Below, in pieces: positions 1-64,000 of a DNA stretch of 64,000 nucleotides. Source of the DNA: Calditrichia bacterium (lineage in GTDB: Bacteria; Calditrichota; Calditrichia; RBG-13-44-9; J075); the NCBI GenBank assembly GCA_028284445.1, contig JANQRS010000018.1:64001-128000 (forward strand), given 5' to 3'. Position 1 is the first letter of the stretch. Every line of letters starts with the position of its first letter. The position numbers and the translations under genes are program-made. The notes under the pieces were generated by a model. That model worked only from the letters and a program-made list of their open reading frames with translations, ran no database searches and was not told the DNA's origin.

Positions 1-2
1 CT

Positions 3-977
3 TTTCGCTTAACAGGTACACCCACATATAAATTTGGGCAAGGCAGTCATCGAAATCTTGGCAATGAAGGATTTGGAGACGGGGATGAACGGAACATTCC
101 AATCAGTGTTGGCTTCTTTGGAAACACGATTACCCCAATAGTTCTCAACTTATTCGGCACAAATTTCGAAATCCCTGGAATTTGTGCCGTTATCACCGTC
201 CTAATGGAAGAAGACAATGTAAGCGACAATGGGGCCGAAGCCGGACACCAGGCATTGAACAACCTTATTGAAACCAGCGTGAACGGCTTTGTTGCTAGCT
301 TGGAATTATCCCGAGTCTATATTGATGCCATGAACAGGGCTGCAGCAGAAAATATTAGTATTGAGGAAGCAGCGGTTCTTGTCCTTAAAGACAAGTTCCA
401 GGATTTAAAGGAACAGCTTGTCGATAACAGCAGATCTGTCATCAGAGACGCCATCGTCAATGAACAGAATATCTTCGAAAACATTTGGAGTTGGGTAAAT
501 GCGGATGATTTTGTCGATGCGAAAATGGTAATTACAACGACAGATGAATTACTCGCCAACAACAGGGAAGAAACATTCTCCGAGCGGTATAATGACGGAG
601 ATGGTGATTATCGCATCACTGGCAAATTTACACTTTCTGCACCGATAATTCCCATTGGTGAACTACCACCCGTTTCACGTCTGGAAATACAAAGCGTTTC
701 AAAGCGTTTCAGCGCAAAATACCAGGCAGACTATATCACATACGTCGGAGGTGTGCACGACGGAGTGCCATGGATAGTTCACAAATATACCGGAGCTCAA
801 CTTGAACACAATGGTATTATAGCCTTTTATACCACATTGCCAAATGGGTCAGAGACGGAAATCTCCGCGGTTCAACATCCTGAATCAGGAAGCTGGTTTT
901 TGCGCACTCACCCAAATGATACGACTGAAGACAATTTACTTTCGTTACCTGAGTTGTCATTTTACTATGAAGAATAA
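3..977 (+). CDS. hypothetical protein, 5'-truncated by the window edge
   Basis: The reading frame is open from base 3 to the stop at 975-977, so the true start lies upstream of the window. The ATG at 204 is internal: the upstream codons read as ordinary protein (GFGDGDERNIPISVGFFGN, then a hydrophobic stretch ending ICAVITVLMEEDN). About 324 residues are visible. The middle part (from about residue 80) is helical and charged, and the last third looks beta-rich, with a DGDGDYRITGKF stretch that could be a loop or a calcium site. No catalytic motif, signal peptide (the N-terminus is missing) or sorting tail is seen. I do not recognise the family. It stands alone on the plus strand, followed by 325 bp of non-coding sequence. 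Confidence 0.7.
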   Translation, partial: FRLTGTPTYKFGQGSHRNLGNEGFGDGDERNIPISVGFFGNTITPIVLNLFGTNFEIPGICAVITVLMEEDNVSDNGAEAGHQALNNLIETSVNGFVASLELSRVYIDAMNRAAAENISIEEAAVLVLKDKFQDLKEQLVDNSRSVIRDAIVNEQNIFENIWSWVNADDFVDAKMVITTTDELLANNREETFSERYNDGDGDYRITGKFTLSAPIIPIGELPPVSRLEIQSVSKRFSAKYQADYITYVGGVHDGVPWIVHKYTGAQLEHNGIIAFYTTLPNGSETEISAVQHPESGSWFLRTHPNDTTEDNLLSLPELSFYYEE

Positions 978-1302
978 AATGATCAATAGAGATAATTTGT
1001 AATCTCTACTGCCTCGGTAAGCCGTTTAAGAGCTAAAGGCCAGGGATGGCCGACCGAAGCACTATCCAGCCCATCTATATGCCTTCAACGCCGGCCATGT
1101 CGGCAATGCGAGGAGGAAATTTCAGGATGTCGACTCAGGCGCGGCGGAGAAGAACAATTTCTTGCAGGCCTGCTTTGACAGCTCCTTCTTGAAGCCACAA
1201 ATTCAGGAAAATTCTTATCTTTTTGCAACTCTCACCACCTCAATCGCCTCTTTTTACATAAACAAGCTAAGCAATTTCTCTAAATTCATGGGAGGTAGTA
1301 TC
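978..1302. other. intergenic region, nothing recognised
   Basis: This 325-bp spacer separates the truncated first gene from the internally duplicated secreted protein. The frame of the downstream gene stays open back to an ATG at 1162, but residues encoded by 1162-1302 precede a clear signal peptide and a well-spaced Shine-Dalgarno, so I treat them as untranslated. The only functional site I can support is GGGAGG at 1290-1295, just before the ATG at 1303. Confidence 0.4.
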
Positions 1303-3558
1303 ATGGTGAAGTCATTGTTCAAGGTTCTTGTTATAAGTACTCTGTTTATAGGGATAAACTTTCCGGCCTTTGCGCAGAAAATTGAAAAAGAGCGATCACA
1401 ATTCAAGAAACTGCTGCTAGATAACCCCAATTATTTTGGGACGGTTCCTAATTCCAGCAATAAGGCGGTCAAAGCAATCCAGTATAACACCAAATATGAA
1501 GAGATGACATGTTTGGGGTTTTATCCGGAAGAAGATCTATTGGAAGCAATTGTTGATATCAAGCTTCCCTTCGGATACCAGGGCGATCTCTGCTCTCCGG
1601 GTTCCTATGAGTATGTACGATTCTTTGCAGACTGGAATGGTGATGGTGATTATAACGATACCGGAGAAGATCTCGGACTATCAGCTGTTAATATTCATGA
1701 TATTGCAAACACAAAACAGGCCTGTTTGAAAGAAGATAAGCCGCTATCATACGCCCTGCCCCTGGTGATTGATTCTCTTAAATACAAATATTGCAATAAG
1801 GCAAATTTGGTAAAAATAAAAGCTATCTTATCCTGGGAAATACCGCCTCCGGCAGGTCTTCCGGATTCTCCGCCAGTTTGGGGCAATGTTATTGAGAAGT
1901 GGATCCAAATTAAGCCTTTTAAACTGTCCTTAGGCAATGTTTTTAGTGATGCTAAACTTCAAGAATTTCAAGTCGACACCTCACAACTCAATCTTCAGTT
2001 GCCGGTGGTAAAAACCGAACAGCTTTCCGCAGCAGCATTAGAGTCCATTTACAAGAACAAAGGGGTCCCTAAACTCCGTTATAATTTTTCCGAAATCAAT
2101 CAGAAGGCTCAGTTAATAAAACGCAATCCTACGCTAATGGCCCAATATAAGAAAGACCCAAAGAACAAAGATCTCGTACAAGATCTTTCGAACATTCTGG
2201 CCGGAAAATCTGATGATAGTTTTGAAGAGCTGAAGTGTGTCGGGTTAGACTATGATCAGGATCAGCTGGTTGCGACCCTTTCCCTGAAGCGCACACTCGG
2301 TTATAGCGGTAATCTTTGCACGCCAGGCAGCTATGAATATGTCGCTTTCTGGATATATGTTTACGATCAGATTGAGCAACAATGTGTCTGGCGATACGTT
2401 GGCACCTCCAGCGTTAATGTCCACGATATCTTTCGCACGACGCCTAAAGAGGATCTGGAATATGCAGTATATCTACCGGTCGATTTTTCAAGCTATCGCG
2501 ATAAATGCAGTAAACCCCAAATAATGAAAGTTCGGGCAATCCTTTCTTGGAATACCCCGCCGCCTACTGTAACCCCTTTTTATAAACCGAAATGGGGAAA
2601 TATGATAGAGGCTAATATTCAGATAAAACCCGGGGATGTAGTTCAGCCAGGTGAGCAAAAGCCGTATATTTGGTCAGTTGGCAATATGGCAGTGGAAAAT
2701 ATTTCCGGCAACCCATATACAATCTTATCTAGTTCCCTGGGCGACGGCTACGCCAATGGTGTCAGCCTCGCCGCATTTACAGCTGTCGAGAGTCCTTTCG
2801 GAAGAATTATAAAAATTTCCGGGACCATTACAAATGCCCCGGATATCAGTGAAGGAGCTATAAACTTAAGGTACAGGGTTCAATACCGTAAATCGACGGA
2901 GCTAACCTGGCATGATCTTTCCAATTCATTCACAATTTCGCGAAGGATTAATGGCATTCCCGCCGGCTCTATGAGTCAAAGTCATGTAGGGGGATATTAT
3001 CAATATCAGAAGGATCTGCAGGGTCCAAATCTAATTGAAGTTCAGGATGATGTACTGGCTCAATGGGTTACACCTCTACCTGAAGGAGACGGTCTCTACG
3101 AAGTAAGAGTCCTACTGTATCAAAGCGGTGCACCTCTTGAACCGGGCGTTCCGGCGGATCATGTATCAAGTTCTGTAATAAAAGTCATGATCGACAATAC
3201 ACCGCCTAAAGCTGAAATTTTCTTAGATGCCGGCGCCTGTTCGGTGTTCTCTCCCGGGGATATGATCACTGGAAAATTTACGGCCACGGACCAACATATT
3301 TGGTTTTATAATTTGGGGATAGAACCTTCTGTTGCAAATCCCCCGGTAATCACCTCGCCGGCAACGGTGGAGTTTTATCCTTCGTTAACTGTGCCTGGCA
3401 AAATAAATGAGATTTACTCGATAAGCACCACTGCACCAACGACGCCCTGCGGTTATGTCATTCGATTAAGAGTACGGGATAGGACAATCAGAAATAATTT
3501 TCTGAACGGAAATGGCGCTTTAGCCACTGTCGGTTTGTGCGTTCTGACTCAACAATAA
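1303..3558 (+). CDS. secreted protein with an internally duplicated Cys-containing domain
   Basis: Start chosen at ATG 1303 because GGGAGG lies 7 bp upstream and the product (751 aa) then opens with a signal peptide, VKSLFKVLVISTLFIG...AFAQ. Two homologous blocks follow, each about 150 residues. Block 1 (about residues 65-210) has CLGF, GDLCSPGSYEYVRF, NIHDI, AILSWEIPPP, WGN and IQIKP in order. Block 2 (about 308-450) repeats this as CVGL, GNLCTPGSYEYVAF, NVHDI, AILSWNTPPP, WGN and IQIKP. The paired cysteines suggest disulphides in an exported domain. Block 1 has a DWNGDGDYND loop that could bind calcium. The last 280 residues look like beta-sandwich or Ig-like modules (DNTPPKAEI). There is no type IX sorting tail, so it is probably periplasmic or loosely surface-associated. 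Function unknown. A strong hairpin follows the stop. Confidence 0.8.
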   Translation: MVKSLFKVLVISTLFIGINFPAFAQKIEKERSQFKKLLLDNPNYFGTVPNSSNKAVKAIQYNTKYEEMTCLGFYPEEDLLEAIVDIKLPFGYQGDLCSPGSYEYVRFFADWNGDGDYNDTGEDLGLSAVNIHDIANTKQACLKEDKPLSYALPLVIDSLKYKYCNKANLVKIKAILSWEIPPPAGLPDSPPVWGNVIEKWIQIKPFKLSLGNVFSDAKLQEFQVDTSQLNLQLPVVKTEQLSAAALESIYKNKGVPKLRYNFSEINQKAQLIKRNPTLMAQYKKDPKNKDLVQDLSNILAGKSDDSFEELKCVGLDYDQDQLVATLSLKRTLGYSGNLCTPGSYEYVAFWIYVYDQIEQQCVWRYVGTSSVNVHDIFRTTPKEDLEYAVYLPVDFSSYRDKCSKPQIMKVRAILSWNTPPPTVTPFYKPKWGNMIEANIQIKPGDVVQPGEQKPYIWSVGNMAVENISGNPYTILSSSLGDGYANGVSLAAFTAVESPFGRIIKISGTITNAPDISEGAINLRYRVQYRKSTELTWHDLSNSFTISRRINGIPAGSMSQSHVGGYYQYQKDLQGPNLIEVQDDVLAQWVTPLPEGDGLYEVRVLLYQSGAPLEPGVPADHVSSSVIKVMIDNTPPKAEIFLDAGACSVFSPGDMITGKFTATDQHIWFYNLGIEPSVANPPVITSPATVEFYPSLTVPGKINEIYSISTTAPTTPCGYVIRLRVRDRTIRNNFLNGNGALATVGLCVLTQQ

Positions 3559-3574
3559 ATTCCTGAGGAGTTGA

Positions 3575-3615
3575 AATTTCATACTTCGGTTAATAATTGA
3601 CCGAAGTATGAAATT
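3575..3615 (+). terminator. 16-bp perfect inverted repeat after the duplicated-domain gene
   Basis: Bases 3575-3590 (AATTTCATACTTCGGT) pair exactly with 3600-3615 around a 9-nt loop, starting 16 nt after the stop at 3558. This is where a transcription terminator or 3'-end stabiliser would sit. There is no U-tract after it, so the class of terminator is uncertain. Confidence 0.55.
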
Positions 3616-3664
3616 ATACCAACGCTGCTCGCTGTAATTATTACATAATCTCCTACTCAGTATT

Positions 3665-3834
3665 TCGGACCGCTCGCCTGAAGATTTGTCGCTTAATTCC
3701 TTGTACTTCACGGCCGGAAGCTCAGTTACCGGTGAAGTCTAATAGCGGTCCGCTAATGCGACTGGCATAGCACTGAATATTGACCGATGTGCAGTTGCAA
3801 TCCTTGTATGGATCGGAAAGGAAATCGCACGGCC
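3665..3834 (-). pseudogene. decayed internal fragment of comM (YifB-type AAA ATPase)
   Basis: Read on the minus strand this encodes PCDFLSDPYKDCNCT, then [17 protein letters not shown], and after a frameshift with a small deletion [20 protein letters not shown]. The intact comM in this window has [32 protein letters not shown] and [20 protein letters not shown] at the same place (its DNA is about 26657-26826). Roughly three quarters of the DNA positions match by eye. The frameshift and lack of flanking comM sequence make it a non-functional remnant. It directly abuts copy 1 of the unknown three-copy remnant. Confidence 0.85.
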
Positions 3835-3898
3835 ACCCATACAGTCACAAACCACAAACGGGTTAAGTTCAATAAAATCAAGTATCGGATAATTGGGA
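3834..3898 (-). repeat. degenerate repeat, copy 1 of 3 (coding-like remnant)
   Basis: About 65 bp with close relatives at 11130-11194 and 12910-12958. On the minus strand the three copies share the reading P-I-L/V-D-x-x-E-L, with copies 1 and 2 both reading ELNxFVVCDCMGG. Most differences are codon-sized substitutions, which suggests an ancestral protein-coding sequence. No intact parent gene is in the window and I do not recognise the family. Confidence 0.7.
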
Positions 3899-4089
3899 AC
3901 TGAACAGAACACTCCCGACGAGGAGGCATTTGGAGAAAATTGCAAAAGCTATATTCATTAGAGCTTTAAACGTAAGATCAGATGCAGTTTCCAGGATGAG
4001 TATCAACTTCAGTTAAAAACGGATGAGGGCAAATAGCAAAAAGTGCTATATATATGAATAAGGTGGGCCGTAAAATTGCCCTGCTACAA

Positions 4090-4107
4090 AAGCGCCTTGC
4101 GGCGCTT
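4090..4107 (-). terminator. GC-rich hairpin downstream of the SGNH hydrolase gene
   Basis: AAGCGCC (4090-4096) and GGCGCTT (4101-4107) pair around a TTGC loop. Read on the minus strand the stem is followed by TTTTG, giving a short U-tract about 70 nt after the stop of the hydrolase gene. This fits an intrinsic terminator for that gene. Confidence 0.55.
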
Positions 4108-4174
4108 GTAACAAGGCTTCTGTTTAGAGTACCGTTCGGCAATTCAACGCATTTTATGTGATAAGCATCGGGAA

Positions 4175-5188
4175 TCAGTTGAGTTCAAGCGCTTTCGCAA
4201 TTACCTTCCTGAACCGTGCTCCAACTTCTTTATAGCCTTCGGAAGTGCCGTGAATCTCATCATTCCAATCGCTGACATTTGGCATTGCTCCACGGCAATC
4301 GACAAGCCAAACTCCGGTCTGCTGGGAATCTCCAGCAAGTCCTTCCAGGACCTTATACAATTCATCAATCAGGTGTATGAGAATCCCCCGCCGTTGTTTA
4401 AGATTTGTGATACCGCGTTTATCCAAGGGCTCTCCCAGCCAGGCATTATTTTTCACGTAAAAGGGATCACGCGGATCGTTTTCCCAGCGGTATGGAAAAA
4501 CATAGTCGTAGCCATGAATGAAAATCGGCAAATTTTTGAATTCCGGAATATTGCGAACAGTGTTAATAACTTTCTGGTAAGCCCCTCTAATAAAGTCCAT
4601 TTTCTGGTTCAACAAATCGATATTAATATGTCCGATGATGTCTTGCTCATCGCCGTTAAAGTCCTTTATCAAGTCCAACAGAACCGGTCGTTTCGAGGTT
4701 TTGTTTTCGCCAATAATATCATTGCCTGCAGCCGAGAACATAAACCCTTTGACACTATCCCGATGTTTCAACAGTGCTGTCTTATATTCAGCGTTATCGC
4801 CAACCATATTTTCAGCCGTGTCCCCTGCTGCGCCTACCGACCAGATTAGATAGTCGTTGTAGAGTTGGTCAACCACTTCATCGATAAGCATTGGAAATTG
4901 GAACCAGCTATCTCCTTCCGATACCAATACAGGTAAGTCAACACCATTTTTGCGTCGTTCGCGGAATTTACGTTGGCGCCGGTAACGGGAAATCCTATTA
5001 GCAATACCCATTGCACTTTCATATTCCCTATCCTCCAAGGACATGTCTACCTTCGCAGGGTCTGGCAAAATCCGAAAATCAAATCCGCCTTCTCCAGGCT
5101 CAATCAGCGAGTAAGATAAAAGCTCCTCATCACTAACAGCCGTGTCCTTGCGCATTTCCTGATATTTCTCATACGTTATTTTAGGCAT
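4175..5188 (-). CDS. SGNH/GDSL-type hydrolase
   Basis: A 337-residue protein starting at ATG 5188, preceded by CGGAG at 6-nt spacing. The frame stays open further upstream, but that stretch is not protein-like. The SGNH blocks are present: block I EGDSW with Ser94, block III GND (155-157), and block V DEIH with Asp310 and His313 as the remaining triad residues. Such enzymes hydrolyse esters of lipids, carbohydrates or peptidoglycan; the substrate cannot be told here. The first 85 residues are polar, with a basic RRQRKFRERRK stretch and no signal peptide, so it should be cytoplasmic. That is unusual for a GDSL esterase. It is transcribed divergently from a trypsin-like protease gene 265 bp away, which also lacks a signal peptide. 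Confidence 0.85.
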   Translation of the reverse strand: MPKITYEKYQEMRKDTAVSDEELLSYSLIEPGEGGFDFRILPDPAKVDMSLEDREYESAMGIANRISRYRRQRKFRERRKNGVDLPVLVSEGDSWFQFPMLIDEVVDQLYNDYLIWSVGAAGDTAENMVGDNAEYKTALLKHRDSVKGFMFSAAGNDIIGENKTSKRPVLLDLIKDFNGDEQDIIGHINIDLLNQKMDFIRGAYQKVINTVRNIPEFKNLPIFIHGYDYVFPYRWENDPRDPFYVKNNAWLGEPLDKRGITNLKQRRGILIHLIDELYKVLEGLAGDSQQTGVWLVDCRGAMPNVSDWNDEIHGTSEGYKEVGARFRKVIAKALELN

Positions 5189-5453
5189 AGCCAACTCCGA
5201 TCGTTGTTTGATATGTGAATGACACCTCTGGGTATTATGAAATCGCTCCCGAATACATAATTCTAATTGGTGAGGCACCACTGAGCAATCTCTTGTAGCA
5301 GTTACTTTGCCGCCCCACCGCAAGAACTTGTTTTCATCCTTTGCAATGTGATTTATATATAAATACATTCCTCTTACAATACCGTAGAAAGAAGGTAAAA
5401 GTTCACATTCATTACAATCATTTTTTTAACAGAAAAATTGGGAGGAATAACTA

Positions 5454-6560
5454 ATGTCATTCAAAATTAAGGCATTTAAAGACGATGTCTTGCAGGAAGC
5501 TGCAACAAGATATGCTCAGCACAAAGAGACAATTAACATTACACAGAAGTTAATTGTCGAAGGCCAGGGCATTCAATCGGAAACCCCGGAACGTTTAAAT
5601 CTATTTGCTGAACGAGAAAAAAGGCTGCTAGACGAAGAGGAAAAGATAAACAAGAATTGGGCAAACAGTTTCTCAAGCAGTAAAATAGAGCTTGGCGCAG
5701 AACGTAAGATTGGGCGCACGGACGACATATTGTCGATCGAGTTTCTTGAAGCCGGTCTACTTGCGGCAAAATCTGTGGGACGGTTGTCTGGTCTTGATAT
5801 GGGAACTGGCTTTTTGGTCGGACATAATATTCTGTTAACCAACCATCATGTTATTGAGAGCAGCGAAGACGCCTTTGGATATGACTTTGAATTAAATGCT
5901 GAAGAAGACAAATATGGCCTTCCTAAAAAGCTATTTACCTGTTCATTAAACCCGGATCGCTTTTTTCTCACTGATAAAACGCTGGATTTTACCTTTGTCG
6001 CGGTAGACGATCCAATCGGGGAAAATCTTCCGTTAGACAACTTTGGGTGGCATGTTCTGATTAAAGCGCAAGGTAAAATCCGAATCGGCGATCCGGTCAA
6101 CATTATTCAACACCCTGATGGCGGTGAAAAATCAATCGTTTTACATAACAGCAATTTCCTACTGCTCAAGGATGACATTCCGGACAAGCAATTTTGCTGG
6201 TATTCCGGTGACACAGAAACCGGTAGTTCCGGAGCGCCGGTGTTTAACAACCGTTGGGAAGTCGTTGCGGTCCACCACAAAGCTATTCCCCGAACTGACG
6301 AAAATGACAATATCTTGACCAAGAATGGTGAAACAATCTCTGAAGCGGAAGCACGAGCCAATCCCGAAAAAATAGACTGGGAAGCGAATGAAGGTATTCG
6401 CATTTCGAAAATCGTCGAGCACCTTGAACAGGCACACTTCAAACAACAAGACATGTCAACCATCCGGGACGAACTGATCAAACTCTGGAACAAAAGATCT
6501 GCCGGACGGGCCGGACTTCAGGCTGCAGCCAATCCCTTGAGCGGGCACATTTATGTTTAG
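5454..6560 (+). CDS. trypsin-like serine protease without export signal
   Basis: A 368-residue protein, ATG 5454, with GGGAGGA upstream. Residues 1-105 form a charged, helical, probably coiled-coil N-terminal region (AEREKRLLDEEEKI). The protease domain begins near 113: GTGFLVG...LLTNHHV gives catalytic His132, KTLDF gives Asp178 and TGSSGAPVF gives Ser259, in the order expected for the chymotrypsin fold. No signal peptide or transmembrane segment is visible, so the enzyme is probably cytoplasmic. Trypsin-like domains joined to helical adaptors and lacking signals are known from bacterial conflict (anti-invader) systems; a role of that kind is only an inference. Its divergent neighbour is a cytoplasmic SGNH hydrolase. 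Confidence 0.85.
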   Translation: MSFKIKAFKDDVLQEAATRYAQHKETINITQKLIVEGQGIQSETPERLNLFAEREKRLLDEEEKINKNWANSFSSSKIELGAERKIGRTDDILSIEFLEAGLLAAKSVGRLSGLDMGTGFLVGHNILLTNHHVIESSEDAFGYDFELNAEEDKYGLPKKLFTCSLNPDRFFLTDKTLDFTFVAVDDPIGENLPLDNFGWHVLIKAQGKIRIGDPVNIIQHPDGGEKSIVLHNSNFLLLKDDIPDKQFCWYSGDTETGSSGAPVFNNRWEVVAVHHKAIPRTDENDNILTKNGETISEAEARANPEKIDWEANEGIRISKIVEHLEQAHFKQQDMSTIRDELIKLWNKRSAGRAGLQAAANPLSGHIYV

Positions 6561-6609
6561 CTGTTAGTTCCTAATATCGAACAAAAACAAGGATTCAACA
6601 TGCCAAGGT

Positions 6610-6638
6610 CTGTCACACTTCTCAAAAGAGTGTGACAG
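6610..6638. terminator. hairpin between convergent genes
   Basis: CTGTCACACT (6610-6619) and AGTGTGACAG (6629-6638) form a perfect 10-bp stem with a 9-nt loop, between the convergent protease and alpha/beta-hydrolase genes. There is no clear U-tract on either strand. It may act as a bidirectional 3'-end structure. Confidence 0.5.
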
Positions 6639-6667
6639 GCTCCGGGAGCAAGTTCATTGCATGACAA

Positions 6668-7714
6668 TCATTCTCTGTCATTAAGGACATGGAGCCACAA
6701 CCAACCAATTTGCATCGCTTCATATCCATCCGCAAAGGGGGGCCGTTCTTTTCCAATGTGTCCTTCTCTCATGCGGATGCCGTGACCAGCACCCGGGAAA
6801 ACCACGCAAGAAACGTCATCGTTGCCAGCCTTTCTTAAGCCTTCTCGCCAGCGCTCGACAGCGAGTTCCGTTGGATGATCTTTGTCTCGATCTCCAAACA
6901 TGAGCAAGATCGGACACTTTATCTTTTCGATATCCGGCATCGGATCATAAGCGCCTACCCAACTCCAGTTATGTCGTCCTTTCTCTGAAGGGGTGATCCG
7001 CTTCAATTGATTAGCCAGTGAATGTAATCTGCCTTCGGAAATGCTATCAAGGGTTGCAACCAATTGACCACGTCCTTCTCCGGTTGTCAAATAGTTGAAA
7101 TATTCATCTAGAATTCCAAGCGCTTCGGTTTCTTCTGACTCAGATAAACCAAGCTTTTCAAAACCTTTTCGATAGGAGAAGAGTTCGGATTCGCGCGGGC
7201 TTGCCCCGCCACCGGAATTCAGAATAATGAACGCCACATCTGTCGACCGCGAAGCAGCAAGTGGTGCAATCCAGCCAGCCTGACTCACACCCCAAAATCC
7301 AATTCGTTCGTGGTCAATTTTGTCTTGTCCTTTTAAGTATTGAATTGCGGTCAAGGCATCTTCTGCCAAGTCTTCAAGTGATGCGCTTAGCCATGAACCG
7401 GTGGATGCCCCGGTGCCTCTCTTGTCGTAAAAGAGACTCGCAACTCCGAGCTTCGCAAAAATTTCGGCATATCGGCGAAACCCTGCCCGGGTCATTGGTC
7501 CGGATCCATGTAGGTAGACAATCGCCGGAACTCGATGCTGTACATCCGGTACTAAAAGCGTTCCGGCCAACTCCACAGACCCATTTTGAAAGCTTACATC
7601 TTGCTCACTGAACACTACCTGCGCCACAGCTTGAAAACCAATGAACACAGTTGGCAGCCAGATGGTCATAAACCTCAAACAGGTTCGGTTTCTGTTCTTC
7701 ATGTTAGTCTTCAT
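6668..7714 (-). CDS. exported alpha/beta hydrolase (BAAT/dienelactone-like)
   Basis: About 348 residues from ATG 7714; ATG 7702 and TTG 7720 are alternatives, and no strong ribosome-binding site settles the choice. An N-terminal signal-like segment (FMTIWLPTVFIGFQAVAQ) precedes the hydrolase fold. The oxyanion region is VYLHGSGPM, YDKRGTGAS follows, and the nucleophile elbow is GVSQAG (G-x-S-x-G). GDRDKDHP supplies a likely acid and PGAGHGI the likely catalytic His. This arrangement matches the secreted esterase/acyl-hydrolase family seen beside peptidases and lipases. The substrate is unknown. It is convergent with the protease gene and not in an operon. Confidence 0.8.
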   Translation of the reverse strand: MKTNMKNRNRTCLRFMTIWLPTVFIGFQAVAQVVFSEQDVSFQNGSVELAGTLLVPDVQHRVPAIVYLHGSGPMTRAGFRRYAEIFAKLGVASLFYDKRGTGASTGSWLSASLEDLAEDALTAIQYLKGQDKIDHERIGFWGVSQAGWIAPLAASRSTDVAFIILNSGGGASPRESELFSYRKGFEKLGLSESEETEALGILDEYFNYLTTGEGRGQLVATLDSISEGRLHSLANQLKRITPSEKGRHNWSWVGAYDPMPDIEKIKCPILLMFGDRDKDHPTELAVERWREGLRKAGNDDVSCVVFPGAGHGIRMREGHIGKERPPFADGYEAMQIGWLWLHVLNDRE

Positions 7715-7806
7715 AGTCAACTTTTCAGATTACAGGATTTCGGTTGAGTGCCAGTCTTTAACTAGCAAATTATACGCACAATGTCAATGCAATTTGGCCT
7801 ATCTTG

Positions 7807-7844
7807 TCACTCCCACAGCCCCCTGCCCAAACTCCGATATTGAT
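7807..7844 (-). pseudogene. decayed comM C-terminus
   Basis: On the minus strand this reads NQYRSLGRGLWE followed by TGA. The intact comM at 26346-27881 ends [12 protein letters not shown] plus a stop. The match covers about 38 bp and ends exactly at the stop codon, which is hard to explain by chance. It is a second, separate comM remnant, about 4 kb from the internal fragment at 3665-3834 and in an order that does not fit a simple split of one gene. Confidence 0.75.
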
Positions 7845-8226
7845 TGGGAATGATTTTAGATGAATTCGTTACGTGTGATCTTCGAAGGAACAATGCTACT
7901 CTTCTCTGCTTCTCAAAATGGGAGGATTACCGGACGAATGCTTCTCGATCCACTCCAAAGCAAACCAGATTTACCTCTTATATCTATTTCCTCTTGAACA
8001 ACTTAGTTTTTCAGACTATCATACTAAACCCCTAAATTTGAATTTGCAGTTGTAGCTGCTAAAGTAAACAAAGTGCTTGTGGAGAAGAAGTATTCAGGAA
8101 CGAAGAAAGCCACGTAAGGGAACTCTATAACTGCCTAGGAATCGTGCAAGCCCTCCAAAGTATTGCAGCATGGGGATGGCGTATAGATTTCATCAGCCCA
8201 TTTGAATGAGTCGGAGGATAGTCTAC
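7845..8226. other. intergenic region upstream of the lipase-like gene
   Basis: Apart from the comM tail just before it, this spacer holds no gene I can support. A lysine-rich reading on the plus strand (about 8038-8117, AAKVNKVLVEKKYSG, ending in TAA) looks coding-like but has a stop directly upstream and no start, so it may be more gene debris. GGAGG at 8213-8217 is the ribosome-binding site of the next gene. Confidence 0.35.
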
Positions 8227-11016
8227 ATGAGATTGGTAACATCGATACTGTCTATGATCGGATGCCTGGTATTGGCAAGTTTACATGCTCAACAGACAGA
8301 GTATAAGTTTATCGTAAGAGACTCGTCGAGCAGCAATTTAAATTATACATTTAGCAGCAATGATTCTTCTTGGCCTGACGAAACTGTCCACAACAACTCA
8401 ACGGTGTTGCTATCCGGATCCGGTTCAGATGTCAAGAGCGTAATCGGCCAAAATTTTACACAAGGTATGGAATATACGCTGACGGTTTCTTTTGAATTTG
8501 AAGCGACTAATCCCCGACCTTCAGGGAGCTTAACTCTCTATGACCTGGAAAATATTTACGGAACAATTCACTTTTATGGTACCGCCAGCGACACATTTAA
8601 CAATTCGATCACTATTCTAAATTTTGATCATTTTAATGAATATATTGGACCATTTGGTTTGGGAGGAAGTTTATATTTCTCAACTTCTTTAAATGAAATC
8701 ACTTCGCTTTCCTATTCTCTGCCATTGGCTCCTACTGCAGATCGTTTTCGTCCGCAGGAGATTTCATTCTCTTCACCGGATATGGTCGAAGCCAACATTC
8801 TAAATCATGACATTTGGGCATTCAATGAAACTTATCTTGTTGATGGTTCCGCAACTGGATTAGAAAGTACTCCAAAAGTCTATTTCTATAATACCTACGA
8901 GCACCTGAATAGACTTTTTAGCCGTACTCCTGATGACAATGGTCAAATTGAAGCTGCTAAAATATGTGCCGATGCAGCAATAAATGCTACAAAAATAGCC
9001 TTTGTTGGAAGTCCGGAAGGAATAGATGTTTCCGAGGTTCAATTCAGAATCAAGGAGGATCCTGATCAAACCAATGCCAAAATATTTGGTTCCTTTGGAA
9101 CAAGAGAGGAATTCATATCCCAAGATAGTGTGGTTGTTGAGTATCGTCATCCACGTATTGTTGACAGTGACGATCTATACTATGAAATATATCTAGAAGT
9201 ATTTTCTTCAGGTGATCAAACTGTTCTGTTCGAATATCCAATACATATTTATCGGGCCCCGATTACATTTGTTCATGGCTTGTGGTCAGACCATAATGCT
9301 TTTGCCACTATGGAGTTTGATTTTGTTGCCACGCGAGGACTCTGGCCTGGTGAATTAACAAAGAGAGCTCAGTACGGAACCACCGCTGATAGAGAGTTTA
9401 GCTACAATTGGCCAATTGTTAAGAATGCAATTCACGGAACACTTTTCGACGCGATAAGTCACGATTTTTCTGCAGGAAAATCGAATGTTGTGTGTCATAG
9501 TATGGGCGGGGTTCTGACAAGATTTTGGATCCAAAATGTGGATTTTAATGAAAACATTTGCCGCTTAATTACCCTCAACACACCTCATTCCGGCAGTCAA
9601 ATGGCCAACCTTATTCTCGCGTATCCAGAAGAAATCGGTGAACCACTGGAAGCAGTCGGCAAGAATCCATTTGCCGGTGCTATAGAAGATTTAGCCGTCG
9701 ACAGCGATGCCATTAGACAAGACCTAAATGGTGCAATTAACGGTCGCTCTGTTCCTTCTCATGTTATTGTTACCAATGCCTCCACTACACAAGCAACCTA
9801 CTGGGGATATTTGATTGGGCTACTGTTAGAAGATACATTCATTTCGGCCGAAACGGTAGTTTCTGAGATTTTTGATGGCGCTCCTAGTGATCTTATTGTT
9901 GCCGATTTGAGTCAAGGAGGTGGCTTTTTGGGAGGCATTTATTCATCTCCGACACCGGATCTATGGCATATTGAATCACCGGTCAGCGACATCATCCATA
10001 CCAATGTTTTCACATTATTGTCTCAAGATCCAAACGACATTGTCTTTTTTGCCGAAACTCCATTTAATCCACCTACTCTGGAATATAGTTTTGATCCGGC
10101 TTCGAATCTTAAGGCCCGCATACCTCAGACTGTTGTTGACTCGGTCTCAATAGTTGCTCCAGCAAATGGGACGACGGTAACCCCGGGATCTGAGATTAGT
10201 ATAAACGTCGTCGGCAGTGGCAATATAAGCCACTTGCTACTTGCAGCAGGGAATCGAGCCCTGGAGGTTCATGCAGAGTCGGCCGCTTCATCTAATACCA
10301 GTTTCAACTATGTTGTGCCAATCGAAGCAGCTAGCCCTATAAGAATTGTTGTCGTTGGATACGATGAAGTTGGATTTGTGGATATCGACACTCTGACCCT
10401 CAACATTGCTATTGAGGCGCAAATTGACAGTTTAAAAGTTTACCCTGAAAACGCTTATATGTTGGCAGGCGAACAAGTTCCTCTTGCCGTTGAGGGGTAT
10501 TTTGATGACGGTACCGTTCGTAACTTAAATTATAATGAGGAAGTCTTCTACGAGAGTTTGAACAAAAATGCCGCTGTTTTCATTGGAGATGGAATTATCG
10601 AAGGAATATCTGAGGACACCACCATCGCTTTAGTATCGTTTCAAGATGATACGGTTGAGACCAGCATATTCGTTCTGTCGTCTGGTGCACTTGTCTCAAT
10701 ACCTCCCGGGAACGATGAGAAAGAAACAAGTGGGCTCAGTTCTTTCACGCTCTTCCAGAATTATCCGAATCCTTTTAACCCCGTTACTTCGATTCGGTAT
10801 AGAATTGAAGTTGGCTCAGAAATCTCTCTCAAAGTATTTGATATTCTCGGTAGAAAAATAACGTCTCTGGATCAAGGATTTAAAACACCTGGAACATACG
10901 ACCTCAAATGGGATGGCACCGATGACTTTGAAAGACCTGTTTCAAGTGGTGTCTATTTTTATGTTTTGGAAATCAATGAAGCCATCGAGACTAAGAAAAT
11001 GCTTCTAATTAGATAA
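8227..11016 (+). CDS. secreted lipase-like alpha/beta hydrolase with type IX sorting tail
   Basis: Start set at ATG 8227, not the in-frame ATG 8206, because GGAGG (8213-8217) is 9 nt upstream and the signal peptide (RLVTSILSMIGCLVLASLHAQ) then begins at once; 929 aa. The first 340 residues are beta-rich and unassigned. The hydrolase domain starts at ITFVHGLWSDH (His about 350) and has the nucleophile elbow CHSMGG (Ser about 425), the pattern of triacylglycerol lipases and PGAP1-like esterases. LNTPHSGS follows, as is usual in lipases. Ig-like segments lie at about 645-830. The last 85 residues are a classic sorting domain: FQNYPNPFNPVTSIRY, DILGRKI, WDGTD, SSGVYFY, KKMLLIR. The product should be exported by the Sec system, then passed through type IX secretion to the cell surface or medium. 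Confidence 0.88.
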   Translation: MRLVTSILSMIGCLVLASLHAQQTEYKFIVRDSSSSNLNYTFSSNDSSWPDETVHNNSTVLLSGSGSDVKSVIGQNFTQGMEYTLTVSFEFEATNPRPSGSLTLYDLENIYGTIHFYGTASDTFNNSITILNFDHFNEYIGPFGLGGSLYFSTSLNEITSLSYSLPLAPTADRFRPQEISFSSPDMVEANILNHDIWAFNETYLVDGSATGLESTPKVYFYNTYEHLNRLFSRTPDDNGQIEAAKICADAAINATKIAFVGSPEGIDVSEVQFRIKEDPDQTNAKIFGSFGTREEFISQDSVVVEYRHPRIVDSDDLYYEIYLEVFSSGDQTVLFEYPIHIYRAPITFVHGLWSDHNAFATMEFDFVATRGLWPGELTKRAQYGTTADREFSYNWPIVKNAIHGTLFDAISHDFSAGKSNVVCHSMGGVLTRFWIQNVDFNENICRLITLNTPHSGSQMANLILAYPEEIGEPLEAVGKNPFAGAIEDLAVDSDAIRQDLNGAINGRSVPSHVIVTNASTTQATYWGYLIGLLLEDTFISAETVVSEIFDGAPSDLIVADLSQGGGFLGGIYSSPTPDLWHIESPVSDIIHTNVFTLLSQDPNDIVFFAETPFNPPTLEYSFDPASNLKARIPQTVVDSVSIVAPANGTTVTPGSEISINVVGSGNISHLLLAAGNRALEVHAESAASSNTSFNYVVPIEAASPIRIVVVGYDEVGFVDIDTLTLNIAIEAQIDSLKVYPENAYMLAGEQVPLAVEGYFDDGTVRNLNYNEEVFYESLNKNAAVFIGDGIIEGISEDTTIALVSFQDDTVETSIFVLSSGALVSIPPGNDEKETSGLSSFTLFQNYPNPFNPVTSIRYRIEVGSEISLKVFDILGRKITSLDQGFKTPGTYDLKWDGTDDFERPVSSGVYFYVLEINEAIETKKMLLIR

Positions 11017-11129
11017 TGTTCGTCATCAAAAAAGGCGGGACAGAAGGTCAATAATTTCAAGAGGCACTTTCAACCATTGAGAGATTTTCTGCTTTATCAA
11101 TTTTCGTGTTAGTACTCCTACCCAAACCC

Positions 11130-11194
11130 CACCCATGCAGTCACAAACCACAAACGCGTTAAGTTCAGTAAAATCAACTATCGGATATCCAATT
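11130..11194 (-). repeat. degenerate repeat, copy 2 of 3 (coding-like remnant)
   Basis: Shares CAGTCACAAACCACAAACG and the following GTTAAGTTC...AAATCAA..ATCGGATA with copy 1. On the minus strand it reads IGYPIVDFTELN then AFVVCDCMGG inside a frame open from about 11307 to 11026. It lies in the spacer after the lipase-like gene. No function is claimed. Confidence 0.7.
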
Positions 11195-11337
11195 CCCTCG
11201 TTATTGAACCCACAAATATGGGGAGAATTCCTAATTAGAGGACCAATCCAGCGGAAATCCTCATGCATTGGCAAATAAATGCTACTCCTCCAAACATTAA
11301 GTACCATTCTCCGTAATTACCTGGACCGATCGATAAA

Positions 11338-11365
11338 AATCATCTCGTCTCATTTCGAGATGATT
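11338..11365. promoter_or_regulatory. hairpin in the leader of the metallopeptidase gene
   Basis: AATCATCTCG (11338-11347) pairs perfectly with CGAGATGATT (11356-11365) around an 8-nt loop, 33 nt before the ATG at 11399. On the minus strand it is followed by TTTTTATC, so it could also stop antisense or read-through transcription. It may be a leader hairpin or an operator. Confidence 0.4.
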
Positions 11366-11398
11366 GAAGGTGTGAAATTAAATGAAAGAGGGTGAAGA

Positions 11399-12856
11399 AT
11401 GCGACACATGAGGACGTTTTTCTATTTGGTCATCGTTTTCTTTATGATCAACCAACCAATGGTATCAGCTTCAGATGTTTCAGAATACACTGTTACAGTT
11501 CATAGTGAAGACCCACTACGGGTATTTGTTAAAGCAAGCCTGAAGACTGTCGGTGATACCCTCTATATGAATGCTAACTGCCCGAATTATGATTACCCGG
11601 AAGGCTGGGCGTCATTTATTAAGAATCTCTCCATCGTTTCTTCTGATGGAAAGCGGATTTCACACAGGTATCAAACAAAATCAAAATGGTACCTTGAGAA
11701 TAAGACTTCAGACGACTTAACAATCAGCTATGAAGTTGATCTATCATTCACGGAGCAAAAATGGGATGTTGGCAATGAGCAAGCCGGCTACTTCGATGGA
11801 GACGCTGTATACCTTGTTTCAAAGGCCTTGTTTATTTACGGTGTTGAGGATAGAGAAACAGTTTTGACAATTAATATGCCTCGGGACTGGAATTTGGCTG
11901 TGCCATGGCGGTTACTTAAAGATCGTACCTATCAAATACCGAATCGCGAATTTCTGATTGAAAACTCGTTGGTTTATGGAACCTTCTATACGAAAACGTT
12001 AAGCGAAAGTGGTTTTGATTTTAGCATCGCCCTCCTGGGAACAGCGAAGGAAGCCGGAGAACTATTTAGTGCAGAGCTAACGAAAACGGTGAATGCATAT
12101 CTTCGAATTTTTCCGGACACGCCCCCTACCATTTATCTCATCACCATATTCTACGCCGACCTGGACGATGGCGAATCATTCTATAATAGCTATACTTTTA
12201 CGCTCAAGACCCCCATGGACAGAGACAACAAAATAGTATGGGCCAATCAAATGTCACATGAGTTATTTCATTATTGGAATAGTGATTTGATTCGGGCAGA
12301 GAGTTACGCCGAAAGACAGTGGTTTTCTGAAGGGACTGCTGAATACTATGCAAATTTGACGATGGTTCGCCAGGGAATCGTTAGCAAAGAACTCTTTCGC
12401 AACAAAATGGAAAAGATATTGGCTTTATACCAGCATCAGAGAGGTTGGAAAGACAAGGATACCTCATTACTAAAGGCCGGTGAAAAGAAGGGACGAAACC
12501 GGTTTCTCATATATAACGGTGGATGGGCCATAGCCATGGCATTGGATGTGACAATTATGGAGAGCACCGATGGCCAGAAGACGCTGGACGATTTTATGAA
12601 TGCCATGTTTCAAAAACATCGATCAACACCTTATACCTATGCCGATTTGGTAGAAACTGCAAGTGAAGTCGCGGGCGTTGATCTGAGCAGTTTTTTTGCC
12701 AAATACGTTGAAGGCACCGAACTTTTACCGTTGGCTGAATATCTCGACAAACTTGGCTATCGCATGCTTGATATTATCTACGAAGCGGAAATCTACCTGC
12801 TGCCAAAGGAAGAAAGTAATCCACTGAGAGACCTGTGGCTTCGGAAGAGCCACTAA
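11399..12856 (+). CDS. exported gluzincin metallopeptidase (M1/M61-like)
   Basis: A 485-residue protein with GAGGGTG just before ATG 11399 and an N-terminal export signal (FFYLVIVFFMIN...VSAS). The zinc motif is HELFH at residues 287-291, and WFSEGTAEYY supplies the third ligand, Glu311. The HELFHYWN context resembles M61 glycyl aminopeptidases and the wider M1/M61 gluzincin clan. The second His and the ligand Glu are separated by 19 residues, one more than the usual M1 spacing. The N-terminal 230 residues are beta-rich, as in M61. No PDZ domain is seen. It probably acts in the periplasm or outside the cell on peptides, beside a lipase-like secreted enzyme. It is monocistronic. Confidence 0.8.
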   Translation: MRHMRTFFYLVIVFFMINQPMVSASDVSEYTVTVHSEDPLRVFVKASLKTVGDTLYMNANCPNYDYPEGWASFIKNLSIVSSDGKRISHRYQTKSKWYLENKTSDDLTISYEVDLSFTEQKWDVGNEQAGYFDGDAVYLVSKALFIYGVEDRETVLTINMPRDWNLAVPWRLLKDRTYQIPNREFLIENSLVYGTFYTKTLSESGFDFSIALLGTAKEAGELFSAELTKTVNAYLRIFPDTPPTIYLITIFYADLDDGESFYNSYTFTLKTPMDRDNKIVWANQMSHELFHYWNSDLIRAESYAERQWFSEGTAEYYANLTMVRQGIVSKELFRNKMEKILALYQHQRGWKDKDTSLLKAGEKKGRNRFLIYNGGWAIAMALDVTIMESTDGQKTLDDFMNAMFQKHRSTPYTYADLVETASEVAGVDLSSFFAKYVEGTELLPLAEYLDKLGYRMLDIIYEAEIYLLPKEESNPLRDLWLRKSH

Positions 12857-12909
12857 TGTAAACGCTGGTAATCGGTCCGGCAGTACTATTCGCTGAAAAG
12901 CAGCGCCTT

Positions 12910-12958
12910 CAACAAACGAGCCAAGTTCAATAAGATCAAGTATCGGATTTCCAATATT
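12910..12958 (-). repeat. degenerate repeat, copy 3 of 3 (coding-like remnant)
   Basis: Reads NIGNPILDLIELGSFV on the minus strand and aligns with copies 1 and 2 at AAGTTCAATAA.ATCAAGTATC. It lies in the spacer after the metallopeptidase gene. It diverges from the others beyond the FV position. Confidence 0.6.
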
Positions 12959-13003
12959 AGCGTCAATCAGCTACATAATTAATGATCGCCAATCGAATCA
13001 ATG

Positions 13004-13672
13004 TTACTCGGATTTAAATCCGATTCCTTCGAATGGATTGACAATGCTAGAGGCAATGTTTAGCAAATGGGCGGCAATGCGCTTCAAATAGCGAGCATAG
13101 AGGGCCCGGGATGCGGCATCTCCGGGACTGAGTTCCTTATTCTCTTCCCTGATAAGGACGTCGACAATCTCATCGCACTTTTTAATAACCCAATAATGAT
13201 CTTTGATCAGAGTTGATGCAGCAGCTTTGTCGGATGTTTTCAGGGTCGTCTGCATTTCTTCAAAAATATTGTATACTGTCTGCTCAATCCTCTGGAAGTC
13301 TGCCTCAAAGCTGCCGCCATCGAGACGGCGAGTATGGGCAACTGCCAGGTCAGTGATATTTTTGGTATAGTCGCCAATTCGCTCAATATCAATGACGATA
13401 CTGGTTAGTACCAACCCTGGAATAATATTCATTCCGCCGGTGACGGCCAAATATTGTAATACATTTCGTCTCACATCATGAACAAACTGATTAACAAGCT
13501 GATCCTTTTCATAAACATTGATTCCTAACTCTCCGTTATCGGATTTACGAAGGGATTTTACTGACTCGCGGAACATTTCAAATGTTTGTTCCAACATTTG
13601 TTGAGAATCGTTAACGGCTTTTGTCAGCGAGTTGTCGCTCTTCCAAAGATCATATAGCTCTTTAAACCACAT
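13004..13672 (-). CDS. PhoU-domain protein paired with a Na/Pi cotransporter
   Basis: A 222-residue all-helical protein with the PhoU pattern: DLWKSDNSLTKAVNDSQ at the start and IVIDIERIGDYTKNITDLA in the middle, where the E-R-x-GD motif can bind metal, then a second three-helix half. PhoU-like proteins control phosphate uptake. It starts 7 bp after the stop of the Na/Pi cotransporter gene, so both come from one transcript. In many genomes the PhoU domain is fused to the C-terminus of this transporter family; here it is a separate gene. No DNA-binding or enzymatic motif is seen. Confidence 0.85.
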   Translation of the reverse strand: MWFKELYDLWKSDNSLTKAVNDSQQMLEQTFEMFRESVKSLRKSDNGELGINVYEKDQLVNQFVHDVRRNVLQYLAVTGGMNIIPGLVLTSIVIDIERIGDYTKNITDLAVAHTRRLDGGSFEADFQRIEQTVYNIFEEMQTTLKTSDKAAASTLIKDHYWVIKKCDEIVDVLIREENKELSPGDAASRALYARYLKRIAAHLLNIASSIVNPFEGIGFKSE

Positions 13673-13679
13673 ATTAACC

Positions 13680-14774
13680 TCAGCCTATTAAAAAAATACA
13701 CATTCCCGGAATTACGAAAAATACGACTACGATGTATACTATTGGAACGAATTTATACTGTACAGCCCATTTTGCCAGCGCTTCCGCCAGTCTTATCGGG
13801 ATGGAGCGCATCGGCCAAATTACAGCGATCCCGAATACATTAAACCAGAGATGGGCAAATGCTACGGTAACAGCGTTTATATCATTGGTAATCAGGGAAG
13901 CAAGAAGCGCGGTAATCGTGGTGCCGATATTTGCCCCCAATGTAAAAGGGAAAATTTGCTGGAGAGTTAGAATTCCGGCGCCGGCCAATGGCACGGCCAG
14001 GGATGTCGTGACGGAACTGCTCTGAACCATTATTGTGATGATAAGTCCCACCAGCAAGGCCCTGCCGGCATTTCGGAACAAGGTTTCATTGAAAAATGAC
14101 TCCACCTTGCCGATCACAAGCGCCTTGAGGTTGACAACAATATATCTCAGCGAGATGAATAGAAATATGACGGCAACAATGAGAATAATAATACCGGAGT
14201 CGTTGGACATATCGCTTATTAGCTTAACGGCCGGTGTGGTGATCAGATTGAGCGGGTTGGCAAATTTCAACCCCCCGGCATTTTGAAACTGATTGGCCAG
14301 AAACGCAGCGCCGTGCCCCAGAATATTTGTTGCCAACTGCAAAGGAAAGATAATCAGGATTGCAAATACGTTGAAGAAATCGTGCACCGTTGAGGCGGCA
14401 AATGCTTTGCGGAACTCATCTGATCGAGATACGTGAGCAAGCGAGACAAGTGTATTTGTGACGCTGGTTCCCAAATTTGCGCCCATAATAATCGGTATGG
14501 CCCCTTGAAGGGAAATTGAACCGCTGGCGACCAATGCGACCGTTAAGGTTGTGGTTGTAGACGAGCTCTGCATCAGACTGGTCGCCAGAATGCCAATCAA
14601 CAAACCGACAAATGGATTCGCCGTCGTCGTCAGCAAAACCTCCGCCAGCCCTTTGCCGAAGAACTTGAATGAGGCGCTCATTAACGAAATACTAACAAAA
14701 AATAAATACAGAAGCCCCAGCAGTAGCAGAACCCTGTATATCGGAAAGGTTTTGGACTGTGTCAGCATTGGCAT
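13680..14774 (-). CDS. Na+/phosphate cotransporter (NptA/PNaS family)
   Basis: A 364-residue membrane protein with two copies of the Na/Pi-cotransporter repeat. Repeat 1 has QSSSTTTTLTVAL followed by GANLGTSVTNTLVSL; repeat 2 has QSSSVTTSLAVPL followed by GANIGTTITALLASL. The duplicated QSSS motifs form the substrate and sodium sites in this family. About eight or nine hydrophobic segments are visible. It imports phosphate driven by sodium across the inner membrane. ATG 14774 was taken as the start; ATG 14768 is possible. It is co-transcribed with a PhoU-like regulator. A gene fossil lies directly upstream. Confidence 0.9.
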   Translation of the reverse strand: MPMLTQSKTFPIYRVLLLLGLLYLFFVSISLMSASFKFFGKGLAEVLLTTTANPFVGLLIGILATSLMQSSSTTTTLTVALVASGSISLQGAIPIIMGANLGTSVTNTLVSLAHVSRSDEFRKAFAASTVHDFFNVFAILIIFPLQLATNILGHGAAFLANQFQNAGGLKFANPLNLITTPAVKLISDMSNDSGIIILIVAVIFLFISLRYIVVNLKALVIGKVESFFNETLFRNAGRALLVGLIITIMVQSSSVTTSLAVPLAGAGILTLQQIFPFTLGANIGTTITALLASLITNDINAVTVAFAHLWFNVFGIAVIWPMRSIPIRLAEALAKWAVQYKFVPIVYIVVVFFVIPGMCIFLIG

Positions 14775-14789
14775 TCGATCTCTTGGTAT

Positions 14790-14979
14790 TTATTCAGCGA
14801 GTTTGATAACCACCACTGTAATATCATCGTATTGCTGGGTTGCTCCGGAGAATTGTTTAACGTTGCTAACAATATTATTTGGCAATCCATCTTTTTCACT
14901 ATAGGCCTTAAATGCAGCGCGGCCAACATCAAATCTGTTTAGCCCGTCACCGTTCGTGCCAATGCAGAGCGCCCCGCCC
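14790..14979 (-). pseudogene. fossil joining beta-propeller and SpoIIE/PP2C phosphatase pieces
   Basis: On the minus strand one open stretch reads ALCIGTNGDGLNRFD...AFKAYSEKDGLPNNIV and then directly QQYDDITVVVIKLAE and a stop at 14790-14792. The first part is a typical two-component beta-propeller (reg_prop) repeat; the last part is the usual C-terminal end of SpoIIE-type PP2C phosphatases (DDIT-V-V-K). Between them an intact protein would need several hundred residues, so this looks like a large internal deletion of a sensor-phosphatase gene, with its 5' end also lost. It sits between the RND gene stop (14982) and the Na/Pi gene. Confidence 0.75.
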
Positions 14980-14981
14980 CG

Positions 14982-17888
14982 TCAAACCCGTTCAATTATT
15001 CGAGGCCGATGTATTTCGTCGGTAATCAATTCATTGTCCTGGCCGGTTTTTCTCTCGAGCATGCCCAGTATCCCGGGCAAAACGATAACCGTTGTAAGGA
15101 AACAGGCGCCGACACCAATGACAAGCGAACTGCCAAACCAGGCCCAGGCCGGGAACACCGAAAACATTAGCGAACCAAAAGCCAGCATCGTTGTCAGCGA
15201 GGTAAGCGAAATTGCTTTGCCGGTGCTGGCAAATATGGTCTTGATCTGTCCTCTGCCTTCATTCTGCCAGCGATGCATGATATGTACCCCATCATCAATG
15301 CCGATGCCGATGATTAAGGGCAGCCCCATTAGAGTCATAAAATTCAGCAGCAAGCCAACCCATTGCCAAATACCGACCATCCAGAAAGCACCCAATGCCA
15401 GGGGTATCATCGCCATAAGCGCATAACCGGGTTTCTTTAAGTCACCCCACAACAGGAAGAACACAATAACCAGGGTCAGCATCATGGCGTTGCGTCCATC
15501 GCGGGCGGCAATCTGAAGCCAGGCCTTTATTACCGGCGGACCGCCGGTTGTTTTTTCACTGACACGTTCTATATCGTCTACGAAGCGGTTTAAAGCGATT
15601 GAATTGATGGCCAATTGGCTTTCAGGGTAAATGGTAATCATAAACTTATCCCGCTCCGGATTGCTGTAGCGATCTAAAGCAGATACCGGTAAATCAGCCA
15701 GGGTGATTGGCTCCGTAGAGCACATGTCGATGACGCTTTGCCGGAAATAAGGTGAAAAGTGTTGTTGAAATTCTGACAGGCGCCTTATCGTTTTTGCTCT
15801 ATCGAAAGTAAGCGATGCCAATAAATCGCCGATCATATTCGCCGATTTGGGAGCATCCGGATCGCCGACGATTGATTTGCATTTGTTATCCACCTTGTCT
15901 TGGCCGCCGAAGTAGGCCATATCCTGCATCTCGATGATGTTCATTTCCAGGCGTTCAATCTCCTGAATAAGGATGGGAAATTCGCGCCGGCGGATCGATT
16001 GCCGGATCCCGGTCGATGACATTCTTTTGCGAATATCGGCAATATGAACGGCTCTCTCCTGCTGTTCATTTGCTGACGGAAGGTAGATCGAAATATCCGC
16101 CGTTCTGGCGACAGTGCTCAGATCACGATATTCCTCTGAAAGCCTGCGAGACGTTTCTGCATCATTGGCCAAACAGAGGGCGTATTCCATGCTTAGGTCA
16201 AACTTTTCCTTAATCGTGTCCATCAAGGCAATGGATTGCAGCCCTTTCGGCTCCATGCGAAGATAGTTTCGGTCGTATTCGATCTGCAAGGCAGACCAGA
16301 TCAGGAACGCGCTGACGATGGCTGCTCCTGCCAGCGTCACGCGGTAATGTTTGCCCAACCACTCCGCCCAGCGGCCCAGGTTTTTGAAGGAAATATCCTT
16401 AGCCACGACCGGTTGACCGCCGGCCTTCTTTTTGCGCCGCCTCTCAACCCAACGTTCCCGCAGGACCAGCATTACCGGCAAGAACAAGAGGGTTGCCAAC
16501 AATATCGAGAATAACCCGAAGCCGGTAACAATGCCCATTTCTTTCATACCGCGCGACTGGCTAATCAGCAGCGCGGAGAAGGCAAAAATCGTAGTAAGCG
16601 CACCGGTTATAATACCCTTACCGCTTTTCAGAAAGGTCTTTTCCAATGAATCTCCAATGCCATCCCCCGCTGCCCGCCATTCGGTAAAACCGGAAATCAA
16701 GTGGACAGCAAAGTCGATTCCCAAACCGAGGAGCAGCACTGAGAACAGCGCGGTCATCATATTCAGTTGTCCGACAGCCAGGTAGGCAGTGCCAAATGCC
16801 CAGATCAACCCGACGAACAAGGTAACGATAGCTAGAATAGGCGCTACCCACATCCGAAAGGCCACAACCAGCATCACCAGAATTGCGATCAGGGCAATCA
16901 CCGTGGTAAAGCTCAAACTCTCTTCCGAATGCACCTGTTCGTCGTGCTCACGGGCAATGTCTCCGCTCAACCCGGCGCGAACCTCAGGATGATTCTCAAG
17001 GGTTTCATCTAACAACAGTTGCATATGCTCATAGCCGGTCATAATCAAATCGCGATCCATGATGCTGAAATTGGGAATGACATTCAGGATTAGCGCAGAT
17101 TTGTCATACGAGAGGAAATAGGGCTCGCCAAGCAGAAACTTGTCTGCCGCTGTCTGCACTTCCATTTCGGAAAGCGGGGACCCGTTTGCAGCTTTCTGCA
17201 ACGTCTGCAATAACTGCTGAATACCATCCAGGAATCCTACTGCCTGATCTTCTTTTTCCCGGGTTGAGATGGATTCCTGCTGCCCTACATATTCCTTTTC
17301 CAGGGAATTATTGAGATTGGTCAGCAAACCGGTCAAATTTGGATCCATGAAGACGTCCTTGGTATTCTTCAAATCTTCCGCTTTGACCAGCATCAGGGCA
17401 TGCTTCTGCAAGAAATCGGTTTCAACTTTATAGTCAACCCGCTGGAACAACTGCATATCGATCCGTTTTTGCAATCGTTCAATTTCATCCTGCAGACTGT
17501 TAATTTCTGACGTTTTGTTCCCGGACTTTTCCAGGTCAGTGATCCTTTTTTGCAGGCCGGCAATGGCCTCTTCAAACGCTTCATTTTGACTGCTATCCCG
17601 CAATTCACTGACCCGTGGCGCCAGATCATCAGCAAAGTCTTTGATGCGCTGCTCTTCTCCCTGGACAACCACGATGATGCTGGTTGCCGTGGCGAATTCA
17701 TCAATAATCCGGTTAAACTCATCGACCTTCGGATCGCCTTCAGGCATCAAATCCTGTGTCCGCATCGTGATGGTCAACTGCTGGGCAAACCAACCTAGCG
17801 CAATCGTTGCGATTATAACTACCGGCAATATCCGCCAGGGATAATGGGTGTGCCAGTGTGCCAGTCTTATAAGAAATTTTTCTCTCAT
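14982..17888 (-). CDS. RND superfamily (MMPL/HpnN-like) exporter
   Basis: A 968-residue inner-membrane protein with two homologous halves. TM1 is near residues 19-38 (WRILPVVIIATIALGWF); a large periplasmic loop with a coiled coil (about 85-150) follows, then a TM cluster holding GLGIDFAVHLISGF. The second half repeats this with GIGIDDGVHIMHRW. The paired G-I-D signatures carry the proton-relay Asp residues of the family. Such proteins move lipids or hydrophobic compounds to the outer envelope. It is the last gene of an operon with a beta-barrel protein, a LolA-like protein and a 90-aa protein, so substrate passage from inner membrane through periplasm to outer membrane is a plausible system. 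A 201-bp spacer with a REP-like pair precedes it. Confidence 0.88.
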   Translation of the reverse strand: MREKFLIRLAHWHTHYPWRILPVVIIATIALGWFAQQLTITMRTQDLMPEGDPKVDEFNRIIDEFATATSIIVVVQGEEQRIKDFADDLAPRVSELRDSSQNEAFEEAIAGLQKRITDLEKSGNKTSEINSLQDEIERLQKRIDMQLFQRVDYKVETDFLQKHALMLVKAEDLKNTKDVFMDPNLTGLLTNLNNSLEKEYVGQQESISTREKEDQAVGFLDGIQQLLQTLQKAANGSPLSEMEVQTAADKFLLGEPYFLSYDKSALILNVIPNFSIMDRDLIMTGYEHMQLLLDETLENHPEVRAGLSGDIAREHDEQVHSEESLSFTTVIALIAILVMLVVAFRMWVAPILAIVTLFVGLIWAFGTAYLAVGQLNMMTALFSVLLLGLGIDFAVHLISGFTEWRAAGDGIGDSLEKTFLKSGKGIITGALTTIFAFSALLISQSRGMKEMGIVTGFGLFSILLATLLFLPVMLVLRERWVERRRKKKAGGQPVVAKDISFKNLGRWAEWLGKHYRVTLAGAAIVSAFLIWSALQIEYDRNYLRMEPKGLQSIALMDTIKEKFDLSMEYALCLANDAETSRRLSEEYRDLSTVARTADISIYLPSANEQQERAVHIADIRKRMSSTGIRQSIRRREFPILIQEIERLEMNIIEMQDMAYFGGQDKVDNKCKSIVGDPDAPKSANMIGDLLASLTFDRAKTIRRLSEFQQHFSPYFRQSVIDMCSTEPITLADLPVSALDRYSNPERDKFMITIYPESQLAINSIALNRFVDDIERVSEKTTGGPPVIKAWLQIAARDGRNAMMLTLVIVFFLLWGDLKKPGYALMAMIPLALGAFWMVGIWQWVGLLLNFMTLMGLPLIIGIGIDDGVHIMHRWQNEGRGQIKTIFASTGKAISLTSLTTMLAFGSLMFSVFPAWAWFGSSLVIGVGACFLTTVIVLPGILGMLERKTGQDNELITDEIHRPRIIERV

Positions 17889-17986
17889 TTCGCTTGCTCC
17901 TCGTTATCAAATCCCGATACTTATGTAAACAGGCATCAGAATGCGTTTGAAAAGTGTTGTTCGTGCTCAAATCCGATGTTCGATCT

Positions 17987-18063
17987 TGTCATTTCCGCAT
18001 GCTTTTAGCGGAAATCCACTTATGCAAACTCTGGATTCCCGATTAAAGCATTCGGGAATGACA
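17987..18063. repeat. inverted pair of REP-like hairpins
   Basis: Bases 17987-18018 (TGTCATTTCCGCATGCTTTT, then AGCGGAAATCCA) and 18031-18063 are inverted copies of one element: the second, reverse-complemented, begins TGTCATTCCCGAATGCTTTA. Each unit folds on its own (TTCCGC/GCGGAA and ATTCCCGA/TCGGGAAT). This head-to-head layout is that of REP/BIME elements. It lies between the barrel gene and the RND gene and may tune expression within the operon. Confidence 0.7.
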
Positions 18064-18089
18064 CGAATGAGACATTCCCCCACATACTC

Positions 18090-19361
18090 CTAGAAGTAAA
18101 CCCGCAGGCGGAGTAGCCCGCCGTTTCCTGACTTCCTGTCATATGCTGTTCCCCGGCTACCCAAATTGACATTCAGATAGGCTATGGCATCGACGTTTTC
18201 CCAGAGACTGTAGTTCAAACTGGGTACTATGGCGAAGCTCTTATCGGAAATGCTACAGATCCCGGATATGCCGGTTTCGATCAAATCGGTTGCCGGGTGC
18301 CGGACCAGTACGTAAACCTGATCGCGAGATACCGTCTTCTGCTCGGCCGTGAAGAGGCGCATCCAGTCGTTCAGGGTATATTCTTTTTCATTGGTCTTAC
18401 CGAGGGTATTGCGGTAATACTCGACCATCAGAGATGACTGGAAATCAAAGGTATAGTCTGTGCCCAAAACCAATTCGTAAAAATCTTTGGACCTCTCCAT
18501 TCGATTATGGCCGTATTCCGCCCAAACTCCGAGCCCCAAAAGCTCGCCCGCCAGGCTTCCGCCCAGAACCTGCCTTTTCTCCGGCATTTCCAGAAAATTG
18601 GCCTTCGCTGCATCAAATTGAGTATAATCGTGGAATTGCCAGCGTGTTTCGATGCCGACCAGCGTATAATCAAAGCGCGAAATCCGCCCCTTAAAGCGCA
18701 ACATTTTGGCTGAGTTTCGCCAGGTGTCCTCAGGGGAATACAGCGCAGATATGGTATAATCCGAGCCTATGGGTACATCGAAGCGCAGGGCGTTGTGTCC
18801 AGGTTGCTCATAGGTTGGATCGAGAACGTCTTTGATATTAAAGACGTCCAGCGGATTCCAGACATAGCCGGTTCCCAGGGAAACTTGCTGTTTGCCGGCG
18901 ATCAGGTCAAAATATTTGAAAGCCAGTTTCAGGTAGGCATTGTCAAGAAAACTACGATCTGCAAAACGCAGGACGTAAAACTGGCTCATGGTTTGGGGAA
19001 CGCTGGAGACGATATCCGGTGAAAGAAAATCCAGGATGTTCCAGGTGGTCTTGCCATAATAAAGGATGTAGTCATAATTTGCTGTGAAAGTGATCTTCTC
19101 AGAGAAGCCGGATTTCAAGTCAATTCTCAGCTTGTTGGCATTGATTTGATAGAAATTACCCTTCACCTCAGCACCGCTGAGCTGGGATTCGAAATAGCCG
19201 AAGAGTTCAACCTGATCTTGCCCCCGGAGCGACGTTCCTGTGAGAATAAGCATCAGCAGTGAGAGAACTATGAACAATGGCCGGCTCCAGGCTGTACTCC
19301 CTTGATGGCAAGTTACCTGGAGACGATGGTAGCAGTCACGTTGTGAAAATGTGTCTTTCAT
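18090..19361 (-). CDS. putative outer-membrane beta-barrel protein
   Basis: A 423-residue protein. A signal segment lies at about residues 29-47 (FIVLSLLMLILTGTSL) after a polar N-terminus, so the start may be slightly downstream of ATG 19361. The rest is alternating aromatic/polar beta strands and turns (FGYFESQL, LRIDLKSGF, YDYILYYGK), ending LLRLRVYF with the terminal Phe favoured by outer-membrane barrels. SLGTGYVWNPLD is typical of alginate/DUF1302-like barrels. The ATG overlaps the stop of the LolA-like gene by 4 bp (ATGA), so translation is coupled. It probably forms the outer-membrane part of the RND-linked export system. Confidence 0.75.
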   Translation of the reverse strand: MKDTFSQRDCYHRLQVTCHQGSTAWSRPLFIVLSLLMLILTGTSLRGQDQVELFGYFESQLSGAEVKGNFYQINANKLRIDLKSGFSEKITFTANYDYILYYGKTTWNILDFLSPDIVSSVPQTMSQFYVLRFADRSFLDNAYLKLAFKYFDLIAGKQQVSLGTGYVWNPLDVFNIKDVLDPTYEQPGHNALRFDVPIGSDYTISALYSPEDTWRNSAKMLRFKGRISRFDYTLVGIETRWQFHDYTQFDAAKANFLEMPEKRQVLGGSLAGELLGLGVWAEYGHNRMERSKDFYELVLGTDYTFDFQSSLMVEYYRNTLGKTNEKEYTLNDWMRLFTAEQKTVSRDQVYVLVRHPATDLIETGISGICSISDKSFAIVPSLNYSLWENVDAIAYLNVNLGSRGTAYDRKSGNGGLLRLRVYF

Positions 19362-20119
19362 TTCTTCAATTCCCGCTCGCTAAACATCTTGTCGCTTAAT
19401 GCGACGTTGTATTTTATTTCCTGCAGTTCCATAACTGTTTGGGTATTATCATTCTGATTGTGCATTACGGCAATCATGGCCGTGGGAATACCGTCAACTA
19501 TGCGGATGTCACTTTGCGTCAAGCGCTTTTCATGCTGTGCCGGATCATCCTCGTCATAGTAGTCGATCACGATTGCATAGAAGTTTTCCTTGATGATCCA
19601 CATAACTATTCGCGAGTAGGAAACATCACTTTCCGGTTTGCGGGTCAGTTCAAGCTTATAACAATCATGGCCGTTCATCTTTTCGTCGTCTAATCTTTCT
19701 GCGGTAAAATCTTCGATAAAGGCATCACCGCTACCCATATCTTCATATGAGAAATCGCTGCCTTGCATTTTCTGTTTCTTGGCGTGGGTAGCAAGTTTGC
19801 GGACGCGCTGCGTGCGCGGAAAAAACATCCAGATGTCATCAGAATGATTCAGCATTAATATTGCCTGATCTTTTACTCGACGCGGCTCCAGGTAACGCAC
19901 CAGGCTTTTCTCTCCCCGGTTTTTCCCCCATGATTCAAATACGAAGGTGCGTTTCTGACCGGATGTCGTAACAATGGTCATTCTGGATTTCCCGTGGGCA
20001 GATTCAGGATTAAACAGGTCGTTCACTTTTTGGATTATCTCACTTCCGCTGAGATCCTGGGCGCACAAAGCAGACACGAAGAGATGTACGATAATCCCTG
20101 CAATCAATACCATTTTCAT
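19358..20119 (-). CDS. LolA-like outer-membrane lipoprotein-sorting protein
   Basis: Start ATG 20119 is chosen because GGAG lies about 8 nt upstream and the 253-residue product then opens with a clean signal peptide (KMVLIAGIIVHLFVSALCAQ). The mature part is a LolA/LppX-type half-barrel: SRMTIVTTSGQKRTF, EKSLVRYLEP, DIWMFFPRTQRVRKL, GSDFSYEDM, RIVMWIIKENFYAI. That order is the signature of the family that sits beside MMPL-type RND exporters. It likely shuttles a lipid or lipoprotein through the periplasm. It starts 13 bp after the stop of the 90-aa gene and overlaps the barrel gene by 4 bp. Confidence 0.88.
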   Translation of the reverse strand: MKMVLIAGIIVHLFVSALCAQDLSGSEIIQKVNDLFNPESAHGKSRMTIVTTSGQKRTFVFESWGKNRGEKSLVRYLEPRRVKDQAILMLNHSDDIWMFFPRTQRVRKLATHAKKQKMQGSDFSYEDMGSGDAFIEDFTAERLDDEKMNGHDCYKLELTRKPESDVSYSRIVMWIIKENFYAIVIDYYDEDDPAQHEKRLTQSDIRIVDGIPTAMIAVMHNQNDNTQTVMELQEIKYNVALSDKMFSERELKK

Positions 20120-20132
20120 TGGGCTTCTCCAT

Positions 20133-20405
20133 TTATTCGGGCTCGTGCGAAATCTTTGCATCGTCACAGCTGGAATGATCCCGCTCGATACGTTTTACCG
20201 ATAATAAGGTCAGATTCAAGTCACGGATTTTGATAAGCACGCCATGTAAGGCAGCCTGATCGACCAATGGACCGGTTAGAATAGAATTTGCCCCGTCGTG
20301 GCAGATATTCATGTCGTCAAACCAGTCGCTCCATTTTTTGTCGAGATGGCCTTTCAACCTGATTCGGTAAAACTGGGCGCTCTGTTGAAATTGTGATTTA
20401 GTCAT
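20133..20405 (-). CDS. conserved small protein of unknown function, 90 aa
   Basis: A short gene with GAGG a few bases before ATG 20405. The product has the pattern RLKGHLDKKWSDWFDD..., TGPLVDQAALHGVLIKIRDL and LLSVKRIE. I recall this RxxGHLDxxWxxWF / GPVxDQAALHGxLxKIRDLxLxLLSV pattern from many uncharacterised bacterial proteins, so it is a real conserved family and not a chance frame. No signal peptide or transmembrane helix. It is the first gene of the export operon, 13 bp before the LolA-like gene. The shared palindromic element lies 48 bp upstream of its start. A regulatory or sensor role is possible but unproven. Confidence 0.85.
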   Translation of the reverse strand: MTKSQFQQSAQFYRIRLKGHLDKKWSDWFDDMNICHDGANSILTGPLVDQAALHGVLIKIRDLNLTLLSVKRIERDHSSCDDAKISHEPE

Positions 20406-20453
20406 GGTGCCTCACTAAATGATCCAATAGAAACTTACATAGCACGGAGTGAC

Positions 20454-20481
20454 TTGTAATCACATCAAGATGTGATTTTGC
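20454..20481 (-). promoter_or_regulatory. shared palindromic promoter element, copy 1
   Basis: The 20-bp core 20458-20477 (AATCACATCAAGATGTGATT) is palindromic except for its two central bases. A 28-bp stretch around it (20454-20481) is identical, apart from those two bases, to 23244-23271. It ends 48 bp upstream of the 90-aa gene start. Sequence between element and gene is also similar in both places (CTCC, GCT.T, GTAA.TTT on the minus strand). This suggests a common operator and promoter. Confidence 0.8.
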
Positions 20482-20551
20482 GGGGGTGATTTTACGATGA
20501 GAGGGGAATGACAGGTATGCTCAGACAGACTTGACTCACCTACATGATGAG

Positions 20552-22006
20552 TCAAGCACCATTCCGAGGTAGCGGGGCCATTGAAGTGAGGCGCTTTTCC
20601 AAATCCAGGGGTAAACTCACGGTAAAGGTGCTGCCTTTACCAACCTGAGACTCGACCTCTACCTTTCCATGATGTTCCTGGACAATCTGGTAACAAATGG
20701 ACAATCCCAGCCCAACTCCCACGCCAACGCCCCAGGTAGTGAATCCAGGATCGAAGATCTTATTGAGATTCTTCTCCGGAATGCCTCTACCGGTATCGGA
20801 AACCACCACTTGAACGCTTTCCTCAAGAATGCGAGTGGACACAGTAATTTCCCCGCTTCGCTCAAATGCCTGATTGCTATTGCGGATTAGCTGCAAAAAC
20901 AATTGGTTCAGCTTGGCTGGATAGCAGGTGATGTCAGGAAGCTTGGCAAACCGGGTGCGAATGCTGATACCGGGTTTCAGTTCATTCTCCAGAATTGAGA
21001 TGGTGTCTTTCAAATTCTCATGTATATCAACTCTTTGAATCTCTGCTTCATCCAGGCAGGCAAAGGTCCTCAAACGCTTAACAATTGACGAGACTCGTTG
21101 CATGCCTTCCTCAACAACCTGCTGGCAGTTTTGAATGATGGACAAAATACTGGCGGCAGGCTGCATGGATTCTGCCTTTCCGGGGTCGGATGCATCAATA
21201 AGCTTATCCAGTTTTTTGACCGCCAGTTTGAGGGTGTTATTGGCGCTCTGCACAGCACCAACAGGATTGTTGAATTCATGGGCGACCCCGGCCACCAATC
21301 TTCCCAGAGCAGCCATCTTTTGCGATTGCACAACCTGGGTCTGGGCTTCGCGTAAATTCCGGTAGGCACGTTCCAATTGCGTCACAACAGTCTTGTTTTC
21401 CGTTATGTCGTGTGCAATGCCAATAAAGTAACACACCTCACCGGTATCGTCCTTTAGCACCGAAGCACTGGTGGTATGCCATCGCCATTTGCCGTCGCGA
21501 TGCTTGATCCGGTATTCAATACCACTCTGTTTTTCACCGGTTTCAATGACCTTCTGCAGAAATGCCCGGCATTTTTTCAAATCATCCGGATGAATTAATG
21601 GCTCAAAAGACCTCCCCAGGTTTTCCGATTCCGCATACCCCAAAACATTCTTTGAATTGGGAGAGATGTAAACGAAGGTGCCGGTTATAGCTAAAACGTA
21701 GATGATGTCGTTGGCGTTTTCGACAATCCCGCGGAACCGTTGCTCGCTTTCGCGAAGGGCCTTTTCGGTATGCTTGTGCTCGCGAATCTCCCGTTGCAAA
21801 GCATGGTTCATCTCGACCAGTTTCCCGGTGTGTTCCTTCAATTTGTTCTGGAGAAGCAGATTGGATTCAAATAAAGCATAAGAAGAACCGGCAACATCGG
21901 TGCTGTGCTCTACCCGATTCATTAAGGCTTCATTGACTTTCTTTAACCGTGCAATTTCTTCTTGAAAAGCGCGCATCTGTTCGACTTCACCCATTTCAAG
22001 AGGCAT
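20552..22006 (-). CDS. PAS-domain sensor histidine kinase
   Basis: A 484-residue soluble kinase. Residues 8-85 are coiled coil, 88-210 a PAS domain (RFRGIVENANDIIYV, then a PAC segment GKWRWHTT), and 230-250 the dimerisation box with phospho-acceptor His243 in VAHEFNNP. The ATPase domain follows: QLIRNSNQAF (N box), VSDTGRGIPEKN (G1), FDPGFTT, GVGLGLSICYQIV (G2). No membrane segment, so the signal is cytoplasmic. It begins 2 bp after the stop of the FIST-domain gene; the FIST protein probably supplies the sensory input. No receiver-domain partner is adjacent; the MalT-type regulator next door has no receiver. Confidence 0.92.
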   Translation of the reverse strand: MPLEMGEVEQMRAFQEEIARLKKVNEALMNRVEHSTDVAGSSYALFESNLLLQNKLKEHTGKLVEMNHALQREIREHKHTEKALRESEQRFRGIVENANDIIYVLAITGTFVYISPNSKNVLGYAESENLGRSFEPLIHPDDLKKCRAFLQKVIETGEKQSGIEYRIKHRDGKWRWHTTSASVLKDDTGEVCYFIGIAHDITENKTVVTQLERAYRNLREAQTQVVQSQKMAALGRLVAGVAHEFNNPVGAVQSANNTLKLAVKKLDKLIDASDPGKAESMQPAASILSIIQNCQQVVEEGMQRVSSIVKRLRTFACLDEAEIQRVDIHENLKDTISILENELKPGISIRTRFAKLPDITCYPAKLNQLFLQLIRNSNQAFERSGEITVSTRILEESVQVVVSDTGRGIPEKNLNKIFDPGFTTWGVGVGVGLGLSICYQIVQEHHGKVEVESQVGKGSTFTVSLPLDLEKRLTSMAPLPRNGA

Positions 22007-22008
22007 AG

Positions 22009-23190
22009 TTATTCTCCCAAGACAATTCCGGTAAATGTTTGATTAACATGCAATGAATTCGTTTGCTCCCCATATGTGCTAAACCCGATAACATTGTGGC
22101 GTTTCAGGATTTCGTTCACAGGGTTTTCCAGTGCCCGATCCATAATTTCAAGACGCCGGAGAATGCAATCGCAGCCAATTGTCAACTTTATATTCGGGAT
22201 TTTTTGCCGCACTTGATTAAACGCATGTTCCAAATTTTCCAACAAGTTTTCCCGTTTTGCAACGCGCAATACCAGGCCCTCATCGATAGCGCTGAAAAAA
22301 GTCAGGCTGCTGTCTTCATTTACTTTTTGAATAGATCTTACAAAGTATTCACCTCCCACACGAAGCATTAAGGGCCGGGCAAAATACACCAGGTGCTTTA
22401 TTTCCATCAAAGTCATTCCGATTACCCGGGCATATTCATCCGCGGCCGGGCGACCGTTAATCTCCTGAACCATACGTTTTTCCGGTGTTGCAGCAGTGAT
22501 CACCAACCGCTCATCCGTGGCTGCGAAATGTTGGGTTTTCATCAACGTAAAAGGCAGGGTCGTCATAAACAGGGTAAAAAGGGCAGCATCGGAATGAAAT
22601 TTCCCGTCGAAATAGACAAATGTTTCTTTGAACTTCAAGTCGTCTCCAGCCGACCCTCCGGCGATGGGTACATCTTCCAATGCATTGGCCAAAATCGCTG
22701 CAATGTATTCTTCCATGAGGGAGAGTCCATCGATCAACAGTAGACCGAACTCCCTTGCTTCAGGCATCACTTTGCGGGCTTTCGCTAAACGATCCTGAAT
22801 TTCCTTGACCGTTTTCTTCATCCAGCCAGAATCAAATTTGCGTAGGTTAGGGAGCAAAAACGGATAAGCCTGCAATCTATCGCTGGCAATACTAAAGCCC
22901 ACCAGCGTGCCTTGTATGTATCCATCCGGTGTGATTTCTCCGGCAGTGGTACAGCCGAAGAGAGGGGTTTGGAAAGCCTCGTGAAGTTTCTCTGCTAACC
23001 GTCCCAGATTATAGTCGGACGAAGCAAATAAGACAACTACAGCAGCATCTGGCTGATCTATTTGCCGAACCAGCTGGCGAACTGCTACTGACTCATCCCG
23101 GGAACTCGAAAAGCCCTTTTTTACACTGATTTGGGGGTCTTTTTTGTCCGAGCCATCTATCCCGGTCAACAAGTTGCCGTTCAATTTCAT
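22009..23190 (-). CDS. FIST N/C domain sensory protein
   Basis: A 393-residue protein with the FIST N domain (VVLFASSDYN, FGCTTAGEITPDGY, IAGGSAGDD) and the FIST C domain (RPAADEYARVIG, YFVRSIQKVNED). FIST domains are thought to bind small ligands such as amino acids and usually feed histidine kinases or cyclases. The ATG at 23190 lies 53 bp after the shared palindromic element. GGGG upstream serves as Shine-Dalgarno. The kinase gene starts 2 bp beyond the stop, so both are made together. No signal peptide. The pair forms a split sensor kinase. Confidence 0.9.
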   Translation of the reverse strand: MKLNGNLLTGIDGSDKKDPQISVKKGFSSSRDESVAVRQLVRQIDQPDAAVVVLFASSDYNLGRLAEKLHEAFQTPLFGCTTAGEITPDGYIQGTLVGFSIASDRLQAYPFLLPNLRKFDSGWMKKTVKEIQDRLAKARKVMPEAREFGLLLIDGLSLMEEYIAAILANALEDVPIAGGSAGDDLKFKETFVYFDGKFHSDAALFTLFMTTLPFTLMKTQHFAATDERLVITAATPEKRMVQEINGRPAADEYARVIGMTLMEIKHLVYFARPLMLRVGGEYFVRSIQKVNEDSSLTFFSAIDEGLVLRVAKRENLLENLEHAFNQVRQKIPNIKLTIGCDCILRRLEIMDRALENPVNEILKRHNVIGFSTYGEQTNSLHVNQTFTGIVLGE

Positions 23191-23243
23191 TGTGGCATCC
23201 CCTTTCGCTATTCTCCTCTAAAATTTACGAAAGCGGGAGCGGT

Positions 23244-23271
23244 TTGTAATCACATCTTGATGTGATTTTGC
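23244..23271 (-). promoter_or_regulatory. shared palindromic promoter element, copy 2
   Basis: Core 23248-23267 (AATCACATCTTGATGTGATT) is a perfect 20-bp palindrome. The surrounding 28 bp match copy 1 at 20454-20481 except for the two central bases. It ends 53 bp before the FIST gene start and begins just upstream of the stop-side of the MalT-like gene. The likely reader is a dimeric regulator, possibly that neighbouring protein. Confidence 0.8.
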
Positions 23272-23292
23272 TATATAACCTTTAGTTCAGAC

Positions 23293-26058
23293 TCATAATA
23301 TGCCCATTTCTTTTGCTTTCACAACAGCCTGAGTTCGACTATGCACGTTCAATTTCGCATTGATATGCTTGGTATGGGTTCTCACGGTATTTAATGAAAC
23401 GAACAACTTATCGGCAACCCCCTGATTTGAATATCCGGCAGCGATCAGAGCCAGCACTTCGACTTCCCGTTTACTGAGGGTTTCCATCAGATCATCATCA
23501 ATTTGGGGCGGCTGCTTTACCTTGAAACAGAATAGCACTTTCTTAACATAGGATGCTGAGAATCCAGCATCTTTTTGACTTTCACCATGTTCTTTTGCGC
23601 TTAGGGCTTTTTCCAGTAAATTGGCAACCGCCGGGCCTTGATCGACGAAAATATTCACATAACCATGCGGTTCAGCGATAGACAGTGCCTCAGCAATATC
23701 TGAAACCGCTTCATTAGACGTGCCGTTTTTCTGCAATGCCAATGCACGGAGTATCAGGACCTCGATGACCCGGGTAATTCGCTCAAATGTCTTCGCATCG
23801 GGAAGCACTCTTGTCAATAGCTTCTCCGCCTCTGCAAATTGCTCTCGAGCAGTTAAAACGCGGGCAAGCATCATGTATTCTGCCTCGCGCATGACGGTCG
23901 GTTCATCATCATATTTTAATTGCCGCTGCTCTGCCCACCGAGTCGCTGCATCCAGATCATCCTCCATAAGATAGAGCTGCGCCTTGCGGGCTTCGATCAA
24001 GTTGACAACCCAGGGAGGCACATACGATTCACTGGCCGTTTTTTCCATCTTCCGGATAACCTTGGATGCCCGCGCGGTATCTCCTCTGATAAATAGCACC
24101 CTTAATAAACAAAGGTAACTCCAGCTGAGCATCGTCACATCATGTCCCTGTTCGCAAAGATCAGCGCCCTTGTTCACATATAGGAAGGAATCGCGCGGAT
24201 CATTCATCTCAGCCAGGACTTCTCCCCACATTGAATAGGCCATACCAACCATTGGTGTTTGCGATAAACCAATTTTGTCGGCAAGCTTAATCTGCTGCTG
24301 ACAAATATCAATCATTTGCAGCAATTGCCCGCGGACTCTGTGATTTACCGCCAATTTTATGTTGGCAATTTGGATGAGATAGATGTTATTGGCTGCCTGG
24401 CTGGCCGCTAAAGCTTCAGAATAGGCATTGCCAGCTGCGATTGCATCACCGCTTAGACTATGTGCATCTCCCAATGCAATGCCGGCCATGCTTCGCCATG
24501 TCAGGCTCTCTCCGGGGAGATATTTCAGTGCATAGCGAGCACGTTGGATGATCGAGGGAATATCCCCTTTAAAAGCAACCATAATTGCCCGAATTGCCGC
24601 TATTTTGCCTTGCAGATTTCGCTTACTGTCTTCATCAAGTCGCTTCCCAGTGTCTGAAGAGACGTCCTTTTCGACACTCGTCAGTCCGAGAAGCTCTTCA
24701 GCAACAACCAGGTTCTCCTCTGCCAGTTGCGGTTGCCCTTTGGCCATCAGCACCCAGGCATGATAAACACAAAGGAGCGGTCTGGAATAAACAGATTGTT
24801 CCGGTAGTAATGTCAGCCAGTTAAGCAGTTTAGTATGAGCCCCATGCTCCCAAACCGTTTCAATCCGTTTCTCGACAATTTGCGCGGCTTGCTCAAAGTC
24901 TTCTGATATGAATGCATGATCTAGTGCTTCGTCCATGAATCCGTTTGCTTCATACCAATCACATGCACGACGATGCAAGTCGGCGATTATTCCCGCCTGG
25001 GTCCGGTTTAACAGGTTGCGTAGTAGATCGGCAAAAAGCTGATGATAGCGAAACCAGTGCCGCTCGTTATCCAATGGGAAGATGAACTGATTGGTTTCTT
25101 CCAGTTGATTGAGCAATTCCTGGCTGCTTTGCCGATCACATACGGCATCGCATAGCGATCCGGAAAGTCGTTTCAGTATTGATGTCTGTAGCAAAAAGTT
25201 TTGCACTTTCTCCGGCTGGCGATTGAGTACTACCTCAATGAAATAATCAGCTACATAACGATCATGTCCGGTAAACGATTTGATAAAATCGGAAAAATTG
25301 TCCTGATCGTGCATGGACAAGACCGCTAATTGTAGTCCGGCAATCCAGCCTTCTGTAAGTGATTCGAGTACAGCGACCTCATTCTCCGCAAGGTCAAAAC
25401 CAGATATATCATTAACGAAACAGGCCGTTTCCTCAGTAGTGAAGCAGAGATCGGCAGAGCGAATTTCGACCAACTGGTTTTGGCTGCGCAAACGCGCCAG
25501 GGCCAGCGGTGGATCCGAACGAGTAACGATGACCAGGTGCATTTGCTGTGGCTGATGCTCCAACAGAAACATGATAATCTTATGTATTTGCTGGTTATCA
25601 ATCAGGTGATAATCATCCAGCACCAACACGAAATCTACCGGTATCACACTGATATCATTGATAAGATTGATAAGGAGAGTCGTGATTGGCGGTGGCTGCG
25701 GTGATCTCAGGATGCTGGTAGATGCCTTATTGATATTGGCGTCGATCTTCTGAAGAGCAGCAATCAGGTAGTTGATGAATAGTGATGGTTCATTATCGCC
25801 TTTATCGAGTGAGAGCCAGGCTGTCGGCGTGATATTCCCGGCCAACCATTCGCTAACAAGGGTGGTCTTACCAAATCCGGCAGGTGCCGACACCAAAATA
25901 GCTGATTTGTCACTAGCAGCATCAGCCAGTTTTCCGACCAGTCGTTGCCGGGATACCATGGCTGGACGAAAGGGTGGAATAAACAGCTTTGTAGCCAGAA
26001 GGGGATGTGATTCATTGATGCTGCTCGTCTGATCATTTTCAGATAATCTGCTCGGCAC
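23293..26058 (-). CDS. MalT-type ATP-dependent LuxR family regulator
   Basis: A 921-residue STAND-type transcription activator starting at GTG 26058 with GGGGAG upstream. Residues about 55-70 hold the Walker A motif SAPAGFGKTTLV; FVLVLDDYH is Walker B and IVTRSDPP the sensor. A TPR-like helical region spans about 400-830. The last 65 residues are a LuxR helix-turn-helix: LSKREVEVLALIAAGYSN, then TVRTHTKHINAKLNVHSR. Such proteins bind a small inducer and ATP, oligomerise and activate promoters. It lies just upstream of the FIST-kinase operon, in the same direction, and is a good candidate to act at the shared palindromes. That link is inferred from position only. Confidence 0.92.
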   Translation of the reverse strand: MPSRLSENDQTSSINESHPLLATKLFIPPFRPAMVSRQRLVGKLADAASDKSAILVSAPAGFGKTTLVSEWLAGNITPTAWLSLDKGDNEPSLFINYLIAALQKIDANINKASTSILRSPQPPPITTLLINLINDISVIPVDFVLVLDDYHLIDNQQIHKIIMFLLEHQPQQMHLVIVTRSDPPLALARLRSQNQLVEIRSADLCFTTEETACFVNDISGFDLAENEVAVLESLTEGWIAGLQLAVLSMHDQDNFSDFIKSFTGHDRYVADYFIEVVLNRQPEKVQNFLLQTSILKRLSGSLCDAVCDRQSSQELLNQLEETNQFIFPLDNERHWFRYHQLFADLLRNLLNRTQAGIIADLHRRACDWYEANGFMDEALDHAFISEDFEQAAQIVEKRIETVWEHGAHTKLLNWLTLLPEQSVYSRPLLCVYHAWVLMAKGQPQLAEENLVVAEELLGLTSVEKDVSSDTGKRLDEDSKRNLQGKIAAIRAIMVAFKGDIPSIIQRARYALKYLPGESLTWRSMAGIALGDAHSLSGDAIAAGNAYSEALAASQAANNIYLIQIANIKLAVNHRVRGQLLQMIDICQQQIKLADKIGLSQTPMVGMAYSMWGEVLAEMNDPRDSFLYVNKGADLCEQGHDVTMLSWSYLCLLRVLFIRGDTARASKVIRKMEKTASESYVPPWVVNLIEARKAQLYLMEDDLDAATRWAEQRQLKYDDEPTVMREAEYMMLARVLTAREQFAEAEKLLTRVLPDAKTFERITRVIEVLILRALALQKNGTSNEAVSDIAEALSIAEPHGYVNIFVDQGPAVANLLEKALSAKEHGESQKDAGFSASYVKKVLFCFKVKQPPQIDDDLMETLSKREVEVLALIAAGYSNQGVADKLFVSLNTVRTHTKHINAKLNVHSRTQAVVKAKEMGIL

Positions 26059-26345
26059 GATTATGACTCCCCTTGTGATATTTCAGACACTCCCAGCCAA
26101 ATTTAGTCCTGCTTTAAGAGGGCCCGTAGTCATTCATATGGTATTCTTCCGTTGTGAGCATTGAGTAGTTGATTAAAGTTATAGAACTGCTGCGAGCTTT
26201 CCAATTTGAGATTTAGATCAATTTCATCGATAACTGACGTTGCCAATAGTCTTAAAATATTCCAAAATCTCCAGCTCTCGCTGCCGACTCAATATATCTC
26301 TGACCTTGTATCACATGTTCCGACCTCCCGCCGTACATTAGCTCT
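26059..26345. other. intergenic region, nothing recognised
   Basis: This 287-bp spacer lies between the comM stop and the MalT-like regulator start; both genes are on the minus strand. It should hold the regulator promoter (near 26060-26150 on the minus strand is most of the room) and the comM 3' end (near 26346). I see no convincing hairpin, operator or gene in it. Confidence 0.3.
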
Positions 26346-27881
26346 TTATTCCCACAACCCCCGATCCAAACTCCGATATTGAATCGCCTCGCTAACAAAT
26401 TCGTGCTGGATATTCTCCGAACCAGCCAAATCAGCAATGGTACGAGAGACTTTCAAGATTCGATCGTATGCGCGGGCTGAGAGGCCCAGTTGATTGATCG
26501 CATTCTTTAGCAGTTCTTTGCCTTGTGCGTCAACTTTACAAAACGCTCGGATATCCTTGGATTGCATATCGGCATTGCAAAAGAGGTGCGGGGATTCCCG
26601 GAAGCGGCGGGTTTGGATTTCCCGCGCCCGCTGCACGCGGCCGCGGATGTGATCGGAGCGCTCGCCTGATGCTTCGTCAGTGAGTTCCTTATATTTCACG
26701 GCCGGTACTTCGATCTGGATGTCGATGCGGTCTAATAGCGGTCCGCTGATGCGGCTCACATAGCGCTGTATATTGACCGGCGTGCAGCTGCAATCCTTGC
26801 TTGGGTCTGAGAAGAAACCGCACGGGCAAGGGTTCATGGCCGCGGCTAACATGAAATTGGCCGGATAGGTGATTGTCAATGCAGCGCGGGCTATTGTCAC
26901 TTGTCCATCCTCAAGCGGCTGACGCATCACCTCCAGCACATTCTTCTTGAACTCCGGTAATTCATCAAGGAAAAGCACACCATGGTGGCTTAAGCTCACT
27001 TCCCCCGGACGAGGATACTTCCCTCCGCCAATCAATCCGGCATCTGAGATGATATGATGCGGCGAGCGAAAGGGGCGAGTGGCAATCAACGCTTGATCCG
27101 GCCCCAGTAAACCGGCAACCGAGTGGATCTTGGTGGTCTGAAGGGCTTCTTCCATGGTCAAGGCGGGAAGAATCGTCGGAATACGCTTGGCCAGCATGGT
27201 TTTGCCGGAGCCCGGCGGTCCGACCATAATCAGGTTATGTCCGCCGGCAGCAGCAACTTCCAGCGCCCTTTTCACATGCGCCTGTCCCTTCACATCTGCA
27301 AAGTCCACCCTATAATACTGATTAACAGCGAAGATCTCTTTTAAATCGATCTTATACGGTTCAATGGTCTTTTTATGGTTCAGGAAATCAACTACTTGCT
27401 GCAACGTTCGTACTGGAATCACAACTAGATCGCCCGCCATGGCCGCTTCTCTGGCATTATCCATCGGCGCGATGACGCCCCGCAATCCACGCCGTTTGGC
27501 CTCCCAGGCAATCGACAACAATCCCCGAACCGGACGTATCGTACCGTCCAAAGCCAGTTCGCCGGTAACCAGGTATTCATCCAGTAAGCCCTCGGCGATC
27601 TCCCCGAGCGCCGTAAGAATTCCTAGCGCGATCGGCAAATCATAGCCAGAACCGCCTTTGCGAATGTGCGCCGGCGCCAGATTCACTGTGGCACGCTTTT
27701 CCGGGAAGCGATACCCACTATTCTTGATGGCAGCAATCACCCGTTCCCGGCTTTCCTTCACAGCAGAATCCGGCAAGCCAACAATAGTGAAGGTCATCAA
27801 TCCCCGTTCAAGGCTGGTCTCTACTTCCACCATGTAAGCATCAATTCCCAATACCGCGGCAGAATACACTCTCGAAATCAC
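26346..27881 (-). CDS. comM: ComM/YifB-type Mg-chelatase-like AAA ATPase
   Basis: Start taken as GTG 27881 (GGGGAG 7 nt upstream), giving 511 aa, the usual length. The open frame reaches 28085, but the extra N-terminus is not protein-like and overlaps a palindromic repeat. The product opens [15 protein letters not shown], has the Lon-like ChlI domain in the first 170 residues, Walker [15 protein letters not shown], Walker [10 protein letters not shown], the cysteine cluster [17 protein letters not shown] and the C-terminal [10 protein letters not shown]. ComM is a hexameric helicase that aids branch migration during natural transformation. Two decayed pieces of a second comM copy lie at 3665-3834 and 7807-7844. 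Confidence 0.93.
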
Positions 27882-28042
27882 GATGTCTCCCCAGGCCCGC
27901 CCCGGCAGGCTCTTTATATGTGTGATGCCGGGAGAAAAGAAATTCCACAAAAGGAAGTGGAGATCAAAGAATACGGATTGCGCCGGAACCATAGTAAGGG
28001 CCACACAGATTGTGCCTCTGGGCAGTTGGAATATTGGAGGGG

Positions 28043-28077
28043 TACATCCCCTTCGAAGTGGGAATAAGGGGGATGTA
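28043..28077. repeat. GC-rich palindrome, TTCGAA type, left arm shortened
   Basis: TACATCCCC then TTCGAAGTGGGAATAAGG and GGGATGTA. It matches the longer elements at 32882, 42598 and 52213 but has lost about 8 bp from its left arm. It lies upstream of the comM start, within the over-extended comM frame. Confidence 0.75.
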
Positions 28078-28235
28078 GGCCCCATTACTCCATCACTCCC
28101 AATGCCCGGAGGTCCAGGCTCAGCAGCATTTACAAACAGTCCTATGCGTGCCGATCACGTCCGGCGATCATTCTTTTCCGTTGCATGTCGAATATTTTTA
28201 TTTACCTTGAAAGGATATTAGAAAGGAATGAGGAA

Positions 28236-29027
28236 ATGGAATCCATACGCATAGGTGTTGCAAACTCGATCTCGCGAAATTTTGACTTCGACCCCCTGGA
28301 TACAATGGCCTTCGCCAAGCAGAGCGACTATTCGATTCTGCAGATTTACCTGAATGGGGACATTATCAAGAATGAAAAACTACTGAGCAAAATTCGCGAA
28401 GGCGTTAAGGATTTCGAGCAGGTCTATTTTCATGCAGAAGGTCAATTAAACGAAGCGTTCTCTGAAAGTGGCTACCGGGCTGCCCTCTATAACTTTCTTG
28501 ATGGCATCGACAATTCCAACTACATCATCCATTTTGATGAGCAATCCAGCATAGATAAGCTTATTCGTCTGGTAGACACTTTGGCGAAGGATGGACCGCA
28601 AATTTATATCGAGAATTTCTTCCTGAAAGATGGTACGGAAGACGTGATCAAGAATCTGAAGAAATACATGGCCTTGTTCACCCTCTCCAGCAATTTTGGA
28701 ACGAACTTGCGGCCGGTCATCGATATCCCCCGCCTTTTCCACAAAGATACCGGGTTCAGCGAAGAAGAAGCACTGGAATGGACCTTCCAATTGAGCAATT
28801 TCTTCGGTAATCGCCGTATTCCAACCCTCCTTCATCTCATTGATGCAACTGATACCGGCCAGGCGCGCTCCAGCTTTACAGCATTGGGGCAGGGTCTCAT
28901 TCCCTACGACAAAATTTTTGATTTTTTCAAGAAGACGAGACCGGCGCTTGAAGGCATCATATTGGAATATGAAGACAAGATGAATCCCTTACACTCTCGC
29001 GAATACATCCAGGGCAAGCTCGGCTAA
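28236..29027 (+). CDS. TIM-barrel protein, sugar-isomerase-like
   Basis: 263 residues from ATG 28236, with AAGGA 8 nt upstream; the frame extends to 28185 but that start has no support. The product alternates beta strands and helices: IRIGVANSIS, YSILQIYLNG, QVYFHAEGQ, YIIHFDEQS, QIYIENFF, LRPVIDIPRLF, TLLHLIDATD, GIILEYED. This is the pattern of xylose-isomerase-like or endonuclease-IV-like TIM barrels, with Glu, Asp and His at strand ends in metal-ligand positions. The substrate is unknown. It is a single gene, and its stop overlaps by 4 bp the stop of the convergent TonB/AgmX-like gene. Confidence 0.7.
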   Translation: MESIRIGVANSISRNFDFDPLDTMAFAKQSDYSILQIYLNGDIIKNEKLLSKIREGVKDFEQVYFHAEGQLNEAFSESGYRAALYNFLDGIDNSNYIIHFDEQSSIDKLIRLVDTLAKDGPQIYIENFFLKDGTEDVIKNLKKYMALFTLSSNFGTNLRPVIDIPRLFHKDTGFSEEEALEWTFQLSNFFGNRRIPTLLHLIDATDTGQARSSFTALGQGLIPYDKIFDFFKKTRPALEGIILEYEDKMNPLHSREYIQGKLG

Positions 29028-29968
29028 AAGACATACTTTTGAGTAATAGTATATTTGCCATTCGTTTGGGGGACTTGCGGAAAGTTTTTCCAGCGGCGAA
29101 TATTGCGGGTAATGCAGTTGGTCACGCGGGCGTCAGCAATGTCAGAGCTAATGATTCGAATTGATTCCGGCATGACGTGGCCATTGGGGTGAATATCAAA
29201 TTGCACCACCAGACTACCGCGGAACAGTGGGTTTAAGCGATACTGCCTATCTACGCAAACCTTTATAGTGCGCTCATTTGTCTTTGCAACCGCTATAGTT
29301 TGCTCATAGTCGCGTACACCTTGCAACACATCAAAATCGGTTAAACTTGCAGAATTGATGGCCACAGCACCATTCTCGGCTGATCGGCGAGGATCGCTGC
29401 TGCCTACCTGCTCGTTGGCAGAGCTGTAGGATTTTCGCCGAGCCAGGTACGCTTCTAGCGGCAGATCACTGCGACTCTGTGTTGGGCGAACCGGGTAAGA
29501 CACTTCTTCAATAGCCCGCTCAACCGAGATCTTCGTTTGATCAGGACTCCTCAAATAGCGCACAATATCAGCAGCATTGTCACCGGGAAGACGGACCAAT
29601 TGAGTTGAGGCAGATGTGTTTGATGCCGTCTCCTCCGATGCAGCGGCTCTCTCGCCATTGGCAGCCGCTGCACCGTCGCCGCGACGAGCGGGAACTGCAC
29701 CGGGATACCAGGTGCCAATCGCATCAGAACCGCCGAGACTGTTCTGCCCTTCATACAAGCGAATCAGGCGCTGCATATAAGTATGCTGCTGAGATGTTTT
29801 GAATCGGGATTTTTTTGCCTGAAAGTTATGTTGCCGAACAGCAAGGAAGGCCAGTGATAGAATGAAACCGGCCGAAAGGAAGAGAAAAATGAACATGCGA
29901 ATATTCGCGGATGTCCAAACTGGACGCCGAAAAAAAACTTTCGCGTACTGATAATTACGACTATGCAT
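29024..29968 (-). CDS. TonB/AgmX-like protein with one transmembrane helix
   Basis: 314 residues. A single membrane anchor near residues 25-44 (MFIFLFLSAGFILSLAFLAV) follows a short basic cytoplasmic tail. A polar, Ala/Ser/Arg-rich linker (about 50-220) should span the periplasm. The C-terminal 80 residues (CVDRQYRLNPLFRGSLVV, FDIHPNGHVMPESIRI, NCITRNIRRWKNF) are the AgmX/PglI-type TonB-like domain seen in gliding and energy-coupling proteins. It probably links inner-membrane energy to an outer-membrane partner. No ExbB/ExbD genes are nearby. Convergent 4-bp overlap with the TIM-barrel gene. Confidence 0.8.
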   Translation of the reverse strand: MHSRNYQYAKVFFRRPVWTSANIRMFIFLFLSAGFILSLAFLAVRQHNFQAKKSRFKTSQQHTYMQRLIRLYEGQNSLGGSDAIGTWYPGAVPARRGDGAAAANGERAAASEETASNTSASTQLVRLPGDNAADIVRYLRSPDQTKISVERAIEEVSYPVRPTQSRSDLPLEAYLARRKSYSSANEQVGSSDPRRSAENGAVAINSASLTDFDVLQGVRDYEQTIAVAKTNERTIKVCVDRQYRLNPLFRGSLVVQFDIHPNGHVMPESIRIISSDIADARVTNCITRNIRRWKNFPQVPQTNGKYTITQKYVF

Positions 29969-30070
29969 CTAAGACCGCGCTCGCTCCATGTTACGCCGAT
30001 AAAATATCCTGCGAGGCGAATATAAATAATGATTTATATCAAAAAACACGATTAAAAATTAAATCCGTCT

Positions 30071-31549
30071 CTAGAACTCCTGATGCACATTCTCCGGCCG
30101 GTGCAATTGTCCTTCCATGGAGGCGATTACCGTAGCACAGGTGGCATCGCTGGTGACATTTACGGTAGTACGGAACATATCGAGGATGCGATCAACGGCC
30201 AGGATTAAGGCAATCCCCTCCGCCGGGATACCGACCTGCTGCAAAACGATCACCAGCATCAGGATGCCCACGCCCGGTGCAGCAGCCGTACCAATAGAGG
30301 CAAGGGTTGCCGTCAATACAATCACCAGCTGATCACTGAGATCCAATGGTATGCCGTAAACCTGCGCAATGAAGAGTGTCGCCACGCCCTGATAGAGGGC
30401 AGTGCCGTCCATATTAACCGTCGCGCCAAGCGGCAGCACAAAACTGGAGATCTCTTTCGATACCCCAACATTATCTTCGCAGACCTCCATCGTCACCGGT
30501 AATGTTGCGCCACTGGAACTGGTGCTAAAAGCGATCAGCTGTGCCGGGCGGATATTTTTGAGAAATTCTATCGGATTTCGACCCGTGAAAGCTTTTACCA
30601 CAAATGGATAGAGAAAGACCATGATCATCAATCCGGCAGCGGTGACAATGGTGTATTTGATCAGGGATAGAAGGATATCAATTCCGAAATTACCTACGGC
30701 ATCTGCGATCAATGCGAACACACCATAGGGCGCAATCTCGATCACCATCACCACAATCTTTATCATCACATCGTTTAAACCGTCGAAGAAGTCGATTACC
30801 GGTTTGGCCTTCTCCCCCGGAATGAGGGTTAGGGCGATTCCCATAAAAATGGAGAAGAAAATCACCTGCAGCATGGTTGAGCGCATGGCCGGTTGACCAT
30901 TGACGCTTTTGATACCGGCAAGCGCCGTAATTGGATTACTGGGAATCATATCGAGAAATGTGTCCACGGTGCTGGTGCGATTTTCGGCATTGTCGACCTT
31001 GCTACCTGCTTGCTCACTATAACTTGCCAGCAGTTCGGCACGCACTGTTTCATCCATCCCGCTTCCTGGCTGGAAAATGTTTGCAAGCAGCAATCCCACC
31101 GAGATCGCCAGGGCAGTGGACATCAGATAGTAGGCCAAGGTCTTGGTGCCAATACGCTTCATTTTTCCTATATCACCGAGGCTGGCCGTGCCGGTAATCA
31201 ACGAAGCCAGTACCAGCGGTACAACAATCATCTGGATCATGCGAATAAATGCCGTCCCAACCGGCTTCAGCTCTGCAATTTCTTGCTGGAATACGAAACC
31301 AGCCAATCCCCCCAGCACCATGCCAAGGATAATCTTGGTGTGCAGCTCCATCTTGAATAGCTTTTCAAAAAAGTAGTAGAGCGCGACCAGCATGAGCACC
31401 GATCTCGTCAACGCTGTCATATCCGCCGACCCCATAACGATATTGGAATCGGAAAAGATATAGAGCAGTATAGATATCGCGCCGGAGGCTGTAAAAATCA
31501 GAAAATCTTTCGGATTAAACGGACTGCTGGACGAGCTGGAATCGGACAT
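30071..31549 (-). CDS. dicarboxylate/amino acid:cation symporter (DAACS family)
   Basis: 492 residues with about ten hydrophobic segments. Family motifs are clear: the serine-rich turn FSTSSSGATLPVTMEV, the substrate-site PLGATVNMDGTALYQG, and GTAAAPGVGILML. These belong to the glutamate/aspartate/C4-dicarboxylate carriers (GltP/DctA) driven by protons or sodium. An extra N-terminal stretch (SDSSSSSSPFNPKDFLIF and two more hydrophobic segments) precedes the usual fold. It stands alone, with promoter space shared divergently with the threonine synthase gene at 31550-31700. The exact substrate is not shown by the sequence. Confidence 0.92.
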   Translation of the reverse strand: MSDSSSSSSPFNPKDFLIFTASGAISILLYIFSDSNIVMGSADMTALTRSVLMLVALYYFFEKLFKMELHTKIILGMVLGGLAGFVFQQEIAELKPVGTAFIRMIQMIVVPLVLASLITGTASLGDIGKMKRIGTKTLAYYLMSTALAISVGLLLANIFQPGSGMDETVRAELLASYSEQAGSKVDNAENRTSTVDTFLDMIPSNPITALAGIKSVNGQPAMRSTMLQVIFFSIFMGIALTLIPGEKAKPVIDFFDGLNDVMIKIVVMVIEIAPYGVFALIADAVGNFGIDILLSLIKYTIVTAAGLMIMVFLYPFVVKAFTGRNPIEFLKNIRPAQLIAFSTSSSGATLPVTMEVCEDNVGVSKEISSFVLPLGATVNMDGTALYQGVATLFIAQVYGIPLDLSDQLVIVLTATLASIGTAAAPGVGILMLVIVLQQVGIPAEGIALILAVDRILDMFRTTVNVTSDATCATVIASMEGQLHRPENVHQEF

Positions 31550-31700
31550 TTATATTCTCCTGAGCGGTAGATCAGACGAAGTTGTGTGAAGTGCGGTAGA
31601 GTTTATCAAAGATCCGCTTCATAACAAATATATTTTTTGATTCTGGGCAAATAGCAGTATGTTCTGGGCAGACAACAAGTTGATGAAGGGGCAACAACTT

Positions 31701-32867
31701 ATGAGTGCTTTTACCCATTTGCAATGCGGTTATTGTCAGCTGGAATTGGAAGCGGATCGCCTGTGGAATTTATGTCCGGAATGCAAAAAGCCCTTACTGG
31801 CAAGATACGATTTTGAAGAGGCTGGTAAAACGCTGACGCGTGAGGCATTGGCGGAACGGCCAGGCAATTTATGGCGCTACCACGAGGTACTGCCAATCCG
31901 CAAAGAAAAGTACCGGCTCACACTCCAGGAAGGCTGGACTCCCCTGATTCACGCAGAACGTCTCGGCAAGGAAGTTCGCTTTGACAATCTCTACATTAAG
32001 GAAGAAGGCTTGAACCCCACCACCTCATTTAAGGCGCGCGGTCTCTCAGTGGCAGTGTCACGCGCACATGAATTGGGCGTAAAAGCGATATCCATTCCAT
32101 CTGCAGGAAACGCGGCCGGGGCCATGAGTGCCTATACGGCGTTAGCGGGCATTCGCTCTTACGTGTTTATGCCAAAGGACGTGCCGCAAGCTTTTATCGG
32201 TGAATGTCGCGCCCTCGGTGCTGAAGTGCAGCTGGTTGATGGTCTGATCACAGACTGCGGCCGCATTGCTGCAGAGGGCGTTGCCCGCTACAAACGTTTC
32301 GATGTATCCACCCTGAAAGAACCGTACCGCCTTGAGGGAAAAAAAACCATGGGATATGAAGTAGCGGAGCAGCTTGATTGGCGACTCCCGGATGTGATCA
32401 TCTACCCGACCGGTGGCGGAACAGGACTGATTGGCATGTGGAAGGCCTTTGATGAAATGGAGCAATTGGGCTGGATCGGCAAAGAACGTCCACGCATGGT
32501 ATCTGTTCAGGCGGAGAACTGTGCACCAATGGTGCGGGCCTTCCATGATGGCAACGAATTTGCCGCCAAATGGGAAAATGCATCTACTAAAGCAGACGGC
32601 CTTCGCGTACCCGCCGCGGTAGGTGACTTCCTCATCCTGCGTGCGCTGCGCGAAAGCGGCGGCACCGCAATCGCTGTTAGTGACAAAGCAATGATCGACT
32701 ATGCGAATCTTATGGGCCGCTGCCAGGGAATTTTCCCCAGTCCGGAGGGCGGGGCAACGCTTGCAGCCTTTATGGAACTGCGAAAAGCGAAATGGATCAA
32801 AGGCGGCGAACGCGTGGTCCTCTTTAATACCGGCAGCGGTCATAAGTATGCGCACTTGTGGGGGTAG
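31701..32867 (+). CDS. thrC: threonine synthase
   Basis: 388 residues if started at ATG 31701 (GGGG 9 nt upstream; ATG 31683 is an alternative). It begins with a zinc ribbon, CGYC (9-12) and CPEC (25-28). The PLP lysine is Lys111 in NPTTSFKARG, and the phosphate-binding glycine loop is PTGGGTGLIG. The enzyme converts O-phosphohomoserine to threonine in the cytoplasm, a fold type II PLP reaction. IPSAGNAAGA is also typical. Its length and motifs match the archaeal/bacterial zinc-ribbon class. The UbiA gene follows downstream on the same strand, separated by a palindromic repeat. Confidence 0.93.
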   Translation: MSAFTHLQCGYCQLELEADRLWNLCPECKKPLLARYDFEEAGKTLTREALAERPGNLWRYHEVLPIRKEKYRLTLQEGWTPLIHAERLGKEVRFDNLYIKEEGLNPTTSFKARGLSVAVSRAHELGVKAISIPSAGNAAGAMSAYTALAGIRSYVFMPKDVPQAFIGECRALGAEVQLVDGLITDCGRIAAEGVARYKRFDVSTLKEPYRLEGKKTMGYEVAEQLDWRLPDVIIYPTGGGTGLIGMWKAFDEMEQLGWIGKERPRMVSVQAENCAPMVRAFHDGNEFAAKWENASTKADGLRVPAAVGDFLILRALRESGGTAIAVSDKAMIDYANLMGRCQGIFPSPEGGATLAAFMELRKAKWIKGGERVVLFNTGSGHKYAHLWG

Positions 32868-32881
32868 GCTCACGCGCTGTG

Positions 32882-32928
32882 CACATCCCCCTGTGTCCCC
32901 CTTCGAAGGGGGATTCAGGGGGATGTGG
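32882..32928. repeat. GC-rich palindrome, TTCGAA type
   Basis: Near-perfect 47-bp inverted repeat with core TTCGAA and ends CACATCCCC / GGGGATGTG, with one small mismatch zone (GTGTC versus GATTC). It lies between thrC and the UbiA gene and could act as a transcript hairpin after thrC. Confidence 0.85.
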
Positions 32929-32960
32929 CTGACGCAAGTAAAGCGAGTCTTGCGAGCATT

Positions 32961-33782
32961 ATGAAGCCATTTATCGATATATCCCGCCCAATCAATGTAG
33001 CTATTACCATGGCAACAGTATTTATCGCTGCTGTCATTTCAGGACCGCTCGAGCCACTGTTGGCGGTAATACTGGCGAGCATCTCAGCCGGCTTCATTGC
33101 AGCAGCTGCCAATACCATCAATGATGTATATGACATCGAGATTGATCGCATCAACAAACCAGAGCGGCCACTACCGGCTGGTACACTTAGCATCACAACG
33201 GCTCGACGCGCTGCAATCTGCGAATATGTCCTCGGCAACCTGCTGGCGATCAGCATTTCGCAGCCGATGTTCTTCGTCGCCTTTTTCTTTTCGCTGCTCA
33301 CCTGGTTATATGCTGCACATTTCAAACGCACGGTTCTTTGGGGGAATTTGCTGGTTAGTCTAAGTACTGCTGCAGCCTTCTTCTATGGTGGGCTATCGAT
33401 TGGCGAACCGCAGCAGGCACTAATCCCGGCACTGTTCGGTTTTTTGTTCCACCTGGGCCGGGAAATCATCAAAGACATCCAGGACATGGAAGGCGATCGC
33501 CGCGACGGTGCCATCACATATCCGCTTGCTGCCGGCGTTGCCTCTGCGATTCGCCTGACTCGGATCATCTTCGCCGCCTTGATTGTAGCGACGATTATCC
33601 CTTACTGGCAAGGCTGGTACGGCAGTGCATATTTCACCATTATCGTCTTGGGCATTTTTCCAGTTGTCGGATATGTTCTCTTTACGCTTACAGAGAAAGC
33701 GTCCACAAATCACCTGGGATTCCTCAGCAATTTATTGAAAGCAGATATGCTGGTGGGATTGCTTGCGTTATATTTAGGGTAG
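32961..33782 (+). CDS. UbiA-family prenyltransferase (DGGGP-synthase-like)
   Basis: 273 residues from ATG 32961 (MKPFIDISRP); the open frame reaches 32925 inside the preceding palindrome, so the later start is preferred. About nine hydrophobic segments. The first Asp motif is NDVYDIEID (54-62) followed by RINKPERPLPAG; the second is DIQDMEGDRRDGAITYPLAAG, both binding Mg-prenyl-diphosphate. The IDRINKPERPLP pattern is strongest in geranylgeranylglycerol-phosphate geranylgeranyltransferases, the archaeal ether-lipid enzymes that some FCB bacteria also carry. A quinone or chlorophyll-type prenyltransferase is less likely. An intrinsic-terminator-like hairpin follows. Confidence 0.88.
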   Translation: MKPFIDISRPINVAITMATVFIAAVISGPLEPLLAVILASISAGFIAAAANTINDVYDIEIDRINKPERPLPAGTLSITTARRAAICEYVLGNLLAISISQPMFFVAFFFSLLTWLYAAHFKRTVLWGNLLVSLSTAAAFFYGGLSIGEPQQALIPALFGFLFHLGREIIKDIQDMEGDRRDGAITYPLAAGVASAIRLTRIIFAALIVATIIPYWQGWYGSAYFTIIVLGIFPVVGYVLFTLTEKASTNHLGFLSNLLKADMLVGLLALYLG

Positions 33783-33807
33783 GGTCACATCCCCCGGCGT
33801 ATCCCTT

Positions 33808-33826
33808 AGAGCCCGGGGGCTCTTTT
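33808..33826 (+). terminator. intrinsic terminator after the UbiA-type gene
   Basis: AGAGCC (33808-33813) and GGCTCT (33818-33823) form a stem with loop CGGG, followed by TTT. It lies 25 bp after the stop at 33782. A decayed piece of the GC-rich repeat (CACATCCCCC, about 33786-33796) precedes it. Confidence 0.6.
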
Positions 33827-33934
33827 CCACCTGAAGATTGCAGTGGCAATAACAAATTCAATCACATAGCCGATGACGCAAAACGATTTGACGATTTAAC
33901 GCTTCAACGAATTCACCAGCCGAGAGACAAAAGT

Positions 33935-34534
33935 ATGTCAGTATTATTTTTGCAAAACCTGACCAATCTAAATAATAAATCCATCATCCTTGCCAGCCAG
34001 TCGCCGCGGCGACGCGACCTGCTAAACATGGTCGGGTTACAGTTCAGTGTGCAACCGGCGACGTCGGAAGTGCCGCCGACAACCTATAAAGATCCGGTAG
34101 ACTATGTGCGACAAACCGCATACGGTAAGCTGATCGACGTCTACAATGACAGCGCTGCGGACCTGGTCATTGCCGCTGATACAATTGTGGTACTTGGCGG
34201 GCGGATTTTCGAAAAACCTCGCGATCGCGACGATGCCGTTTCCATATTGCAAACCCTGAGCGGCCGGACGCATGAGGTCATCACTTCCATCTGCCTGAAA
34301 ACCAAAGCTGCAGAAATCATCGATCATTCATCAACTGCCGTGACATTCAACGAACTCACGCTTGCTGAAATCGAGCAATATCTTGCCACCGAGGAACCAT
34401 TCGACAAGGCCGGTGCTTACGGCATCCAGGGCTATGGAGCAATCTTCATCAACAAGATTGATGGATGCTATTTCAATGTGATGGGATTTCCGTTGAGTTG
34501 TTTCTATAAGAATTTGCTCGGGTTGAAATTTTAG
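33935..34534 (+). CDS. maf: Maf family nucleotide pyrophosphatase
   Basis: 199 residues. The N-terminal signature ILASQSPRRRDLLNMVG is diagnostic, followed by YVRQTAYGKL, VIAADTIVVLGGRIFEKP, LSGRTHEVIT and FDKAGAYGIQGYG. The C-terminus FINKIDGCYFNVMGFPL is typical. Maf proteins hydrolyse dTTP, UTP or modified nucleotides and so keep non-canonical bases out of DNA and RNA. ATG 33935 gives about 15 extra residues before the SIILASQSP core; ATG 34028 would be too late. It lies alone after the UbiA gene, past a terminator. Confidence 0.92.
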   Translation: MSVLFLQNLTNLNNKSIILASQSPRRRDLLNMVGLQFSVQPATSEVPPTTYKDPVDYVRQTAYGKLIDVYNDSAADLVIAADTIVVLGGRIFEKPRDRDDAVSILQTLSGRTHEVITSICLKTKAAEIIDHSSTAVTFNELTLAEIEQYLATEEPFDKAGAYGIQGYGAIFINKIDGCYFNVMGFPLSCFYKNLLGLKF

Positions 34535-34686
34535 GAAGAGAAAAACAATTGCTCGCAGCTTCCCTGGCCCCCTGGATATCCTCCGCGGAAAAGTGTAGCT
34601 ATCGGGCATCCATTTCGCTCAAATTTGATTGGATTCCGGTTCGTGTCGATTCGCGTTTATTCGCGGTAGAGTTTTTCTAATATTTC

Positions 34687-34736
34687 TACTTGCGCAAGTA
34701 TTTGCTTGCGCTTATATTTGCAAGTGAGTGCTTGCA
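34687..34736. promoter_or_regulatory. likely operator of the ArsR-type regulator
   Basis: TACTTGCGCAAGTA (34687-34700) is a perfect 14-bp palindrome. TTGCTTGCGC follows, and TGCAAG (34719-34724) pairs with CTTGCA (34731-34736) across 6 bp. The CTTGC motif thus recurs in several orientations just before the regulator gene, whose ATG is at 34764. This is the typical layout of an autoregulatory ArsR operator. GGAG at 34751-34754 is the ribosome-binding site. Confidence 0.7.
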
Positions 34737-34763
34737 CATTTGTATTAAACGGAGAATACCCTA

Positions 34764-35099
34764 ATGGAATCACGAAGAGATGTGTTTCAGGCAATAGCTG
34801 ATCCAACCAGGCGGAACATCCTGGTGATGCTCAGTGACTCTCCCAAAAACCTCAATTCTATTGCCGAAGAATTTGATATGACCAGGCAGGCAATTTCGCT
34901 CCATGTAAAAATCTTAAATGAATGTGGCGTTTTGTTAATAGAAAGGCGGGGTCGAGAGCGCCATTGCTCCCTGCAATTGGAAACGCTGCGGGAAGTAGCC
35001 GATTGGCTTGAGCCGTTCAAAAAATTGTGGGAAAGCAGATTTCAACAGCTGGATACATTATTGGGTGGATTACAATCAAACGATAAGAGGGATGAATAA
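34764..35099 (+). CDS. ArsR-family transcriptional regulator
   Basis: 111 residues. The winged helix-turn-helix runs over nearly the whole protein: FQAIADPTRRNILVML, LNSIAEEFDMTRQAISLHVKIL (recognition helix), then the wing ERRGRERHCSLQ. No cysteine cluster for metal sensing is seen, so it belongs to the non-metal group often coupled to SRPBCC proteins. The stop overlaps the start of the SRPBCC gene (TAATG), so the two are translated together. A cluster of CTTGC palindromes 28-77 bp upstream is its probable binding site. Confidence 0.9.
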   Translation: MESRRDVFQAIADPTRRNILVMLSDSPKNLNSIAEEFDMTRQAISLHVKILNECGVLLIERRGRERHCSLQLETLREVADWLEPFKKLWESRFQQLDTLLGGLQSNDKRDE

Positions 35100-35593
35100 T
35101 GAACAAAGCAGTTTTCAGCGAGAATTTTGACGAAAAATGCCTGATGATTAAAAGGGAATTTACAGCTCCTCTGCCCCTGGTATGGCGAGCATGGACCGAG
35201 CCGGAATTGCTCGATCAATGGTGGGCCCCGAAACCCTACAAATGCGTCACTAAGCATATGGAGTTCAAAGAGGGCGGCTATTGGCTATACTGCATGCAAG
35301 GTCCAAAAGAAGACGACACACATTGGGGCAAAACCGTTTATCTGAAAATAGCCGTCGAAGATTTCTTTGAGGTGGAAGATGGATTTTCAGACGAGAACGG
35401 CGAAAGAAATGAAGACTTACCCGGTACCGAGTCGAAAATGTCGTTCAGCCAAACAGAAGCGGGTACAATGGTTCAAATAGACATACATTTTGTATCTGAA
35501 GACGCGATGCGTCAGCTAATCGAGATGGGTGCAAAAGAAGGCACTGAAATGGCCTACGGCAACCTTGACCAATTATTGAGCTCCCTGGTTTAG
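35099..35593 (+). CDS. SRPBCC (AHSA1-like) domain protein
   Basis: 164 residues of the START/Bet v1-like fold with a hydrophobic ligand cavity: IKREFTAPLPLVWRAW, PELLDQWWAPKPY, MEFKEGGYWLYCM, SEDAMRQLIEMGAKEG, GNLDQLL. ArsR/SRPBCC pairs are common, with the regulator sensing the same ligand or stress. The role is unknown: ligand binding, or a stress or detoxification function. It overlaps by 4 bp the stop of the convergent CRTAC1 gene. Confidence 0.88.
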   Translation: MNKAVFSENFDEKCLMIKREFTAPLPLVWRAWTEPELLDQWWAPKPYKCVTKHMEFKEGGYWLYCMQGPKEDDTHWGKTVYLKIAVEDFFEVEDGFSDENGERNEDLPGTESKMSFSQTEAGTMVQIDIHFVSEDAMRQLIEMGAKEGTEMAYGNLDQLLSSLV

Positions 35594-38500
35594 CGCTTCT
35601 TGAACACCATTGGAGAATCATCATTGCGGACGGCAATGATCAGATTTTTGCCGTTCGCATCTTTTAGCGAAACGATCCCACGCATATCGCCAGAAGTAAT
35701 AAAGCCGCTTTTCTTCAGCGGCACAGGGTTAAATTGTCCTTCACCATTACCGATTAGCAATGAGCCATAATCAGCATCATAAAAACCACGCTCGAGCGAC
35801 ACATGGGCGTGGTTTCCGCCCAGGAGAAGATCCAAATACCCGTCATTATTGACATCCTCAACGTGGATGGCGTAAATCGGTGCAAATTGCGCTTCTGCAG
35901 GCAACGGCACCATGTCAAAGACTGCTGCGCCACGATTCAAGAGAACCATGGAAGCAAATTCATCTGCGAAGCGTTTTTTGGCATCTGCCAGTTCCTCCGG
36001 GGTGAAGATCTCATCAATCGTTTTTCCGGCATAGGCCTCCGCATTTGGAAAGCGCTGCATCATTGTGGGAATCACTGCCCCGAGCTGTTCGAGAGATACG
36101 AGCGGATATTCCTCATTGCCGTTGTAATATGAGAGAATCTGCTCAGGCCGCTTATTGCCAGAGAAATCCTTAACATATAGCTGAATCGGCTTCCTGGAAG
36201 AAGCCTGAAGAATAGAATTCAATCCAAGATTGCCAACGATTAGATCGGGCTGCTGATCGTTATTAACATCGGCGACTTTAACCACATTCCACCAGCCATC
36301 GTTAGCCACGATACCAGAGTTATGGTGTGCCCGAACCAGGCGGTGATTATGATTGAGTAGAACCGTTACCGGCATCCATTCACCAGCAATGATCAGGTCT
36401 AAAGAGCCGTTGCCATCGCAATCTGCCCACTGAGCATCGGTAACCATGCCGATCTTCATCAGTTCCGGGGCAACCTGCATTGTGGCGTCGCTGAACAGAC
36501 CTGCGCCATCATTCATCAGCAGATAGCTACGCGGCGTTTCACCGTATCGCCGCGGCACGGAACGTCCGCCGATAAAGAGGTCCTGGTCGCCATCACCGTC
36601 AAAATCTGCAGCAGCCACGCAGCTGTTGTTGCCGAAAACCGGCTCAGCACCAAGCGCTTGCCTGCGGAATTGACCAGCGCCCTCATTAATATACAGGCGA
36701 TCTGCCAGCGCCTTGCTTTTCCCCCAAAATTCGTTGCCACCGCTGATCACGACCAGGTCCGGCCATCTATCGCCATTGGCGTCAAAAAACAGGGCGTCAA
36801 CGTCTTCATTCTCAGCATCTTCTGCAAACAGCGCTTCATTGCTGCTCACAAATTCTCCGGACTTCTGTTGAAGGAACAAGCTGCCTGCTTGCCTTTTCGC
36901 CCCGCCCAGGAAAATATCCTCCAGACCATCATTATTGACGTCTGCAACCGCCACTGCCGGGCCTTCAGTTGATATAAAATGCGGAATCAGTGGCTCGCGA
37001 TTAAACTCGATAAAAATGTTTTCCTTGTGATGATAATCGAGGGCAACTTCATCGGTAACATCAGTATAGTAAGCAGGCAAAACGTTATCGCCTGTCACAG
37101 TCTCAGCCTCATTCGTTCCCTGCTGAATGATATGCGTTCCGCCAGCTGACTGATTCATGTGAACCTCCCGGCTTCCATCCGGCCAGGTGATAATCAGGCT
37201 ATCAATCATAGCATGTTCACCGAGCCCCATAACGATCCGCGGCGCAACCGAAGACTGGAAACCTCGGGTGGTGTAAAGTTCCTGGGTGAATACCTCACCT
37301 GCACACCAGGCTTCGATTCGGGCGCCAATAGCATCATGCTCGCCGCCTCGTCCGATCAGAATAAATGTCTTCGAATAAGGTGCCCCCGAAATATCAGCCC
37401 GCATATCATCCAGCCGGTTGCGATACAAGCTTGCGATACCGTTGACGTTGTTGACGATCAGATCAAGATCGTTGTCATTATCAAGGTCAGCATACGCCGC
37501 TCCGCTCGAGAAACCTGGCTGAGCAAGCCCCCATTCATCTGCGCGATTCGTAAACGTCAAATCTCCATTGGAATGAAAGAAAGCATTGGACAGCGGCACC
37601 GAAGGCATCAGGTTGACAAGCCGCTGTAATTCATCTGCTACAATCGGTTCATGCTCGATAGGACCACCACTTCTCGCCGAGGTCATCCATACTTCCTGCT
37701 GCTTGATATAATTTAAATAATCTAGGTCATTGCTGCGGCGATAAATACCGTTGGTAACGAAGATGTCCTTATAGCCATCGTTATCAAAATCCGCAATGAG
37801 CGACGCCCAGCTCCAGTCGGTTGCATGAATACCGGCCAAGGCCCCAATCTCGCTAAAGCGATTTATGCCGTCGGCCATAACACCGCGATTCAATTGCAGG
37901 GTATTGCGGCGCACCTGATCATAGTAGCCAAAGCCTTTCTTAATATCATAAATGTTGTAGGTGTCTGAAAAGACGGAGGTTTTGCGAATTTTTTCGTCTA
38001 CCGGCATCATATCGAGCACCACGACATCCGCCAGCCGATCGTTGTTGATATCGGCAATATCATTACCCATTGAAGCCAGGCTGACATGCCGCATGACCTC
38101 TTTCATACGCTCAGAAAATGTGCCATCACCATTGTTATAGTAGAGATAATCATCCTCATGAAAATCGTTGGAGATATAGATATCCGGCCAGCCATCGAGA
38201 TTCAAATCGCTGATCGCAACGCCCAAGCCGTAACCGGTTCGGCTTTGATAAATACCTGCCTGGCTGGTGACGTCCACGAAGAAACCATTGTCATTGCGAA
38301 AGAGCTTGTCGCCAGCTTGCGCATCGATTTCATTGCGAACGGTTGTATCCTTATATGTGCCACGGGTGTGAACGCTGTGATTCAGCAAGAACATATCGAG
38401 ATCGTTATCGCGATCATAGTCGAAGAAAGCTGCCTGGCGCGATAAACCACTGAAATCCAACCCGTATTCTGCAGCCCGTTCCGTGAAAGTCAGATCTCCG

Positions 38501-38952
38501 TTATTTATGAAGAGCTGATTGGGACCGGACTTATCGAGATAGTTGGAGCTGCATACGTAAATATCCAACCAGCCGTCACTGTTGATGTCGGCCATGGTCA
38601 CGCCGGTTGTCCAGCTCCCCTTACCACCCCCTACCCCGGCTTCTTCGGTAATATCCTTGAACTGAAATCCGGCCAAATTCTGATAGAGACGATTACTGGC
38701 ATTGTTCGCTGCGAGGTAGATTTCCGGTAGATCATCGCCAGTGAGATCACCCACGGCAACACCGCCGCCATCGTAGAAATAAAGGTAGTTGATGCTATTG
38801 AAGAGCGGTTCTTCGGTGAGTGTATTTTCAAAGGTAATACCGCTGTGTTCAGCAGGCACCGCTTCAAAAAGAGCATTTTTCGGGGCATTTTTTCCGCAGG
38901 TTAGAAGGAGAAAGGCACTACCCAATATCAACAGCTTCACTATATACTTCAT
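35590..38952 (-). CDS. CRTAC1-type lipoprotein (FG-GAP repeats plus ASPIC/UnbV)
   Basis: Start at ATG 38952 because GGTGA precedes it and a lipoprotein signal follows (KYIVKLLILGSAFLLLTCG, Cys in LLTCG); 1120 aa. Residues about 55-500 are FG-GAP/VCBS propeller repeats with calcium loops (GDLTGDDLPEIYLA, DINSDGWLDIYV, DYDRDNDLDMFL). The ASPIC/UnbV domain is near 525-615 (GARIEAWCAG, GFQSSVAPRIVMGLG, SLIITWPDGS). A second propeller (DVNNDGLEDIFLGG and more) follows to the end. Surface anchoring is likely. A paralogue at 55395-58799 has the same architecture, so the two bracket the glycoside locus. The exact role is unknown; family members accompany SusCD systems. Confidence 0.88.
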   Translation of the reverse strand: MKYIVKLLILGSAFLLLTCGKNAPKNALFEAVPAEHSGITFENTLTEEPLFNSINYLYFYDGGGVAVGDLTGDDLPEIYLAANNASNRLYQNLAGFQFKDITEEAGVGGGKGSWTTGVTMADINSDGWLDIYVCSSNYLDKSGPNQLFINNGDLTFTERAAEYGLDFSGLSRQAAFFDYDRDNDLDMFLLNHSVHTRGTYKDTTVRNEIDAQAGDKLFRNDNGFFVDVTSQAGIYQSRTGYGLGVAISDLNLDGWPDIYISNDFHEDDYLYYNNGDGTFSERMKEVMRHVSLASMGNDIADINNDRLADVVVLDMMPVDEKIRKTSVFSDTYNIYDIKKGFGYYDQVRRNTLQLNRGVMADGINRFSEIGALAGIHATDWSWASLIADFDNDGYKDIFVTNGIYRRSNDLDYLNYIKQQEVWMTSARSGGPIEHEPIVADELQRLVNLMPSVPLSNAFFHSNGDLTFTNRADEWGLAQPGFSSGAAYADLDNDNDLDLIVNNVNGIASLYRNRLDDMRADISGAPYSKTFILIGRGGEHDAIGARIEAWCAGEVFTQELYTTRGFQSSVAPRIVMGLGEHAMIDSLIITWPDGSREVHMNQSAGGTHIIQQGTNEAETVTGDNVLPAYYTDVTDEVALDYHHKENIFIEFNREPLIPHFISTEGPAVAVADVNNDGLEDIFLGGAKRQAGSLFLQQKSGEFVSSNEALFAEDAENEDVDALFFDANGDRWPDLVVISGGNEFWGKSKALADRLYINEGAGQFRRQALGAEPVFGNNSCVAAADFDGDGDQDLFIGGRSVPRRYGETPRSYLLMNDGAGLFSDATMQVAPELMKIGMVTDAQWADCDGNGSLDLIIAGEWMPVTVLLNHNHRLVRAHHNSGIVANDGWWNVVKVADVNNDQQPDLIVGNLGLNSILQASSRKPIQLYVKDFSGNKRPEQILSYYNGNEEYPLVSLEQLGAVIPTMMQRFPNAEAYAGKTIDEIFTPEELADAKKRFADEFASMVLLNRGAAVFDMVPLPAEAQFAPIYAIHVEDVNNDGYLDLLLGGNHAHVSLERGFYDADYGSLLIGNGEGQFNPVPLKKSGFITSGDMRGIVSLKDANGKNLIIAVRNDDSPMVFKKR

Positions 38953-38956
38953 GTCG

Positions 38957-41900
38957 TCACCGAAGATCAAACAATTCGCGGCGAAAAGCTTCGGTCGTCA
39001 CTTCGCGAGTGTTGAAAGTGCGTTGATAGCTTTTCAGCTCATCGGTTTGCGGATATTGCTCGCCTTCGGCCAAGGGATAACCAGACATACCATGGAATGG
39101 TAGCGGCGCGACGGTTTGACCATAAGCGGTGTTGAGATCCCCGTCTTTTACCCAGCCATCGCTGAGCAGCAGGAAGTCGCGGCGCCAGCCGTCAGCAAGA
39201 GCCGGGGCATCAGCAACAGGAAATTGCAGCTGTATTTCATCGCCGGCGTTCATAATCACATATTTATTTTCAGCGTCAGAAAGCAGCGGCTTCACGTCAC
39301 CATAACGGGTATAATGCCCGGTTAAATCACGCCATTTTTGCCCGGTGCTGACATCCTGATAGTCCGGTATGTGCGGACTGTAGGGAGTCGACCGATGTTG
39401 CCTGGAATATCCACGGAACGCTAAATTCGCTGAGCCAGGATCCAGGCTGGTAATATGAATCGGTCCATTTACTTCGTCGGCAAAAAATGCCCGGTCCCAG
39501 TAGATTTGCATGTTTGTACGAATGCGAATACGACGATCATCGCTACGGAAAACACCGCTTAAATCCACCACAACCGTTTTGTTCTTTCCGCGCGGGAAGC
39601 CGAACCAGGGTATGGCCGTCACCCAATTTCCGCTCTTATCTTTCACGTCAATAACCGGCGCTTGGGAACGAATGCGCTGCGATTGGGCAGTATTCATATT
39701 GATACTGGCATCACTGGGGAATATCCATCCTTGCAGAAAGAGAAAGAGGCTGTCCGACTGCGTAATCGGACCGGGATCGAGAATCAATTCATGCGGCTGC
39801 ATAATACCCTGGAAATCAATCGGGGTCATCTCGTTCACATACATCCCATCCTGAACCTGAAGTTCTTTCAACACATCTTTACCACTGCCGGTCACAGCAG
39901 AGATCGGCGAATGCGATTCCCGCACGCTATACACCCGCAAAGGCGGAAAGGGTGGCGGACCAAAGGCTTCGTTGATATAAATCTCGGTATCTTTAGGATG
40001 ATCAACTGTTAACAACTGCAATTCATCAAGGTAGGAGGTTTCCCAGAGCTCGCTGGTGAAACGTAGTTGATACAATCCATTTTTTGGCTGCAAGGCTTGC
40101 CCTGGTATTTTGAAATAATCGCGGCTGGAATTGGCGAAAGCGTAGCCGCGCTCACCGCCATTAATACCAAGCGGCATACCGAGGGCGCTTGTCCACATCA
40201 CGTCGGTTACAAACTCAAACTGCTTTCCATTCCAGGCATAAAGATAAGGACAGGACCCTTTCAAAATTTGGCTTTCCATCACCGTTTGCACGGCCTCCGG
40301 GCGGAAGTGGTTTTGCGCAACGCCGTTGGTCCAGACCACCCGCACAAGATCGGCCTGCTCCTGATCGCCAATGCCGAAATGCGCCACCGGCGTTTCCATA
40401 GTGCGCACTTGTACTAAATTGCCGGCCTTCAATTCAACTTTACTGCCAATGCCAAATGCGTTATTCTTGCCGCTCCCGGTACGCAAACCAGCCAGGCGCA
40501 CCGTGACTGAATTGTTCAAATTGCCACCGTCGTTGCGCAACAAACGCAACTGATTGCCTGACGTCGATAGTAAGAGATCCAGGTCACCGTCACTGTCGAA
40601 ATCAAGCGGTAAGGAAGCTGCTGCTGTAAAATCCGTCTCCGGCAGCAAACTGCTGGCATCCATGAATTTGCCGTCACCGGCGTTATAGAAAAGCACCAGC
40701 GATGCCGCTTCTTCCTTGGCCGTACCGATCAAGAGATCGAGGTAGCCATCATTATCAAAATCGAGGAAGGAGGCATGACGGATTGTGGTGGATGGAGACA
40801 GCATCTCGTTTGCAGCACTATCCGCTTCAAAGCTGCCGTCACCACGATTCAGGTAAAATGCCGCGTGACTGTCCCCTCCGAGAAAGATGTCCAGGTAGCC
40901 GTCATTATTGTAGTCGCCACTGGCAATTACTTTCGCCGCAGCACCACCTTCAAAGCCACCGACATCTCCAGTCTCATTAAAAAAACTGCTGCGGAGATTG
41001 CTAAACGCGGCGGTTCTGCCGACACCGTTGGCGACCAGTAAATCGGTATCGCCGTCGTCGTCAAAATCGCCAAAAATCGTGTGTTGACCTTTGATGTCAA
41101 TATCAGCATCTCCGATGCCGGTTTCGTCGGAAATATCGAGGAAACTGCCGTCGAGATTGTTCCGATAAAGACGATTTCCGATGTCACCGCTCACGAAAAT
41201 ATCGAGATCACCCTCAAGGTCAAAGTCTGCGATGGCAAGATCTCCGCTCTCGATCTTAAAATTGAGGTCTGCCCTGGCACTAACATCTTCAAAGCCATCC
41301 TCAGCGGAATTACGGAAAATGCGTATGCCGCTTGCGGTCAAAATGACCAAATCAAGTTTGCCATCGTTATCGATATCTGCGAAAGTAGCCGCCAGAATTA
41401 CAGCCGATTTTATTTCCGGCAATTTGTCGCTAAACGGGTTGAATTCTCCGCCATCGTTACGAAGTAGTGTTACCGACGAAGAAGTCTCATTATCAGAAGG
41501 ACGGGCAAGAAACAAGTCCATGTCGCTATCGTTGTCGATGTCGCCGGCGGCAAATACCGGATACCCAGTGGCGCCTTCGACGAGTTCCGCAAGCTGCAGT
41601 CCGCTGCCTGAAGTCACATCAGTAAACCTCACACCGTTTGGCAACCCTTTCTCTCCACCTTGGCCGGTTGACACTGGGAACACAAATCGCTGGATCGGTG
41701 TTCCGGCAATCGCTCCGCCCTTCCCAAGCAGCTCATTGATTGCCGCCTGATAGGCAGTCGTCGGTTTCATTATGTTGAGAAAGCCACGAGCGGGCACTGC
41801 TGCTGCAGCGGCATCCCCGTTGCGCATAGCATCAATGCTTTTCAAAAACAACGCTTCGGCGTTTTCCGGGAAAACCGCCAGGATTTGCCTTAGCGTTTCG

Positions 41901-42481
41901 CTATGGCCTAATGCTTCAGCGTGTTCACCCGCGCGTAATAGCTGATCGACCAACTGCATGCGGGCAGCAATATTGGCCGGCACCGCGCTAACCACCTGCG
42001 CCAGGTAAGCCCGGGATCTCGCGACCAATTGTTCCTCCGCGCTGCGTTCGTAATAACGAGACAATTGATAGAGGGTGCGCACGTGTTCCGGATTGGCAGC
42101 AAGGGCTATTTCCAGCAACTCACTCGCCTCATTTTCGCGACTCGATGAATCATATACCTTTGCTAACAAGAGGGCAATCCCCGGATGCTCGGCACTAAGG
42201 CCATTGGCTTTTTCCAATAAGGCGGTTGCTTCCTCAACTTTACCAAGGCGAAGATAAGCCAATCCGAGATTGGCATATCCGAGCGGTTCATGAGGAGCAA
42301 CTTCGATGAGCTTTTGAAATTCACTCACCGCCTCTCCCGGCTTACCCTCCTCCAGGTAAGCCAGGCCGAGATTGCGATGAGAAATCATTTCCCTGGCAGT
42401 TGCCGGATCAACGTTAATTTGATCCTGGCAAGCTGCGATGAGCAAAATAGTGAGTAGAAAGATGGTTCGAAGACAGTGCAT
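38957..42481 (-). CDS. TPR plus FG-GAP/ASPIC lipoprotein with long C-terminal domain
   Basis: 1174 residues with a lipoprotein signal (LRTIFLLTILLIAACQ). TPRs occupy about 35-270 (HRNLGLAYLEEGKPGEAVSEF, GYANLGLAYLRLGKVEEAT). Propeller repeats run from about 310 to 690 (GDIDNDSDMDLFL, DFDDDGDTDLLVANG, DYNNDGYLDIFLGG), then an ASPIC-like segment (about 700-770: GSKVELKAG, VAHFGIGD, RVVWTNGV). The final 400 residues (from GSCPYLYAWNGKQFEFVTDVMW on) form an unassigned conserved-looking domain. The next gene starts 4 bp after its stop. It probably displays a binding surface on the outer membrane. Confidence 0.85.
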   Translation of the reverse strand: MHCLRTIFLLTILLIAACQDQINVDPATAREMISHRNLGLAYLEEGKPGEAVSEFQKLIEVAPHEPLGYANLGLAYLRLGKVEEATALLEKANGLSAEHPGIALLLAKVYDSSSRENEASELLEIALAANPEHVRTLYQLSRYYERSAEEQLVARSRAYLAQVVSAVPANIAARMQLVDQLLRAGEHAEALGHSETLRQILAVFPENAEALFLKSIDAMRNGDAAAAAVPARGFLNIMKPTTAYQAAINELLGKGGAIAGTPIQRFVFPVSTGQGGEKGLPNGVRFTDVTSGSGLQLAELVEGATGYPVFAAGDIDNDSDMDLFLARPSDNETSSSVTLLRNDGGEFNPFSDKLPEIKSAVILAATFADIDNDGKLDLVILTASGIRIFRNSAEDGFEDVSARADLNFKIESGDLAIADFDLEGDLDIFVSGDIGNRLYRNNLDGSFLDISDETGIGDADIDIKGQHTIFGDFDDDGDTDLLVANGVGRTAAFSNLRSSFFNETGDVGGFEGGAAAKVIASGDYNNDGYLDIFLGGDSHAAFYLNRGDGSFEADSAANEMLSPSTTIRHASFLDFDNDGYLDLLIGTAKEEAASLVLFYNAGDGKFMDASSLLPETDFTAAASLPLDFDSDGDLDLLLSTSGNQLRLLRNDGGNLNNSVTVRLAGLRTGSGKNNAFGIGSKVELKAGNLVQVRTMETPVAHFGIGDQEQADLVRVVWTNGVAQNHFRPEAVQTVMESQILKGSCPYLYAWNGKQFEFVTDVMWTSALGMPLGINGGERGYAFANSSRDYFKIPGQALQPKNGLYQLRFTSELWETSYLDELQLLTVDHPKDTEIYINEAFGPPPFPPLRVYSVRESHSPISAVTGSGKDVLKELQVQDGMYVNEMTPIDFQGIMQPHELILDPGPITQSDSLFLFLQGWIFPSDASINMNTAQSQRIRSQAPVIDVKDKSGNWVTAIPWFGFPRGKNKTVVVDLSGVFRSDDRRIRIRTNMQIYWDRAFFADEVNGPIHITSLDPGSANLAFRGYSRQHRSTPYSPHIPDYQDVSTGQKWRDLTGHYTRYGDVKPLLSDAENKYVIMNAGDEIQLQFPVADAPALADGWRRDFLLLSDGWVKDGDLNTAYGQTVAPLPFHGMSGYPLAEGEQYPQTDELKSYQRTFNTREVTTEAFRRELFDLR

Positions 42482-42522
42482 AGGTTACTATTAGCTATTA
42501 GCTGCTGGCTATTAGCTTTAAC

Positions 42523-42562
42523 CCACCCCTGAGCCTCTTCCCGGGAGGGGATTTAGGGGTGG
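42523..42562. repeat. GC-rich palindrome, CCCGGG type with CCACCCCT ends
   Basis: CCACCCCTGAGCCTCTTCCC pairs with GGGAGGGGATTTAGGGGTGG, with a few mismatches in the stem. It lies between the TPR lipoprotein gene and the symporter gene, next to the TTCGAA-type element at 42598. A second, decayed copy of this type is near 52180-52212. Confidence 0.65.
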
Positions 42563-42597
42563 AGTTAAAGTGACGAATTATCAAAGAAAACTGCCGT

Positions 42598-42640
42598 ACA
42601 TCCCCCTGTATCCCCTTCGAAGGGGGAGACAGGGGGATGT
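42598..42640. repeat. GC-rich palindrome, TTCGAA type
   Basis: ACATCCCCCTGTATCCCC then TTCGAAGGGGGAGACAG and GGGGATGT, an almost perfect inverted repeat (one arm is one base shorter, one mismatch). It lies in the spacer after the 42721 symporter stop. Confidence 0.85.
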
Positions 42641-42720
42641 TTTGGCAGCGCATTATCAAACATACAGCCAAACATACCACCCTACCGGCAAAAATCAAAG
42701 TGCGACAGGACGCGTCAAGC

Positions 42721-44328
42721 TTAGGCAAAGGCCAGGACAAATACCGCCGTTAACGCCAGCAGAATCATAGATTGGATGCGATAATTCTTAAACCAGGGCA
42801 CGCCGGCCAATTCTGCCGTTTCTTTGTGGAATACTTCCGGTGTCCAGATATACGCACTTACCTGTTCTTCATCCGGTTCAGCGGTCATCAAACTGACGAC
42901 AACAATAACCGCCATGCAAATCAGCATACGAATGGTGGTCAGATAGAGGAAATGCCACTCCACAAACCAGACGGACGTACCATTAATGCGCAAGACAACA
43001 TCCAAGACAGCAATACCAATACCGACAAGCAAAGCAATAAATGCGCCTTGCCCATTGGCACGCTTCCAGAAAAGGCCCAGGATGAAGCAGGCCACGATTG
43101 GCGGGGCGATGTATCCGAGGACGGTCTGCAAATACTGCCAAAGTGAAGGAAAGCTCTCAATATAAGGTGCCCAGACTGCCGCAATAACCATAAATAATCC
43201 GGTAAAAATTCGTCCAACCCAGGTCAGTTGTTCACTACTGGTCTCAGGCTTCAATTTCTTGAAAAAGTCCATTGTTACCAGGGTGGAAGCGGAGTTCAAA
43301 GTTGAGTCAATGCTGGACATGATTGCTGCAATCAAACCGGCAGCCACGATACCAACGATACCAACCGGCAAAAGATCAAACATCAATGTAGGAAAAACCA
43401 GGTCGGGATTTGCAGCCAATGCCGGATTATCCGCTGCCGGATAAAGCACTCTCGCCATCGTGCCCGGAAGCACCATTATGAAGATAATCGGCAGCTTTAA
43501 GAGACCGGCAAACAAGGCGCCCCAGCGCCCATGATCCACATTTTTCGCCCCCAGTACCCGCTGCACCATAAACTGATTATTACACCAGAAGTAAAATCCC
43601 AGCAAGGGCACCCCGGTGAGCAGGCCCAACCAAGGTAGAAAGGGATCGCTTAAGGGTTGTATCACGCTAAGCATTTCCGGTGGGGTCACCGCCTCCACAG
43701 CACTCCAGGACCCAATCGACTGCCAGGCGATGAAGGCAATCAAGGTCGCGCCAATGGTCAACAAAATCGCCTGAATCGAATCGGTGAATACGACCGCGGC
43801 CAGTCCACCGGCAATGGTGTATAAGCCAGAGAAAAATGCAATCGCGACAATTGACTGCCACATTGGTACTTCCGGAAACATCAGCTTGATGACCAGTGCA
43901 CCGGCATATAGCGATGAAGCGGTATCGATAATAATTGTACCAAACAAGGTGATCCCGGAAAAAATGTATCGTGAGCGCGAATCATAGCGGCGTTCCAGGA
44001 ATTCCGGCATCGTGTATACCTGAGAACGCAAATAATAGGGCAGGAAAAAAATTGCGAAGAAGACTAAAACAACCGCGGCCATCCATTCATAATTGTAAAC
44101 CGATACCCCGCTGGCATACCCACTACCGGCCATGCCGATCAAGCTAGCGCTGGACATGTTTGATGCATAAAGAGATAATCCGATTAGCGGCCAGGTAAAT
44201 CGACGGCCTCCCAGGAAATAGTCCTCTTCGGTTTCGCTCTTCTTGGCATATCTGAGTCCAAGTACCACAATCAGAACCAGGTATCCAACCACAATTGTCA
44301 GATCCAGATTACTTAATTCGAAGGCCAT
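42721..44328 (-). CDS. Na+:solute symporter (SSS/SGLT family)
   Basis: 535 residues with about 13-14 hydrophobic segments. SSS motifs: YFLGGRRFTWPLIGLSLYASNMSS, the TM5-6 region GLYTIAGGLAAVVFTD, and AAIMSSIDSTLNSASTL, which carries residues of the second sodium site. The TIAGGLAAV and NQFMVQRVLGAK patterns match SGLT-type sugar carriers. It likely imports a hexose or disaccharide. It is the gene after the trehalase, 128 bp away, on the same strand, so trehalose, glucose or maltose is a reasonable substrate. Context only; specificity is not visible. Confidence 0.9.
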   Translation of the reverse strand: MAFELSNLDLTIVVGYLVLIVVLGLRYAKKSETEEDYFLGGRRFTWPLIGLSLYASNMSSASLIGMAGSGYASGVSVYNYEWMAAVVLVFFAIFFLPYYLRSQVYTMPEFLERRYDSRSRYIFSGITLFGTIIIDTASSLYAGALVIKLMFPEVPMWQSIVAIAFFSGLYTIAGGLAAVVFTDSIQAILLTIGATLIAFIAWQSIGSWSAVEAVTPPEMLSVIQPLSDPFLPWLGLLTGVPLLGFYFWCNNQFMVQRVLGAKNVDHGRWGALFAGLLKLPIIFIMVLPGTMARVLYPAADNPALAANPDLVFPTLMFDLLPVGIVGIVAAGLIAAIMSSIDSTLNSASTLVTMDFFKKLKPETSSEQLTWVGRIFTGLFMVIAAVWAPYIESFPSLWQYLQTVLGYIAPPIVACFILGLFWKRANGQGAFIALLVGIGIAVLDVVLRINGTSVWFVEWHFLYLTTIRMLICMAVIVVVSLMTAEPDEEQVSAYIWTPEVFHKETAELAGVPWFKNYRIQSMILLALTAVFVLAFA

Positions 44329-44456
44329 GTTTGCTCCTGCAGGTTGGTTTAAGTGTGCTATTCTCTATTCATAACTCTGATATTTGATTATTTGAATGGA
44401 TTTTAAGCGCTCGTCAGCGCTATCTCCCTCCGTGGCAATTTTTCAAATGTGCCACC

Positions 44457-46352
44457 TCATTTTGGCTCACCAAATACATCCGCTGGCAGCACTCTCTGCT
44501 CCAACAACTTGCGATAGCGCTCCGGCAGCAGCGACACTCCCAACTGAAACGAGGCATTTGTCCAGCCAAATCCCTCGCGGGGAATGTCCTTTACATTCGC
44601 GCCCACATTGCCATATTCAACATCTGCCTTGTGGTTGCATTCGATAACATTGTATTTTTCCACGACAATTCCGTTGTAGTCTGCCGCCACGCCGCTGACC
44701 ATATGTAACCAGCGATAGATCAGGCGATGTGCTTCCATCTCATATCCATAACGCAGCAATCCTTGCCAGGTCATGATTTGATGGGGCGCCCAACCGAAAG
44801 GATAGTCCCACTGCCGCTGAGGGCGTTCTGGACCAAGTTCACCCCGGGCAGCTTCAGTACTGGCAAGTATTCCCCCTGGCGCCTCCAGTAGAGCCAATCC
44901 ATTTTTCACCAGGTTGACGGCCTGTTGGCGACTGCATAGTCCAGCCCATAGCGGATAAAAGAGGGTCGCATTATGATACACCCGCGGCCGCTTTTCGAAA
45001 AAATCATAGTCAGCGTAAAGTCCGCGTTCTGAATCCCACAAGAATTCGTTTACCCGCTCGCGTCTATCACTGGCCCGCTTTAGCCAAACCTCACTCTTGA
45101 TGGGCTGATCGTCTACGCCGGGGAACAATCCATCGAATTCCTCATCAATGATCCAGGCAATATCTGTTTCATATTTATAAAGGAGCGAATTGAGGTCAAC
45201 AGGGGTTAAATGGGCCGATATATTGTCCAAGCGCCAGGTAGTATCATGGCCGGATTCCCGCAGGCTGCGGTCATGAAGGAAATATTCATCCAGCGCCGGT
45301 TCGACAATTTCTCGATTGCGTATTTTCTGGCGATAGAGCTCCAGGTCCATATTGGCTGCCCGGGCATAGGGACGTATTATACTATCGAAGTGCCCGGCTT
45401 CCGTTTCGATCGGCATACCAATTCCGCTGCCGTAATAGCGACTCAATCCATTGTCACATAAGCGATCTGCATTCATCCACACGGTTTCATATTCATTCAT
45501 CGCAGCAAGTAGGGCATTGGACAGCCATTTTTTCGAAGCCCTTAGGGCTGGTACAGAAGTGTAAACGGCATGGGCGAAGGAGGTCAGGAATGGCGGCTGC
45601 GAACGGGTAAGATAGTAGCTGCGATTGGCGTTGAGAATTTGGCCGTAATGTTCGATTTGATAGACCTGATTGTCCACCATGTCTCGCGCCAGATCGGTTA
45701 AACCATCGGCAATCAGGCCAAGGCCAATAAAGTAACTATCCCAACCATACATCTCGTTGAAGCGTCCCCCCGGCACCACAAAAGGTACGCCGTTTATTTC
45801 GCCAGATGTTTCTCTGCGCAGCTTCAGGCCCAAAATACCGGGGGAATCGACGATCGACTGTACATACTGAGGGGTAATGATTTCCGGAAGCTCCACCATG
45901 GTGATTCCGGCTGCCATCAAATCACTTTTCCGAGAGCGGTAATAAGCAATCGATTGCTGATCAGTACTCGGGATGTACAAGAATGCCGCCGCATCCGGAT
46001 CGGCTTTGCTGTCAGCCATAATGACCGGCAAGCTCTCAATATCAACGTGGCGAATCAGACCAGTCCAGTAACGGTTTCGAATCATTTGGCTGAGGCGATT
46101 GACCGGATCAAGGAAAATCTGCTCAAGATCGATATCTGCCTGGGGTCCCGCACTTTCCCGGGCAAGAACCAGTTCCTGCAAGAAATTCGCCAGGTGACTC
46201 GCACCGGTAATTGGAATCGTTTGCCCATCAACAGATAAACTAAAGGCTTTGGGTCCCTGGTCATCAATGGTAATCTGCTGATCACCATTGGTGTCTTCCT
46301 GCTTCAGAAGCTGCTTCAAAACAGCTTCGACATTTAGGCGTACCCACCTCAC
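44457..46352 (-). CDS. cytoplasmic GH37 trehalase, fungal neutral-trehalase-like
   Basis: 631 residues starting at GTG 46352, which overlaps the symporter stop (GTGA). No signal peptide, so cytoplasmic. Trehalase signature 1 is PGGRFNEMYGWDSY (194-207), signature 2 QWDYPFGWAP (514-523). ESGHDTTWRLDN with Asp370 is the catalytic-acid region, and EGFGWTNASF lies near the C-terminus. Residues 20-31 (DTNGDQQITIDD) form an EF-hand-like calcium loop followed by GPKAFSL; that combination and ESGHDTT are hallmarks of fungal neutral trehalases, unlike the ESGWDFSSR version of bacterial TreA/TreF. It cleaves trehalose to two glucoses. Fungal Nth1 needs 14-3-3 binding and calcium for activity; no phosphosite tail is present here. 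Confidence 0.9.
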   Translation of the reverse strand: MRWVRLNVEAVLKQLLKQEDTNGDQQITIDDQGPKAFSLSVDGQTIPITGASHLANFLQELVLARESAGPQADIDLEQIFLDPVNRLSQMIRNRYWTGLIRHVDIESLPVIMADSKADPDAAAFLYIPSTDQQSIAYYRSRKSDLMAAGITMVELPEIITPQYVQSIVDSPGILGLKLRRETSGEINGVPFVVPGGRFNEMYGWDSYFIGLGLIADGLTDLARDMVDNQVYQIEHYGQILNANRSYYLTRSQPPFLTSFAHAVYTSVPALRASKKWLSNALLAAMNEYETVWMNADRLCDNGLSRYYGSGIGMPIETEAGHFDSIIRPYARAANMDLELYRQKIRNREIVEPALDEYFLHDRSLRESGHDTTWRLDNISAHLTPVDLNSLLYKYETDIAWIIDEEFDGLFPGVDDQPIKSEVWLKRASDRRERVNEFLWDSERGLYADYDFFEKRPRVYHNATLFYPLWAGLCSRQQAVNLVKNGLALLEAPGGILASTEAARGELGPERPQRQWDYPFGWAPHQIMTWQGLLRYGYEMEAHRLIYRWLHMVSGVAADYNGIVVEKYNVIECNHKADVEYGNVGANVKDIPREGFGWTNASFQLGVSLLPERYRKLLEQRVLPADVFGEPK

Positions 46353-48244
46353 TCGCTTAGGACCTTATCGGCATCGACGGATTCTACGGATTGGCGCTGA
46401 AAAGCACCGTCCCACCAAAAACGCACCAATATTGCCGACCCAAGCAGGTATAGCAAAGCCGGCCAAATGGCCTCATCAGCCGGTCGGATCAATAGCTTGC
46501 CGGCACCAACAAGGGCCAAAAAGAGCGATAGAGAAGCAAGAATGGTGGTACGGGCTTCTGCATAAAAGCGGGCTGCCGCCTGCAGTGGATTGTCTCCATT
46601 TCGGCGAGCGGTTTCTCCCCAAAAGCCAAGCGGCTGAACTTTCCGATAAAAGCTGTCCAAGATGCTTTTGTCTGTCTGCGGTGCCAGATAGGCAGCAGCC
46701 ACGGCAGCCAGAGTTGACATCAGCGCCATTGTACCGAGGCGAATCCATTCGACGTCGGTCATATATAAGAGAAAGGGCGCCGTGATGAGAGACGCAGCCA
46801 TAGCGGCGAGTTCAGCATACATGTTAATGCGTTCCCAGAGCCAGCGCATCACCAGTACAAAGCCCATGCCGGCACCGAACATGAGGGACAGAAACCAGGC
46901 GGTTTGAATAGATCCGAGGTTGGCCATAACTACCAGGGCAATGATCAGGATTACGATATAAGAAAGGCGGGCAACCAAGACCAATTCACGATTGCTCGCA
47001 TCGCGCTTCAGGTAGTGCTGACACACAATTCTCTGGTAAATGTCATTGCTCCAATAGCTGGCGCCCCAATTCAGATGGGTATCAATAGTCGAGGCAAGCG
47101 CAGCAAGCAAGCCAGTCAGCATCAGGCCGCGAATACCGGCCGGCAACAGTTCATCTATCCCGGTAACGAAGAGGATCTCGCGCGAAGCCACAAAGGCATC
47201 TCCGCTGGCAGCCTCCGGTGAGTATGGATACAGCACAAGCAAGCCAACGCCGATCACTATCCAAATAAGGCTGCGGACAACAATTTGCATCCAGGAAAAT
47301 ACGACAGCGGCAATGCGAGCATCCTTATCTGTTGCGCAGGCCATTGAGCGCTGGGCCAGGTAACCGGTACCATCACTATTCATTTGAAAAAACCACTGCA
47401 GTCCAATAATCATCAGGAATGGCAGCAGCATCTCTCCCGGCCCGGGCGCGAAGGAAAGCAGCTCGTTGGTTTTCGCAGCGCCATAGATTTCGCTCATCTT
47501 TGTCATCATCGCAGAAAGCCCGCCAGCTGCATCGACAACAATCCAGGCGTAGATCAAAGTACCAACCATCGCCAGCCCGAACTGCATCACGTCTGTTGCA
47601 ACAACGCTTCGCAAACCGCCGGTTGCTGAATAGAGAGCAGAAAAAGCAAGAATGCTAAGGATACTGATCAGGTTATTGGCTGCAGCCACAGCTGGGTCAA
47701 GCTGCGTGACACCGCCGCCAAGAGAGAGATCGAGGCCACTGGTAATCGCGTAGAAGATCCCAAGGATGCTTTCCGGCAGCCACTCATTCCAGCGTAGGAA
47801 TACTTCGGCAATTCGCATTGCCGCAACAAGAACCATTGCCAACACGACACAATTTATGACAGTGCCGTAGTAAACCGCTTTCAGGCCACGCAGGAAAAGC
47901 ACTGCTCGTCCGCTATAGCGAATTTCAGTTAGTTCTGCATCCGTCAACACCCCGGCGCGGCGCCAGGCAGCTGCAAATATAAAGCCCATCATTAAGAAGG
48001 CGATGCCGTAAATCCACAGCCGCCAAACAAGGAAAATACCACCGGTCGCGATCAATCCGGTAACCAGCAAAGGCGTATCAGCGGCAAACTGTGTAGCTGC
48101 CATACTGAGGCCAGCTCGCCAGCCAGTCAGCGTTCGTCCGGCCAGGAAGTATTCGTCCAGATTCTTTGATGCTTGCTTTCGGGCACGAAAACCGGATGTC
48201 ACGGAGTACGCAACAAAGGCCAGCACAATCAACAGATCGATCAT
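46349..48244 (-). CDS. Na+:solute symporter (SSS family), long form
   Basis: Start at ATG 48244 with GGAGG upstream; the frame continues to 48283 without support. 631 residues. SSS motifs are EYFLAGRTLTGWRAGLSMAATQFA, ALYSATGGLRSVVATD and GLLAALASTIDTHLNWGASY. About 14 hydrophobic segments plus a C-terminal tail with two more (TILASLSLFLALVGAGKLL, ALLYLLGSAILVRFWW). It is only distantly like the 42721 symporter. It overlaps the trehalase start by 4 bp, so the two are translationally coupled. Trehalose or a related glucoside is the likely substrate. Confidence 0.88.
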   Translation of the reverse strand: MIDLLIVLAFVAYSVTSGFRARKQASKNLDEYFLAGRTLTGWRAGLSMAATQFAADTPLLVTGLIATGGIFLVWRLWIYGIAFLMMGFIFAAAWRRAGVLTDAELTEIRYSGRAVLFLRGLKAVYYGTVINCVVLAMVLVAAMRIAEVFLRWNEWLPESILGIFYAITSGLDLSLGGGVTQLDPAVAAANNLISILSILAFSALYSATGGLRSVVATDVMQFGLAMVGTLIYAWIVVDAAGGLSAMMTKMSEIYGAAKTNELLSFAPGPGEMLLPFLMIIGLQWFFQMNSDGTGYLAQRSMACATDKDARIAAVVFSWMQIVVRSLIWIVIGVGLLVLYPYSPEAASGDAFVASREILFVTGIDELLPAGIRGLMLTGLLAALASTIDTHLNWGASYWSNDIYQRIVCQHYLKRDASNRELVLVARLSYIVILIIALVVMANLGSIQTAWFLSLMFGAGMGFVLVMRWLWERINMYAELAAMAASLITAPFLLYMTDVEWIRLGTMALMSTLAAVAAAYLAPQTDKSILDSFYRKVQPLGFWGETARRNGDNPLQAAARFYAEARTTILASLSLFLALVGAGKLLIRPADEAIWPALLYLLGSAILVRFWWDGAFQRQSVESVDADKVLSE

Positions 48245-48296
48245 ATCTCCTCCATGGTTTGGACAATGCCCACTACGGCGCATGGCATCCGCAGGA

Positions 48297-50786
48297 TTAC
48301 TTCATTTTGTCCAGGAAATACTGCACAGCGATATCGGTTAAATTCCAGAGCTGGATATCGGTCGTGGTTGCATAGCGAGCCGGTAACAGCTGACCATTTT
48401 CAATACGATATCGCCAAAGCTCATTATGACTGAGCCCGGACGCTTGAACGGCCTGGTGGGATTTTAACAACAAGTCCTGCATCTCATTTACCAGCCTTGC
48501 CAATTGCGGACTTCTCAAGGCACCATCTTCGTCATGGGCGGCATCAATTTCCTTTAAGAGCCCCAGCAATAGCAGGTTGACTTCTCGTCCCCAAATTACC
48601 AGCGGTGAATGATAAATGTCCTCACGAAAATCATCCCAAATTTTCTGGCTGGCGTATGCGTCGTTTGCCACCACCGGCCCGACCCCGGCCAAAAACAGCC
48701 CAACAGGATAGGGATCGCTAAACGGTTTCAGCTGCTGCAAAGCGATGTCGACATCCAGGCGGTTATCGAGAATAGCTCCGGTTATATCTTCCAGAAACAG
48801 CCAGGTAGCCGGATCGGTATGCATGACCGGAATAGTTTTTCCATATTCATCGAGAGCGATAGCGGTAAAAACGATGTCGCCTTGGCTATCTGCCCGCTTG
48901 TCAACCTGCTGCCGCCAATAGTCCTGCTCGTTTTCCGGAAAACGCGAAACCGCGCTAGTCAGAGCAGCGTTCGCTTCATTGCTGGACATACGAATCTCAA
49001 AATGGCGTCCGGCGTCACGCCAGGTAGATACCGCCTTTTCGCGCATCGCTTTGTCATTCAGCCAGCGCGCCAGCACCGAAGTTTGTTCACCAGCCAGGGC
49101 GGTCCCGGCATCACCAAGAATTTGCTGGTCTTTCAAGGCATTGACAATCTGACGCAACGATTCCAGCGCCAGCGGCACCCAAATCGCATTAATGTCCATC
49201 GCATATCGGCCATTGGCATAGCCCACGCGGCTATCGCGCCAGCTACCGGCATGCCAGCGGTCATCATGTAGTTTATGAAACCCAATCAGGTTCTGCGGAA
49301 CAGGATGATTGGCATACGAATCGGTGGCCCGGCAAACAAAATCCATGTTCTGCAGGAGCAAACTCAGATAGGTGTCACTATTTTTATTATCCGGGCTGCT
49401 TTGGAAGAATTTACGGCGACGCTCGGTTGGAATATCCGGGCTGGACAAATAGCGTTGGACAAGCAGCGAGATTTGAAAATCGTCATCTACCATGTGATAA
49501 TTTTCTGTGGCGACATAGATATTCTTCAGAATATCCTCAGCGCGCGCCATTGTGTGAGCGGCATTGCCGTCGCTGGCAACTTTTTGCTTGCGATACAACT
49601 CGATTGCTTCCCGGTATTTCCATACATTCTCACGGATCGCCTGATTCCCCAAGCCTTCCTCATGGGACACTTCCCCATTGGTATTGAGGCGCCTCAATAC
49701 ACTGGCAATAACGTGCTCCAGCATCGTAGGGCTCAACACCGGCTCGAGCATCAGCACCGACATCATCATGTCGCGCCCGAAGTAAGTCCCGTAATTGGGC
49801 AAACCGGCCATCAATTTTTCTTTGGAGCAGAGAAGCTCCATGGCAGACATCTGCCGCTGTAGCCGGCGCAACCGTAATTGCGACATCTCGTCTTCAGCCC
49901 TTAAGCGGTCGGAATTGATTTGTAGCTCCAGATCGAGCATCCATTTTCGCAAATCATCGTTAAAAATGTTTTCACGGCTTAGCGGTGTTAAGGGACGGGC
50001 ATTTGTACCAATTCGAACTTGCAGCAAGATGGGCTGATTCTTGCGATGATGGATTACCACATGCCCCGCCTCAACTGTTACATCATGCGTTTCCTTATCC
50101 AAAAGAAACGCTAGCGCAAGGTGTCCTTCATCGTTCAGCGTGGATTGAGTCAGGCTAACCATCGTTTTCGTAGCTTCCCGGGAAACATTCAGTTGAGGTC
50201 TTAGGCGAGCACGTAAGTCTGCAATCGATTTTGTATGCAGGAGCGGTAAGTGACGTTGCTGAAGATCTGCGGGTAACGCTTCGACAAAATTGACAAACTC
50301 TTCGAAGCTTTCTTCGGCATAATATTGCACAGGGAATTCATCTAAGTGTGTCTTGAAGTATTGGAAATCGCGTTCCTGTCGCATTGAACCGAGCAGAAAA
50401 TGGCCGAGCTTGAGCGTCGAGCTCTTCGATTGCAGTTCATAAGTGGTGAAATACCGTTCACCGTCACTGTAAAGTCCAGCAGTCTCCATTGCCCATGTTA
50501 AATATGCCGGCGTATTATTTTCATCACGCGCGGTAAATCCCAGGCTTTCATTTGCGGCATTCCCCCAAATGTTGACGACTCTTCCAACATCCTGTTTTAT
50601 ATATATTTGCAGGGTGTTCTTGTGGAAATCACGATAAAATCGCGTCGTGTATCCCTGATATGTCAAGGGATCATCAACTCCCTGCTCCGGGAACTCCAGA
50701 GTTGGTCTTACCTCGTCGGCGACAACCGGTGCAACAACCGCCGCCAGCATTCCTGTTATACAAAACATAGCGATTCTGATGAACAC
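48297..50786 (-). CDS. exported (alpha/alpha)6-type glycosidase candidate, family unknown
   Basis: 829 residues with a signal peptide (RIAMFCITGMLAAVVAPVVA). Residues 30-260 look like a beta-sandwich. From about 310 helices dominate, beginning with GLPNYGTYFGRDMMMSVL (330-347), which matches the substrate-cleft entrance of GH15/GH63/debranching-type (alpha/alpha)6 barrels (W/Y-F-G-R-D). GEVSHEE (371-377), WHAGSWRDSRVGYANGRYAMDINAIWVP-type spacing (near 528-555), and LFLAGVGPVVA follow the order of that clan, with Glu and Asp at plausible acid/base positions. I cannot name the GH family. It lies 13 bp after the GH4 gene and just before a symporter, so it should act in the periplasm on an alpha-glucoside. 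Confidence 0.75.
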   Translation of the reverse strand: MFIRIAMFCITGMLAAVVAPVVADEVRPTLEFPEQGVDDPLTYQGYTTRFYRDFHKNTLQIYIKQDVGRVVNIWGNAANESLGFTARDENNTPAYLTWAMETAGLYSDGERYFTTYELQSKSSTLKLGHFLLGSMRQERDFQYFKTHLDEFPVQYYAEESFEEFVNFVEALPADLQQRHLPLLHTKSIADLRARLRPQLNVSREATKTMVSLTQSTLNDEGHLALAFLLDKETHDVTVEAGHVVIHHRKNQPILLQVRIGTNARPLTPLSRENIFNDDLRKWMLDLELQINSDRLRAEDEMSQLRLRRLQRQMSAMELLCSKEKLMAGLPNYGTYFGRDMMMSVLMLEPVLSPTMLEHVIASVLRRLNTNGEVSHEEGLGNQAIRENVWKYREAIELYRKQKVASDGNAAHTMARAEDILKNIYVATENYHMVDDDFQISLLVQRYLSSPDIPTERRRKFFQSSPDNKNSDTYLSLLLQNMDFVCRATDSYANHPVPQNLIGFHKLHDDRWHAGSWRDSRVGYANGRYAMDINAIWVPLALESLRQIVNALKDQQILGDAGTALAGEQTSVLARWLNDKAMREKAVSTWRDAGRHFEIRMSSNEANAALTSAVSRFPENEQDYWRQQVDKRADSQGDIVFTAIALDEYGKTIPVMHTDPATWLFLEDITGAILDNRLDVDIALQQLKPFSDPYPVGLFLAGVGPVVANDAYASQKIWDDFREDIYHSPLVIWGREVNLLLLGLLKEIDAAHDEDGALRSPQLARLVNEMQDLLLKSHQAVQASGLSHNELWRYRIENGQLLPARYATTTDIQLWNLTDIAVQYFLDKMK

Positions 50787-50798
50787 ATCAGCTCCCGT

Positions 50799-52127
50799 TT
50801 AATTGATGTAGCTCAGGTAGTCTTTCTGTAGATCCAGCATGTGGTCGAGCATCTTTTCCACAGCCCCCACTTTGTCAACAATTGGGTCTGCAAGCAGGGC
50901 CTGTAAGGCAATGTCCCGGGATCCCTGAAGAATGGTCTCGGCAGTCAAGCTGTGAATGGCAACCTGATTGTAGAGCAGGCCGACAAATCCAGGCGGCATA
51001 AGGTCGCGAACCGAAATACCATGAACGCCATCTTTATTGATAATCGCAGGCACTTCAACAACCATGAATTCCGGGAAGTCAGCAATAAAGCCCTTATTCG
51101 GGACGTTTACAGCAGCCTCTTCGTAGCCGGAATCTGTCACGATGCCCTCGATAATCGGAACCACCCGTTCCGTCAGTTTCATCTCTATTTTCGGTTCCGA
51201 GCCCATGGTATCGCGCTTATACATGTTGTAGAAATCGAGGATACCTTCATGATCCGCTACTTCATATGCCCAGGGGAGATATTCACCAAAATGGCTATCA
51301 GTGGTAATAGGCAGCAGATCATATTTCTCAAGGATGGTGCGAAACACACCACGTTCCTGCCAATTCGGCCGCCAATTGCTATGACCACTTTGCAGACGTG
51401 GCGGGTCCAGGTGCTGCAGATGCTCGAAATAAGCCGTCGCCTTTTCGCGAATCACCGGATATGCATCTTTGCCGGAATCACGATATTTTGCCTCAAGCAA
51501 CACACTGAAATGGTTCAGTCCACCGGCCCGAAAGTGAATATTTTCCAGGGCGGTATCGAGCATTTTAGGAAGGTGTTTGCTAAGAGAAGCAATCTCGTGG
51601 CAAAGTCCTATGAAACGGATGTCCTTGAATTTGCGATAAACGGTTGTACAGATGCGGCTCATTGGATTGCTAAAATTAAAGACAAATGCCTGCGGACAAA
51701 TACGCATAACGTCTTCACAAATATCGAGGATCGGTGGAATGACTCGCAGCGAATGAAAAAAGCCACCGGGTCCGCCATTTTCTCCATATACCTGACGCAT
51801 GCCGAATTGCAGCGGCACCTGCCAGTCCTGCTCCCAAAGATTGAAGCGATGCCCTACTTCAATTGAAATAATGCAGAAATCGGCTCCCTGAAATGCTTCT
51901 TCACGAGAAGTCGTGGCCGAGAGTGTGAAGGGCAGCTGATGTTCATCAATAAACGCCTGCCCTTTTTCAGCAACAACTGCCATCGTGTGGGCATTGATAT
52001 CATGCAGAACAATATGGGCCTTGCTGCCCCGTAAAACGTCACTCTGAAAGATATCCCCCATGGTACTATAGCCGAACTGCGCACTGCCTGCGCCAATTAG
52101 TACGATTCTAAGTTGCTCTTTTCCCAT
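50799..52127 (-). CDS. GH4 family NAD-dependent glycosidase
   Basis: 442 residues. The N-terminal Rossmann fold has VLIGAGSAQFG (9-19) for NAD; NPMS (154-157) and GLCHEI (175-179) hold the metal-ligand Cys and His, and GGLNHF follows. The CHE motif places it nearer the alpha-glucosidase/alpha-galactosidase subgroup than the phospho-glucosidases, which usually have CDMP or CNVP. GH4 uses a redox mechanism needing NAD and Mn2+. No signal peptide, so cytoplasmic. It acts on imported alpha-glucosides or galactosides. It is separated by 12 bp from the next gene, so it is part of the operon. Confidence 0.88.
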   Translation of the reverse strand: MGKEQLRIVLIGAGSAQFGYSTMGDIFQSDVLRGSKAHIVLHDINAHTMAVVAEKGQAFIDEHQLPFTLSATTSREEAFQGADFCIISIEVGHRFNLWEQDWQVPLQFGMRQVYGENGGPGGFFHSLRVIPPILDICEDVMRICPQAFVFNFSNPMSRICTTVYRKFKDIRFIGLCHEIASLSKHLPKMLDTALENIHFRAGGLNHFSVLLEAKYRDSGKDAYPVIREKATAYFEHLQHLDPPRLQSGHSNWRPNWQERGVFRTILEKYDLLPITTDSHFGEYLPWAYEVADHEGILDFYNMYKRDTMGSEPKIEMKLTERVVPIIEGIVTDSGYEEAAVNVPNKGFIADFPEFMVVEVPAIINKDGVHGISVRDLMPPGFVGLLYNQVAIHSLTAETILQGSRDIALQALLADPIVDKVGAVEKMLDHMLDLQKDYLSYIN

Positions 52128-52181
52128 TGAGAACTCCGTCGTTTTAGCTTATAAATGCATTTTTGTCAATTTTTATTACCC

Positions 52182-52212
52182 ACCCTAAGTCCCCTCCAAG
52201 AGGACTTTTTGT
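52182..52212. repeat. decayed GC-rich palindrome, CCACCC type
   Basis: CCCACCCTAAGTCCCCTCCAA followed by GAGGACTTTTTGTC resembles one arm and a broken second arm of the element at 42523-42562. It directly abuts the intact palindrome at 52213. Confidence 0.5.
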
Positions 52213-52260
52213 CCACATCCCCCTGTATCCCCCTTCGAAGGGGGATACAGGGGGATGTGG
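52213..52260. repeat. perfect 48-bp GC-rich palindrome, TTCGAA type
   Basis: Bases 52213-52236 (CCACATCCCCCTGTATCCCC, CTTC) are the exact reverse complement of 52237-52260, with no loop. It lies 6 bp before the stop-side end of the GH13 gene (52266), between that gene and the GH4 gene. It is the cleanest member of the family. Confidence 0.92.
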
Positions 52261-52265
52261 AAAAT

Positions 52266-53870
52266 TCACACCTTTATCACATAGCCTTGATTCGCGACTA
52301 CAGTAAACAGGTTCATATCAACTTCACCCGGGTCACTCAAATCTGTCGAAATCAACAATGAACCAGCTGCGGCAACATGGCTGATATTCACTGCATACTC
52401 CTGATTGGAAAAGTTGACCAGGCAAAGCAGCTTTTCATCGCCATTTTCCCGAAGGTAGGCAATGATGTCATCAGGTAAACCATCTACAAATTCGAAGCTA
52501 CCGCCATGCAAGGCCGGCGAGGTTTTCCGCAGTTGCAAAAGCTTGCGATAGAAATTCAATGTTGAGCGCTCATCCCTTATTTGCGCAGCAGCATTCAATG
52601 TCTTGTAGTTGGAAGCGACCGGCAGCCAGGGCGTTACGCCACCGGCAGTAAAACCGGCATTGGCACTGTCGTCCCATTGCATCGGTGTCCGTTCCGGATC
52701 GCGCCCAAGGTTCAAATCCGGGTCATCTTTGCCCCAGGGATCCTGGATAAATTCCACCGGTATCTCTCCATCCTCCATACCAAGTTCGTCACCATAATAC
52801 ATTGTTGGCACACCCCATAAAGTCAGCAAGAGCAAACCAATGGAGCGATGATTCCGATAACCGTGCCGGGTTGCCGGACGGTGAACGTCATGATTCCCGA
52901 ACACAAAATTCGGTGTACCGCCTGCCGGTATTGCCGCATAATAGCGTTGAATCAGATCCCTCAGCGCATTGGCATCCCAGGGCAGCATGGTGGCCATGAA
53001 GTTATAAGGCAGGTGGAATTCATCGAGGTTTTTGCCGTAATAGGACGCCAGCACATCCATATCAAACACCCAGGTTTCCCCGATCATTACCCGGTCTCCA
53101 GGATAGGAATCAAATAGCTTACGCCAGGAGTGTAATATGTTGTGCAGCTCCGGCTGACTCTGGGAATACTTCGGCTCGAGGTTGAATCCGAATGGCTTTA
53201 GCGGACTATCATCCGCTACAGGTGGATTATCCGGGAAATCGGCATGTTTAACAGAACACATCACTGCATCCATGCGAAAACCATCCACGCCTTTGTCAAG
53301 CCAAAAACGCAAGACGTTTTCCATCGCTGCCACAAGTTCCGGATTACGCCAGTTGAGATCCGGCTGCTCCTTGAGAAAGGAATGCAGGTAATATTGCCCG
53401 GTGGCTTCGTCCCAGGTCCAGGCCGGTCCACCAAAGATCGATTCCCAGTTATTTGGCGGACTGCCATCTGGCTTGGCATTTTTCCAGATATACCAATCCC
53501 GTTTGGGATTGTCGCGGGAACTGCGAGATTCTTTAAACCAGGCATGCTGATCAGAACTGTGGTTCGGCACATAGTCCAAAATAACTTTCAATTCCCGCGT
53601 GTGCGCTTCATCCAGGAGGCGATCAAATGTCTCCATATCGCCGAACATCGGATGAATGGCGGTGTAGTCGGCAACGTCATATCCAAAATCGACCATCGGC
53701 GATGCAAAGATCGGAGAAATCCAAATTGCATCGATACCGAGATCTTTCAAATAGTCCAAGCGCTGGATAATCCCTTGTAAGTCGCCAATACCATCATCAT
53801 TGCTATCCTGGAAGCTGCGCGGATAAATCTGGTAAACAACACCGTTTTTCCACCACAAATACTCACTCAT
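52266..53870 (-). CDS. GH13 alpha-glucosidase (oligo-1,6-glucosidase type)
   Basis: 534 residues, no signal peptide. GH13 regions in order: DYVPNHSSDQH (region I), QPDLNW (169-174, region V, of the oligo-1,6-glucosidase subfamily type), DGFRMDAV with nucleophile Asp201, MIGETWV with acid/base Glu265, and FGNHDVHR with Asp328. MQWDDSANAGFT is typical of the same subfamily. It cleaves alpha-glucosidic bonds in maltose, isomaltose or trehalose-like oligosaccharides in the cytoplasm. The ATG overlaps the upstream amylase stop (ATGA), so the two GH13 enzymes are translationally coupled. Confidence 0.93.
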   Translation of the reverse strand: MSEYLWWKNGVVYQIYPRSFQDSNDDGIGDLQGIIQRLDYLKDLGIDAIWISPIFASPMVDFGYDVADYTAIHPMFGDMETFDRLLDEAHTRELKVILDYVPNHSSDQHAWFKESRSSRDNPKRDWYIWKNAKPDGSPPNNWESIFGGPAWTWDEATGQYYLHSFLKEQPDLNWRNPELVAAMENVLRFWLDKGVDGFRMDAVMCSVKHADFPDNPPVADDSPLKPFGFNLEPKYSQSQPELHNILHSWRKLFDSYPGDRVMIGETWVFDMDVLASYYGKNLDEFHLPYNFMATMLPWDANALRDLIQRYYAAIPAGGTPNFVFGNHDVHRPATRHGYRNHRSIGLLLLTLWGVPTMYYGDELGMEDGEIPVEFIQDPWGKDDPDLNLGRDPERTPMQWDDSANAGFTAGGVTPWLPVASNYKTLNAAAQIRDERSTLNFYRKLLQLRKTSPALHGGSFEFVDGLPDDIIAYLRENGDEKLLCLVNFSNQEYAVNISHVAAAGSLLISTDLSDPGEVDMNLFTVVANQGYVIKV

Positions 53871-55252
53871 TTATCTGCCTTCTTGTAAATCTGGTATGCC
53901 CAGGGTTTCAGTTCAATTATCGATTGTCCATTTTGAGATTTCAGTTGCGGACCGGATGGGAACACCGGCTCAAGATCGCCTGCAGTCATTTCTACACGCT
54001 GTGGGGTTGCCGACAAATTAAAGACCGCCGCAATGCTGTTTCCGTCTTTTTCGCGGGTAAATGCAAGAACATGTTCGGAATCGCTGTCTATGAAGGTGAT
54101 ACCACCACCATATTCCCCGTTCCACAAAGCTTCATTGTCGCGCTTGAGATGGAGTAGCGTGGTATATAATTCCGCAAACGGGTGCGGCTGCCAGTCAATG
54201 ACATCCTTCTCAAAAAATGCCAGGCGTTTGCTTAATCCAGCTTCCTGACCACTGTAAATGAGCGGCATCCCCGGTATAACCGTCGTCAATGCAGCAAAGG
54301 CTTCTGCCCCATCGCCGAGCCGCTCAAAGACGGTTCCCTGCCAGCTGTTTTCATCATGATTTGAGGTAAACTGAACCCGGTAGGCGTCCGGCGGATATTC
54401 CTTGAGATAGGTTTCAATCGTTGCGCGAATGTCCTTCGCCGTATTCTTCTGATGTGCCACATCTTTCATGAGGTGGTGTAATTTCCAGGTATAGCTCATG
54501 TCGAATGCTTCGTGAATTGATGGCTCCTCCCACTCACCGAGCATGAAAACCGGCTTGATGTCATCCAGTTGTTTGCGAGCCGCGCGCCAAAAATCGAGGG
54601 GCACCATCCCGGCCATGTCGCAGCGGAATCCATCAATATCGGTTTCCTCAACCCAATAGGCCAACGCACGAATCATCTCCGCACGCATATCGTGATTGTC
54701 GAAGTTCAGGTCAGCAACATCGCTCCAGTCCGGCACCGGGGGAATGACCTCACCGCTATCATTGCGGGTATACCAATCCGGATGTTTTTCCATCCAGGGA
54801 TTGTCCCAGGCGCTATGATTGGCCACCCAATCCAGCACCAGATACATGCCCAATTCATGGGTCTTCCGCACCAGCCGCTTGAAGTCATCGAGGGTGCCTA
54901 ATGACGGATCTATACCGGTATAATCTTTCACGGAATAGTAGCTGCCAAGAGCGCCCTTGCGCTTTTCCACGCCAATCGGATGAATCGGCATCAACCAGAT
55001 TATTTTAATTCCCATCTTTTGCAAGCGAGGGAGGTGCGGTTCAAAGGCAGCAAAGGTGCCTTCCTGCGAATATTGCCGCAAATTCACTTCATATATGGCG
55101 GCATCCTTTGACCATTCGGGCGCCTTTTTTGACACACTTTCCAATGTCGTTATCATATTCTTCTCAGGTTGTTTGTCCGCCTGTTGGCTGCAGGCGCTGA
55201 AGGCAAATACCAACAGGCTACATGCCATGCAACGAAATAGATTATTGAACAA
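53867..55252 (-). CDS. lipoprotein alpha-amylase (GH13)
   Basis: 461 residues with a lipoprotein signal: LLVFAFSACSQQ, lipidated Cys21. GH13 motifs: LVLDWVANHSAWD (region I), DGFRCDMAG with nucleophile Asp212, FMLGEWEE with acid/base Glu240, and FTSNHDENSW (about 298-307) with the third Asp. The short C-terminal domain is a standard all-beta unit. It is anchored in the periplasm or on the surface and trims alpha-glucans to oligosaccharides for uptake. It overlaps the cytoplasmic alpha-glucosidase gene by 4 bp. A CCCGGG-type palindrome lies upstream at 55314. Confidence 0.92.
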   Translation of the reverse strand: MFNNLFRCMACSLLVFAFSACSQQADKQPEKNMITTLESVSKKAPEWSKDAAIYEVNLRQYSQEGTFAAFEPHLPRLQKMGIKIIWLMPIHPIGVEKRKGALGSYYSVKDYTGIDPSLGTLDDFKRLVRKTHELGMYLVLDWVANHSAWDNPWMEKHPDWYTRNDSGEVIPPVPDWSDVADLNFDNHDMRAEMIRALAYWVEETDIDGFRCDMAGMVPLDFWRAARKQLDDIKPVFMLGEWEEPSIHEAFDMSYTWKLHHLMKDVAHQKNTAKDIRATIETYLKEYPPDAYRVQFTSNHDENSWQGTVFERLGDGAEAFAALTTVIPGMPLIYSGQEAGLSKRLAFFEKDVIDWQPHPFAELYTTLLHLKRDNEALWNGEYGGGITFIDSDSEHVLAFTREKDGNSIAAVFNLSATPQRVEMTAGDLEPVFPSGPQLKSQNGQSIIELKPWAYQIYKKADK

Positions 55253-55313
55253 TCTTCTATCCTTTCTGATGATTGATAATAGATATCAGGTGAAAATCTG
55301 CGCTGGCTGTAAT

Positions 55314-55351
55314 CCCCCCTCTATCTCCTCCCGGGGGGAGATAGAGGGGGG
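55314..55351. repeat. GC-rich palindrome, CCCGGG type
   Basis: CCCCCCTCTATCTCCTCCCG pairs with GGGGGAGATAGAGGGGGG, one mismatch. It shares its ends (AATCCCCCC) with the elements at 58863 and 63933 and lies between the amylase gene and the CRTAC1 gene. Confidence 0.88.
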
Positions 55352-55394
55352 ACACCTTGCCCGGCAAATTCGTCAGAACAAGTTCATTAAGCTT

Positions 55395-58300
55395 TCAATA
55401 AACCTGATAAACCACCGCCGTGTCATTATTCCGGGCAAATAGCAGCAATTTCTGTTTGCCAGAAGGCACTGCACCGATATCGCGAATCTCCCCGCTGAGC
55501 TGCAAGCCACTTTCCCGCGCGGTTAGTGCTTTAAAGTGACGCGCCTCCTGCCCCTTAAGGACAAGTCCGTAGCCGGCATCGTAGCGCCCGAGCTGCACCG
55601 TCGCGGAATAAAAATTGCCGCCCAGAATAATATCTTTTCGGCCGTCATTATCCAGATCTTCTACATGAATGGCCCGAATTGGAAATAGCTGGGCAAGCGC
55701 CGGCAAGGCAACGACATCAAACTTGCCGTCGGCGCGGCCATAATAGATCACACTTTCAACGCGCGTCACCTCTAATATCCTGGCAGACTCGAGCTGGCCT
55801 GGGTTGAGTATATCCGACACCTGTTTCTCAGCATAATCTGCATGAGAGGGAAACAATTGACGAACGCCTGGCATTGGTCGAGAAAGGGCCGACAACAGTG
55901 GCAATGGATAGGCAGTGCCCTGCCGGTCAACGGTTAGCAGCTGCTCGACCATACCATTGCGGTTAAAATCGCCAACATGCATGGTAATTGGAAAACTGGT
56001 ATGTGGTGTGATTTTGGCGTTACGCCCAAGATTGCCGGCAATCAGATCAAGATGTCCATCTTGATCCAAATCCGTAGCCAGGATGCGATTCCAGAGGCCG
56101 CGATCTTCAGCAAGTCCAAGAGCATCCGCACCATTGATCAATTTACCATTCTTATTGTGAAATATTGTCAGAGGCATCCAGTCACCGGCAAGAATGAGAT
56201 CGGGCCGGCCATTCCCATCCTGATCTGCCCATTGGGCATCGGTTATCATTCCAATCTCCTTCAGCCCAGGCGCTACTTCATCTGTCACCACAGAAAATTT
56301 TCCGCGGCCGTCGTTTTGCAGAAGGTAGCTCACCGGGGGCAGGCCATATCGCCAGGGAATACTCCGGCTACCGACGAAGAGGTCGATATCGCCGTCGCCG
56401 TCAAAATCAGACAGGGCAACGCAGGAGCCGCTGGCCTGAAAATGCGGCAATGCCTTCTGCGCATAGCTAAAATTGCCGCGCCCATCATTGAGGTAGAGGC
56501 GATCGACCAAAGCAGGTGCGCGACGCGAGTATTCATTCCCGCCACTGACCACGTATAAGTCAAGATCTCGGTCTCCATCGGCGTCAAAGAAAGCTGCATC
56601 AACATCTTCAGAAATTTTGTGCTTTTCAAATACAGGTTGGTTACTTTCATCAAATCCATTAGCGGTATGAATCAGAATTTTACCGGCAGTCGCTTTGGCG
56701 CCGCCAACATATAGATCTACTCGACCATCTCCATTCACATCACCCACAGCAATCCGCGGACCTTCTGTTGACAGCTTTTCAGGTAACAATGGCTCACGGC
56801 GGAAATCGTCAAAATCATTTTCTTGATGAAGATATTCGAATCCAAGCTCAGCTGTTATTTCCTTAAGCAAAGACGGTACAGATGCAGGTTTTTCGAGCTC
56901 TGGCCTGGCTGCGTGTGCCTGCTTCAAAGTCAAGAGGGTGTCCAGTGGTACAGGCTGTACATTACTCACCCGGCCATCAGGCCAGTCAATACGCAAATCG
57001 GCAGCGGCCACGCTTGCTTTTCCAAATCCAAATGTCAGGGTATAATCCATCGATGACTGAAAACCACGCATCGGCATGTGCTCGAGGACCTGCTGAGAAC
57101 CATCCTCAAATCGAATCGTTGCTTTTGCGCCAATGGCAAAACGGTTTGCCCCCTCCCCTATCAGCTGCACCTGCAAGAAATGATTGCCCAGCTGATCATT
57201 GCTCTCATTTCGATAAACAAATGCTTCACTATTAACATTATTGACCACCATATCGATATCGCCGTCAAGATCCAGATCACCATAGGCAACACCATTAGAA
57301 AAGCTGAGGGTATCCAGTCCCCATGCATCACCCAGATTTGAAAACGTAAGATCACCGTTATTGCGAAAGGCATAGTTCCGAAGCGGCGTTGAGGGCATTT
57401 GGCGAATCAACTCCGGAAAATCAACCTTCTCGCCCTGCATAATCTGCTGAATGTGCTCATTGTTCATCAGCAGTTCCAGGTAGTCCTGATCGGTTACATC
57501 ACGAAAAATGCCGTTCGAGATGAAAATATCTTTCAGGCCATCGTTGTCGAGATCAAAAATGGTTGCCGCCCAGCTCCAGTCACTTTTGGCGACACCGGCA
57601 TAAAGTGCAATGTCGCTAAAAGTAAACCGCCCATCCGGACCCGGACCATTATTCAACTGCAAAACATTTTGAGATACCTGGTGCCCGTATCCCCACTTGA
57701 CCTGCTGCTCGACAAAATCAAATGTATCAAAAGTAAATGTAGTCTTTAAACGGCGGTCATCTTCCGGCAGCATATCGGTTGTGTAGATTTCCATGAACCC
57801 GTCGTTGTTGAGGTCAGCAATGTCTGCGCCCATCGACGATAGGCTAACATGCGGTATCATTTCTTCCAGCTGTTCCGAAAAAGTGCCGTTCTGTTGATTA
57901 ATGTAGAGATAATCGCGTTCGAAAAAGTCATTAGCGATATAAACATCCAGCCAGCCATCATTATTCACATCGCTAACCGATACCCCAAGTCCAAAGGCGA
58001 TGACGCTGCTGAGCACGCCCGCCTCCGCGGTGATATTGCTGAACACCCCATTATCATTCCGGTAAAACTGATCCCCGCCGCCATGCGGGTCGGGCGTAAA
58101 ACGCAGATTCCTGGAGAGATCAAAGGTACTGAGCGGACGGAAAGCATTGTTCAACACATAAAGATCGAGATCGCCATCGCGGTCATAATCAAAAAACGCC
58201 GCATGGGTTGAAAAGCCACGATCATCTATGCCGTATTCTTTCGCGGCCTCGCGGAATTGCGGAACACCGCTACTGTTATTTCCTTCATTGATGAAAAGCT

Positions 58301-58799
58301 CATTGGCGCGATTGTCGCCATCGACATTACCGCTGTTCGATACATATAGATCGAGACGGCCATCGGCGTTCATATCAACAATTGCCGCACCGGTTGACCA
58401 GGCATGACCTCCACCTACTTCTGCAGAGGATGTCACATCGCGAAACTGCATCTTTCCTTCATTCAGGTAAAGGCGGTTAATCTCATGATTTCCAACCAGA
58501 TAAACATCCGCTAGACCATCGCCATTTAGATCACCAATTGCCACGCCGCCACCATTATAGTAGTTACGATATTTGAACACATTAAAATTGGTTTCATTTG
58601 CCAGATTATTGGAGAAGTCGATACCAGTATAGGCAGAGGGCAAAGCAGTAAATAGAGAATTGACTTCGATGGTGACCGGCCCCTCTTCCCCACAGCCAGC
58701 AAACAGGATTATTGAAGCCAGGACAACCAATGGAAGCCGAAGCGCAGGTCTCGCGAGTCTGGAGAAGTGGTGTAAAAGTGGCATCATGCGCTTCATCAT
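55395..58799 (-). CDS. CRTAC1-type lipoprotein (FG-GAP plus ASPIC/UnbV)
   Basis: Start at ATG 58799 (AGGA upstream; ATG 58796 overlaps it), giving 1134 aa with a lipoprotein signal (LPLVVLASIILFAGCG). Propeller repeats cover about 55-520 (GDLNGDGLADVYLVG, DMNADGRLDLYVSN, DYDRDGDLDLYVLN). The ASPIC/UnbV region (about 540-620) is GAKATIRFEDGS, GFQSSMDYTLTFGFG, LRIDWPDGR. A second propeller follows (DVNGDGRVDLYVGG to the end). It shares architecture and motif order with the lipoprotein at 35590-38952, so these are paralogues. It lies directly after the SusD gene and probably helps bind or present a substrate at the surface. Confidence 0.9.
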   Translation of the reverse strand: MMKRMMPLLHHFSRLARPALRLPLVVLASIILFAGCGEEGPVTIEVNSLFTALPSAYTGIDFSNNLANETNFNVFKYRNYYNGGGVAIGDLNGDGLADVYLVGNHEINRLYLNEGKMQFRDVTSSAEVGGGHAWSTGAAIVDMNADGRLDLYVSNSGNVDGDNRANELFINEGNNSSGVPQFREAAKEYGIDDRGFSTHAAFFDYDRDGDLDLYVLNNAFRPLSTFDLSRNLRFTPDPHGGGDQFYRNDNGVFSNITAEAGVLSSVIAFGLGVSVSDVNNDGWLDVYIANDFFERDYLYINQQNGTFSEQLEEMIPHVSLSSMGADIADLNNDGFMEIYTTDMLPEDDRRLKTTFTFDTFDFVEQQVKWGYGHQVSQNVLQLNNGPGPDGRFTFSDIALYAGVAKSDWSWAATIFDLDNDGLKDIFISNGIFRDVTDQDYLELLMNNEHIQQIMQGEKVDFPELIRQMPSTPLRNYAFRNNGDLTFSNLGDAWGLDTLSFSNGVAYGDLDLDGDIDMVVNNVNSEAFVYRNESNDQLGNHFLQVQLIGEGANRFAIGAKATIRFEDGSQQVLEHMPMRGFQSSMDYTLTFGFGKASVAAADLRIDWPDGRVSNVQPVPLDTLLTLKQAHAARPELEKPASVPSLLKEITAELGFEYLHQENDFDDFRREPLLPEKLSTEGPRIAVGDVNGDGRVDLYVGGAKATAGKILIHTANGFDESNQPVFEKHKISEDVDAAFFDADGDRDLDLYVVSGGNEYSRRAPALVDRLYLNDGRGNFSYAQKALPHFQASGSCVALSDFDGDGDIDLFVGSRSIPWRYGLPPVSYLLQNDGRGKFSVVTDEVAPGLKEIGMITDAQWADQDGNGRPDLILAGDWMPLTIFHNKNGKLINGADALGLAEDRGLWNRILATDLDQDGHLDLIAGNLGRNAKITPHTSFPITMHVGDFNRNGMVEQLLTVDRQGTAYPLPLLSALSRPMPGVRQLFPSHADYAEKQVSDILNPGQLESARILEVTRVESVIYYGRADGKFDVVALPALAQLFPIRAIHVEDLDNDGRKDIILGGNFYSATVQLGRYDAGYGLVLKGQEARHFKALTARESGLQLSGEIRDIGAVPSGKQKLLLFARNNDTAVVYQVY

Positions 58800-58862
58800 A
58801 GATTCCTGGTGGACCAATGTTGTGGCAATCTATTAAACCTTAATTGGAATCGCTAAAAAAAT

Positions 58863-58900
58863 CCCCCCTCCATCTCCCCCCGGGGGGAGATGGAGGGGGG
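58863..58900. repeat. perfect GC-rich palindrome, CCCGGG type
   Basis: CCCCCCTCCATCTCCCCCC pairs perfectly with its reverse complement GGGGGGAGATGGAGGGGGG; the palindrome extends through flanking AAT/ATT to about 58860-58903. It lies between the CRTAC1 gene and the SusD gene. Confidence 0.92.
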
Positions 58901-58935
58901 ATTATACTAAAAATTATCCAGGCTTCAAATAAACC

Positions 58936-58961
58936 ATCAGCCATGCATGTGCATGGCTGAT
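58936..58961. terminator. 12-bp hairpin after the SusD gene
   Basis: ATCAGCCATGCA (58936-58947) pairs with TGCATGGCTGAT (58950-58961) around 2 bases (it may open to a 4-nt loop). It lies 41 nt after the SusD stop and before the CCCGGG palindrome. No U-tract. It may protect the SusCD message end, so that SusCD is expressed above the rest of the locus. Confidence 0.5.
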
Positions 58962-59001
58962 AGATGAATAAGAACGATACTGCTGTCAGCAAGCTGACGG
59001 A

Positions 59002-60501
59002 TCAATATCCCGGATTCTGCTGGAGATTGGGGTTTGCATCCAGCTGAGTCTGCGGAATCGGGAAAATGGTGCGGAAACTTTCGCTGGCATTCTTATGGGT
59101 CCAGGCGTCGGTAAATTTGCCATGACGAATCAAATCCTGGCGACGAACGTTTTCCCAAAGCAATTCAAAGCCACGCTCATTCAGCATATCATCTGCGGTC
59201 AAAGTGGCCAGCGGTTTGTCCGGCTCAAATGCACGAGCACGCACTTGATTAACGATATCACGAGCCTCAGCTTCTTGTCCCTGCCACAATAGCGCTTCAG
59301 CTTTGTTTAACAGTACGTGAGCATAGCGGTAAATGGCAAAGTCGTTACCGGCATTTCCGCCGCTTTGTGCCGGATCCACTTCCCACTTCAGAATACGAAC
59401 GCCTTCATTTTCACTGGCTACGTCCAGATCACCAATTTCCGGCGTGAAGTTCAAGGGGTTGCCCTGACGGTCAGTTGCCGGCATACCAGCATCTGAGCCA
59501 CCGAGTACTACCTGCGGTCCAACCAGCAGCACACTGGTACGATCATCTTCCTGATCGTAGCGATTATAAAAATCCGTCACTACCGACCAGCCGTTCCAGG
59601 GAGTGGCGGGCAGCTGATTGTAATGCAAACTGGCCATATGGCGGTTAAAGCCTACGCCATCTTCCGGACGATGCCCGATAGCCCAAACAGTTTCGGCATT
59701 GCCGTCGCCTTCGTTGGCCAAAGCAAAGTTTTCAGTGTAGTTGTCCAACAGCTCATACTGGCCCGAGTTGATCACTGCATCTGCGGCAGCAACTGCTTCT
59801 GCCCAGCGTGCGTTGCCAGTATATACTTCGGCATTCAGATACACGCTGCTGAGAATGGCATTCGCAGCACTCTTCGTTACCCGTCCCCATGCACCACCGG
59901 CATGAAAATCTACCAGATCCGGCAGGGCTTCGGTAATTTCAGATACCACGAAATCAAATACCTGAGTTCGGGAATTCGAAGACGGCGGATTGTCCGGATC
60001 GGTTTCCGGATCGGTAACGATTGGCACACCACCGTAAAGATCCATCAGTTGATAATAGTAAAAGGCACGCAGAACTCGCGCTTCCGCCAGGAAGGTATTT
60101 GCCAGATCACTACCGGCGGCTTCCAGGTTCGGAATTACCGAATTCGCGCGGGCCACACCGCGATACAATGCTGTCCAGCCGCCATTTACGAAGCCGAGCG
60201 TTGGACGCCAGGTGTGACGATGCAGGTCTTTCCAAACATCACCATCACCCCAGTCACCACCGCGCTGCGGGATGAAAATTTCATCAGACGATACCTGCTG
60301 CAGGTGCATTGGATCGCCCCATGACAAGTCACGCAGCGCCGCATATACCGGAATCACCGCTGCTACCAGTTCAGCTTCAGTCTGATAAAAGTTATCCGGT
60401 GTTACTGAACTTCTCGGCTCCACCTCAAGATCGGTACAGCTCATAAAGATTAGCGGGATCGCGAGAAACGCTGTCAACAAACGAAGCGTCGTTTTATTCA
60501 T
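59002..60501 (-). CDS. SusD-like outer-membrane lipoprotein
   Basis: 499 residues. Lipoprotein signal with Cys in IFMSCTDLEVEP. The SusD-type N-terminus (SSVTPDNFYQTEAELVAAV) opens the TPR-like fold; YYYQLMDLYGGVPIVTD and YAHVLLNKAEALLWQG are family motifs, and the C-terminus ERGFELLWENVRRQDLIRHGKF and IPQTQLDANPNLQQNPGY is standard. SusD proteins bind glycans at the cell surface as a lid over their SusC partner. It starts about 60 bp after the SusC stop; AAGGAG precedes the ATG. It should deliver alpha-glucosides into SusC. Confidence 0.93.
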   Translation of the reverse strand: MNKTTLRLLTAFLAIPLIFMSCTDLEVEPRSSVTPDNFYQTEAELVAAVIPVYAALRDLSWGDPMHLQQVSSDEIFIPQRGGDWGDGDVWKDLHRHTWRPTLGFVNGGWTALYRGVARANSVIPNLEAAGSDLANTFLAEARVLRAFYYYQLMDLYGGVPIVTDPETDPDNPPSSNSRTQVFDFVVSEITEALPDLVDFHAGGAWGRVTKSAANAILSSVYLNAEVYTGNARWAEAVAAADAVINSGQYELLDNYTENFALANEGDGNAETVWAIGHRPEDGVGFNRHMASLHYNQLPATPWNGWSVVTDFYNRYDQEDDRTSVLLVGPQVVLGGSDAGMPATDRQGNPLNFTPEIGDLDVASENEGVRILKWEVDPAQSGGNAGNDFAIYRYAHVLLNKAEALLWQGQEAEARDIVNQVRARAFEPDKPLATLTADDMLNERGFELLWENVRRQDLIRHGKFTDAWTHKNASESFRTIFPIPQTQLDANPNLQQNPGY

Positions 60502-60562
60502 CGCATATTCTCCTTAAATCTATATTATTTTCTGTTTCTTCAATTAACTGAACAAGTTCTGG

Positions 60563-63500
60563 TTACCGCAGTCCAAGATTCAAACCAATCGTAAATGTTC
60601 GGGCACGCGGATAGTTGGTATAGTCGATACCAAGCGTCGGCGGCTCGTCAGCATTACGAATAGCGAAAGTATTCACTTCCGGATCCAGGCCTTTGTATCC
60701 AGTCAGCACGAACAAGTTGTCAGCGCTCAAATAGACCCGCAGGTTGCGGAAGAATGCTGAATCAAATGTATAACCGAGAGTCATGTTTTGCAGACGGAGA
60801 TAAGACGCGTCTTCGATGAAACGGTCGCTGTAGGCAACTACTTCGTTTACACCGAGGCCGGCATTTACATCATCTACGGTCTCTGCAAACATATTGAGTC
60901 CGTTAAGAATATTGGACGGACGCTGATATTCCAGGCGAGTGTTGTTTAGCAGTTCGATCCCTTGAACACCCTGGAAGAAGAAACGAAGATCGAAATTGCC
61001 GTATACCATCGTGCTGGAAAAGCCATAGGTAAAATCCGGCTGTGCATCGCCGAGAATAAAGCGGCCATCGCCGAGAATACCCTGGGAAGATTCCGGACGG
61101 CTCGGATCGGTCGAAAGGATCTCTTTACCATTGGCATCATAACCGAGGAAACGCGGACCAATAAAGGTTCCCAGCGCCAGACCCGGCTTGATGATTTGAG
61201 CATCAACGCTGGAGAGACCAGCGCCACTCAAACGGCCATGGATGATAAAGTCTTCATCACTGCGCATGGTCAGTACTTCATTGCGATTGGCAGCAATGTT
61301 GAAATTCGAACGCCAGAAGAACTTTGCATTCGAAATATTGATGGTGTTGAGAGAGAATTCAATGCCACGGTTCTCAACTTCACCAATGTTGGTAATGCGG
61401 GTTTCAACAACGGAGGGTTGCGGAATCGGAATACCAAGCAGCAGGTTGTCGGTGTTCTTCTGGTAGAGGTCTACCGAACCGGAGATGCGGTTGCCCTTGA
61501 GAGCAAAATCGACACCAACGTTCACCTGGCTTGTTTCTTCCCATTGCAGATCCGGGTTTGCAACCTGGGTTGCCGATACACCGGTTAAGATCTGGTCGCC
61601 GATAACAGCATTCGCACCGGGGCCAAGCAGGTTAAACGCCAGATAGTCACCAATATCCTGGTTTCCGGTGATACCGTAACTAACTCGCAGTTTCAGATCG
61701 TCAATCAGGGAGCTACTGTTCAGGAAACTCTCTTCAGACAAGCGCCAACCGGCGGACAATGACGGGAAAACACCCCATTGAGACTCACTGCCAAAACGAG
61801 AAGATCCTTCACGGCGAACTGCAGCGTTCAGCAAGTATTTGTCGCTGATTGAATATACAGCCCGTCCGAGGAAAGAGATGAGGCGGTTTTCAGTTGCAAA
61901 ACTAAACGGACGAACTGAGAAGTCACTACCACCACTAAGGTTGTCGAAGGACCATGCATCAGTTACAAAACCCTGGGCAGCAGAACCGCGGAAGATATTT
62001 TCGAATTCCTGAAAGGAGTATCCTGCCCAGGCTTCCAACTTCTGGTTGTCACTAATGTTGGCATTGTAATTGAATGTGGTTTCCAGTAGAACATTTTGAC
62101 GGTCTGTCGTACGCAAGTCGGCACGTCCGCCAAAGCTGGCTGCATAAGGCAGTGAATTCGGCTGATAGATCGCACGCTCAGCGTCAGACCGATCCATACC
62201 CAGATTTATCTTACCGCTGAGAGATGGTGTAATCTGGTAGTCAGCGGTCAGGTTGGCAAAAATTCGCAGGTTTTCTGATTGATCTTCGATCAGCTCAACC
62301 ATGGCAACCGGGTTACGAATATCCGGGCTGCCGGGGAATTCGTAGAAGCTACCATCTGCATTTAGTGCAGGCAGCGTCGGATTGTATTTCAAAACGTTTG
62401 TGAACAAACCACCACGGAAACCACCGGCCTGGCGATACGGGGTGTTGTTCCGCTTGATGAAACTGGGGTTGAAACGCAGGTTGAAGGTCAATTTGTCATC
62501 GAGCACTTTGTGCTTCACGTTCAAACGACCGGTAATGCGCTGACGGTCGGAACCAACAATAATACCTTCTTCATCAAGATAGTTAACAGACAGCAAGTAA
62601 GAAGTGCGATCGCCGCCGGAGCTGAAAGACAGGTTGTGGCTTTGACCAAAAGCAGCGCGATTTACTTCATCCTGCCAGTCTGTATCTGAATCATCAAGAT
62701 TGCCAAGAGAAAGACCATTGGCATTCAAATATGCGGTAACCGGAGCGCTGCCTGCATAATCACGATATTCGGATGCGGAGAGAAGATCGTAGGTTTTGGA
62801 CTGAGTAGAGGTACTGGTATACACGTCGTAAGTCAAGGACGGGGCACCTCCGGAGCCGGACTTGGTAGTAATGAGAATCACACCATTACCACCGCGCGCA
62901 CCATAAATCGCAGCAGCCGAGGCATCTTTCAGGATATTAATAGACTCGATATCATTCGGGTTCAAGCTGCTCAGCGGGTTTTCGCGCGTTCCACCACTCG
63001 GCGAATCTGTACCGGCATCACCACCGGTGTCGTCACTGGTTTCATCAAAATTGGGGGTAGCAGCTGCATTGTCAACCGGCACACCATCGATAACGATCAT
63101 GGGACCATTGCCGGCGGAGATTGAAGTACCACCGCGGATACGAATCAGCGGCTCAGCACCAAGATCTCCACTACTTGCGGATACCGTCACACCCGGCACA
63201 CGAGACTGCAGCAGCTGCTGGAAGTCTGTCGTAACACCTTTGTTAAAAGCATGTTCATCCAGTGTCGCGACAGCATTGGTCAGGTCTTTAGCCTGTTGAG
63301 TTCCATATCCAATAACGACTTCTTCGTCACCGGATATGGCCACCGGAATCAGACGAAAGTCTACAACATCGTCACTACCGACTGTTGTTTCCTGTCCCTG
63401 GTAACCGATATAAACGACAACCAGAACGTCGCCTTCGTTCACGTCTTCAAGAACGTAAACGCCATCGATATCGGTAGCCGCGCCCTTCTCAGTGCCTTTA

Positions 63501-63640
63501 ACGATAACGTTTGCACCAATCAGAGGTTCTCTATCTTCACCAGAGAAAACACGGCCTTTCACCGTCTTACCCTGGGCCAGGGCTTCTCCGGCAAAGAAGA
63601 GAAGCATAGCCAGACTACAGAGTAGAACTTTGATTCTCAT
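60563..63640 (-). CDS. SusC-like TonB-dependent outer-membrane transporter
   Basis: 1025 residues with AGGAGG before ATG 63640 and signal peptide IKVLLCSLAMLLFFAGEALAQ. A carboxypeptidase-regulatory-like domain follows (KTVKGRVFSGEDREPLIGAN), then the plug (VIGYGTQQAKDLTNAVATLDE, RIRGGTSISAGNGPMIVIDG). The beta-barrel runs to the end, with the motif SINILKDASAAAIYGARGGNG. Together with SusD it imports oligosaccharides across the outer membrane, energised by TonB. It heads the alpha-glucoside operon. The 5' region (63641-63930) has no obvious operator or regulator gene. A TonB/AgmX-like protein is at 29024-29968. Confidence 0.94.
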   Translation of the reverse strand: MRIKVLLCSLAMLLFFAGEALAQGKTVKGRVFSGEDREPLIGANVIVKGTEKGAATDIDGVYVLEDVNEGDVLVVVYIGYQGQETTVGSDDVVDFRLIPVAISGDEEVVIGYGTQQAKDLTNAVATLDEHAFNKGVTTDFQQLLQSRVPGVTVSASSGDLGAEPLIRIRGGTSISAGNGPMIVIDGVPVDNAAATPNFDETSDDTGGDAGTDSPSGGTRENPLSSLNPNDIESINILKDASAAAIYGARGGNGVILITTKSGSGGAPSLTYDVYTSTSTQSKTYDLLSASEYRDYAGSAPVTAYLNANGLSLGNLDDSDTDWQDEVNRAAFGQSHNLSFSSGGDRTSYLLSVNYLDEEGIIVGSDRQRITGRLNVKHKVLDDKLTFNLRFNPSFIKRNNTPYRQAGGFRGGLFTNVLKYNPTLPALNADGSFYEFPGSPDIRNPVAMVELIEDQSENLRIFANLTADYQITPSLSGKINLGMDRSDAERAIYQPNSLPYAASFGGRADLRTTDRQNVLLETTFNYNANISDNQKLEAWAGYSFQEFENIFRGSAAQGFVTDAWSFDNLSGGSDFSVRPFSFATENRLISFLGRAVYSISDKYLLNAAVRREGSSRFGSESQWGVFPSLSAGWRLSEESFLNSSSLIDDLKLRVSYGITGNQDIGDYLAFNLLGPGANAVIGDQILTGVSATQVANPDLQWEETSQVNVGVDFALKGNRISGSVDLYQKNTDNLLLGIPIPQPSVVETRITNIGEVENRGIEFSLNTINISNAKFFWRSNFNIAANRNEVLTMRSDEDFIIHGRLSGAGLSSVDAQIIKPGLALGTFIGPRFLGYDANGKEILSTDPSRPESSQGILGDGRFILGDAQPDFTYGFSSTMVYGNFDLRFFFQGVQGIELLNNTRLEYQRPSNILNGLNMFAETVDDVNAGLGVNEVVAYSDRFIEDASYLRLQNMTLGYTFDSAFFRNLRVYLSADNLFVLTGYKGLDPEVNTFAIRNADEPPTLGIDYTNYPRARTFTIGLNLGLR

Positions 63641-63932
63641 AAACTCCTCCTGTTAGGTTTGGGGTTTTATCATGATTTATAAAGCAAACCTGCGTGACTC
63701 TAAAGCTTATCACTAAATGAAGCGCTTAAAGAAACCCGCAAATGCGGGGGAAAAAGCCGCGACCAAGCTTTGTTTATTCACAAAACAAACTACTCGAAAG
63801 GCAATAAAAAATTAGCCGTTCCGGAGTACGGCCTATACTAAAGGGATGGAGGTGAGGGAAATGTCATGTAGGAAATTGGAAAAAGTGTAATTTTTTTGAG
63901 GGGGGGAGTCTTGCGGCGATGTGAAATGCGAC
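63641..63932. other. upstream region of the SusC gene, nothing recognised
   Basis: This AT-richer spacer should hold the promoter of the whole minus-strand locus. I see the strong Shine-Dalgarno (AGGAGG) just before the SusC start, a run of G/A-rich sequence near 63880-63910, and no clear operator, riboswitch or regulator gene. A CCCGGG-type palindrome follows at 63933. Confidence 0.35.
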
Positions 63933-63975
63933 AATCCCCCCTCTATCTCCCCCGGGGGGAGATAGAGGGGGGATT
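63933..63975. repeat. GC-rich palindrome, CCCGGG type
   Basis: AATCCCCCCTCTATCTCCCC pairs with GGGGAGATAGAGGGGGGATT with one extra G at the centre. It is upstream of the SusC promoter, so unlike the others in the locus it lies before the first gene and not between two co-transcribed genes. Confidence 0.85.
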
Positions 63976-64000
63976 TCCTTCTATGCCTTGCTACAAATCA

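Follow-up and report, generated by a model that had tools for sequence, protein, structure and literature searches.

The window analysed in the present study is one stretch of 64,000 nucleotides, in which two operons share a palindromic promoter element. The genes under study are all encoded on the minus strand, in the order LuxR, site 2, FIST, kinase, site 1, p90, LolA-like, 423-aa and MMPL/RND. The features are as follows.

23293..26058, minus strand: MalT-type (LAL/STAND) LuxR regulator with recognition helix SLNTVRTHTKH, the proposed binder of both operators
23248..23267, minus strand: candidate operator 2, dyad AATCACATC-AA-GATGTGATT, upstream of the FIST gene
23222..23227, minus strand: -10-like hexamer TAAATT of operator 2, starting 30 nt from the dyad centre
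22009..23190, minus strand: FIST-N/FIST-C protein, NosP-like (family scan)
20552..22006, minus strand: PAS histidine kinase, starting 2 bp past the FIST gene
20483..20491, minus strand: upstream direct half-site AATCACCCC of operator 1 (from the sequence)
20458..20477, minus strand: candidate operator 1, dyad AATCACATC-TT-GATGTGATT, upstream of the 90-aa gene, centre near -42
20446..20452, minus strand: downstream direct half-site TCACTCC of operator 1, with the offset that TCACCAC has in class-A sites of Chloroflexota
20432..20437, minus strand: -10-like hexamer TAAGTT of operator 1, starting 30 nt from the dyad centre
20133..20405, minus strand: p90, a 90-aa protein, first gene of the envelope operon, no family match
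19358..20167, minus strand: LolA-like outer-membrane lipoprotein-sorting protein (PF17131; family scan)
18090..19361, minus strand: 423-aa protein, the barrel of the original prediction, no family match
14982..17888, minus strand: MMPL/RND transporter (family scan)

The regulator has the make-up of a MalT-type LuxR protein of about 900 aa, with an ATPase, a MalT-like TPR region and a C-terminal GerE HTH: PF17874 and PF00196 scored above cut-off, AAA_16 stood just below it (29.6 of 32.6 bits) and the P-loop reads GFGKTT. It is not MalT in the strict sense (474.7 bits with NCBIfam NF003420, cut-off 537). The FIST protein likewise stands below the NosP model (NCBIfam NF041558, 424.9 bits, cut-off 450) and had no match among the phylum's other 39 genomes. 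The p90 protein is absent from Pfam, NCBIfam, PHROGs and the PDB sequences; its fold, predicted from the single sequence (pLDDT 66, pTM 0.33), was set aside. A relative of the 423-aa protein adjoins LolA and MMPL genes in G018, a genome of the window's class and another family. The RND protein resembles the hopanoid and sterol transporters HpnN and BstA, with scores under both cut-offs. At the end of the kinase gene, a hairpin with 9-bp arms (CTTGACTCA/TGAGTCAAG, 20530-20556) overlaps the stop codon, and it is possible that it marks a transcript end between the two operons.

Two sites and their promoters

Two 28-bp blocks, one at 20454-20481 (TTGT-AATCACATC(AA)GATGTGATT-TTGC) and the same with a TT centre at 23244-23271, differ in the 2 central bases alone. 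Each holds the 20-bp palindrome AATCACATCnnGATGTGATT (20458-20477 and 23248-23267), and they end 48 and 53 bp ahead of the ATG codons at 20405 and 23190. Operator 2 starts 25 bp past the LuxR stop codon, and both sites lie in promoters at most 2.9 kb from the LuxR gene. Thus the coordinates and distances of the original prediction, which had described two blocks alike save for their centre, were confirmed. The same prediction had found the sequence between element and gene to be alike, and this also held: the two promoters agree at about 16 of 26 positions, and the common GTAA.TTT stands where related promoters hold the -10 hexamer. Both promoters have a -10 and no recognisable -35.

The scan of the genome that had been proposed, for the palindrome with up to two mismatches, gave two promoter sites only and no random places: both matches in the 8.19 Mb searched (94% complete) are those of the window. 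At up to three mismatches the 64-kb window still held 2 matches, where shuffles expect 0.03, and the whole genome held 4 further ones at three mismatches, against our chance estimate of about 3. The 26-bp core AAAATCACATCnnGATGTGATTACAA is absent at 3 mismatches from the phylum's other genomes (40 in all, of one class). No palindrome like the shared one was found at the paralogous MalT-type genes of the window genome and of G005, and a one-mismatch match in G031 was taken as chance as it lies within an ORF. Among 85k species genomes, the exact palindrome gave 15 matches (our chance estimate being about 4); their taxa are scattered and unrelated, so that the exact string does not qualify as a widespread motif. 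Given its uniqueness in the genome and its absence elsewhere in the phylum, the pair is not chance, a repeat family or a general motif, and two sites only, both beside one regulator gene, point to that gene. Dispersed G+C-rich palindromes of another kind (CTCTATCTCCCCC..GGGGGAGATAGAG) were seen at 52226-52247, 58871-58892 and 63943-63965 of the window, and in L051 and L052, on several contigs of this genome.

CRP sites have the orientation TGTGA...TCACA. A CRP-like site was rejected, as the half-sites here (TCACA...TGTGA) are inverted relative to it.

The LuxR-p90 module in other genomes

In G018, a relative of the regulator is followed directly by a relative of p90. The LolA-RND operon of that genome was considered as a counterpart of the window operon and rejected, since it is without p90 and without the G018-type element and has a separate 203-aa ORF directly upstream. 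The p90 gene recurs in other phyla, mainly in Chloroflexota, and was found on plasmids of Chlorohelix, the cyanobacterium Acaryochloris, Pseudomonas and Deinococcus, always preceded by a MalT-type LuxR gene in the same orientation; on the Acaryochloris plasmid other genes stand between, the LuxR gene being 3.6 kb from p90, and in Chlorohelix an MMPL transporter gene comes right after p90, as in the window operon. A profile search was positive in 83 of 400 genomes which we take to be Chloroflexota (G663 shares the LuxR-p90 locus of the Chlorohelix plasmid). Among 75 p90 copies examined with their flanks (one plasmid counted twice), 62 are preceded on their own strand by a LuxR gene that ends at most 3 kb away, mostly at a distance of 85-400 bp, and several of the other copies are close to contig ends. 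No p90 was found in viral contigs, and no published description of the LuxR-p90 module was found among open papers. The window has this order too: the MalT-type LuxR gene precedes p90 on one strand, and the FIST-kinase operon separates them.

The p90 domain also occurs in frame with DUF6326 (L129), an unassigned region (L136), a zinc dehydrogenase (L142), DUF4386 (L093) and a glyoxalase domain (L186), which suggests a ligand-linked or targeting domain. In two Deinococcus plasmids (L091 and L092, around 6001-6228) the p90 match crosses a stop codon and is unannotated, and the upstream LuxR gene is annotated.

The gaps between LuxR and p90 share one layout, in which a 20-bp dyad, a third half-site and a -10 follow each other at one spacing. 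In class A the operator reads AATCACCACATGTGGTGATGCCTTCTCACCACATTCATRGGTATATT, and window site 1 (AATCACATCTTGATGTGATTACAAGTCACTCCGTGCTATGTAAGTTT) aligns to it without gaps over the dyad, the third half-site TCAC and the -10. The left half AATCACATC of the window dyad is identical in L090, L130 and L139, and the inner dyad ATCnnGAT of the window differs from the commonest class-A form CACATGTG. An upstream half-site is similarly present in the Chloroflexota sites, 12 bp before the dyad there and 14 bp at window site 1; site 2 has no clear copy of the upstream or the downstream half-site. Class-B operators read CAACACTT..GTGTCT and variants. In the gaps of loci with regulators of the VKVHARN type (L157, L148, L093 and L146) an inverted repeat TACCTCG...GAGGTA was seen, perhaps a further operator class.

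For scoring of the window, we used matrices built from loci of other genomes only. Site 1 was the top of the window with 33 columns (17.5 vs 12.6) and the top of the 64 kb with 48 columns (18.1 vs 11.1, a difference of 7 bits). With the 20-column dyad matrix, both window sites were on top and barely above background (13.4 vs 12.9). Site 2 was sixth in the 33-column scan because the third half-site is missing. Counted from the dyad centre, TATAAT is matched best at offset 31 over the loci of both classes (18 of class A, 24 of class B), and the -10 stands at offset 30-31 in both operator classes, which places the dyad centre near -42. The window sites thus have the operator class that fits the helix of their regulator and the -10 at 30-31 nt from the centre, site 2 being without the third half-site.

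A search for class-A elements in ten Chloroflexota genomes (3.5-11 Mb) gave one locus in each, the LuxR-p90 locus, with the element once or twice per locus. In G683, two elements lie about 8 kb apart, the second ahead of a dehydrogenase-like gene, and in G417 a second element, of class A', lies ahead of a putative DUF4386 gene and downstream of an MMPL-like ORF (both read from the sequence); the additional match in G761 is the same palindrome on the opposite strand. Local regulons of two operons thus appear to occur outside the window genome too. The FIST-kinase unit was found in no LuxR-p90 locus other than that of the window, so the duplicated operator is the sole argument for the FIST branch.

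Recognition helix and operator class

With the window left out, class-A sites (AATC[AC]C...) were present in 18 of 18 loci whose regulator has an R[TS]HT helix and in 0 of 46 others, and class-B sites in 24 of 25 loci with a VKGHN helix and in 0 of 38 others. The 25th VKGHN locus is that of G018, which scored 7.0 bits at a threshold of 9 and has a related CAGTACTTTAGTAT ahead of its p90 gene. For class-A loci, an SLNT helix is in most cases paired with TCACCACA and an ALST helix with CCCCACA. Fisher tests of helix versus operator gave about 1e-16 each, figures which overstate the case because of relatedness among the loci, because the same groups served to fit the matrices (the scored locus being left out) and because the class labels were drawn after the sequences had been seen.

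A better argument comes from a tree of the LuxR proteins with the HTH left out, made by a quick method, where well-supported branches require 5 or more changes of the R[TS]HT label. L138 and L139 are 76% identical over a body of 845 aa; their helices differ and the operators match each helix, so that the pair appears to be a natural swap of the DNA-binding domain. In addition, identity is 65% between L130 (class A) and L134 (class B), and 67% between L131 (class B) and L149 (class A). The body of the window LuxR protein is about equally distant from both groups (38-39%), its helix is of the R[TS]HT type, and this is paired with a class-A-type site. RTHT was present in none of the other LuxR-type helices read in the window genome among proteins above the search threshold, L192 being without a readable helix.

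Discussion

In the present study, the shared palindrome is most probably bound by the adjacent MalT-like regulator (23293-26058). On the sequence comparisons above, we consider it highly probable that the two dyads are the only operators of this regulator in the genome, and that it activates the p90-LolA-barrel-RND and FIST-kinase operons jointly. The original prediction had proposed a single regulon, perhaps under the control of the MalT-type LuxR protein next to it, and the linkage of LuxR and p90, the common operator architecture and the match of helix and class all support it. The tie which it had drawn between the FIST kinase and envelope export stands only as a probable co-regulation in this one genome. 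The comparison of orthologous upstream regions, which it had called for, has to be recast: the exact string is unconserved in the phylum and no FIST match was found in its other 39 genomes, and the conserved part is the LuxR-p90 module together with the cognate operator of each copy.

The following mechanism is proposed. With inducer and ATP bound, the LuxR protein would multimerise, and its GerE domains would bind the 20-bp dyad, whose centre would lie near -42. At the p90 promoter they would bind the flanking direct half-sites too; the stronger of the two sites would be the one at p90. The protein would then recruit RNA polymerase to promoters with a -10 and no recognisable -35, by which the p90-LolA-barrel-RND and FIST-histidine kinase operons would be switched on together, and the NosP-like FIST protein with its kinase may act as a second sensory input while the module is on. 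The sites and their uniqueness, the promoter geometry, the linkage of LuxR and p90 and the pairing of helix with operator class are read directly from the sequence; the binding of LuxR, activation and not repression, the inducer and the roles of the operons are inferred.

MalT itself, with inducer and ATP, forms a multimer, binds its boxes cooperatively and recruits RNA polymerase (PMC4381067). In the maltose-regulated region of Actinoplanes sp. SE50/110, a MalT-like LuxR activator acts on neighbouring operons through a palindrome that covers their -35 (PMC7567727). Activation at both window promoters is proposed from the mechanism of MalT together with this similar geometry. It is unlikely that the same LuxR protein binds both dyads as a ligand-released repressor, or activates at one and represses at the other; some LAL-family LuxR regulators do repress (SCO6993, PMC9628970), but the dyad centre about 42 bp before the start, with a -35 region unlike the consensus, and the same geometry in 42 sites of two sequence classes argue against it, as does the fit to the Actinoplanes activator (PMC7567727).

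Still less probable is that another transcription factor binds the palindrome. A short perfect palindrome by itself would suit many factors and site 2 is without a flanking half-site, but the two sites of the genome both adjoin this LuxR gene, and the operator class tracks the LuxR recognition helix over independent helix changes. A mobile or structural repeat (a MITE or REP hairpin, or a terminator) or a recent chance duplication, non-regulatory in either case, would account for a perfect palindrome in a genome which has other dispersed palindromic repeats, but can practically be dismissed with two copies only, at equal distance to a -10-like element, and with related elements at the same promoter position in other phyla.

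Joint activation by the neighbouring LuxR protein also agrees with known systems in several respects. As in Actinoplanes, the MalT-type LuxR gene lies amid its proposed targets and neighbouring operons would be acted on, and the distance from the 3' end of the palindrome to the start is about 34 nt there and would be about 33 in the window if the -10 is right (PMC7567727). The operators differ (TCATCC-N5-GGATGA there, AATCACATC-N2-GATGTGATT in the window), 17 promoters are controlled there compared with two here, and no p90 gene is reported for the region in the accessible text (PMC7567727). The window LuxR protein shares with MalT of Escherichia coli and Klebsiella the domain order of ATPase, TPR-like region and GerE. 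The MalT box, quoted as GGGGA(T/G)GAGG repeats, is unlike the window dyad (PMC7567727), and unlike MalT systems the window has no maltose gene among the annotated neighbours. In the Chloroflexota and other LuxR-p90 modules, LuxR lies upstream of p90 with the same operator architecture, whereas in the window the FIST-kinase operon, with a second operator, lies between them; the other modules carry DUF4386, DUF6326, zinc dehydrogenases, a glyoxalase domain or an MMPL protein as downstream cargo. The FIST gene adjoins a histidine kinase gene as in the nitric-oxide pair NosP-NosK (PMC12570481), though the window FIST protein is below the NosP cut-off and has no directly adjoining response-regulator gene.

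Beyond the window, we lean moderately towards the view that LuxR-p90 is a widespread, horizontally spread cassette in which helix and operator change jointly by swaps of the DNA-binding domain, and that the window cassette captured the FIST-kinase operon as a second target. As helix and operator class change jointly, targets would on this cassette reading be predictable from the helix. MalT-type LuxR proteins are common and their targets are mostly obscure; here the target sites can be read from the DNA. Each of two helix types goes with an operator class of its own, and close relatives differ in both, which makes a protein-DNA recognition code directly testable. Furthermore, p90 is an uncatalogued small domain tied to MalT-type LuxR regulators, which stands beside, or is fused to, membrane proteins and oxidoreductases.
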